Positions 1-36,540 of a stretch of 36,540 bases of DNA are shown in pieces. How positions within the stretch are numbered: position 1 is the first letter of the stretch; each line of letters starts with the position of its first letter. The notes beneath the pieces are model-generated. The model made no database searches. It was given only the letters and a program-made list of their open reading frames with translations, and had not been told where the DNA came from. A program made the translations under genes and the position numbers. Origin of the DNA: Dehalococcoidia bacterium (lineage in GTDB: Bacteria > Chloroflexota > Dehalococcoidia > DSTF01 > JACRBR01); contig JAJTXQ010000058.1 in NCBI GenBank assembly GCA_021462855.1, positions 1-36,540 of the forward strand. Direction: 5' to 3'.

Positions 1-411
1 CCCGCCGACGCGGTAGCGCGTCGTGCCGACCGGCACCGTCGTCTCGACGATCACGAGCGCGCCGCGCTGCAAATGGGGCGCGAGCGCGTCGACCGCGGCA
101 TCGAGCAGCGTGAAGTCGGGGCGCTGCGTCGCGTCAACATCGACCGGCACGATGAGCACGACGACGTCGGCATCGCCGGCGGCGGCGCGCGCGTCGCTCG
201 TGGCGCGCAGGCTGCCCTCGCCCACGAGCGCGGGCAGCGTGTCGTCGAGCCCGGGCTCGCCGTGCAGCGGGTTTCGCCCGGCGTTGATCTCGGCGACGCG
301 CGCCGCGCTGATGTCGTAGCCGGTGACGCGCGCGCCCTTCGACGCGAACTGCACCGCGAGCGGCACGCCGATCTTACCCATGCCGGCGATGCAGACGCGC
401 GTGTCAGGCAT
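1..411 (-). CDS. Nucleotide-sugar dehydrogenase, N-terminal part (WbpA-like; cut by window edge)
   Basis: This is the N-terminal 137 residues of a UDP-glucose/GDP-mannose dehydrogenase family protein; the rest lies beyond the left edge. The family oxidises C6 of a nucleotide sugar to a uronate using two NAD+. The NAD-binding Rossmann loop is visible as AGMGKIG near residues 9-15, followed by GYD at the end of the second strand, a NAGRNPLHGEPGL segment, and later ETTVPVGTTR near the end of the visible part, all typical of the family. The ATG at 411 lies 9 bases after the stop of the Gfo/Idh gene, so the two are probably co-transcribed. Beside WbpB/E/D/I-like genes, the likely substrate is UDP-GlcNAc (WbpA role), but that is inference from context; UDP-glucose or UDP-ManNAc dehydrogenase remain possible. 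Confidence 0.85.
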   Translation of the reverse strand, partial: MPDTRVCIAGMGKIGVPLAVQFASKGARVTGYDISAARVAEINAGRNPLHGEPGLDDTLPALVGEGSLRATSDARAAAGDADVVVLIVPVDVDATQRPDFTLLDAAVDALAPHLQRGALVIVETTVPVGTTRYRVGG

Positions 412-420
412 CGGCGCGGG

Positions 421-1431
421 TCACAGCGCGACGCCCTCGCCGGACCGTGCGGAGCGGACGAGCGCCTCGGAGACGGCGATCGCCGCGATCGCGTCGTCTG
501 CGGTGACGGCGGGCGGCGCGCCGTCGCGCACGGCGCGCGCGAACGCTTCCAGCTCGACGCGCAGGGGCTCGCGCCGCTCGACCTTCAGCATGTGCACGGG
601 CCCCTCGGCGACGCCCTTCTCGTGCCGCGCGGCCCAGTCCTCGCCCTGGCGTTGCGGACGCGCGTCGTTCTCGTAGAACGTAAGCTCGCGCGCCAGGTAG
701 TCCACGCGGAACATCCCGCGCTCGCCGAGCACCGAGAGCTCGCGGATCTTCGTCGGGGTCAGCCAGTTGACGTCGAGCACGCCGACGGCGCCGTTGGCGA
801 AACGCAGCATGCCGATCAGCATGTCCTCGTGCTCGGTGGCCACGCGCTGCTCCGTCTCGGCGTGGACGCGCGTGATCTCGCTATCCAGCAGGAAGCGCAT
901 CACGTCGATGTCGTGCGGCGCAAGGTCCAGCACGACGCCGACATCCCGCACGCGCGCGGGGAACGGCCCGACGCGGCGCGCGTGCACCTGGAACACGCGG
1001 CCGAGCTCGCCTGCGCGCAGGCGCTCCTTCAGCGCGATCACCGCCGGGTTGAACCGCTCGATGTGCCCGACGGTCAGCGGCACGCCTGCGCCGGCCGCCA
1101 GGTCGCGGATCCGCCGCCCTTCGTCGATCGTCGCCGCAAGCGGCTTTTCGACGAGCAGCGGCACGCCACGCGCGATCACCTCCGCCGCGATGTCCGCGTG
1201 GGCGCGCGTCGGCGCGGCGATCGACACCAGGTCGATGCGCTCTTCGTCGAGCATGCGGCGGAAGTCGCCGAAGCCGCGCGCCGTGCGGCCACGCGTCGCG
1301 TGCGCCACCCGCGCGTCGTCGACATCCGCGACGGCCGCGAGCTCGATGCCGTCCATCTCCGAGTAGACACGGGCGTGGTTCGTGCCCATCGCGCCGAGCC
1401 CGATGACGGCGGCGCGCAGTCGTTCGCTCAT
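421..1431 (-). CDS. Gfo/Idh/MocA family oxidoreductase (WbpB-like sugar-nucleotide 3-dehydrogenase)
   Basis: A 336-residue NAD(P)-dependent oxidoreductase. The N-terminal Rossmann fold shows VIGLGAMGTNHARVY at about residues 9-23, and the family motif VEKPLA follows at about residues 95-100, carrying the Lys usually involved in catalysis. A second motif, GHIERFNPA, sits around residues 121-129 and resembles the GHxERFNP of WbpB/WlbA-type enzymes, which oxidise C3 of UDP-GlcNAcA to give the 3-keto sugar for amination. The frame is open further upstream, but the ATG at 1431 aligns with the family N-terminus and falls after the upstream aminotransferase stop (40-base gap). It sits between a DegT aminotransferase and a nucleotide-sugar dehydrogenase, as expected for a UDP-diacetamido-uronate pathway. 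The exact substrate is inferred. Confidence 0.85.
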   Translation of the reverse strand: MSERLRAAVIGLGAMGTNHARVYSEMDGIELAAVADVDDARVAHATRGRTARGFGDFRRMLDEERIDLVSIAAPTRAHADIAAEVIARGVPLLVEKPLAATIDEGRRIRDLAAGAGVPLTVGHIERFNPAVIALKERLRAGELGRVFQVHARRVGPFPARVRDVGVVLDLAPHDIDVMRFLLDSEITRVHAETEQRVATEHEDMLIGMLRFANGAVGVLDVNWLTPTKIRELSVLGERGMFRVDYLARELTFYENDARPQRQGEDWAARHEKGVAEGPVHMLKVERREPLRVELEAFARAVRDGAPPAVTADDAIAAIAVSEALVRSARSGEGVAL

Positions 1432-1471
1432 GCGCGCATGATATCGAAGCGGGATCGCAGGGGCGCGGCGT

Positions 1472-2563
1472 TCAGCGCGCCAGGTCGTTGACCGCCGCCG
1501 CGACGGCGTCGACGTCCGCATCCGACAGCGAAGGATGCACCGGGATCGACAGCACCTCGCCCGCGAGCCGCTCGGCGACCGGCAGGGAGACGCCGGCGTA
1601 GCCCAGGCGGCGGTACAGCGGCTGCCGGTGGATCGGCGCCGGGTAGAAGACCGCCGACTCGATGCCGCGCTCGCGGAGGCCCGCTTGCAGGGCGTCACGC
1701 GCCTCGCCGCCCGCGGGCACCCGCAGCGTGTACTGGTGCCAGACGTGCCGCCGGCCCGCCATCTCGCGCGGGACCACGATGCGCGGATTGCCTTCCAGCC
1801 GCGCTGTAAGGCGCGCGGCGTTGGCGCTGCGGCGGTCGTTGCGCGCGCCGATCTTCGGCAGCTGCGTGGCGCCGAGCGCGGCCGCGACCTCCGTCATGCG
1901 GAAGTTGTAGCCGGCCTCCTCGGTCACGTAGCGCGCGCGTTCGCCCTGCGAGCGCAGCATGCGCGCGCGCTCCGCGACGGCCGCGTCACCGGTCGTGATC
2001 ATGCCGCCCTCGCCGGTCTGGAGATTCTTCGTCGCGTAGAACGAGAACGCCGCCGTACCGATCGACCCGCAGCGCCGCTCGCCGGCCGTCGCGCCGACGG
2101 CCTGCGCCGCATCCTCGATCAGCGTGATGCGGCCGGGTCCGCAGAGCGCCTCGACCTCGGCGATGCGGCACGCTTGCCCGTACAGGTGCACCGCGATGAT
2201 GGCGCGCGTCGCCGGCGTGATCGCGCGCTCCGCCGACGCCGGGTCGATGCCGAAGTCGTCGTCGCACACGTCGGCGAAGACCGGCCGCGCGCCCGCGTGG
2301 AGGACGGCGGTCGCCGTTGCCGCGAACGAGAACGCCGGCACGATGACTTCGTCGCCGGCGCCGATACCGTGCGCCACCAGCGCAAGGTGCAGCGCCGCCG
2401 TGCCGCTGTTCACGGCGACCGCGTGGCCGGCGCCGCAGTACGCCGCGAACGCGCGCTCGAACGCAGCGACGCGCGGCCCCTGCGCAAGCTGCCCCGACTC
2501 GAGCGCCGCGATGACGGCCGCCTTCTCGTCGTCGTCGATCACCGGGTGCGCCAGTTTGATCAT
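1472..2563 (-). CDS. DegT/DnrJ/EryC1/StrS aminotransferase 1 (WbpE-like)
   Basis: A 363-residue PLP-dependent sugar aminotransferase. It has VNSGTAALHLAL near residue 53 (phosphate-binding loop), IEDAAQAVGA (PLP-pyridine Asp), and FSFYATKNLQTGEGG, whose Lys forms the Schiff base. Length is normal for the family. The ATG at 2563 shares its A with the TGA of the upstream HIT gene (TGATG), and no separate Shine-Dalgarno is visible, so translation is probably coupled. Between a WbpD-like acetyltransferase (upstream, beyond HIT) and a WbpB-like oxidoreductase (downstream), the best role is amination of C3 of UDP-3-keto-GlcNAcA from glutamate. The family call is firm; the sugar and carbon position are inferred from the neighbours. 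Confidence 0.88.
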   Translation of the reverse strand: MIKLAHPVIDDDEKAAVIAALESGQLAQGPRVAAFERAFAAYCGAGHAVAVNSGTAALHLALVAHGIGAGDEVIVPAFSFAATATAVLHAGARPVFADVCDDDFGIDPASAERAITPATRAIIAVHLYGQACRIAEVEALCGPGRITLIEDAAQAVGATAGERRCGSIGTAAFSFYATKNLQTGEGGMITTGDAAVAERARMLRSQGERARYVTEEAGYNFRMTEVAAALGATQLPKIGARNDRRSANAARLTARLEGNPRIVVPREMAGRRHVWHQYTLRVPAGGEARDALQAGLRERGIESAVFYPAPIHRQPLYRRLGYAGVSLPVAERLAGEVLSIPVHPSLSDADVDAVAAAVNDLAR

Positions 2564-3045
2564 CACGGCAGCGGCGCGGCGGCGTGCGCGCGGATCTCGG
2601 CGGCGGTGGCGCGCAGCTCCTCCGGCGGCCGCACGACGCCCGGCGGCGTGACGGCCGGCGAGATGCCGCTGATCTGCGGCGGCAGCGCGTACGGCGAACC
2701 GTCGCGCCGCGGCACGACGTGGAAGTGCACGTGCGGGATCTCCTGCAGGCTGGCAACGCCGTTGTTCTGATAGACCGTCATGCCGTCGGGGTCGTAGGCT
2801 CGCGCGAGCGTGTGCGCGGTCTGCCGCACCGCCTCCATGAGCGCCGCCGCCTCGTCCTCTGACAGGTCGAGGATCGTCGGCGCGTGCCGCCGCGTGACGA
2901 CGAGCGCCTGGCCATGCTCGAACTGGCGCGGGTTCACGAACGACACCGTCGCCGGCCCTTCGCTGATGATCGGCAGCACGTCGCTCTCGCCGCCGATGCA
3001 GAGGCAGAACAGGCACCGGCGCGGCTCCGCGAGACGCATCGGCAT
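2563..3045 (-). CDS. HIT family protein (histidine-triad nucleotide hydrolase/transferase)
   Basis: A 160-residue HIT-fold protein. The histidine triad HVHFHVV is at residues 105-111, preceded by an NNGVASLQEIPH segment typical of Hint/FHIT enzymes. An N-terminal CLFC (Cys11, Cys14) could bind zinc, as in many bacterial HIT proteins. HIT enzymes act on nucleoside monophosphoryl groups (AMP-NH2, Ap4A, nucleotide sugars as in GalT). ATG at 3045 lies 4 bases after the acetyltransferase stop; a second in-frame ATG is at 3039. Its stop overlaps the aminotransferase start. A HIT gene tightly embedded in an amino-sugar cluster is unusual and may mean a nucleotidyl-sugar role or simply housekeeping; the sequence alone cannot say which. 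The C-terminal 35 residues are Ala/Pro/Arg rich. Confidence 0.85.
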   Translation of the reverse strand: MPMRLAEPRRCLFCLCIGGESDVLPIISEGPATVSFVNPRQFEHGQALVVTRRHAPTILDLSEDEAAALMEAVRQTAHTLARAYDPDGMTVYQNNGVASLQEIPHVHFHVVPRRDGSPYALPPQISGISPAVTPPGVVRPPEELRATAAEIRAHAAAPLP

Positions 3046-3049
3046 GGCG

Positions 3050-3625
3050 CTACTCGCCGAAGCGCCAGGCGCGCCGGCAGTGCTCGCAGTACCACTCGCG
3101 CGCCTCGGACATCGTCACCGGGCGGCCGCAGGAGCACCCCCAGCCGGCAAAACGCGCCGGGTTGCCCTTCACGAGCGCGTGGTCGCGCACGTCCGACGTC
3201 ACGACCGCGCCCGCGGCGATCACCGCCCAGGCGCCGATCGTCACGTTCGGCAGGATCACCGCGCCCGCGCCGATCGACGCCCCCTCGCGGACGACAATCG
3301 TGCCGGCTTCCCAGTCATCTTCGGTCTTGAGCGTGCCGTCGCCGTTGACCGCGCGCGGGAACCGGTCATTCGTGAACACGGCATGCGGCCCGACGAACAC
3401 GCCATCGGCCAGGCGCACGCCGTGGAACAGCGACGCCCGATTCTGGATCTTGCAGCGGTCGCCGACGACGACGTCCCTGTCGATGTACACGCCCTTGCCG
3501 AGGGTGCACCGCGCGCCGATGCGGGCGCCCTCGCGCACCTGCGCGTGGTGCCAGACCTGCGTGCCTTCGCCGACCTGCGCTTCCGGCGATATCTCAGCCG
3601 TCGGGTGAATCGTCGTCGCGCTCAA
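3050..3625 (-). CDS. Left-handed beta-helix (hexapeptide) N-acetyltransferase, WbpD-like
   Basis: A 191-residue trimeric hexapeptide-repeat acetyltransferase. Imperfect [LIV]-G-x4 repeats run from about residue 8 to 140 (for example EAQVGEGTQV, GARIGARCTL, GASIGAGAVI, NVTIGAWAVI), with the loop VFTNDRFPRA that is characteristic of WbpD/WlbB/QdtC-type sugar-nucleotide N-acetyltransferases. The C-terminus has CSC...CEHC, a likely small metal knuckle. No ATG fits; the TTG at 3625 is preceded by GGAGG (3-base spacing) and begins the family-like segment IHPTAEI. It overlaps the last 32 bases of the epimerase gene. Its length equals that of P. aeruginosa WbpD (as I recall it). The proposed role is acetylation of the 3-amino group made by the WbpE-like enzyme; this is inferred from context. 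Confidence 0.85.
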   Translation of the reverse strand: MSATTIHPTAEISPEAQVGEGTQVWHHAQVREGARIGARCTLGKGVYIDRDVVVGDRCKIQNRASLFHGVRLADGVFVGPHAVFTNDRFPRAVNGDGTLKTEDDWEAGTIVVREGASIGAGAVILPNVTIGAWAVIAAGAVVTSDVRDHALVKGNPARFAGWGCSCGRPVTMSEAREWYCEHCRRAWRFGE

Positions 3626-4667
3626 GTGCCTCCACCATGCGCTCGGCCGCGCGCCCGTCGCCGAAGAGGGGCAGCGGAGCGCCGGCCGGGCGCCCGCGCC
3701 GGGCCGCTGCAAGTATACGTTCGGTTTCGGCGCCCGCCAGCACGTTCCATCCGCCCTCGAGCGTCTCGACCCACTCCGTCTCGTCGCGCAGCGTCACGCA
3801 CGGCACGCCGAGCAGGTACGCCTCCTTCTGCACGCCGCCCGAGTCAGTGAGGATCATCCGCGCGCCCTGCTCGAGCGCGAGCATGTCGAGATAGCCGACG
3901 GGATCGATGACGCGCACCGGCGGCGCGATCTCGAAATCGGCGGCCATGAGCGCGGCGCGCGTGCGCGGGTGCAGCGGCAGCACGACGGGTTCACCGAGCA
4001 GCGCCAGCGCATCGATGATCTCGCCGAGGCGCGCGGTCGCGTCGGTGTTCGCCGCGCGGTGCACCGTCGCGAGCGCGTAGCCGCCCGGCGCGAGCGACAG
4101 CCGGCGGAGGATCTGCGAGCGTTCGGCGGCGACCGGCGCATTGGCGAGCAGCGCGTCGTACATGATGTCGCCGGTGAGCGTCACGCCGCGCGTGATGCCT
4201 TCGGCCGCGAGGTGGCCGGCGGCGGTCCGCGTCGGCGCGAACAGGTACGACGACACGTGGTCGGCGACGATCCGGTTGATCTCCTCCGGCATGGCGCGGT
4301 TGAAGCTGCGCAGCCCCGCCTCGACGTGGGCGACGGGAATGCGCAGCTTCGCCGCGGCGAGCGCGCCGGCGAGCGTGCTGTTCGTGTCGCCGTACACCAC
4401 CACGCGGTCGGGCGCCTCGCGCTCCATCACCGCCTCGGCGCGCTCGAGCATCGCCGCCGTCTGCGCGCCGTGCGGCCCCGATCCGACGCCGAGGTGGTGG
4501 TCCGGGCGAGGCAGCGCAAGCTCGTCGAAGAACACGTCGGACATCTGCGCGTCGTAGTGCTGGCCGGTGTGCACCAGGATCTCGGTGTGGCGCGCGCGCA
4601 GGGCGCGCGAAAACGGCGCCGCCTTGATGAACTGTGGCCGCGCCCCGACGACGCTGAGGACGTTCAC
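3594..4667 (-). CDS. UDP-N-acetylglucosamine 2-epimerase family protein (WbpI/WecB-like)
   Basis: A 357-residue non-hydrolysing UDP-GlcNAc 2-epimerase fold enzyme. It has the N-terminal VVGARPQFIKAAP, HTGQHYD, VYGDTNSTLAG, then AHVEAGLRSF..MPEEINR (the conserved acidic/Arg catalytic cluster), and a C-terminal LTDSGGVQKEA. The usual HRxEN motif reads HRAAN here, so the Glu is replaced by Ala. The start is GTG at 4667, chosen because VNVLSVVGARPQ matches the family N-terminus; upstream ATGs would run into the preceding gene. It begins 22 bases after the dehydratase stop and overlaps the acetyltransferase start. In a WbpA/B/E/D setting it would be the WbpI step, UDP-GlcNAc(3NAc)A to UDP-ManNAc(3NAc)A; a plain WecB role (UDP-ManNAc) is the alternative. 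Confidence 0.88.
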   Translation of the reverse strand: MNVLSVVGARPQFIKAAPFSRALRARHTEILVHTGQHYDAQMSDVFFDELALPRPDHHLGVGSGPHGAQTAAMLERAEAVMEREAPDRVVVYGDTNSTLAGALAAAKLRIPVAHVEAGLRSFNRAMPEEINRIVADHVSSYLFAPTRTAAGHLAAEGITRGVTLTGDIMYDALLANAPVAAERSQILRRLSLAPGGYALATVHRAANTDATARLGEIIDALALLGEPVVLPLHPRTRAALMAADFEIAPPVRVIDPVGYLDMLALEQGARMILTDSGGVQKEAYLLGVPCVTLRDETEWVETLEGGWNVLAGAETERILAAARRGRPAGAPLPLFGDGRAAERMVEALERDDDSPDG

Positions 4668-4689
4668 TGCGGATGCCCCGGGCGTGCCG

Positions 4690-6579
4690 TCACGCGCGGT
4701 CCACGTCGGCCGGCGTGGCGGCGCCGGTGTCGCGCAGGTCGAGGCGCGCGAGCGCCTGCAGGCGCGCGGCGAGCTCCTCGCGGTTGCGCGGCGCGGCGTT
4801 CGCAAGCTCGTTGATCTTCGCCACGAGCTCAGCGCGGGACACCGCCGGCCGGTTTTCGATGCGCGAGATCTTGGCGTGGTGCGTCGGCAGCAGCTTCTCG
4901 CCCGCGCCCGCGAGCTCCTCGTGCAGCTTTTCGCCCGAGCGCAGGCCGGTGTACACGATGCGGATTTCGCGGCCGGGCTCGAGTCCCTTCAGCCGGATCA
5001 GTTTCTCGGCCATGTCGGCGATGCGGATCTTGTCGCCCATGTCGAGGATGAACACCTGGCCCTGCTCCGCGAACGACGCCGCCTGGATGACGAGACTCGC
5101 CGCCTCGTCCACGGACATGAAGTAGCGCGTCGCGTCGCGGTGGGTGATGAGCACCGGGCCGCCGCGTTCGATCTGCCGCAGGAACAGCGGCACGACGCTG
5201 CCGCGGCTGCCCATGACGTTGCCGAAGCGCACCGCCGCGAACGTCGTGCTGTTGCCTTCGCCCGACGCCGTCACGAGCAACTCGCCGATGCGCTTCGTCG
5301 CGCCGTAGACGTTGTCCGGGTTCACGGCCTTGTCCGTCGACACGAACACGACCTTCGTCACGCCGTGCTCGGCCGCCGCCGCGCAGACGTTCAGCGTGCC
5401 CACGACGTTCACGCGCAGCGCGGCGTCCGGGAAATCCTCCATCACCGGGATGTGCTTGTACGCCGCAGCGTGGAAGACGATGTCCGGGCGTGTCTGCCGG
5501 AACATGCCGTCGACCTGTGCAACGTCCGCGACATCGCACAGCCAGATGCGCAGGCGCGTGTCCGCCTCGTCTGGCTCAATATCGCGCTGCAGGTCGTACA
5601 ACCCCGTCTCGTTCGTATCGGCCAGGTGCAGCACCGAGGGACCGAACGCGAACACCTGTCGCGCGATCTCCGATGCGATGAACCCGGCGGCGCCGGTGAT
5701 CAGCACGGACTTGCCGCGGATCGCCGCCGCGCACATCTCGGCATCGATCTCCACCTGCGCGCGGCCAAGCAGGTCGTCGGCCGTGACCTCGCGCAGGCGC
5801 GCCGTCTCCGCGTCGCTGTGCACCAGCTCGCGCATGCCGGGCACCGTGCGCAGCGGCATGCCCGCCGACTGCACGATGCCGACGATCTCGCGCACGGCGG
5901 CGCCCCCGGCCGACGGGATGGCGAGCGCGACGAGCTCGACCTGGCGCCGCGCGCAGATCTCCGGGATCTCGTAGCGGTCGCCGAGCACCGTCACGCCGTG
6001 GATGCGCACGCCGCGCAGCCGGCGGTCGTCGTCGACGAATCCGATCGGTTTGTACTGCCAGAACGGGTGCTGCCGGAGCTCGCGCGCCAGCAGCTGCCCC
6101 GTGTGCCCCGCCCCGACGATCAGCACCTTCTTCACACCCGACGCGTCATACCCGCCGAACGGGTTCCGTGTCGCCCAGAGCCGCGGCCAGAACTTCACCG
6201 CGCCCATCGCGATCAGCATCAGCGCGGGCGCAACGACGTTCACCGTCAGCGGGATATGCCGCGGGTTGAGGAACGCGTTGACCGCGAACAGGAACACCGA
6301 GACGACGCCGATCGATACCGCCAGGTTGAACGCGTCGACGATGCCCGCATACTTCCACGACGTGCGGTAGATGCGGAAGCAGAAGTTGCCGACGACGTAC
6401 GCGCCGGCGATCCCCGGCGCCACCTGCGCGAAGAACCGGATCGAATCGCCCGGCACATCGCCGTCAAAGCGGAGCGCGAGCGCGGCGGCGTACGCGGCGA
6501 TGACGATCGCCGCATCGAGGATGAGCACCGGGATGAGGATGATGGCGTCGCGGAGGCTTGGCGGCAGGCCCCTGTTCAT
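4690..6579 (-). CDS. Membrane-bound UDP-sugar 4,6-dehydratase/epimerase (CapD/WbpM/PglF family)
   Basis: A 629-residue two-part protein. Residues 1-130 carry about four hydrophobic segments (near 11-38, 55-70, 85-105, 112-130). A CoA-binding-like Rossmann domain follows (VLIVGAGHTGQLLA, 152-165), then the catalytic SDR domain from about 289. The SDR nucleotide loop is TGAAGFIAS (295-303), with the third Gly replaced by Ala; STDKAV is at 414-419 and NVYGATKR at 423-430, giving a Tyr425-x3-Lys429 pair where WbpM-type long dehydratases usually have Met. Late motifs RFGNVMGSRGSVVPLF and GLRSGEKLHEEL are typical. The reaction is expected to give UDP-2-acetamido-2,6-dideoxy-4-keto-hexose at the inner membrane. 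The downstream gene starts 22 bases after its stop, and the upstream transferase stop is 90 bases away. Confidence 0.92.
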   Translation of the reverse strand: MNRGLPPSLRDAIILIPVLILDAAIVIAAYAAALALRFDGDVPGDSIRFFAQVAPGIAGAYVVGNFCFRIYRTSWKYAGIVDAFNLAVSIGVVSVFLFAVNAFLNPRHIPLTVNVVAPALMLIAMGAVKFWPRLWATRNPFGGYDASGVKKVLIVGAGHTGQLLARELRQHPFWQYKPIGFVDDDRRLRGVRIHGVTVLGDRYEIPEICARRQVELVALAIPSAGGAAVREIVGIVQSAGMPLRTVPGMRELVHSDAETARLREVTADDLLGRAQVEIDAEMCAAAIRGKSVLITGAAGFIASEIARQVFAFGPSVLHLADTNETGLYDLQRDIEPDEADTRLRIWLCDVADVAQVDGMFRQTRPDIVFHAAAYKHIPVMEDFPDAALRVNVVGTLNVCAAAAEHGVTKVVFVSTDKAVNPDNVYGATKRIGELLVTASGEGNSTTFAAVRFGNVMGSRGSVVPLFLRQIERGGPVLITHRDATRYFMSVDEAASLVIQAASFAEQGQVFILDMGDKIRIADMAEKLIRLKGLEPGREIRIVYTGLRSGEKLHEELAGAGEKLLPTHHAKISRIENRPAVSRAELVAKINELANAAPRNREELAARLQALARLDLRDTGAATPADVDRA

Positions 6580-6669
6580 GAACTGCCCGATGTTGTCCCA
6601 GGCGTGTCGCCTGCCCTGCGGCCTAACGTCCGTGGCGTCGCCTCCCTGCCCCGCAACGTCGCGCGCCCG

Positions 6670-7260
6670 CTAACGCGCACCTCTGCGCGAGATCACCGCC
6701 GGCAGCGTCTTCGCGATGATCGAGATATCGCGGGCCAGCGAATGATTGTTAACGTAATCAAGATCGTAGTGGATGGCCTCTTCGTACGTCAAATCCGCGC
6801 GCCCGTTCACCTGCGCCAGTCCCGTGATTCCCGGCTTCACGTCGTGGCGGCGATGGTACTCCGGCGGGTACTGTCGCACCAGCTCGGGTATCTCCGGCCG
6901 CGGCCCGACGAGCCGCATATCGCCGCGCAGCACGTTCCAGAAGTTCGGCAGTTCATCGAGGCTCGTCGCCCGCAGGAAGCGCCCCACGCGCGTCAGCCGC
7001 GACTTCGGCGTAATGAAGACGAACGTGCGGAAGTGCTCGTGGTCGAGCTTCGGCGTCTCGTATGGCTTGTGCCCGTCGTGCGACATCGACCGGTACTTGT
7101 AGAACGTGAACTCCTTGCCCTTCAGGCCGATCCGCCGCTGCGAGAAGATCACGGGCCCTCGCGAATCAATCAGGATCGCCAGGGCGATGACCGGGAACGT
7201 GACGATGAAGAGGATCAGGCCCAGCAGGCCGACCACGAGATCGATCATCCGTTCGAGCAT
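6670..7260 (-). CDS. Initiating phosphoglycosyl transferase (PglC-like bacterial sugar transferase)
   Basis: A 196-residue small monotopic phosphoglycosyl transferase. One N-terminal hydrophobic helix (about residues 5-33) contains an internal Pro, as in the re-entrant helix of Pgl[45 protein letters not shown] (the Asp-Glu dyad sits in LDELPN) and [11 protein letters not shown] follow, in family order. It transfers a sugar-1-phosphate from a UDP-sugar to undecaprenyl phosphate and so starts glycan assembly. The ATG at 7260 comes 4 bases after the aminotransferase stop; an earlier ATG at 7302 would overlap that gene by 38 bases. Flanked by a 4-amino-sugar dehydratase/aminotransferase pair, it probably uses a 2-acetamido-4-amino-trideoxy sugar, but the sugar is inferred. 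Confidence 0.92.
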
Positions 7261-7264
7261 GGTC

Positions 7265-8425
7265 CTAGATTCGATGTTCCCGCACGATCCCTTCGACCGC
7301 ATCCGCGACGCGGTCCACGTCTGATTCTGACATGCGCGTATAGAGCGGCAGCGACAGCATGCCCTCGAACGCCGCGTCGGCGACCGGGAAGTCGCCGGGC
7401 GCCCACCCGTACGCCTCTCGATAATACGGATGATGGTGGATCGGAATAAAGTGGACGGACGTCCCGATCCCCCGTTCCTTCAACTTTGATATGACCGCGT
7501 CCCGGCCGATGTCAAGCGAGCCCGGCCGGAGCCGGAGCACGTACAGGTGCCACGCGTGCGTCGTGCCCCCTCGCTCGGACGGCGCAATGACCTCTGGCAC
7601 GGACGCGAAGCGGGCGTTGTAACGCTCGGCGAGACGGCGGCGCGCGTCCTGGAACGCGCCGATGCGGGCGAACTGCGCGTGGCCGAGCGCCGCCTGGAAG
7701 TCCGACATGGCGTAGTTGTAGCCCGGCGCCAGGACCTGGTACGCCCACGAGCCGCGCGCCGTGTAACGGTCCCACGCGTCGTTGCTCATGCCGTGCAGCG
7801 CGAGCAGCCGGCAGCGCTCGGCGAGCTCGTCGTCGTCCGTCGTCAGCATGCCGCCGCGGCCGCTCGTCACGTTCTTGGTGGGGTAGAAGCTGAACACCGT
7901 CGCATCGCCAAACGTGCCGATCGCCCGGGCGCCAATCGCCGTGCCGAGCGCATGCGCCGCGTCCTCGACCACGCGGATGCCGCGGGGCCGGGCAAGCGCG
8001 AGCAGCTCGGGCATGCGGCAGGCGGAGCCGCCATGGTGCACCGGCATCAGCGCCTTGGTGCGCGGCGTGAGCGCGCCCTCGACCGCCGCCGCGTCGATGC
8101 AGAAGTCGTCGATGCCGATGTCCGCGAGCACCGGTGTGGCGCCCGTGTGGACGATCACGTTCACGGTGGCGGCGAACGTCGTGGGCGTCGTGATCACCTC
8201 ATCGCCGGGCCCGATGCCGAGCGCCACGAGCGCCAGGTGCATGCCGGCCGTCGCCGAGTCGAGCGCGACCGCGTGTTTCGCGCCGGTCCAGGCGGCGAAC
8301 TCCGCCTCGAACGCACGCACCCGCGGGCCGGGCGCCAGCCACCCCGAGCGCAGCACCTCGGTCACCGCGCCGATCTCATCGTCGCCGATGTCGGGCAGGT
8401 TGTAGGGCAGGAAGTCCTCGTTCAT
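7265..8425 (-). CDS. DegT/DnrJ/EryC1/StrS aminotransferase 2 (PglE/ArnB/SpsC-like)
   Basis: A 386-residue PLP sugar aminotransferase. Motifs in order: LDSATAGMHLAL, TTPTTFAATVN, VEDAAHALGT, then FSFYPTKNVTSGRGGML with the Schiff-base Lys. The very conserved GEGG after that Lys reads GRGG here. HGMSNDAWDRY and YNYAMSDFQAALG match ArnB/SpsC-type enzymes that aminate C4 of UDP-4-keto sugars. The ATG at 8425 starts a typical N-terminus (PYNLPDIGDDE); further upstream the frame is low-complexity. Lying two genes upstream of the CapD-like dehydratase and adjacent to the initiating transferase, it most likely converts the 4-keto product to a 4-amino sugar. It differs clearly from the first aminotransferase, so the cluster probably makes two amino sugars. 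Confidence 0.88.
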   Translation of the reverse strand: MNEDFLPYNLPDIGDDEIGAVTEVLRSGWLAPGPRVRAFEAEFAAWTGAKHAVALDSATAGMHLALVALGIGPGDEVITTPTTFAATVNVIVHTGATPVLADIGIDDFCIDAAAVEGALTPRTKALMPVHHGGSACRMPELLALARPRGIRVVEDAAHALGTAIGARAIGTFGDATVFSFYPTKNVTSGRGGMLTTDDDELAERCRLLALHGMSNDAWDRYTARGSWAYQVLAPGYNYAMSDFQAALGHAQFARIGAFQDARRRLAERYNARFASVPEVIAPSERGGTTHAWHLYVLRLRPGSLDIGRDAVISKLKERGIGTSVHFIPIHHHPYYREAYGWAPGDFPVADAAFEGMLSLPLYTRMSESDVDRVADAVEGIVREHRI

Positions 8426-8512
8426 TCGCGCGTCATGGTATCGCGCGCCGTCCGCGGCCCGCGCGCCAGGCGATGATGGCGCGCGCGGGCGCATCGGCGG
8501 TGTCGCCGCGCG

Positions 8513-9544
8513 TTATCCCGGGGCTTCCGTGCTCTGGTGAGCGCCCGGTCGCGCTGGGTCGGCTGCGGGGCCTCCGGCCAGCCCCAGGGTCCCGGCAATG
8601 AACCCCGCGCCATACGACACGTGCAGGCAGGCAAACGCCGCCGCCACAGGCGGAAGATAGCGCCAGCCGCGCCCTCGAATGGCTGACGCCGTTGCGATGG
8701 TGGCGACGAGAGTATACAGCGCCAGCAGCGCGCGCAGGGGCCGGGGTTGGCCATCGAGCGCGCGGAGCGCCGTGAAGCCAAGCGCGGCCACGAACGTCGC
8801 CGGGACGAACTGACGCCAGCGCGCCTGCGCCGGGTGGCGGCGCAACACCTCGGGCTTGGCGCGGCCGTAGCCGAAGTACTGCCGCGCCAGCCCGCCGAAG
8901 TCACCGCGCACCGTGTACGACGCGTGCGCCTCCGGCACGAGCAGGATGATGCCTCCGGCATCGCGCAGGCGGTAGTTGAACTCATCGTCCTCGCCGCGGT
9001 CGATATCCTCCGCGAACCCGCCGATGCGCCCGAAGACCTCGCGCCGGTACGCGCCAAACGCCACGGTGTCAACCTCGCCGCCCTCGCCGCCGGTGCGGAA
9101 CGCCGCATCCCCGACGCCGAAGCGCGACGCCATCGCCAGGGCAATGCCGCGGCCGGCGTACGTGTCGCCCTCCGACTGGAGCGCGCCACCGGCGCAGTCC
9201 GCGGCCGACTCCTCCAGCGCGTGCACGCAGCGGCGGATGTAGTCGGGCGCGAGCGCGGCGTGCCCGTCGACGCGCGCGATGATCTCGCCGCGCGCGTGGG
9301 CGAGGCCGGCGTTCATCGCCGGCGCCGGCTTGCGGCGCGGGTTCTCGACCAGCAGCAGGCTCAGCGTCGACTCAGCGGCAAAGCGGCCGACAATGGCGCG
9401 CGTCGCGTCGTCCGACATGCCGTCGATGACGATGACCTCGAGGCGGTCGCGCGGGTACTCCTGGGCGGCGATGCTGTACAGGCAGCGCTCGATGTAGCGC
9501 TCTTCGTTGCGCACGGGGACGAGCACGGAGACGAACGGCTCCAT
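8513..9544 (-). CDS. Family 2 glycosyltransferase, ExoA-like, membrane-associated
   Basis: A 343-residue GT-A fold glycosyltransferase. The N-terminus VSVLVPVRNEERYIERCL (residues 5-22) and VIVIDGMSDD (37-46) form the nucleotide-binding half. ARVDGHA at 90-96 supplies the DxD-like metal site and RGEDDEF (183-189) the acidic base motif. The C-terminal 100 residues hold two or three hydrophobic stretches (about 248-262, 272-290, 300-325), as in succinoglycan ExoA, so the enzyme probably sits at the membrane. The ATG at 9544 aligns with the family; upstream of it lies about 400 bases without another gene, so this is probably the first gene of the polysaccharide cluster. Donor and acceptor cannot be told from sequence. 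Confidence 0.88.
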   Translation of the reverse strand: MEPFVSVLVPVRNEERYIERCLYSIAAQEYPRDRLEVIVIDGMSDDATRAIVGRFAAESTLSLLLVENPRRKPAPAMNAGLAHARGEIIARVDGHAALAPDYIRRCVHALEESAADCAGGALQSEGDTYAGRGIALAMASRFGVGDAAFRTGGEGGEVDTVAFGAYRREVFGRIGGFAEDIDRGEDDEFNYRLRDAGGIILLVPEAHASYTVRGDFGGLARQYFGYGRAKPEVLRRHPAQARWRQFVPATFVAALGFTALRALDGQPRPLRALLALYTLVATIATASAIRGRGWRYLPPVAAAFACLHVSYGAGFIAGTLGLAGGPAADPARPGAHQSTEAPG

Positions 9545-9945
9545 GCCGCGACGGTACATCCGGGCGCTGCGGATGGCAATCCGCCGCCCGGCGCCGGGCG
9601 CTGCCCGATGTGGGCCGGCGATGATGGGGCCGCCCGGCGGCGGCAGTCGGCGAACTTCGCCCTCCATGTTGACGTGTGAGGAATGGGGGTTGACCGCGGC
9701 GACGGACAGGCGTACGTTCGTGCGCAACCCCGCCGCAGCTCACGACTGGGGACGGAAGGGCCCGAGTGCCGCCTTGCTTGCTTGACGAATCCCGTGCTCG
9801 GGCCCTTCCTGATCCAGTACCCCTCATCCCGGTCATCGCCAGCATCTGGGCCGCGGCGCGGCGCGGCGCGGCTGAAGCTGCGCTGGCCAGTGTCTGGTGA
9901 TCCGCGACGTAGCAGGCGCGCTGTGCGACAGCGGCGTTGCGCGCC
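9545..9945. other. Intergenic region between glycosyltransferase and corA
   Basis: About 400 bases without a convincing gene. It contains a strong inverted repeat (listed separately), a short GCGCG-rich run near 9853-9871, and otherwise featureless GC-rich DNA. Both flanking genes are on the minus strand, so the promoter of the polysaccharide cluster should lie here, but I could not find a good -35/-10 pair. Short open frames through it have Arg/Pro-rich shadow composition. Confidence 0.6.
9754..9809. repeat. Perfect 13-bp inverted repeat (hairpin)
   Basis: GGAAGGGCCCGAG at 9754-9766 is the exact reverse complement of CTCGGGCCCTTCC at 9797-9809, with a 30-base loop. Neither arm is followed by a T-run, so it is not a classic terminator on either strand. 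Read on the minus strand, the 3' part (AAGGCGGCACTCGGGCC..CCGTCCCC) loosely resembles the tail of a T-box leader. It could act as a terminator or insulator between corA and the polysaccharide cluster, or be a structured leader. Confidence 0.7.
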
Positions 9946-10926
9946 CTAGATCCAGCGGCGGTAGCGGAACCACGCCAGCAGCGCCATGACCACCACCACC
10001 ATCGCGATCAGCATGCCGGGGTAGCCGTACCGCCATTCGTACTCCGGCACGTTGCCGAAGTTCGTCCCGTAGATGCCGGCGATGATCGTCAGCGGCATGC
10101 CGATCACCGTCGCGATCGCCAGCGTCTTCATCGTCTCGTTCAGCCGGTTGTTGACCGACGACAGGTACGTGTTAAGCGTGCCGTCGGCGACATCCCGCAC
10201 GGTTTCGATGATCTCCTCCACGCGCACCGTGTGGTCGTACACATCGCGGAAGTACATGAGCGATTCCTGCCCGGCAAGCTCAACGTACTCACCGCGCGCG
10301 AACCGGTTGGCGACATCGCGCTGGGGGAGGATCGAGCGCTTGAGGCGCTGCACGTTGCGTTTGATCGTCAGCACCTGTTCGAGCGTGTCTCGCTCGGGGC
10401 GCGCCAACACCTGCTCCTCGATCACCGCGACCTCGTCGTCGAGCCTCTCGACGACCGGGTGGAAATCATCGACCACGACATCGAACAGCGCATGGGCGAG
10501 GAAGCCCGCGCCGCGGTCCAGCACGAGCGCACCGTTGTCGGCGCGGCGCGCCACCTCCTGCACGGCATGGACGGGGAAGCGGTGGAGCGACACCACGTAG
10601 TTCGCCCCGATGTACATGTCGAGCTCGGACGTGCGCAGGCTCCGCGCGGCGCCGTCGTACTGCACGTCGTGGATGATGACGAAGACATACTCGCCGTAGT
10701 CGTCGACCTTCGGCGGGTCGATGAGCGCGTTGTAGCAGTCGTCGATGGTCAGGTGATGGAAGCGAAAGACGTCGCGCAGCAGCGACTCACCAGCATCGCG
10801 GCCGGCCCCGGCGTCGATGTCGACCCAGAGCAGGCCGCCCTGCTCCCCGAGCGCCGCCTCGATCCCCGCGCGCGAGAGGTCCTGCTCGACGCGCCCGTCC
10901 GCATGGCGGAACCTCGACGTGATCAT
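9946..10926 (-). CDS. corA: CorA-family divalent metal channel with variant GTN motif
   Basis: A 326-residue CorA/MIT superfamily protein. A cytoplasmic alpha/beta domain spans about residues 1-150, a long helix follows (about 155-265, including LARPERDTLEQVLTIKRNVQRLKR), and two C-terminal membrane helices are at about 268-286 and 303-320 before a basic tail. The signature YGMNF at the end of the first membrane helix is YGTNF here (Gly287-Thr288-Asn289), followed by PEYEW in place of MPE-type loop residues. CorA pentamers import Mg2+ (also Co2+/Ni2+); ZntB relatives with other residues at the Met position transport Zn2+. ATG 10926 has a good GGGGGAG ribosome site 5 bases upstream. It is divergent from PRPP synthetase. 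Ion specificity is uncertain because of the variant. Confidence 0.88.
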   Translation of the reverse strand: MITSRFRHADGRVEQDLSRAGIEAALGEQGGLLWVDIDAGAGRDAGESLLRDVFRFHHLTIDDCYNALIDPPKVDDYGEYVFVIIHDVQYDGAARSLRTSELDMYIGANYVVSLHRFPVHAVQEVARRADNGALVLDRGAGFLAHALFDVVVDDFHPVVERLDDEVAVIEEQVLARPERDTLEQVLTIKRNVQRLKRSILPQRDVANRFARGEYVELAGQESLMYFRDVYDHTVRVEEIIETVRDVADGTLNTYLSSVNNRLNETMKTLAIATVIGMPLTIIAGIYGTNFGNVPEYEWRYGYPGMLIAMVVVVMALLAWFRYRRWI

Positions 10927-11088
10927 GGCGTCTCCCCCACCGCCGGGGCGCTGCCGGCGGCCGACGCGGGCATCGTACACGAGATGCGCGCCGAAGCGGC
11001 CGGCGCCGATCCGCGACCGCCAGCGCTCTGATATCATCGGGGCGCCATGCCACCCACCACGCACGACCAGGCAGGGAGCCCCAAGCCC

Positions 11089-12030
<942 letters not shown>

Positions 12031-12037
12031 CTAGCCG

Positions 12038-12754
12038 CTAGTGCGCCGAGCCGCTGGCCGCGGCCGGCGCCGCGCGCAGCGTCTCGTCACCAACGACGCG
12101 GCCGTCGAGCATGCGGATGATGCGGTCGGCGCGGGCGGCGACATCCGCGTCATGCGTCACCATCACGATCGTCAGGCCACGCTCATCGCGCAGGCGCGCC
12201 AGCAGGTCGAGCACGTGGCGTCCGGCCTCGGAGTCCAGGCTGCCGGTCGGCTCGTCGGCCAGCAGGATCGGCGGTTCGTTCGCCAGCGCGCGCGCGATCG
12301 CGACGCGCTGGCGTTCGCCGCCGGAGAGCTCCGCCGGGTGCTGCTTCTCCTTGCCGTCGAGCCCGACGAGCGCGAGCAGCTCCTGCGCGCGCCGGCTTCG
12401 CTCGCGGGACGACATGCCCGCCTCGAACATCGGCACCTGCACGTTCTCGGCCGCCGTCAGCGTCGGCAGCAGGTTGTGCAGCTGGAAGATCAGCCCCACA
12501 TCGCGCGCGCGGAAATGCGAGAGGTTCTTCTTCGTCTCGAGCACGTGATCTTTCACGCGCACGGTGCCGCAGTCCGGCACATCGAGCGCGGCGATGAGGT
12601 GGAGCAGCGTCGACTTGCCGCAGCCGCTGGGGCCGACGATCGCCACCCACTCGCCAGCGCGCACGCTCAGGTCGGCGCCGCGCAGCGCCGCGATGACGCC
12701 CTTCTCGAACGTCTTCACTACGCCGCTGATCTCGATGATTGGCTCGCTACTCAT
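12038..12754 (-). CDS. ABC transporter ATP-binding protein (MacB/LolD type)
   Basis: A 238-residue ABC ATPase. Walker A is GPSGCGKST (41-49), the Q-loop lies in GLIFQLHNLLPTLTA, the signature is LSGGERQRVA, Walker B is ILLADEPTGSLD, and the H-loop is VMVTHD. The PTGSLD and HNLLPTLTA segments are typical of the MacB/LolD/FtsE-like group that powers FtsX-type permeases rather than import systems. Its ATG overlaps the end of the permease gene by 8 bases, so the two are translated together and should form one mechanotransmission-type complex. Substrate is unknown: lipoprotein, peptide, antibiotic or cell-envelope factor are all possible. No periplasmic adaptor gene is adjacent. Confidence 0.93.
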   Translation of the reverse strand: MSSEPIIEISGVVKTFEKGVIAALRGADLSVRAGEWVAIVGPSGCGKSTLLHLIAALDVPDCGTVRVKDHVLETKKNLSHFRARDVGLIFQLHNLLPTLTAAENVQVPMFEAGMSSRERSRRAQELLALVGLDGKEKQHPAELSGGERQRVAIARALANEPPILLADEPTGSLDSEAGRHVLDLLARLRDERGLTIVMVTHDADVAARADRIIRMLDGRVVGDETLRAAPAAASGSAH

Positions 12755-13862
12755 GGCGCAGCGCCTCCATCGGCGTCAGGCGCAGCGCGCGGAGCGCCGG
12801 GTACACCGCGCCAACGAGCGCCACGACCACGGCGACGAACAGCGCCCGCACGAACACGTCGAGCGTGTAGGCCGGCTCGAGAAGCGAGCCCACGGCCGGG
12901 ATGTACAGCACCGCCCGCGACGCCGCGACGCCCAGCGCGGTGCCGACGGCGGCCGCGATCAGGCAGAGCGCCAGCGACTCGCCGATGATCATCCGCAGGA
13001 TGCGGTTGCCGCTCCATCCAACCGCGCGCAGGATGCCGATCTCGCGCGTGCGCTCGAACACCGACATCACCATCGTGTTCATCACGCCGATCGCGCCGAT
13101 GCCGACGGCGAGCGCCGAGATCGCGATGTTGAGCGCGTCCATGATCACAATGCCCTGGTCGACCTCCGAGTACTCGTCGACGTCGGCGACGGCGGAGAGC
13201 AGCGGGTTGTCGTCCTCGATCGCGTCCGCCACCTCGTGGCGGTCGAGGCCCGGCTTCACCTTCACGTAGATCATCGTGACCACGTTGGGCTTCTTTGCAT
13301 GCTCCTGCACCGTCGCGAGGGGGGCGAACGCGCCGCTGTCCTCCCACACGCTGTCCGCCTTCATGATCCCGACGACGGTGTAGGTCCGCCGGTCGAGCTC
13401 CACGGTCTCGCCGACACCGGCATTCAGCTTGTCCGCCGCGCGGACGCCCAGCATCACCTCATCGGTGGCGCCGGGCGCGATCAGCCGGCCGTCGCGGATG
13501 TTGAGGTCGATCTTCGCCAGGTCTTCGGCGCGGACGCCAACGGTGACGAAGTACGGATTGCCGCCCGCCCGCGCAACATGCAGGAGCGCGCCGACCGTGC
13601 GCTCAACGTCGTCGCGCGCGTCGACCGCCGCCCATTCCTCTTCGGTGACGGCGCTGAACGACAGGTCCGACGCGCCCTTCTGCGCCACGATGAAGTCGGA
13701 GTCGTATGCGCGCAGGAGCTGCGCACTCGTCTCCTTCAGCCCGCCCACCACGGACCCGAGCGCGACAACCGTCGTGATGCCGATGCTGATGCCCAGCACG
13801 GTAAGCCACGTGCGCACCTTCTGCCGCACGAGCGTCTTGAGGATGAACCCGAGAAAGCTCAT
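12747..13862 (-). CDS. FtsX/MacB-like ABC transporter permease
   Basis: A 371-residue permease with the four-helix MacB/FtsX layout. The N-terminal helix (about 17-42) leads into an extracytoplasmic MacB-PCD-like domain (about 45-225), followed by three C-terminal membrane helices (about 238-262, 285-318, 330-358). The conserved ERTREIGILRAVGWS coupling segment (after helix 2) and the terminal RLTPMEALRHE are family hallmarks. ATG 13862 has GGGAGG 4 bases upstream. The gene is first in a two-gene operon with the ATPase and divergent from secA. Its job is probably to use cytoplasmic ATP hydrolysis to do work on the outer face of the membrane; no substrate can be read from the sequence. Confidence 0.92.
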   Translation of the reverse strand: MSFLGFILKTLVRQKVRTWLTVLGISIGITTVVALGSVVGGLKETSAQLLRAYDSDFIVAQKGASDLSFSAVTEEEWAAVDARDDVERTVGALLHVARAGGNPYFVTVGVRAEDLAKIDLNIRDGRLIAPGATDEVMLGVRAADKLNAGVGETVELDRRTYTVVGIMKADSVWEDSGAFAPLATVQEHAKKPNVVTMIYVKVKPGLDRHEVADAIEDDNPLLSAVADVDEYSEVDQGIVIMDALNIAISALAVGIGAIGVMNTMVMSVFERTREIGILRAVGWSGNRILRMIIGESLALCLIAAAVGTALGVAASRAVLYIPAVGSLLEPAYTLDVFVRALFVAVVVALVGAVYPALRALRLTPMEALRHE

Positions 13863-14055
13863 GTCGCCTCCCGCATCGCAGCGAGCGCTTCTTTGAAGCT
13901 AGGCGCATCGCCGGGGATTCACAAGGGCCACCGGGACGGATGCGCGGAGCGGATGGGCCGGTGCGGGCTTCTGCCTACAGACGCGAAGCGGGCGTTCGCT
14001 ACACTGGAGGCCGAATCAACCCGCATCGCGCCGCCGCGCGAAGGAAGCCGGCCAC

Positions 14056-16773
<2,718 letters not shown>

Positions 16774-16783
16774 CGGCGCGGCG

Positions 16784-17497
16784 TTACCTCACGTCGCGTT
16801 CGCGAAGAACACGATCATAGTCACAACTGTAGTGAAAATCGCCGTGTGGTTGTCCGAGACCACGCTGGATCGCCGGCCAGAACGTGTCCGCCAACACGAC
16901 GTGCCCGGCATCATTCGGATGCAGCGCATCGGCGCCGAGGAGCTCGGGGCGATCGCGCATCGCTGACCAGATGTCGGCGACAGGCATGTCACGGAGCTGC
17001 GCTTCCTCCATAATCACGCGGCTAAACAGCTCCCCACGCTCGTAGAGCCTTGCCCCCCCCCCCGCGTCCCAGCCGAGCCACGGCACGGTCGCAACGACCA
17101 CGCGCGCTCCGCTGCCACGCAGACAGTCGAGCATCGCGCCATACCCGATGCGAAACGTGCGGTCGTTCAGGTTGGGATCCTCGATGACGCTATGCGCGCC
17201 CAGCTCCACGATGATCAACGACCTCGGCCTGCGCCCGACCTCTTGTGAAATGAGGAGGTCAACGTACATGCCGCCGAGCGCGGAGATCACACGCCTCGAC
17301 CCGATCGCGCCGTTGTCCGCCAGCCTGGAGCGGAGTATCGACGCGAACTCTCGGTCCTCGCCGCTCGCCAGCCACCCGAGCGTCAGGCTGTCGCCGAAGA
17401 ATATGATAGGGACGTTGTCAGGCTCGCGGTCGTTTACGATGCCGGCCGCGCACGCCACGATGATAACGGCGAAAGGGAGCAAGCGGCGAACAGACAC
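16784..17497 (-). CDS. SGNH/GDSL-like hydrolase, probable lipoprotein
   Basis: A 237-residue SGNH-fold protein. The N-terminus (RR then a hydrophobic stretch ending IVAC, Cys16) looks like a lipoprotein or secretion signal. Block I is FFGDSLTLGW with the nucleophile Ser37, block II Gly lies in GGMYVD (75-80), and block V is DALHPND with Asp190 and His193. The block III position reads ELGAHS, so the usual oxyanion Asn (GxND) is missing. GTG 17497 was chosen because it begins right before the signal; a TACAAT box at 17509-17504 ends 6 bases upstream, so the mRNA may be leaderless. Codons 145-149 run through an 11-G tract. It is probably an esterase or acyl-ester hydrolase of the envelope; substrate unknown. 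Confidence 0.75.
   Translation of the reverse strand: MSVRRLLPFAVIIVACAAGIVNDREPDNVPIIFFGDSLTLGWLASGEDREFASILRSRLADNGAIGSRRVISALGGMYVDLLISQEVGRRPRSLIIVELGAHSVIEDPNLNDRTFRIGYGAMLDCLRGSGARVVVATVPWLGWDAGGGARLYERGELFSRVIMEEAQLRDMPVADIWSAMRDRPELLGADALHPNDAGHVVLADTFWPAIQRGLGQPHGDFHYSCDYDRVLRERDVR
17053..17063. repeat. 11-base homopolymer (C11 on +, G11 in the GDSL coding strand)
   Basis: An uninterrupted run of 11 C inside the GDSL gene, encoding part of Ala-Gly-Gly-Gly-Ala. Such a tract is prone to slipped-strand mutation; a one-base change would truncate the protein after about 150 of 237 residues and remove the catalytic Asp/His. The frame is intact as given. Sequencing error at the homopolymer is an alternative. 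Confidence 0.85.
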
Positions 17498-17544
17498 ATG
17501 CGGATTGTACACACCATGCGGGCCGGCGCGCGCCACAGCCGCGG

Positions 17545-18399
17545 ATGAATCACGAACGGCGCCGCGCCGTCGCCGTCGGCCTGCTCGTCGCGGAGGACGG
17601 GCGGCTGCTGCTGCAACTGCGCGACCAGAAACCCGGCATCGTCAACCCCGGGCGCTGGGGGTTCTTCGGCGGGCACGTGGAGCACGGCGAAACGCCCGCG
17701 CAGGCGTTCCTCCGCGAGATGAGCGAGGAGCTCGGCTGGCGCCCCCGCCACTTCGAGCCGTACGCCACGCGCGAGGTCGACCGCGACGGCTGGCACGTCA
17801 CCTCGCACGTCTTCGCCGCGCACCTCGATGTTGAGCCCGGCGCGCTGACCCTCGGCGAGGGCCAGGCAATGGCGCTCGTCGCGCCGGACGCGCTGCCCGA
17901 TGCGATCACGCCGGGCGCCGCCGATGTCATCGAGGAGTTCGCGGGATCCGATGCCTGCGGCCGCGTGCGCGAGCGGTGGGAGCGCATCCCCGCCGCAGGC
18001 ATGCTCGTCGACGGGCGCGGGCGCTTCCTGCTGCAGCACCGCGACGACCGGCCGGATATCGCCAACCCGGGGCTGTGGGGCTCGTTCGGCGGCGCCGTCG
18101 AGCCTTACGAGACGCCGCACGACGGCTTCACGCGCGAGCTGCGGGAAGAGCTGGGGTGGCGGCCGGCGGAGTTCACGCTGTACGCCGCCGCACCGTGGGA
18201 TGCGCCGTGGGGCCGCGAGCTCATCTACGTCTTCGCCGCCCGCGTCGACGTGCCGGAGCAGGCGCTCGTGCTGGGCGAGGGCCAGGCGCTCGGCTTCTTC
18301 CCGCCCGACGCATTGCCGGCGGACACCGTGCCCGCGCTCGCCTCGCTCATCCGCCGCTTTGCGCGCGGCACGGACTATCGCGCGCTGGCCGGCGGATAG
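17545..18399 (+). CDS. Tandem double-NUDIX hydrolase
   Basis: A 284-residue protein made of two NUDIX domains. Nudix box 1 spans Gly43-Trp65 (G..E5..E, then REMSEELGW) and box 2 spans Gly183-Trp205 (RELREELGW); both keep the metal-binding REx2EE core. Each half ends with a matching LGEGQA...PDALP segment (about 103-120 and 243-260), so the gene arose by internal duplication. NUDIX enzymes cleave nucleoside diphosphates linked to another group (NDP-sugars, oxidised dNTPs, cofactors). The WGFFGGHVEHGE and WGSFGGAVEPYE segments resemble general housecleaning members. The ATG at 17545 follows 47 bases after the divergent GDSL start; its ribosome site is weak. Substrate cannot be assigned. Confidence 0.88.
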   Translation: MNHERRRAVAVGLLVAEDGRLLLQLRDQKPGIVNPGRWGFFGGHVEHGETPAQAFLREMSEELGWRPRHFEPYATREVDRDGWHVTSHVFAAHLDVEPGALTLGEGQAMALVAPDALPDAITPGAADVIEEFAGSDACGRVRERWERIPAAGMLVDGRGRFLLQHRDDRPDIANPGLWGSFGGAVEPYETPHDGFTRELREELGWRPAEFTLYAAAPWDAPWGRELIYVFAARVDVPEQALVLGEGQALGFFPPDALPADTVPALASLIRRFARGTDYRALAGG

Positions 18400-18544
18400 C
18401 GCAGCCCGAAGCGCAAGCATCATCACCGCAACCCGCGTGCGTCCGGAGCGGGGCAGGTCGCGCCGCACTCCGGCGCCGCTGCACCGTTGGCTCGTGTGCG
18501 CGTCCGCGGCGCTAACGCGGGGTAGGCGGCGCGTTTAATACGCG

Positions 18545-18574
18545 GTTAACACCTTCCGCGCGGCCCGTTAACGG
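18545..18574. promoter_or_regulatory. Two GTTAAC palindromes two helical turns apart
   Basis: GTTAAC occurs at 18545-18550 and again at 18567-18572, centres 22 bp apart; the second is the core of a 10-bp perfect palindrome CCGTTAACGG (18565-18574). They lie about 70-95 bases before the small GYD-like gene, in DNA otherwise near 75% GC. The same-face spacing suggests a dimer-pair operator. No clear -35/-10 is seen beside them. Confidence 0.35.
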
Positions 18575-18640
18575 CCGCCGCCCGATATCAACGTCGAAGG
18601 CGCCGTGCGCCGCAATGCGTGAATGAAGGATTGGGTATTC

Positions 18641-18985
18641 ATGCCGATGTATATTTCGATGCTGAACTGGACCGGCACGCCGCAGCCCTCGCCCGAGGAC
18701 GTGCGAGACGCGGTCCGCAGCGACGTGACGCTCCCGCTCCGGGGGCTTCACTCCATGGTGTTTCTTCCGGACGAAGGCGCGTGCGCGGCCGTCATGGTCG
18801 CATCGGCCGAAGACGAGCGCGGCGTGCGCCGCATCGCCCGGCTGATCCTGCCGTGGGCGCGCGTGCGCATCGAGTCCATGCGGTTCGACGAGCCGGCGGC
18901 GGGCGCCGTCGTGGAGGGCACGCTCCCCCGCCCTCCCCACGACTACCGCCGCGCTCTGCTCGCGGCCGTGACCACCGGAGGCTGA
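18641..18985 (+). CDS. Small GYD-like / dimeric alpha-beta barrel protein
   Basis: A 114-residue protein beginning MPMYISMLNWTGT, which resembles the start of GYD-domain proteins (short ferredoxin-like alpha-beta folds that often form dimers). The rest has alternating beta-like (SMVFLPDEGACAAVMVA) and helical stretches, ending PRPPHDYRRALLAAV. I chose ATG 18641, with GAAGGA at 18625-18630 as ribosome site; another ATG at 18623 would overlap that site. Composition and start support a real gene, but the function is unknown and family assignment is only tentative. It converges with gatD, with a terminator-like hairpin in between. Confidence 0.6.
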   Translation: MPMYISMLNWTGTPQPSPEDVRDAVRSDVTLPLRGLHSMVFLPDEGACAAVMVASAEDERGVRRIARLILPWARVRIESMRFDEPAAGAVVEGTLPRPPHDYRRALLAAVTTGG

Positions 18986-19005
18986 CCCGCCTCGAGTTGG
19001 CAGCG

Positions 19006-19044
19006 CATGACGGCGGGATGGCACAGCCCGCCGTCATGTGTTGT
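19006..19044 (+). terminator. Bidirectional terminator-like hairpin between the GYD-like gene and gatD
   Basis: CATGACGGCGGG (19006-19017) pairs perfectly with CCCGCCGTCATG (19027-19038), a 12-bp stem with a 9-base loop, followed on the plus strand by TGTTGTT. It sits in the 59-base gap between two convergent genes, the expected place for a shared terminator. The T-run is short, so efficiency is uncertain. Confidence 0.65.
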
Positions 19045-19785
19045 TCAGCGCAGCCGCAGCGCAGCCGCGTGCGCCCGTTGCTCCGCCCGGTCGTCGATTG
19101 GCGCGAGCGCTACGTCGCCGTGCCGGCGCGCCAGCGCGAGCGCGATGATGTGGTCAGCGAGCGCCGGGTTCTTCGGCAACAGCGACCCGTGGATGTAAGT
19201 GCCGATGGCGTTGCGGTACACCGCGCCCTCGGTGCCGTCCTCCCCGTTGTTGCCGTTGCCGTGCCGCACACGGGCCAGCGGCCGCGCGCCCTCGCCGAGC
19301 CGCGTCCGCCCGCCGTGGTTCTCGAACCCCACGATCGTGCGCTCGCCGCCCGGCGCATCCCACGCCGCGATGATGTTGCCGATGCAGCGCCGCGCGCCCT
19401 CGCCAGGGTGCTCGGTGTGCAGGTCGAACACGCCCGCGCCCGGCAGCTCCACGCCCGACGCCTCGCGGTAGAACGTGCCGAACAACTGGTACCCGCCGCA
19501 CACCGCGAGCGCGGCGACGCCATCCTCGATGGCCTCCACGAGCGCATCACGCTTCGTCGCCAGCAGGTCGTCGACGACCAGGCGTTGCTCGCGGTCCTGC
19601 GCCCCGCCGGCGAACACCAGGTCATACGCCCGCGCTTCAAGCCGGTCGCCGAGCGACAGCGCATCGAGCTCGAAGGCGATGCCGCGCGACTCGCAGCGGC
19701 GCCGCAGGCACATGATGTTGCCCCGGTCGCCATAAATGTTCATCAGCGACGGATACAGGTGCGCGACGCGCAGCGTCATCGTCAT
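19045..19785 (-). CDS. gatD: Lipid II isoglutaminyl synthase, glutaminase subunit GatD
   Basis: A 246-residue class I (CobB/CobQ-type) glutamine amidotransferase. The family N-terminus LRVAHLYPSLMNIYGDRGN is present; the nucleophile Cys96 is in AVCGGYQLFG and the catalytic His199 in GTYIHGSLLPKNP. GatD supplies ammonia from glutamine to MurT, which amidates D-glutamate of peptidoglycan lipid II to D-isoglutamine. ATG 19785 overlaps the murT stop as ATGA, so the two subunits are translationally coupled. The order murT-gatD is as in Staphylococcus and Actinobacteria. The pairing makes the call firm, and implies that this organism has peptidoglycan with amidated stem peptides. Confidence 0.93.
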   Translation of the reverse strand: MTMTLRVAHLYPSLMNIYGDRGNIMCLRRRCESRGIAFELDALSLGDRLEARAYDLVFAGGAQDREQRLVVDDLLATKRDALVEAIEDGVAALAVCGGYQLFGTFYREASGVELPGAGVFDLHTEHPGEGARRCIGNIIAAWDAPGGERTIVGFENHGGRTRLGEGARPLARVRHGNGNNGEDGTEGAVYRNAIGTYIHGSLLPKNPALADHIIALALARRHGDVALAPIDDRAEQRAHAAALRLR

Positions 19786-21182
19786 CGCGCGTCCTCCCAG
19801 AAGCGGCGCGCGCCACCACGCTTCGCGAGCAGCTCGCGCACCTCCAGCATCGCCGTGTACGTCGGGATGACCCACAGCGTGCCGCCCGCCGGCGTCGCGT
19901 CGATGCCGCGCCGGAGCGCCGCCGCCGTATCGCGCTCCACCGGCAGGTCATCGCCGAAGCCGGCGTACTTCAGGCGCAGCGCCAGGTCCTCGGCGCGCGT
20001 GCCAGCCGCGAGCGCCCACGGCGTCAGCGGCCGCGCGAGCTCGAAGTCGGCGTCCCAGATCCACGAGATGTCGCGCCCGTCGGCGATGCCGTCGTTCAGG
20101 AAGAAGACGATGCGCTTCGCCTCGGGCCGCGCGGCGAGCGTACGCAGCACCTGGTTCATCCCCGTCGGGTTCTTCGCCAGCAGCACCCGCACCTCGCGGC
20201 CGTCGATATCGAACCGCTCCTGCCGCCCGAACGCCGCCGAGAACGCCGCCAGCGCGCCGGCGATCGCCTCGCGCGGCAGGCCGAGCGCGTGCGCGCCCGC
20301 CGCGGCGGCGACGGCGTTGTACGCGTTGTACAGCCCGGCCAGCGGCAACTCGATGCCTATCGCGGCGCCATCGGGCAGCGCGATGTCGAGCGCCGTCGAC
20401 TCGGCGCCGGGCTCGACGCGCGTGACACGCAGCGACGGCGACGGGCGCGCGTTGCCGCAGGCGTCGCAGCGCCAATGGCCGATGTGCCCGTAGAACGTCG
20501 CGGCGTACGACAGCGCGGCGCCGCAGTCGAGACATGTACGGAAGTCCGACGCGTGCTCCTCGCCCGCGCCGCCCGCCGACGCGTCGTCGATGCCGTAGTA
20601 CAGCACCCCGGCGCGCGCACGCTTGCCGAGGTGCGCGACGGCGGGGTCGTCGGCGTTCAGCACGAGCGTCGTGCCGGATGGCGCCTGGGCGAGCGCGCGC
20701 TCCCACGAGCGGGCGACGGTATCGACCTCGCCGTAGCGGTCGAGCTGGTCGCGGAACAGGTTGGTGAACAGCAATACGCGCGGCGCGACCGCGCCCACGA
20801 TCGCCGGCAACGCCGCCTCGTCGACTTCGAGGATCGCGAGGCGGCTGTCCGCGCGCGGGATGACGCCGCCGAGCGTTGCTTCTTCGACGAGCATCGCCGC
20901 GACGCCGCGCATGAGGTTCGAGCCGCTGCGGTTGTGCAGCGGCTCGAGTCCGGCGGCGAAGGCAATGCGGTTGAGCATCAGCGATGTCGTCGTCTTGCCG
21001 TTGGTGCCGGTGACCGCGATGGCCCCGCCCCCCGCCTGCCGCCCGAGATGCGCCACGAACGCCGGGTCGATGCGCTGGGCGACGAGGCCGGCGATCGCCG
21101 TGCCGCCGCCGCGGCCGAGCCGCCGGCTGACGGCGCCCGCCGCCTTGCCCGCCCACACCGCCGCGATCGTCCGCGCCCGCAT
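19782..21182 (-). CDS. murT: Lipid II isoglutaminyl synthase, Mur-ligase-like subunit MurT
   Basis: A 466-residue Mur-ligase-fold protein with the ATP loop TGTNGKTTT (58-66), SGSNLMRG, EVDEAALP, and FTNLFRDQLDRYGEVD typical of MurT. A MurT-specific zinc ribbon is inserted in the central domain: Cys217/Cys220 (CLDC) and Cys239/Cys242 (CDAC). The C-terminal DUF1727-like domain contains NPTGMNQVLR and LNDGIADGRDISWIWD. MurT activates the D-Glu carboxylate with ATP and adds ammonia from GatD. ATG 21182 matches the family start; TACCCT ends 6 bases before it, so a leaderless mRNA is conceivable. It overlaps gatD by 4 bases. Confidence 0.95.
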   Translation of the reverse strand: MRARTIAAVWAGKAAGAVSRRLGRGGGTAIAGLVAQRIDPAFVAHLGRQAGGGAIAVTGTNGKTTTSLMLNRIAFAAGLEPLHNRSGSNLMRGVAAMLVEEATLGGVIPRADSRLAILEVDEAALPAIVGAVAPRVLLFTNLFRDQLDRYGEVDTVARSWERALAQAPSGTTLVLNADDPAVAHLGKRARAGVLYYGIDDASAGGAGEEHASDFRTCLDCGAALSYAATFYGHIGHWRCDACGNARPSPSLRVTRVEPGAESTALDIALPDGAAIGIELPLAGLYNAYNAVAAAAGAHALGLPREAIAGALAAFSAAFGRQERFDIDGREVRVLLAKNPTGMNQVLRTLAARPEAKRIVFFLNDGIADGRDISWIWDADFELARPLTPWALAAGTRAEDLALRLKYAGFGDDLPVERDTAAALRRGIDATPAGGTLWVIPTYTAMLEVRELLAKRGGARRFWEDAR

Positions 21183-21225
21183 GGCGGCAGGGTAGCGGAC
21201 GCGGTGTACCCGTGAGCGATTCTCG

Positions 21226-21924
21226 TTATGGGGTTGAGGCGGACTCCGGCTCGGGCGGCGGGAAGTCCATGTCCACCGGCTCATAGCCCCACGAGCGGAT
21301 GATTGCCTCGGCCTCGTCGCGCGTGCTGTTGCGCACGTCGCCGCCTGACACGACTTTGTACCAGACGTTAGTGTCGCTCTGCCACGCGCCGCGCCGCCCC
21401 CACGACTGTGGCTCGAGTCCGACGGCATCCTCGATGATGCGATACACACCCAGCGGCTGGCCGTCGGCGGGCGAGACGTAGTACTTGACTCCAATGAATC
21501 CCCTGACGCGCGTGCGCTTGCGCGGGCGCCGCTGGCGATACGACCGGGCTTCGCGTTTGGCCATCGCCAGTGCGTGCGGCGTCTGATGGAAGATCGTTGT
21601 CGTTCTGTACTGACTCCAGTCGGCCTTCATCGATTTCAGTTTCTTCGTGATACCCTCGGGTCCCTGGCAGGTCTGACACACCCAGGTGGCGTCCCACCCT
21701 GAGACTCCCCGGCCGCCGTCGAATCCCCTCGGCCGCTGGTCGCACTTCACGCACCGGTCGTCATCGATCCGGCGGGCGACCTCACGCGCGGAAATGCCGT
21801 AGAACCTCGCCAGCCCGGCCTTGGTCACCGGTCGCCCCAGCTCCATCGCGATGCGCCTTGTGTTTGCCTCGCGCTCCAACTGTTCGCGCCTTTCCGCTTG
21901 GCGCTCGCGTTTTGACTTCGCCAT
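21226..21924 (-). CDS. Hypothetical protein with HTH-like segment and zinc-ribbon Cys pairs
   Basis: A 232-residue protein I do not recognise. Residues 1-30 are a highly charged helix. Residues 34-52 (TKAGLARFYGISAREVARR) look like a helix-turn-helix. Cys58-x2-Cys61 and Cys83-x2-Cys86 form a likely zinc ribbon. Residues 120-142 are a very basic patch (Arg/Lys-rich), and 143-215 hold a mixed alpha-beta region with several Trp (for example SWGRRGAWQSDTNVWYKV). It ends in an acidic/Pro tail. The start is strong: GGAAGGAGGG lies 3-12 bases upstream of the ATG. Composition is less Ala-rich than its neighbours, which could mean horizontal origin. The layout suggests a nucleic-acid-binding protein, perhaps acting on the palindrome in its own promoter; that is inference. 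Confidence 0.7.
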   Translation of the reverse strand: MAKSKRERQAERREQLEREANTRRIAMELGRPVTKAGLARFYGISAREVARRIDDDRCVKCDQRPRGFDGGRGVSGWDATWVCQTCQGPEGITKKLKSMKADWSQYRTTTIFHQTPHALAMAKREARSYRQRRPRKRTRVRGFIGVKYYVSPADGQPLGVYRIIEDAVGLEPQSWGRRGAWQSDTNVWYKVVSGGDVRNSTRDEAEAIIRSWGYEPVDMDFPPPEPESASTP

Positions 21925-21945
21925 GTGCGCCCTCCTTCCACACCC

Positions 21946-21979
21946 AATGTAGTGGCGGTGGGCGACAGGACCTGTCGCC
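21946..21979 (-). promoter_or_regulatory. Promoter with perfect 19-bp palindromic operator upstream of the HTH/zinc-ribbon gene
   Basis: A -10-like TACATT is read on the minus strand at 21951-21946. Centred at 21970 is GGCGACAGG-A-CCTGTCGCC (21961-21979), a perfect 9-1-9 palindrome covering the position where a -35 box should be. No good TTGACA-like -35 exists, as often in regulated promoters. The predicted mRNA would start near 21939 and carry the strong ribosome site. A repressor or activator dimer bound here would control the gene. Confidence 0.55.
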
Positions 21980-22033
21980 TCGCGGGCGGAACATGCGCAA
22001 TGCGTAATCAGGCGATCGCCGGGCGGACGCCGT

Positions 22034-22819
22034 TCAGTGCATCTCCTGGCCGCCGGTGATATTGATCGCCTGGCCGGTCATGTACTCCGCCTCGTCGCTC
22101 GCGAGGAACGTGATGACCTTCGCCACGTCGTCGGGCGTGCCGATGCGGCCGAGCGTGATCGCCGGCAGCACGTTCTTGATGAAGCCGTTGAACGTCGCAT
22201 CATCCATCTTCAGCCCGACGCCCGCGCCCCGCAGGAGCGGCGTGTCGATCGTCCCCGGGCACACGCAGTTGACGTTGATCCCCTGCGCGCCAAGCTCCTT
22301 CGCGAACGCCTGCGTGAACAGGATGATCCCCGCCTTCGACGCGCAGTACGGCGTCAGGTACGCGTAGCCGGTCTTCCCCGCCTGCGACGCGACGCTAATG
22401 ATCCGCCCGCGCGTCTTCTGCTTGATGAACTGGAGCGCCGCCAGCTTCGAGCAGAGGAACACCGACTTGAGGTTGACGCTCAACGTGCGGTCCCACGCCT
22501 CCTCGGGCATGTTGATGATGGGCACCGGCGGGGTGCCGATGCCGGCGTTGTTCACCAGGATGTCGAGCCGTCCGAACCGCTCGACCGTCGCGTCGAAGAA
22601 GCCCTGCACGTCGGCCGACGAACTGACGTCGCCGCGCAGCAGGATGTGCTCCGCGCCGCTGCCGGCCGCCTCGAGTTCGCGCGCCGTCTCGTCGAGGTGC
22701 GCCTGCTCGATGTCGACCAGCGCGAGCTTCGCGCCCTCGCGCGCGAACCGCAGCGCCGTCCCGCGGCCGATGCCGCGCCCGCCGCCGGTGATGATCGCCA
22801 CCCTGTCCTTCAGCAACAC
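22034..22819 (-). CDS. Short-chain dehydrogenase/reductase (FabG-like SDR)
   Basis: A 261-residue classical SDR. The cofactor loop TGGGRGIG is at residues 11-18, an Asp at the end of the second strand (VDIEQ) favours NAD(H), NNAG is at 90-93, and the catalytic Ser145, Tyr158 and Lys162 lie in SVASQ and YCASK. The C-terminus LASDEAEYMTGQAINITGG is the usual SDR ending. Two GTG starts are 9 bases apart (22828 and 22819). The Shine-Dalgarno GAGGAG overlaps the first and lies 8 bases before the second, so I chose 22819. The gene stands alone, divergent from recG. Such enzymes oxidise secondary alcohols (sugar alcohols, hydroxyacyl or steroid-like substrates); the substrate is not identifiable. 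Confidence 0.92.
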   Translation of the reverse strand: MLLKDRVAIITGGGRGIGRGTALRFAREGAKLALVDIEQAHLDETARELEAAGSGAEHILLRGDVSSSADVQGFFDATVERFGRLDILVNNAGIGTPPVPIINMPEEAWDRTLSVNLKSVFLCSKLAALQFIKQKTRGRIISVASQAGKTGYAYLTPYCASKAGIILFTQAFAKELGAQGINVNCVCPGTIDTPLLRGAGVGLKMDDATFNGFIKNVLPAITLGRIGTPDDVAKVITFLASDEAEYMTGQAINITGGQEMH

Positions 22820-22898
22820 CGCGCTCACTCCTCGCTACGCCTCCCTCAGCGTGCGTAGTGTCAGGCGATGCGGCGGCACGGGCAAGCGCGGCGGCGGC

Positions 22899-22927
22899 TT
22901 GACGCGGATCGGCGCGCTCCATAGGCT
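22899..22927 (+). promoter_or_regulatory. Promoter for recG (TTGACG-17-TAGGCT)
   Basis: The -35 TTGACG at 22899-22904 and the -10 TAGGCT at 22922-22927 are separated by exactly 17 bp. The predicted transcription start near 22934 lies about 50 bases before the chosen recG ATG. This excludes starts upstream in the same open frame. Confidence 0.6.
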
Positions 22928-22985
22928 GGAGATCGAACATTTGGGCTACTTGAAACCGCGCGAGGCGACCGCCACGGCTTCCACG

Positions 22986-25544
22986 ATGACCGAGGACCGG
23001 CTGCGAAAAGTGCTCGAGTTCGAGCGCTCGCGTCAGTGCGCCGACCGCGCCGTCACCGGCGGACTCGACGCCTTCCTCCGCAACATCACGCAGCACGAGG
23101 GGCCGCAGCTCTCGTCCGACGTCTACGCGCTCGTGCAGCGCTTGCCCGTCGGCGGCTATCGCTCGCTGACGCCACCGAACCGCCGCCGCTGGATCGATGG
23201 CGTGCTCGACGTGCTGCGCGGACAGCAGAACGGCACGCACAAACCACGCGCCGCCGGCGGCTCGCCCGGGCGCATCGCGACCACGCGCCCGCCATCGCCA
23301 GCCGCACCGTCCCGGCCGGCGCCATCGCCTGCGGCTTCGCCGATCGCGGCGAAGCGTCCGGCCGCCGCCCCTGAGCGGCGCGCGCCGCTCCGCCGCTACA
23401 CGTCCGAGGAGATCGCCACGCTCGGCCTGGATGCGCACCTGCACGCGCTGAAGCGCGTCCCGTTCCAGCTGCTCGTGAAGTTCGAAAAGCTCGGCATAAT
23501 AACCGTGCGCGACCTGCTGCTCTACTTCCCGCGCCGGCACGTCGACTACGGCGAGCCGGTGCCGATCGCAAGCCTCGAGTTGGGACGCGAGCAGACGGTG
23601 CGCGCGCAAGTGTGGAGCGCGCGCGAGCGCAAGATCGGCTTCCGCATGAAGGCGACCGAAGCGACGATCGGCGACGCTTCCGGCATGATGCGCTGCCTCT
23701 GGTTCAACCAGCCCTGGGTCGCGAAGCAGCTGCCGGTCAACGCCGAGATCGTCGTTGCCGGCAGAGTCTCGGCGCGCGACGGGCGCCCGCAGTTCGATAA
23801 CCCCGAGTGGGAGCCGTGGAGCGACGACCTGCTCCACACCGGGCGCATCGTGCCGATCTACCCACTGACCGCCGGCCTGCAGAACCGCACCGTCCGCCGC
23901 ATCATGCGCGAGGCGATCGATGCGTACGTCGCGCGGCTGCCGGACCCGCTGCCAGTGGAGATGCGCGCCCGGCTCGCGCTGATGCGCGTGACCGAAGCCG
24001 TGTCGCTCATGCACTACCCGGCCGACCGCCCCTCGCTCGATGCGGCACGGCATCGTCTCGGCTTCGAGGAGCTGCTGCCCTACCAGCTGACCATGCTCAA
24101 GCGGCGGCACGACTTCCAGCAATCCGCGCCCGCCGAACCGATGCCGCTCGACGCGAAGACCGAGGCCACGTTCAAGGCATCGCTGCCGTTCGCGCTTACC
24201 GGCGCGCAGGAGCGCGTGCTGTTCGACGTGCTCAACGACGTCCGCAAACCGATCCCGATGAGCCGCCTCGTGCAGGGCGATGTCGGCAGCGGCAAGACGG
24301 TCATCGCCGCCGCCGCGCTTATCGCCGCCGCCGCCAACGGGCGCCAGGGCGTCATGATGGCGCCGACGGAGATCCTCGCCGAGCAGCACTTCCGCACGCT
24401 GAAGCAGATCTTCGGCGCGGACGGCGGCGAAGGGCCGATCGTCCGCGCCGGCGCGCCAGCCCTCGGCCGGCCGCTGACGATCGCGCTGCTCACCGGCAGC
24501 GCGCGGGCAAAGGAGCGGCGCGACGTGTACGCCGCGCTCGAGAGCGGCGCGATCGACGTCGCCTGCGGCACACACGCGCTGATCCAGCAGGGCGTCGCCT
24601 TCCGCGACCTCGGCATCGCCATCGTCGATGAGCAGCATCGCTTCGGCGTCATGCAGCGGGCGGCGCTGCGCGAAAAGGGCGCGCAGGGCGCGCACGCGCC
24701 GCACATGCTCGTCATGACGGCGACGCCGATCCCGCGCACGCTCGCGCTCACCGTCTACGGCGACCTCGATATCTCCGTCGTCGACGAGATGCCGCCCGGG
24801 CGCCAGCCGATCAAGACGACGTGGGTCGCGCCAGACGCGCGCACCGAGGCTGAGACGTTCGTCCGAGCCGAGGTCGAGCGCGGCCGGCAGGCGTTCGTCA
24901 TCTGCCCGCTGGTCGAAGAATCGGAGACGCTCGCCGTGAAGTCGGCGACGGCGGAGTACGACCGGCTGCGCACGCAGGTGTACCCGGACCTGCGCGTCGC
25001 GCTGGTGCACGGGCGCATGTCGGCGAAGGCGAAGGACGAGGTGATGCGCCGCTTCCGCAACCACGAGGCGGACATCCTCGTCTCGACGTCGGTGATCGAG
25101 GTCGGCATCGACATCCCCAACGCGACGGTGATGCTGATCGAGGGCGCGGACCGCTTCGGGCTGGCGCAGCTGCACCAGTTCCGCGGGCGCGTCGGGCGCG
25201 GCGCCGGCCAGAGTTACTGTCTGCTGCTCTCCGAGGAGCCCAGCGAGGAGGCGCAGCGCCGCCTGGAGCTGATGGAAGACACGACCGACGGCTTCCGGCT
25301 CGCCGAGGCCGACCTGGAGATGCGCGGCCCGGGGCAGTTCTTCGGCACGCGGCAGTCCGGGCTGCCCGAGCTGCGCGTCGCGAAGCTCACCGACAGCAAG
25401 CTCATCGAGCTCACGCGCAGGGAGGCGGAGCGCATCCTCGCCGCCGACGAGCAACTCACCGCGCCGGAGCATCGCGCGCTGCGCGAGCGCGTCGGCCTGC
25501 TGCTCGCCCGCGTCGACAACCCGGTGGTCGACGAAGGCCACTGA
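22986..25544 (+). CDS. recG: ATP-dependent DNA helicase RecG, with N-terminal extension
   Basis: An 852-residue RecG, which regresses stalled forks and processes Holliday junctions. The helicase motifs are GDVGSGKT (Walker A), MAPTEILAEQH, DEQHRFG (motif II), TATPIPRTLA (III), STSVIEVGIDIPNA, and QFRGRVGRG (VI); LEMRGPGQFFGTRQSG is the C-terminal RecG signature. The OB/wedge domain lies around residues 180-300. Before it are about 140 extra residues: a helical MTEDRLRKVLEFERSRQCAD segment and a Pro/Ala linker, longer than in E. coli RecG (693 aa). The ATG at 22986 fits the promoter position; no Shine-Dalgarno is evident. The gene ends at a strong terminator shared with speD. Confidence 0.96.
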   Translation: MTEDRLRKVLEFERSRQCADRAVTGGLDAFLRNITQHEGPQLSSDVYALVQRLPVGGYRSLTPPNRRRWIDGVLDVLRGQQNGTHKPRAAGGSPGRIATTRPPSPAAPSRPAPSPAASPIAAKRPAAAPERRAPLRRYTSEEIATLGLDAHLHALKRVPFQLLVKFEKLGIITVRDLLLYFPRRHVDYGEPVPIASLELGREQTVRAQVWSARERKIGFRMKATEATIGDASGMMRCLWFNQPWVAKQLPVNAEIVVAGRVSARDGRPQFDNPEWEPWSDDLLHTGRIVPIYPLTAGLQNRTVRRIMREAIDAYVARLPDPLPVEMRARLALMRVTEAVSLMHYPADRPSLDAARHRLGFEELLPYQLTMLKRRHDFQQSAPAEPMPLDAKTEATFKASLPFALTGAQERVLFDVLNDVRKPIPMSRLVQGDVGSGKTVIAAAALIAAAANGRQGVMMAPTEILAEQHFRTLKQIFGADGGEGPIVRAGAPALGRPLTIALLTGSARAKERRDVYAALESGAIDVACGTHALIQQGVAFRDLGIAIVDEQHRFGVMQRAALREKGAQGAHAPHMLVMTATPIPRTLALTVYGDLDISVVDEMPPGRQPIKTTWVAPDARTEAETFVRAEVERGRQAFVICPLVEESETLAVKSATAEYDRLRTQVYPDLRVALVHGRMSAKAKDEVMRRFRNHEADILVSTSVIEVGIDIPNATVMLIEGADRFGLAQLHQFRGRVGRGAGQSYCLLLSEEPSEEAQRRLELMEDTTDGFRLAEADLEMRGPGQFFGTRQSGLPELRVAKLTDSKLIELTRREAERILAADEQLTAPEHRALRERVGLLLARVDNPVVDEGH

Positions 25545-25599
25545 CCACCGCGGCGCACGCACACGGCGCACGCACAAAACGGTGAGGCGCTGCACGCAG

Positions 25600-25628
25600 G
25601 GAGCGCGCCGTTCGCGGCGCGCTCCTTT
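25600..25628. terminator. Strong terminator hairpin between convergent recG and speD
   Basis: GGAGCGCGCCG (25600-25610) pairs perfectly with CGGCGCGCTCC (25615-25625) around a TTCG loop, followed by TTT on the plus strand. It lies in the 112-base gap between the two convergent stops and so probably ends recG transcription and helps end speD transcription. Confidence 0.85.
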
Positions 25629-25656
25629 CGGCTCGTCGTATGGACACCGACCGGCG

Positions 25657-26073
25657 TTAGCCGACCGGCGTGACCTCCCGGCGCTCCTGCCGGTTGAGCG
25701 GGATGCTCGCGGCCACGTTGTGCGGATACTCGAGCCCGCGTTCCAGCTTGTGCACCCGCGTGCTCGTCAGCCCGAACGCCTCGACGATCCGGTCGATCGC
25801 CGGGATCTCGTCGAACCCCTTGCAGGAGAAGATGTCGACCCAGACCTGGCCATGCTCCGGGAACGTGTGGACGGCAATGTGGCTCTCGGCGATGAGGACG
25901 AATCCCGAAACGCCCCAGTCCTCGGGCTTGTCGCCGTGATACTCGAAAACGTGCGGGACGGTGATCTTCGTCATCCCGATTTCGTCCGGGTAGCGGTCGA
26001 GAAGGTTGCGGACGAGCGCTTCGTCGCCGAGAAGCGCGGGGTTGCCGCCGAACCCATCGATCGTGATGTGCAT
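25657..26073 (-). CDS. speD: S-adenosylmethionine decarboxylase proenzyme (class 1B)
   Basis: A 138-residue SpeD, which makes decarboxylated SAM, the aminopropyl donor for spermidine. Short single-domain length and the motif AESHIAVHTFPE mark prokaryotic class 1B: the chain self-cleaves before Ser64 (Glu63-Ser64), which becomes the pyruvoyl cofactor; His69 and Cys84 (DIFSCK) match the processing His and the catalytic Cys of the Thermotoga enzyme. ATG 26073 has a perfect AGGAGG at 26087-26082. No spermidine synthase gene is adjacent. The gene has its own promoter about 240 bases upstream and a structured leader, which suggests control by a small molecule or by translation of a leader peptide. 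Confidence 0.96.
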   Translation of the reverse strand: MHITIDGFGGNPALLGDEALVRNLLDRYPDEIGMTKITVPHVFEYHGDKPEDWGVSGFVLIAESHIAVHTFPEHGQVWVDIFSCKGFDEIPAIDRIVEAFGLTSTRVHKLERGLEYPHNVAASIPLNRQERREVTPVG

Positions 26074-26089
26074 TCTTCCTACCTCCTGA

Positions 26090-26131
26090 CCCCGCGGATG
26101 CGGGGAAGAATGCCCGGGCGAAACCCCGGGG
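26090..26131 (-). promoter_or_regulatory. Two GC hairpins immediately upstream of the speD ribosome site
   Basis: Read on the minus strand, CCCGGG at 26130-26125 can pair with CCCGGG at 26118-26113, and CCCCGC (26105-26100) pairs with GCGGGG (26095-26090) around a 4-base loop. The second hairpin ends 2 bases before the AGGAGG ribosome site, so its refolding could change access of the ribosome to speD. Confidence 0.5.
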
Positions 26132-26134
26132 ACG

Positions 26135-26167
26135 CTAGGTGAAACCGGTCTGTTTACAGCTGTCCAT
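26135..26167 (-). CDS. Possible 10-residue leader peptide (uORF) upstream of speD
   Basis: ATG at 26167 opens a 10-codon frame (MDSCKQTGFT) closed by TAG at 26137-26135, between the terminator-like hairpin and the hairpins next to the speD ribosome site. Its ribosome site is poor (GTGATAAGTG before the ATG). Upstream ORFs control AdoMetDC in eukaryotes, but a bacterial parallel here is only a suggestion; chance occurrence of so short a frame is quite possible. Confidence 0.25.
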   Translation of the reverse strand: MDSCKQTGFT

Positions 26168-26187
26168 CACTTATCACTCGACAACGC

Positions 26188-26259
26188 AAAAGGCCCCCGG
26201 CAGAACCCGCGGATTGCGGACGCTGCCAGCCAGGCCCCTGGTCGTCTCTCCTAATCGAG
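26188..26259 (-). promoter_or_regulatory. Structured speD leader with terminator-like hairpin (attenuator or riboswitch candidate)
   Basis: On the minus strand a stacked stem forms: GGCC (26236-26233) with GGCC (26195-26192), GGCAG (26227-26223) with CTGCC (26203-26199), and CCGC (26219-26216) with GCGG (26210-26207), followed directly by TTTT (26191-26188). Alternative outer pairings exist: CGAC (26244-26241) with GTCG (26182-26179), and CTCGA (26259-26255) with TCGAG (26181-26177), which compete for the same bases. A terminator before the gene, inside its own 5' leader, with competing stems, is the layout of an attenuator. I do not recognise it as any SAM, preQ1, glycine or other known riboswitch. 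Confidence 0.5.
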
Positions 26260-26309
26260 CGCTGTAGCCCAATCGATATTCAGCCGGCCCTTCCGGGCAC
26301 GCGGTCAGC

Positions 26310-26338
26310 ATTGTAGCGGCGCGCGATCCCCTCCGCAA
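26310..26338 (-). promoter_or_regulatory. Promoter of the speD leader (TTGCGG-17-TACAAT)
   Basis: Read on the minus strand, TTGCGG (26338-26333) and TACAAT (26315-26310) are 17 bp apart, one of the best sigma-70-type promoters in the window. The predicted start near 26303 gives a speD leader of about 230 bases, or a free RNA of about 115 bases if transcription stops at the T-run at 26188. Confidence 0.65.
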
Positions 26339-26652
26339 TACGCTGCTGTCGATCTCGCGCCGGGCCGCCGGCGGTGCAGCACGTCGAGGCGCGGGGCGGC
26401 CGGATGTTATGTCGTTGCGGCGCGCGAGCACGTCCTGCCGTCGCGCACATCGTGTGCGCCCGCGGTGCACACTCCGGCGAGACGAGACCGTCGTGCTCCG
26501 GCCGGCGCCTCGTCGTAACACGCACTTCACACGCCGCGGAGCGCCAGCCGCGCGCATCTGCTAGCATACACATGGTCTATCCGGAGTATTCGTCTCATCA
26601 ATATTGGGCGCCGGTCGATATCGAACGGGACGACCGCACGAGGGAGCGATTC
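26339..26652. other. Intergenic region upstream of citrate synthase
   Basis: A stretch of about 310 bases without a convincing gene between the speD promoter and citrate synthase. A -10-like TAGCAT is at 26562-26567 on the plus strand, with TTCACA at 26526-26531 too far away to be its -35. Open frames through the region on either strand are Arg/Ala-rich and carry no motifs. An in-frame ATG at 26572 would lengthen citrate synthase by 27 residues but has no ribosome site. Confidence 0.55.
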
Positions 26653-27777
26653 ATGAGCAAGATCGGCACCGGACTCAAGGGCGTCGTACTCGACGAGACG
26701 CGCATCGCGTTCATCGACGGCGACGCGGGCAAGCTCGTCTACCGCGGCTACAACATCCACGACCTGGCCCAGCACGCCACGTTCGAGGAGACATCGTACC
26801 TGCTGCTGCACGGCGCGCTGCCCACCCGCGACCAGCTCGACATGTTCGAAGAGGATTTGCGCAACGCGCGCGCGATCCCGCGATCAGTGATCGACACGAT
26901 CGACCGGGTGAAGGCCGCGCACCCGATGGACATCCTGCGCACCGCCGTTTCCGCCGTCACCGCGCTCGACGAGTCGAGCAACGACGCGCGGGTGGACGTG
27001 GCGCTGCCGGCGGGCGTGCGGCTCATCGCGCAGGTCGCGACAATCGTCGCGGCGATGCACCGGATGCGCGCCGGCAAGGAGCCGGTGGCGCCGCGCCGTG
27101 ACCTTGGCCACGCCGCGAACTTCCTGTACATGATGTTCGGCGATGAACCAGCGGCCGAGGACGCGAAGATCATCGACCTCGACCTGGTGTTGCACGCGGA
27201 GCACAGCTCCAACGCATCGACCTTCGCCGCGCGCGTCGCCGCCGGCACCGGCGCCGACCTGGGTTCGGCGATTGTCGCCGCGATCGCCACGCTGAAGGGT
27301 CCGTTCCACGGTGGCGCCGCCGAGGCCGTGCAGAAGACCGTCGAGGAGATCGGCGACCCCGAGCGCGCCGTCGAGTACATCAAGGAAAAGACCGAGGCCG
27401 GCGAGAAGGTCATGGGCTTCGGCCACCGCGTGTACAAGACCGAGGATCCGCGCGCGAGCGAGCTGCGCGGCGTCGCCCAGGCGCTCGGCCACCAGAAGGG
27501 CAACGACCGCTGGTTCCAGATCCTCACCGAGATCGAGCGCGCCATGGAGCCGTACCGGGCGAAGGGCATCTACCCGAACGTCGACTTCTATGCCGGGGCG
27601 GTGTACTCGCTGCTCGGCATCCCCGAGGAGCAGTTCATCCCGATGTTCGCGGTCGGGCGCATGCCAGGATGGGTCGCGCACGTGCTGGAGCAGTACCAGG
27701 ACAACGTGCTCATCCGCCCGCTGCTCGAGTACACCGGACCGCGCCACCTGCGCTACGTCCCGATCGACCGGCGGTAG
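26653..27777 (+). CDS. gltA: Citrate synthase (or 2-methylcitrate synthase)
   Basis: A 374-residue bacterial citrate synthase of the short type. It condenses oxaloacetate and acetyl-CoA. Key parts: the N-terminal GLKGVVLDETRIAFIDGDAGKLVYRGY, His184 in HAEHSSNAST, catalytic His219 in GPFHGGAAEAV, His258 in GFGHRVYKTEDPRA, and Asp311 in NVDFYAGAVY; the end TGPRHLRYVPIDRR is usual. Start ATG 26653 has AGGGAG 7-12 bases upstream. It stands alone, divergent from speD. Sequence alone does not separate citrate from 2-methylcitrate synthases; no prpB/prpD-like gene is nearby, so citrate synthase is preferred. Confidence 0.95.
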   Translation: MSKIGTGLKGVVLDETRIAFIDGDAGKLVYRGYNIHDLAQHATFEETSYLLLHGALPTRDQLDMFEEDLRNARAIPRSVIDTIDRVKAAHPMDILRTAVSAVTALDESSNDARVDVALPAGVRLIAQVATIVAAMHRMRAGKEPVAPRRDLGHAANFLYMMFGDEPAAEDAKIIDLDLVLHAEHSSNASTFAARVAAGTGADLGSAIVAAIATLKGPFHGGAAEAVQKTVEEIGDPERAVEYIKEKTEAGEKVMGFGHRVYKTEDPRASELRGVAQALGHQKGNDRWFQILTEIERAMEPYRAKGIYPNVDFYAGAVYSLLGIPEEQFIPMFAVGRMPGWVAHVLEQYQDNVLIRPLLEYTGPRHLRYVPIDRR

Positions 27778-27965
27778 CCTCCGGCGCCGCAAGGGCGTGC
27801 GGCCGAGAGATGCTGGCGCTCGCCGGCGGCATCCTGCGATAGCACGCCGCTGGTGGGGAGCCGCCCCTTTGACCCCCACCGCGTCACCGCGCCCGGGCGC
27901 CCGACTGCAGATGTCGCATCCTGCGCTACACTACCGCCGTCACGCCCCCCGAACGATACTTCGGC

Positions 27966-29387
27966 ATGCATCCGGCTACCACGCTACGACATCGCCGCCG
28001 GCGCTCACGCACCGCGGGCCTGCTGCTCATCGCGCTGATCGCGGCACTACCGGGAGCAACAGCGTGTGGCGGAGGCGACACGCGACCCACGCCGACGCCA
28101 TCGGCCACGGCGACCGCCGTCGTGACCGCGACGCCCGCCGGGCCCACACCGACGCCCACGCCCGACCTCGCCGTGCTGCTGCGCGACGGCGGCATCAGCC
28201 TGATCGAGACGGCGTACAACCGCATGCTCGACGAGTACATCACGCCGCAGGAGCCGGCGGCGCTGCTCGTCTCCGCCTGGAGCGGCATCGCGCAGGAAGC
28301 GGCGAACGCCGGCGTGGCGATGCCGCCGCAGCCCTCGTTCGCCGGCGACCGCGCGGCGGCGTTCGCCGCGTTCCGCAGCGCGTGGACGCCTTTCGCCAAC
28401 GCCCAGCCCGACCCGACGAAGCTCCGCTACGGGGCCATCCGCGGCATGACACAGAGCGTGCGCGACTGCCACACGTTCTTCCTGTCGCCCGTCGCCAGCG
28501 ACACCCTGCTCGACACGCGCGGCGGCAAAGGCAGCGTCGGCATCGGCGTTGAGCTCGCCGGCACGCCGCCGCTCGTGATCGAGGTGATCACGGGCAGCCC
28601 TGCCGCCGCCGCCGGCGTCCTCGTCGGCGACCGCATCACCTCGATCGACGGAAGCGACGCTTCCGCGCTCGGCCCGGGCGGCGCGCTCGAGCGCATCAAC
28701 GGCGACGAGGGCACGCCGGTGCGCATCGGCGTGCGGCGACCGGGCGCCGCCCCGCTCCCCGAACTCACGATCACGCGCCAGCGCGTCGTCCCGCCAACGG
28801 TCGAATGGCACACCGTCGGCGCCAACCTCGGGTACGTCCGCATCCGCAATTTCACCGATGGCGGCATCGTCGGCGATCTTCGCAAGGCGATCGCGGCGTT
28901 CGAAGCGCAGGGCGCGACGGGATGGATCATCGACCTGCGCGGCAACCCCGGCGGGCGCCTGGACCCCGAGGCGATCAGCCTCTTCGTCGAGTCGGGCGTC
29001 ATCGTGCGCGACCGTAACCGCGCCGGCGAATTGCACGAGGAGCAGGCGACTGGCGACGCGCTCGCGGCGCGGCGCCCGACAACACTGCTCACCAACGACC
29101 GCACCGGCTCCGTCGCCGAGGTGTTCGCGGCGGCGTTGCAGGAGTACGACGCCGCCGACGTCATCGGCCAGACGACCAACGGCTGCGTCGGCTACACCGA
29201 CATCCGCGAGTTCGGCGACGGATCGTCGATGGCCGTGACCACGCACGTGAACCTCGGGCCCGTGACCGGCGCCCTGCTCAACGGCGTCGGCGTCGTCCCG
29301 GACCTGCCCGTCGGGCGCACGCAGGACGACATCGCCAACGCCCGCGACCCTCAGCTCGACGCCGCGATCGCGCACCTCGGCGGGTAG
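27966..29387 (+). CDS. S41 family (CtpA-like) PDZ lipoprotein with catalytic Lys replaced by Cys
   Basis: A 473-residue secreted protein. A basic N-terminus and hydrophobic stretch end at a lipobox-like ATAC (Cys34), followed by a Thr/Pro-rich tether (40-66), a helical region (70-180), a PDZ domain (about 188-270, VGIGVEL...SPAAAAGVLVGDRITSIDG), and the S41 core: YVRIRNFTDGG, GWIIDLRGNPGGRLDPEA, and Ser382 in TGSVAEVFAAAL. In C-terminal processing peptidases the general base is a Lys exactly 25 residues after the Ser, in GxxTxGKG; here GQTTNGCVG places Cys407 there. The enzyme is thus either inactive or uses another base. A TACACT box at 27927-27932 may be its -10. It is anchored outside the membrane; partners are unknown. 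Confidence 0.85.
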   Translation: MHPATTLRHRRRRSRTAGLLLIALIAALPGATACGGGDTRPTPTPSATATAVVTATPAGPTPTPTPDLAVLLRDGGISLIETAYNRMLDEYITPQEPAALLVSAWSGIAQEAANAGVAMPPQPSFAGDRAAAFAAFRSAWTPFANAQPDPTKLRYGAIRGMTQSVRDCHTFFLSPVASDTLLDTRGGKGSVGIGVELAGTPPLVIEVITGSPAAAAGVLVGDRITSIDGSDASALGPGGALERINGDEGTPVRIGVRRPGAAPLPELTITRQRVVPPTVEWHTVGANLGYVRIRNFTDGGIVGDLRKAIAAFEAQGATGWIIDLRGNPGGRLDPEAISLFVESGVIVRDRNRAGELHEEQATGDALAARRPTTLLTNDRTGSVAEVFAAALQEYDAADVIGQTTNGCVGYTDIREFGDGSSMAVTTHVNLGPVTGALLNGVGVVPDLPVGRTQDDIANARDPQLDAAIAHLGG

Positions 29388-29418
29388 GCCCGGCCGCCGC
29401 ATCCGCGCCGGTCTGTGC

Positions 29419-29440
29419 CCCGGGATACGCCCGGGTTTGT
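29419..29440 (+). terminator. Weak terminator-like hairpin after the S41 gene
   Basis: CCCGGG (29419-29424) and CCCGGG (29430-29435) can pair around ATACG, followed by TTTGT. It lies 32 bases past the S41 stop and just before the promoter of the next gene. The stem is short and the T-run broken, so this is tentative. Confidence 0.4.
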
Positions 29441-29452
29441 GCCCAAAGTCAC

Positions 29453-29481
29453 TCGACGGAAGTGATTGCGATGCGTATGAT
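29453..29481 (+). promoter_or_regulatory. Promoter for the APH-fold kinase (TCGACG-17-TATGAT)
   Basis: TCGACG at 29453-29458 and TATGAT at 29476-29481 are 17 bp apart. The predicted start near 29488 lies downstream of in-frame ATGs at 29462 and 29471, which supports the ATG at 29504 as the true start. Confidence 0.5.
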
Positions 29482-29503
29482 CGGGCGTTCACAGGGGGCG
29501 AAC

Positions 29504-30319
29504 ATGAGCACGCCGGACCTCGAAAAGATCGCCGAGGGGCGAGAAGCCGAGATCTTTTCGTGGGAAGTCGGCGCCGTCCTGAAGCTGTTCCGCAGCCCCG
29601 AATGGGAGCCGTCGGTCGCCGTGCAGTCGACCGCAATGACCATCGCGAAGTCCCTCGGCGGCCCTGTCCCCGCGGTATACGGCCGCACCGAGGTCGATGG
29701 CCGGCCCGGGCTAATCATGGAACGCATCGACGGCGTCGACCAGCTTACGCAACTCGGCCGCAAGCCCTGGACGATCCTCGCCGCCGGACGCACGCTCGGC
29801 GAGACACAGGCCACGCTGCACGACATCGCCATCGAAGACGGCGTGCTGCCGGACCTTCGGCGGGCCTTGCGCGCAGCGCTGCAGACCGCCGACGCCGCCG
29901 TGGTGCCGCCCCACCTCGCTACGCTCGCCCTCGCCGCGCTCGACACGCTCCCCGCCGGTGACCGGCTGCTGCATGGCGATTACCACCCCGCCAACCTGAT
30001 CATCGGGCCGACCGGCCCGGTCGTGATCGACTGGCCGAACGCCGTGCGCGGTGACCCGCATGCCGATATCGCGCGCACGCTGCTGCTCCTGCTGCTCGGC
30101 GAGCTGCCGCCGGGGTCATCGTGGGTGCTGCGCGGCCTCGACCGCGTCGGCCGCGGGATGCTGCGGTCGCGATACCTGTCCGCGTACCGCGCGCGCCGCG
30201 CGCTCGACGACGCGCTCGTCGCCCGCTGGCACGTGCCCATCGTCGCGCACCGCCTCATCGAGCAGGTGGGCGACGAGCGCCCCAAGCTGCTCGCGTTGCT
30301 GGAAGAGGCGGCGAGGTAG
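29504..30319 (+). CDS. Aminoglycoside phosphotransferase (APH)-fold kinase
   Basis: A 271-residue protein of the APH/choline kinase superfamily. The Brenner motif HGDYHPANLI (His157-Asp159-Asn164) is the catalytic loop, Asp176 in VVIDWPNAVRGDPHADIA is the metal ligand, and the N-lobe has AVLKLFRSP (Lys) and GLIMERIDGVDQL (hinge). The family phosphorylates small-molecule hydroxyls: aminoglycosides, macrolides, choline, homoserine, fructosamines. ATG 29504 has AGGGGG about 7 bases upstream and follows its own promoter. No resistance or transport genes are adjacent, so a metabolic substrate is as likely as antibiotic resistance; I would not call it a resistance gene. Confidence 0.82.
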   Translation: MSTPDLEKIAEGREAEIFSWEVGAVLKLFRSPEWEPSVAVQSTAMTIAKSLGGPVPAVYGRTEVDGRPGLIMERIDGVDQLTQLGRKPWTILAAGRTLGETQATLHDIAIEDGVLPDLRRALRAALQTADAAVVPPHLATLALAALDTLPAGDRLLHGDYHPANLIIGPTGPVVIDWPNAVRGDPHADIARTLLLLLLGELPPGSSWVLRGLDRVGRGMLRSRYLSAYRARRALDDALVARWHVPIVAHRLIEQVGDERPKLLALLEEAAR

Positions 30320-30469
30320 CGCTGACTCAGCGCCGGGTACGGCGTGTGTGGCGCGCGAACCGCACTGTGGCGGGCCGGCGACCATGTGACGCGCCGGAGC
30401 ACGTGTGCGAGAGGACGCCGACGGTAGCACGCCGGCCGGTGCGCGTGCGGCGGCGCGCGACGGGCGCCC

Positions 30470-30919
30470 CTACTCGAACACCCAGCCGTCGGTGTCGCGC
30501 GCCCACGCGATGGGCGGCATGTCGCCGAAGAACAGCGCGATCTCGCGCTTCGCGCTTGCCGGCGAGTCGGATGCGTGCGTCAGGTTCCGCCCCTTCTCCA
30601 GCCCGAAATCACCGCGGATGCTGCCGGTCTCGGCCTCGATCGGGTTCGTCTTGCCCATGGTCTGCCGCGTCGCGACGATCGCGTTCTTCCCCTCGAACAC
30701 GGCGGCGATGATCGGTGACGATGTGATGTATTCGACCAGGCCCGCGAAGAAGCCCTTGCCCTCGTGCTCGGCGTAGTGCTTCTTCGCGAGCGGCTTGCTG
30801 ACCTTCAGCAGGCGAATCGCGACGATCTTCAGCCCGCGCCGCTCGAGGCGCGCGATGATCTCGCCGGCGAGGCCGCGTTGCATGGCATCGGGCTTGATGA
30901 GGACGAGGGTGCGTTCCAA
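30470..30919 (-). CDS. ndk: Nucleoside diphosphate kinase
   Basis: A 149-residue NDK, which balances NTP pools by a phospho-His ping-pong. It has the N-terminal [30 protein letters not shown], and [16 protein letters not shown], with the phosphorylated His115. Length and order are normal. No ATG fits; TTG 30919 is preceded by AGGAG with 6-base spacing and gives [11 protein letters not shown], the family N-terminus. It starts 34 bases after the tsaB stop and is the last gene of the heme/tsaB run. The gene converges with the APH-fold kinase, with 150 bases between the stops in which I see no T-tailed hairpin. Confidence 0.97.
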
Positions 30920-30953
30920 GGCGTGCTCCTGTGCGCATGCGCCGTACGGCGCG

Positions 30954-31625
30954 TCAGTCGTTGCGTTGCGGCCCGATCGCGGGCGCCCGCAAGTATAGGG
31001 GGACGAGCGCCGTTGGGTCATCCGCGCCGCCGGCGGCGATGCGCCGGTGCCCGATCAGCGCGAGCGCGACCACGCGATGCTGCTGCGCCGTCGCCGCCGA
31101 CGCGCCCGCGCCCGCCATCGCCGCGATCGTGGCGTCGTCGAGGTCGCCGGTGACGATGTCTCCCGGCGCGATCGCTCCGTGCAACACGCCGGGCCGGGCG
31201 ATGCGCGGCGGCTCGTCCTCGTGCCAGGCGCCGGCGGTGGCACGGTACGCCGCCCACGCCACCTCGCCGCGGCCCGCGGCGTGCACGGCAACGATGCGCC
31301 GGTCGCCGGCATCCTTCACCACCGACCACGCGTCGAGCTCGAGCCGGCCGACGCCCGCGAGCGGCGTCCCGAACGCGTGCGCGAGCGCCTTCGCGACGCT
31401 CACGCCGACGCGCAGCGCCGCGTAGCCGCCGGGCCCCGTATCGACGGCGACGGCCTCGATCTGGCCTTTTGTGCGGCCCGCCTCGGCGAGCAGGCGCTCG
31501 ATGTTCGGCAGCAGCTCGACGCTGTGGTTGCGCTGCGTGCGCCATGTCAGCGTCAACCCGGCGACACCCTCCACCGCGAGCGCGATGCCCGGCTCGTCGG
31601 AGGCGCAATCGATGGCGAGCAGCAT
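30954..31625 (-). CDS. tsaB: tRNA threonylcarbamoyladenosine biosynthesis protein TsaB
   Basis: A 223-residue YeaZ/TsaB protein of the ASKHA fold, the partner of TsaD and TsaE in making t6A37 in ANN-decoding tRNAs. The start [16 protein letters not shown] is the phosphate-1-like segment, [13 protein letters not shown] follows, and [22 protein letters not shown] is the very conserved TsaB/TsaD-type stretch (GPGSFTGLR in most bacteria, GPGGYAALR here). The protein is normal in length. ATG 31625 comes 24 bases after the hemQ stop with no good ribosome site. No tsaD or tsaE is in the window. Confidence 0.92.
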
Positions 31626-31649
31626 GGTGCGAGTGTACGCGGCGGCGCG

Positions 31650-32360
31650 TCAGCGCGCGCCGGCGGCGATGTGCGCCGCGAACTCCTCGACGAGCCCGGC
31701 GGGGGTGCGCTGCACGCACGTGAACATCGGCGTGTCGCGCAGCGTGTACTCGCTCGCCCGCGTGTACCGCAGGTCTTGCACCAGGTCCAGGAACTCCGCC
31801 GGGTCGTCGCCCTCGAACGCCACGACGAACTCCTGGTCATCGAGCCCGTAGCTGTAGCTCGTGTTGATGCGGATCCGGGGGTACTTGCGGCCAACGGCGA
31901 CGTGCTCGCGCATCATCTTGCCGCGCTCCTCACCCGGGAGCATGTACCAGGCGCGCGTCTTCACCATCGGGTACACGAAGACGTAGGGCGCGCCATCCGG
32001 ATACGCGCGCAGCGCTTCGCGCGCCGGGTCCGTCTCGGGCGCGGCGTATGGCGAGGGTTTCGTCATCGACAGGAAGTTATGCGCGAGCGCGAGGTGGTCG
32101 CCGGCGGCGGTCGCGCGGATCGCGCGCTCGAACGCCTGCAATGGCTCCGTGCCGTCGGGCGTGCGCAGCCACGCGGCGAAATCGACGTCGGCGCGCAGGC
32201 CGACAAGGCTGTAGCAGCGCTGCCACGGTGCGAACGGCTCCTCGAGCACGCCACGCAGCTCCACGAGCGCCCGCTCACGGTGGCCGTGGTCCAGCGCGCG
32301 CCATGACGGCGCGAAGCCGTAGAACGCGAACCGCATGTACTCGCGCGTCTCATCCGGCAT
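31650..32360 (-). CDS. hemQ: HemQ-type coproheme decarboxylase (chlorite dismutase family)
   Basis: A 236-residue chlorite-dismutase-family protein. The C-terminal half has Tyr130 in FVYPMVKT, WYMLPGEERGKMMREH with the likely proximal heme ligand His153, and GLDDQEFVVAFEGDDP, the HemQ pattern. HemQ oxidatively decarboxylates Fe-coproporphyrin III to heme b with peroxide. True chlorite dismutases carry a distal Arg needed for chlorite; gene context supports HemQ. ATG 32360 has AGGAGGAG 7 bases upstream, located inside the ahbAB gene, and the two genes overlap by 11 bases, so they are tightly coupled. It follows the siroheme decarboxylase, implying a shared heme route. Confidence 0.93.
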   Translation of the reverse strand: MPDETREYMRFAFYGFAPSWRALDHGHRERALVELRGVLEEPFAPWQRCYSLVGLRADVDFAAWLRTPDGTEPLQAFERAIRATAAGDHLALAHNFLSMTKPSPYAAPETDPAREALRAYPDGAPYVFVYPMVKTRAWYMLPGEERGKMMREHVAVGRKYPRIRINTSYSYGLDDQEFVVAFEGDDPAEFLDLVQDLRYTRASEYTLRDTPMFTCVQRTPAGLVEEFAAHIAAGAR

Positions 32361-33420
32361 GGGCGAGCTCCTCCTTTCCGCGCACGTTCGCGCGCTCCCA
32401 CGCATCGAACTCCGGCGTGAAGTACGCCAGCCGCACCTTCTTGTACTCGGTCGTCGAGTACAGCACGGCGTAGTCGCCGAGGCCGTGCTCCTCCGCGAGT
32501 CGCTTCACGAAGTCCTCGCATTCCTCCTTCTTGCGCGCGTGGATCATCGTGAACAGGTTGTACTTCCAGTCGTCGTACTGCGGGCGCAGGTAGCAGTGGC
32601 TGATGGCCGTATAGCCCGCCATCGTCTGCCCCATGTCGAGCACCGCCGCGGGGTCGACGTTCCACACCGCCATGCCGTTCGCGCCGAAGCCGGCCTTGCG
32701 ATGCCGCAGGATCGCCGCGAACCGGCGCAGGTAGCCGCGCCGCTGCAGATCCTCGAGCGCGGCGATCAGCCCGTCGGGGCTCGTGCCGAGCGCTTTCGCC
32801 GGCGCCGCGAACGGGTCGCGCTCGATCGCGAGGTCGCCCTGCACGGCGCGCACAACTTCGATGTCGCGCGGAGTGAGCGTATGCGACGCCGCGACCTCGC
32901 GCTGCTCGTGCGTGTACTGCGGCTTTGAACGGTGGTCCAGCGCGCGCTCGCCCGTCATGTCCAGCGTGACGCCGATCTTGAACAGGCGCAGCGTCGGCAG
33001 CATGCGCGTCGACTCGGCGCCGGCGAGCCGGTGCAGCGCGGCGACGTGCGATTCAAGGTCGCTGCCCGGCGGCACCGCGATCGTGAACCACATGTTGAAC
33101 GCGTGCGTGCGCCGGTAGTTGTGGCTGACGCCGGGGTGCGCGTTGATGATCTCCGCCGCATCCTTGAGCCGCTCCTCGGGCACGCGCATGGCGACCAGCG
33201 ACGACACGTACCCCAGCGCCTTCGTGTCGAAGATCGGGCTCACCTGCCGCAGCACGCCGGACGCGCGCATCGCCCGCAGCCGCGCGATCACGTCGGCTTC
33301 GGCGGCGCCGGTGCGTGCGGCAAGCTCGGCGAACGGCTCGCGCACGAGGGGGGACTTGTCCTGCATCTCGTTGAGCAGCGCCTGGTCGATCGCGTCCATC
33401 GCGGGCGCGGCGCCGCTCAT
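32350..33420 (-). CDS. ahbAB: Siroheme decarboxylase, AhbA-AhbB fused in one polypeptide
   Basis: A 356-residue protein with two Lrp/AsnC-like halves. Residues 8-155 form an HTH plus RAM-like unit containing VSHNYRRTHAFNMWFTIA; residues 180-345 repeat the plan with ISHCYLRPQYDDWKYNLFTMIHAR and end with LYSTTEYKKVRLAYF. These His/Tyr/Arg patterns are those of the AhbA and AhbB subunits (NirDLGH family), which remove two carboxyls from siroheme to give 12,18-didecarboxysiroheme in heme or heme d1 synthesis. Most organisms have two separate genes. Start ATG 33420 overlaps the aldo/keto reductase stop as ATGA; the end overlaps hemQ. No radical-SAM ahbC is in the window, though one is required if the route makes heme. 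Confidence 0.93.
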   Translation of the reverse strand: MSGAAPAMDAIDQALLNEMQDKSPLVREPFAELAARTGAAEADVIARLRAMRASGVLRQVSPIFDTKALGYVSSLVAMRVPEERLKDAAEIINAHPGVSHNYRRTHAFNMWFTIAVPPGSDLESHVAALHRLAGAESTRMLPTLRLFKIGVTLDMTGERALDHRSKPQYTHEQREVAASHTLTPRDIEVVRAVQGDLAIERDPFAAPAKALGTSPDGLIAALEDLQRRGYLRRFAAILRHRKAGFGANGMAVWNVDPAAVLDMGQTMAGYTAISHCYLRPQYDDWKYNLFTMIHARKKEECEDFVKRLAEEHGLGDYAVLYSTTEYKKVRLAYFTPEFDAWERANVRGKEELAHAG

Positions 33421-34433
33421 CGCGCCGCCCCCGCCGCCTGCGCGTTCTCTACCGCGCGCTCAATGCCGAAGTTGTCGTCGTACAGCGCCTGGACGCGCGC
33501 AAGCTCGCCGTCGGTCAACGGCGCGACATCGCCCGTCGCCGCGAACTCGGCGAGCTGCTCGCGGTCGTAGATGTTCGGCAGCGTCGACGCGATCAGCGGC
33601 TCCGCGAGGATCCAGCGCAGCGCCACCTGCCCGAGCGTCGCGCCCGGGCGCGCCTCGGTCAGAAACGACAGCTGATCCACCTTCTTGAGGCCGTTGATCA
33701 GCCACGACCGCGGGCGGTGCCGGCGGTGGTCGTTGGCGGCGAACTGCGTGTCCTCGGTGTACTTGCCTTCGAGCAGGCCGCTGCTGTGCGGCACGCGCGT
33801 CACCACGCCGGCGCCGCGCGCGCGGCACGCGGCGATGTGCGCGCGGCCGGGATCCTGCTCCAGCAGGTTATAGATGATCTGCATGCCGGAGATGTCCCGC
33901 TCGCGCGCCGCGCGCACGCCTTCTTCCTCCCAGCCGATCGCCGGGCCGAGCGCGACGCCGTACGCGCGCACCTTGCCCTCGCGCTTCAGGTCCTCGAGCG
34001 TGGCGAAGGTCTCGTCGCGCGAGATCGTGTCCATCTTCGGGTTGTGCAACTGGTAGAAGTCGATGCGGTCGCGCTTCAGGCGGCGCAGGCTCTCTTCGCA
34101 CGCGCGGCGGATGTGCCGTGGACTGAAGTCCTGCGGGATCTCCTGCTGGCCACGGCGCGCGCCGGCGTGCGTATAGAAGTCGTAGCCGCACTTCGTCGCG
34201 ATGATCACGTCCGGATCGTCGCCGAACGCGGCGCCGAGCTGCTCCTCCGACCGCCCGTTGCCGTAGCTGTCCGACGCATCGAAGAAGTTGATGCCGAGCG
34301 CGCGGGCCTCGCGCAGCAGGGCGACGGCGTCGTCGTCGGTGTACTCGCCCCACCAGCCGGTGCTCGTCGTCCAGACGCCGAACCCCACGACCGATACGCC
34401 GAGGCCCGACCTCCCGAGTTCGCGGTACTCCAA
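33417..34433 (-). CDS. Aldo/keto reductase
   Basis: A 338-residue AKR with a TIM barrel. The catalytic tetrad is in place: Asp52 and Tyr57 in FFDASDSYGNG, Lys81 in IATKCG and His130 in FYQLHNPK. NADPH-binding ends with ATLPNIYDREQLAEF. TTG 34433 is preceded by GGAGG with 6-base spacing and gives MEYRELGRSGL, the canonical start; no ATG fits there. Its stop overlaps the ahbAB ATG (ATGA), so it is the first gene of the aldo/keto reductase-ahbAB-hemQ-tsaB-ndk run. The SAM-independent, NADPH-dependent enzyme has no known role in heme synthesis; its coupling to ahbAB is unexplained. Confidence 0.9.
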   Translation of the reverse strand: MEYRELGRSGLGVSVVGFGVWTTSTGWWGEYTDDDAVALLREARALGINFFDASDSYGNGRSEEQLGAAFGDDPDVIIATKCGYDFYTHAGARRGQQEIPQDFSPRHIRRACEESLRRLKRDRIDFYQLHNPKMDTISRDETFATLEDLKREGKVRAYGVALGPAIGWEEEGVRAARERDISGMQIIYNLLEQDPGRAHIAACRARGAGVVTRVPHSSGLLEGKYTEDTQFAANDHRRHRPRSWLINGLKKVDQLSFLTEARPGATLGQVALRWILAEPLIASTLPNIYDREQLAEFAATGDVAPLTDGELARVQALYDDNFGIERAVENAQAAGAAR

Positions 34434-34527
34434 AGCAGACCTCCGTGCGCGGCTGCGTGCGTTGATAGATGTGGCGATCGGCATCGGCGCGCGTGGCCGC
34501 GCGCCCCGGCGCGATGCTTCGATCACA

Positions 34528-34556
34528 GGACTATCGCCGGACGCGCGCGAGATCAA
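34528..34556 (-). promoter_or_regulatory. Possible promoter of the aldo/keto reductase-heme run
   Basis: Read on the minus strand, TTGATC (34556-34551) and TAGTCC (34533-34528) are 17 bp apart in the 226-base gap after plsY. The -10 is poor at its last bases. The gap also holds an 8-bp hairpin, GGCGCGCG/CGCGCGCC (34486-34505), without a T-run. Confidence 0.35.
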
Positions 34557-34659
34557 TTCGAGAATGTCGGCGAACCGTGACGGATACGCGAAATGCGCGA
34601 TTTACACAGGTTTGGCGCAAGCGTCGATCCGGGCGCCCCGCCGCGCCGCCACCGGCCTG

Positions 34660-35313
34660 TCACCGGTCCACTGCGCGTCGCCGCACCCATGCCTCGCGGT
34701 CGCGGATGTCGCGGTCATACAGCAGGCGGTTGCGCCACACTTCCGGCCGCGGCGCCGATGCATCGGGCGCGGCGTTGCCGAGCAGCCGCTTCACGACGGC
34801 GAGCGCGACCAGCGCCGCGCCCCCCGCGACGGCCGCCGCGCCATCGCCGGCCGCCAGCGCGGCGAGCGGCGCCACGGCGAGCGCGAGCAGCACGCCCTGC
34901 GGGACCGCCCGCGCCAGCACGCCCGCCAACGCCACGACGATGAACGCGCCAAGCGCCACCGGCGTCAGGCCGAGCAGCACGCCGATCGACGCGCCGACGC
35001 CACGCCCGCCATCGAACGCCAGCAACGGGTTCCAGTCGTTCGCCAGCACCGCGGCGACGCCCGCCATCGCTTGCACCGCGACGTCCTGGCCGATCGCGCG
35101 GGCGACGACCACCGCGGCGAGCCCCTGGCCGATCTGCGCCAGGCCGACCGGCACGACGAGCGCGCGCGACACCGTCTGCCACACGTTCGACGCGCCCGGG
35201 TTGCCGCTGCCGCGCTCGCGGATGTCGATGCCGCGCGCGCGGCCCGCAAGCCAGGCGACAGGCACGCAACCGATGGCGTAGCCGGCGATGACCGCGGCCG
35301 CGGCCGTGAGCAT
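34660..35313 (-). CDS. plsY: Glycerol-3-phosphate acyltransferase PlsY
   Basis: A 217-residue polytopic membrane protein. It has the PlsY motifs GSGNPGASN (residues 35-43, cytoplasmic phosphate-binding loop) and FDGGRGVGASIGVLLGL (motif 2), and about five hydrophobic segments. PlsY uses acyl phosphate to acylate sn-glycerol-3-phosphate, the first step of phospholipid synthesis, so ester-linked phospholipids are expected here. ATG 35313 shares its A with the DinB-like gene stop (TGATG), indicating translational coupling. The C-terminal tail (about residues 175-217) is charged and longer than usual. Confidence 0.93.
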   Translation of the reverse strand: MLTAAAAVIAGYAIGCVPVAWLAGRARGIDIRERGSGNPGASNVWQTVSRALVVPVGLAQIGQGLAAVVVARAIGQDVAVQAMAGVAAVLANDWNPLLAFDGGRGVGASIGVLLGLTPVALGAFIVVALAGVLARAVPQGVLLALAVAPLAALAAGDGAAAVAGGAALVALAVVKRLLGNAAPDASAPRPEVWRNRLLYDRDIRDREAWVRRRAVDR

Positions 35314-35669
35314 CAGCTGTCGGCGCGGCCCGCGGCGCCGCCCGGCGCCACAGGCATGCGTGCCAGCCACAGCGACCGCGCGTGCTCGAGCCCGTGCTCG
35401 ATCATGTGCTCAATGCCGCGCTTCGACGCCTCCTCGATCTGGTGGTCGTGCTCGGCCAGGTGCACGAGCACGCGCGCCGGCGACCATTCCTCGCCGTGGT
35501 CCGCGTTCAGCCGCGCGTCCTCGAGGTCGCCGACGGCCGACTCCAGCGCCTCGTAGACGGCGCGGAACGCCCGGCGGTGCGCCTCGTCGGCACGGAAGTG
35601 CTCGATGAGCTTCATGTGCGCGCGGCGCACGTCCTCGAGCAGGCGTTGCGCTTCGGGGCTGAGGTACAT
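35313..35669 (-). CDS. Small DinB-like / hypothetical His-rich helical protein
   Basis: A 118-residue all-helical protein. The segment EEWSPARVLVHLAEHDHQIEEA and several later His residues (IEHMIEHGLEHA) resemble the first metal-binding helices of DinB/YfiT four-helix proteins, but the protein is shorter than a full DinB and I am not sure. ATG 35669 has TAGGAG 5 bases upstream. It lies between the cytidylate kinase-like gene (10-base gap) and plsY (TGATG overlap), so it is translated with plsY. Its function is unknown. Confidence 0.6.
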   Translation of the reverse strand: MYLSPEAQRLLEDVRRAHMKLIEHFRADEAHRRAFRAVYEALESAVGDLEDARLNADHGEEWSPARVLVHLAEHDHQIEEASKRGIEHMIEHGLEHARSLWLARMPVAPGGAAGRADS

Positions 35670-35679
35670 CGTCGCGCTC

Positions 35680-36387
35680 CTAGCCCGGCCGCGGCGCCTT
35701 CTCCTGCGCCGCCATCGCGATCATCCGCGCCGCGAGCGCGATGCCCACCCGCCCGGCATGGATCCCCAGGTCGTACAGGCACGGGTTCTCGGCTTCCACT
35801 TTGAAGTAGCGGCGGTGAAACGCCGCGCGGCTGTGGTCGCTCTGCTTGATGCGCCGCTCCGCGTCCTGCCGGCCGATGCCGTCGCGCTGCATGATGTTGG
35901 CGATGCGCTCCTCGAGCGACGCAGCGACATGCACATGCAGCGCTTCCGGCGCATCGTGCAGGATCGCCTGGCTGCCGCGCCCGAGGATCACAACGTTCCC
36001 CCGCGCGGCGATCCCGCGGATCACCGATGTCAGCGTGCCGATGTAGCGGTCGTCGTCGAGCGTGCCCTGGCCGATCTCCGGCAGCTCCGCCGCCTCGCCG
36101 TACGTGCGCGCGAGCACCATCTCGAGCCCGCCGCCGCTCATCGGGTCCGTCGCGCCGGCGGCGGCGCTGCGCTCCATCAGCGTGCGCAGCACCGTCGCGA
36201 TGCGTTCGCCGATGCTGCTGACGCGCTCGTCGTGCTGCTCAACATCGGCGACGCGCACGCCGAGTTGCTGCGCCGCCTCCACCAGGATCTCCTGGTCGAC
36301 GTAGTCGTAGCCGAGCTCGCGCGCCGCCGCCTGCGCGACCTCGCGCGCCCCGCTCCCCAGCGTGCCCGAGACAGTGACCACCGGCAC
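35680..36387 (-). CDS. Cytidylate kinase-like family protein
   Basis: A 235-residue P-loop protein of the cytidylate-kinase-like family. It begins VPVVTVSGTLGSGAREVAQ, where the GSGxREVA loop replaces the classical Walker A Lys with Arg, a feature of this family (as I recall it). LGYDYVDQEIL, GNVVILGRGSQAIL and RDGIGRQDAERRIKQSDHSRAAFHRRYF (lid-like, Arg-rich) follow. The true nucleotide substrate of this group is not established. No ATG fits; GTG 36387 has GGAGG with 7-base spacing. It is first in a set with the DinB-like gene and plsY. Confidence 0.82.
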   Translation of the reverse strand: MPVVTVSGTLGSGAREVAQAAARELGYDYVDQEILVEAAQQLGVRVADVEQHDERVSSIGERIATVLRTLMERSAAAGATDPMSGGGLEMVLARTYGEAAELPEIGQGTLDDDRYIGTLTSVIRGIAARGNVVILGRGSQAILHDAPEALHVHVAASLEERIANIMQRDGIGRQDAERRIKQSDHSRAAFHRRYFKVEAENPCLYDLGIHAGRVGIALAARMIAMAAQEKAPRPG

Positions 36388-36425
36388 AGCCGCACCTCCG
36401 CACAAACGCGACGGCCTACGTGCGC

Positions 36426-36431
36426 ATTGTA
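36426..36431 (-). promoter_or_regulatory. -10-like TACAAT upstream of the cytidylate kinase-like gene
   Basis: TACAAT is read on the minus strand at 36431-36426, about 40 bases before the GTG start. The best -35 candidate (TTGGTG) is 20 bp away, too far for a good match, so only the -10 is supported. Confidence 0.4.
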
Positions 36432-36503
36432 GGCCGCCGCGACGCGTGCGGCACCAAGTCGCCGCGACACGGTTGCTCGCGAGCAGCACGAACGGCTCTT
36501 GAC

Positions 36504-36522
36504 GGGGGGGGGGGGGGGGGGG
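36504..36522. repeat. 19-G homopolymer near the window end
   Basis: An uninterrupted run of 19 G followed by ATTGTTGG. Next to the end of the sequence, this looks like a two-colour sequencing or assembly artefact, or the edge of a contig, rather than biology. Confidence 0.8.
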
Positions 36523-36540
36523 ATTGTTGGGGCTCCTCTC

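Follow-up and report, generated by a model that had tools for sequence, protein, structure and literature searches.

The window analyzed here, the whole stretch of 36,540 nucleotides from a Dehalococcoidia bacterium, places a gene for siroheme decarboxylase (AhbAB), an enzyme of the siroheme-dependent route to heme, next to a gene for HemQ, the last enzyme of the coproporphyrin-dependent route. The question raised by this locus is whether the two enzymes serve a single path to heme and, if so, which enzyme makes the coproheme between them. The features concerned are the following.

33417-34433, minus strand: aldo/keto reductase (AKR), first gene of the cluster (Pfam Aldo_ket_red, 186 bits)
33417-33420, minus strand: overlap of AKR stop and ahbAB start, ATGA, 4 bases
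32350-33420, minus strand: AhbAB, predicted fused siroheme decarboxylase, AhbA half followed by AhbB half, 356 aa
32350-32360, minus strand: overlap of ahbAB end and hemQ start, 11 bases
31650-32360, minus strand: HemQ/ChdC, predicted coproheme decarboxylase (Pfam Chlor_dismutase, 184 bits)

The order of transcription within the window is AKR, AhbAB, and HemQ. Since the start codon of hemQ is the ATG at 32360, located behind the Shine-Dalgarno sequence GGAGG, the overlap between ahbAB and hemQ is exactly 11 bases, which agrees with the preliminary description of this locus. The AKR gene starts with TTG at 34433 and has its own GGAGG in front. Co-transcription of ahbAB and hemQ is suggested by their overlap and by the conserved arrangement. 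The gene pair reported in the preliminary description is thus real, but the third conserved member, the AKR, had been missed. Elsewhere in the window, 2 DegT/DnrJ/EryC1 sugar aminotransferases are encoded at 1472-3016 and 7265-8494, with ∼4 kb between them.

Both enzyme assignments made in the preliminary description are supported by family and active-site matches. AhbAB exceeds the cut-offs of the NCBIfam AhbA model with one half (257 bits, cut-off 140) and of the AhbB model with the other (239 bits, cut-off 125), and contains the Pfam domains NirdL-like_HTH and AsnC_trans_reg2. Both halves carry the HXYXR motif (HNYRR at 100 and HCYLR at 275), which is the active-site motif of siroheme decarboxylase, with the catalytic Arg in the AhbB half (PMC4145669). 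The 2 equivalog models and the 2 motifs place the protein in the siroheme decarboxylase family, and its closest solved structures are the NirD-like protein 4ch7 and AhbA/AhbB 4czd. Proteins that resemble AhbAB but diverge further (29-40 bits against PF17805, frames of 377-468 aa) occur in families f3, f4, and f8 (L032-L039), and may have a function other than siroheme decarboxylation.

As for HemQ, it is the sole gene of the Chlor_dismutase family in the genome. When aligned to 6xub/7q4f, with the residue numbering of Corynebacterium diphtheriae ChdC anchored by the W183Y entry, Y135 of ChdC falls on the Tyr of the YPMVK segment encoded in the window, and the proximal His residues match in position as well. 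The catalytic Tyr and the following Lys are kept in all homologues considered (50/50 each), and the proximal His in 49/50, which bears out the prediction of a coproheme decarboxylase. The protein stays under the NCBIfam HemQ equivalog cut-offs; for HemQ_actino it reaches 120 bits against a strict cut-off of 235, a shortfall that limits naming by this model only, the model being named for another phylum. Chlorite dismutases belong to the same Pfam family, but they match at lower scores than coproheme decarboxylases, which are the best solved relatives; with the decarboxylase Tyr and proximal His retained and the gene linked to AhbAB and other heme genes, it appears highly unlikely that the protein is a chlorite dismutase or some other heme peroxidase, and this reading was dropped.

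The heme gene content of the genome, a 3.02-Mb draft with 97.5% completeness, was established by family searches and from contig stretches. No hemE is detected (best match of 22 bits vs a cut-off of 303), ferrochelatase (hemH) has 0 matches, and the best hemY/cgoX candidate has 64.6 bits vs 97.85, with paralogous flavoproteins occurring in the genome. CobA/SUMT is present, and contig 35 contains the block BldC-CysG_N-HemA-HemC-CobA/HemD-HemB; among the genes found, iron insertion could be assigned to the CysG-N-type protein alone. Because hemE and ferrochelatase are absent and hemY/cgoX does not exceed its cut-off, the siroheme route is the only visible path to coproheme, and the core of the original proposal holds up, with CobA, the CysG-N-type protein, and AhbC all present.

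Along this route, uroporphyrinogen III would be converted to siroheme by CobA and the CysG-N-type enzyme encoded on contig 35, and AhbAB would then decarboxylate siroheme at C12 and C18, with didecarboxysiroheme (DDSH) as the product. Loss of the C2 and C7 acetates would yield coproheme, a step that AhbC on contig 6 could perform in this genome, and HemQ would finally produce heme b by oxidative decarboxylation. Judged from gene content, the route from siroheme through coproheme to heme via HemQ probably operates here. Direct observation covers the gene content, with hemE and ferrochelatase absent, the overlaps between genes, conservation, and the matches to families and active sites; co-transcription, flux, oxygen dependence, all catalysis, and any role of the AKR are inferred from these.

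The AhbC-like protein, which the preliminary description had suggested looking for, belongs to a second heme cluster (L014:12718-16249, equal to positions 261717-265248 of contig 6). In this cluster the AhbC-like gene is followed by a radical-SAM gene of AhbD-like type and then, in convergent orientation, by another AhbAB fusion, which shares 54% identity with that of the window; a NarX/NarL-like two-component system lies directly upstream. The AhbC-like protein scores 598 bits with AhbC, 543 with NirJ1, and 450 with NirJ (NirJ cut-off 515). It remains under the TIGR04546 cut-off (598/650 bits), as do all its relatives in the class sample, the best of which has 636. Its cysteine motifs, CX3CX2C and CX2CX5CX21C, correspond to the pattern of AhbC, i.e., CX3CX2C with CX2CX5CX20-21C (PMC12505453). 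The search for ahbD gives a mixed outcome: the gene following AhbC is related to AhbD, but with 369 bits it is under the TIGR04545 AhbD cut-off of 500, while it exceeds that of TIGR04053 (454 bits, cut-off 395), and its function is uncertain.

The AhbD-like gene after AhbC and the second AhbAB beside it speak against HemQ as the only ending, as the preliminary description had it. By analogy with known systems, HemQ is probably one of 2 endings in this genome, the AhbD-like protein being the other; AhbC, the AhbD-like protein, and the second AhbAB would then represent the likely low-oxygen set, and the AKR-AhbAB-HemQ cluster the likely oxic set. The findings that could have turned the original reading around point the other way, since hemE and ferrochelatase are absent, HemQ has the decarboxylase residues, and the NirJ score is below that for AhbC.

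The AhbC step proposed for the operon cannot be taken as given in general, however: of the relatives that carry this operon, most are without AhbC. In six relatives with 90-98% completeness (G003, G004, G009, G011, G013, and G018), AhbAB and HemQ occur with neither hemE nor AhbC, the AhbAB of G009 and G013 being of a divergent form; the best radical-SAM score in AhbC-lacking relatives is ∼66 bits. The ferrochelatase search in relatives covers the class sample only. Among 42 named genomes with AhbAB, hemE exceeds the cut-off in 0, HemQ is present in 39, and an AhbC-like protein in 15. HemQ occurs in all 27 AhbC-lacking named genomes, and AhbC in all 3 that lack HemQ. Ten of these 27 are isolates, namely, 4 Brevibacillus, 2 Shimazuella, and 1 each of Thermoactinomyces, Seinonella, Paenactinomyces, and Lihuaxuella, genera that grow aerobically. 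Vulcanibacillus and Tepidibacillus have AhbC.

Two explanations for the missing AhbC were rejected. A hidden AhbC beside AhbAB was not found, as there is no AhbC/AhbD-type radical-SAM gene within 10 kb in any of 80 AhbAB loci, and incompleteness is unlikely to account for the missing gene, given the 6 relatives with 90-98% completeness and the 10 isolates. The simplest reading is that an enzyme unrelated to AhbC takes off the 2 acetates in these genomes, and it is somewhat more probable than the opposite that AhbC-lacking relatives use such an enzyme for DDSH. No report of this gap was found, and earlier notice of it in Kim et al. 2021 or Dailey et al. 2017 is possible.

In relatives with the oxic set only, the AKR would be the best-placed candidate for making coproheme. 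It adjoins HemQ, or is separated from it by AhbAB only, in 16/19 HemQ-bearing genomes of the class sample. The 3 exceptions are G039, G021, which carries a hemE-hemH-hemQ cluster, and G022, whose HemQ is found at the end of one contig and whose AKR adjoins AhbAB on another. In the scan of named genomes, HemQ stands alongside 19 of the 80 AhbAB loci and the AKR is present in 19/19, with the order AKR-AhbAB-HemQ in 17 and AKR-HemQ-AhbAB in 2. Chloroflexota show both of these orders as well as AKR-HemQ alone. The most complete arrangement belongs to G018, with a single run of AKR-AhbAB-HemQ-BldC-CysG_N-HemA-HemC-CobA/HemD-HemB-HAD-HemL and no AhbC in the genome; the only enzymes of this run with no assigned step are the AKR and the HAD hydrolase.

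In Firmicutes, AhbAB sits in a cluster hemA-CysG_N-hemC-cobA/hemD-hemB-AhbAB-hemL, and when a candidate other than the AKR was sought around HemQ in this phylum, no gene proved to be shared by all neighborhoods. Thermoactinomyces daqus (L221:8033-15825) has, on one strand, an AKR of the same subfamily and, after it, genes for cytochrome oxidase subunits, for UbiA- and CtaA-type proteins, and for HemQ; that genome encodes one more HemQ, of a different type, at a separate locus (L220). The AKR has no close NCBIfam equivalog, the best being YdjG (98 vs 550 bits). Its residues D93, Y98, K122, and H171 are near-invariant and are taken here to be the catalytic tetrad Asp-Tyr-Lys-His. No report linking the AKR to AhbAB or HemQ was found in the literature. 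In heme operons of Chloroflexota, the CysG_N-hemA-hemC block is preceded by a gene for a BldC-like helix-turn-helix protein (L087:9963-10607, L100:12953-13624), which is possibly their regulator.

According to gene pairing in the class sample, AhbC has an AhbD-like neighbor wherever the assembly allows, and HemQ has the AKR. This parallel suggests that the AKR may be to AhbC as HemQ is to AhbD, so that an oxic module of AKR and HemQ would mirror an anoxic module of AhbC and AhbD, with the AhbAB step common to both. As for chemistry, DDSH exposed to air forms lactones from its acetates on rings A and B (PMC12505453), and NirF/NirC have as their actual substrate an aerobically formed dilactone of the DDSH-related NirJ product (PMC13168839). 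The AKR possibly acts on a lactone form of DDSH arising in this way. The C3 lactone is 2 electrons above DDSH, and an NAD(P)H-dependent enzyme would therefore fit the redox sense for conversion to porphyrin and acetate. To our knowledge, there is no AKR with lactone-to-porphyrin chemistry. The AKR is thus the leading candidate for removal of the DDSH acetates in Chloroflexota, and that it is, wholly or in part, an oxygen-tolerant replacement for radical-SAM AhbC is proposed tentatively, as a rather doubtful possibility.

A different reading comes close to an even chance without reaching it, namely, that the pathway always runs through AhbC, with HemQ and the AhbD-like protein as alternative last enzymes under oxic and anoxic conditions, respectively, and with the AKR unrelated, e.g., engaged in aldehyde clean-up. 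It agrees with the presence of both AhbC and the AhbD-like gene in this genome and with Haloferax volcanii, which needs pitA aerobically and ahbD anaerobically (PMC5746218). The same operon, however, occurs in genomes with no AhbC, including the relatives with 90-98% completeness, and the link between AKR and HemQ persists through several gene orders. The AKR also occurs in AhbC-positive genomes and is not strictly complementary to AhbC.

It is improbable that the AhbC-lacking genomes have a broken pathway, or one for another product, and scavenge heme. Kim et al. 2021, as cited in PMC10991733, reportedly deal with heme auxotrophy among abundant lineages of aquatic habitats, and a pattern of loss is seen in the relative G002 (96% complete), which keeps cobA and has no match to AhbAB, HemQ, AhbC, or hemE; G002 is possibly a heme auxotroph in the same family. 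In the AhbC-lacking genomes, however, the genes of early and final steps stay in tight operons, up to the whole run from HemA to HemQ. In addition, HemQ is present in 34/35 AhbC-lacking genomes with AhbAB (class sample and named genomes tallied), 10 of which are isolates of aerobic genera; the Fisher test for 34/35 vs 20/29 gives P = 0.004, a value that ignores relatedness and serves as a guide only.

AhbAB and NirDLGH are homologous. DDSH is also a precursor of heme d1 (PMC7242693), but it is hardly credible that AhbAB serves heme d1 here with HemQ belonging to another route, because the only NirJ/AhbC-type protein scores better as AhbC and stays under the NirJ cut-off, NirJ-like proteins are absent from the AhbC-lacking relatives, and HemQ has no other source of coproheme in the absence of hemE and ferrochelatase; this purpose was dropped on the NirJ scores and the absence of AhbC/NirJ in relatives.

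The preferred route from siroheme via coproheme to HemQ has its nearest known counterpart in H. volcanii, where genetics assigns pitA to aerobic and ahbD to anaerobic growth (PMC5746218; PMC8305020), which bears out the earlier remark that comparable mixes exist in archaea. In both systems the siroheme route is combined with 2 alternative final enzymes, one of the radical-SAM AhbD type and the other HemQ/ChdC (PitA), and in H. volcanii the classical late genes are likewise absent save pgdH1. In contrast, H. volcanii is an archaeon, its PitA has an extra ABM-like domain, AhbC is present, and no AKR partner is reported in the literature found, whereas here AhbAB and HemQ form an operon with the AKR. 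AhbAB, AhbC, the AhbD-like protein, and the siroheme supply resemble the AhbA-D system of sulfate reducers and methanogens; unlike there, HemQ is added as a peroxide/oxygen-type ending, AhbAB is fused, and many relatives have no AhbC. HemQ/ChdC as the last enzyme is shared with the coproporphyrin-dependent pathway (HemE, CgoX, CpfC, ChdC), but HemE and CpfC are missing, CgoX does not exceed its cut-off, and coproheme would derive from siroheme. In chemical terms, the NirF/NirC step of heme d1 synthesis is a precedent for a route that starts from DDSH under oxic conditions (PMC13168839), although these proteins are periplasmic, are not AKRs, and keep the acetates.

In the literature, the siroheme route appears as an ancient path that needs no oxygen and belongs to archaea and to bacteria that reduce sulfate (PMC10991733, PMC10965808), and, in a 2024 review citing Kim et al. 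2021, Chloroflexota are said to mix the 3 heme pathways (PMC10991733). Chloroflexota mosaics and haloarchaeal AhbABC with ChdC are already known, and the mosaic itself is not new. The present data add aerobic-type bacteria of several phyla with siroheme-route genes, no hemE, a HemQ ending, and a middle-step enzyme that is often missing. If the organisms with AhbC-lacking genomes do make heme, one reaction of a central cofactor pathway is carried out by an enzyme still to be discovered; the conserved AKR is a specific gene to test, and isolates with this pattern exist (Brevibacillus, Thermoactinomyces).

Thermoleophilia-like genomes (L144, L149, L158, L173, and L178-L182) have AhbAB near hemL and near genes that, by sequence appearance only, resemble UbiD/UbiX and cytochrome bc-complex genes; hemE is missing in them, and AhbC in 2/3 tested. 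Several metagenome-assembled genomes carry names implausible for their gene content (Thermoflexus, Dehalococcoides mccartyi, and Bifidobacterium breve; L107, L112, L127, L173, L178, and L180).
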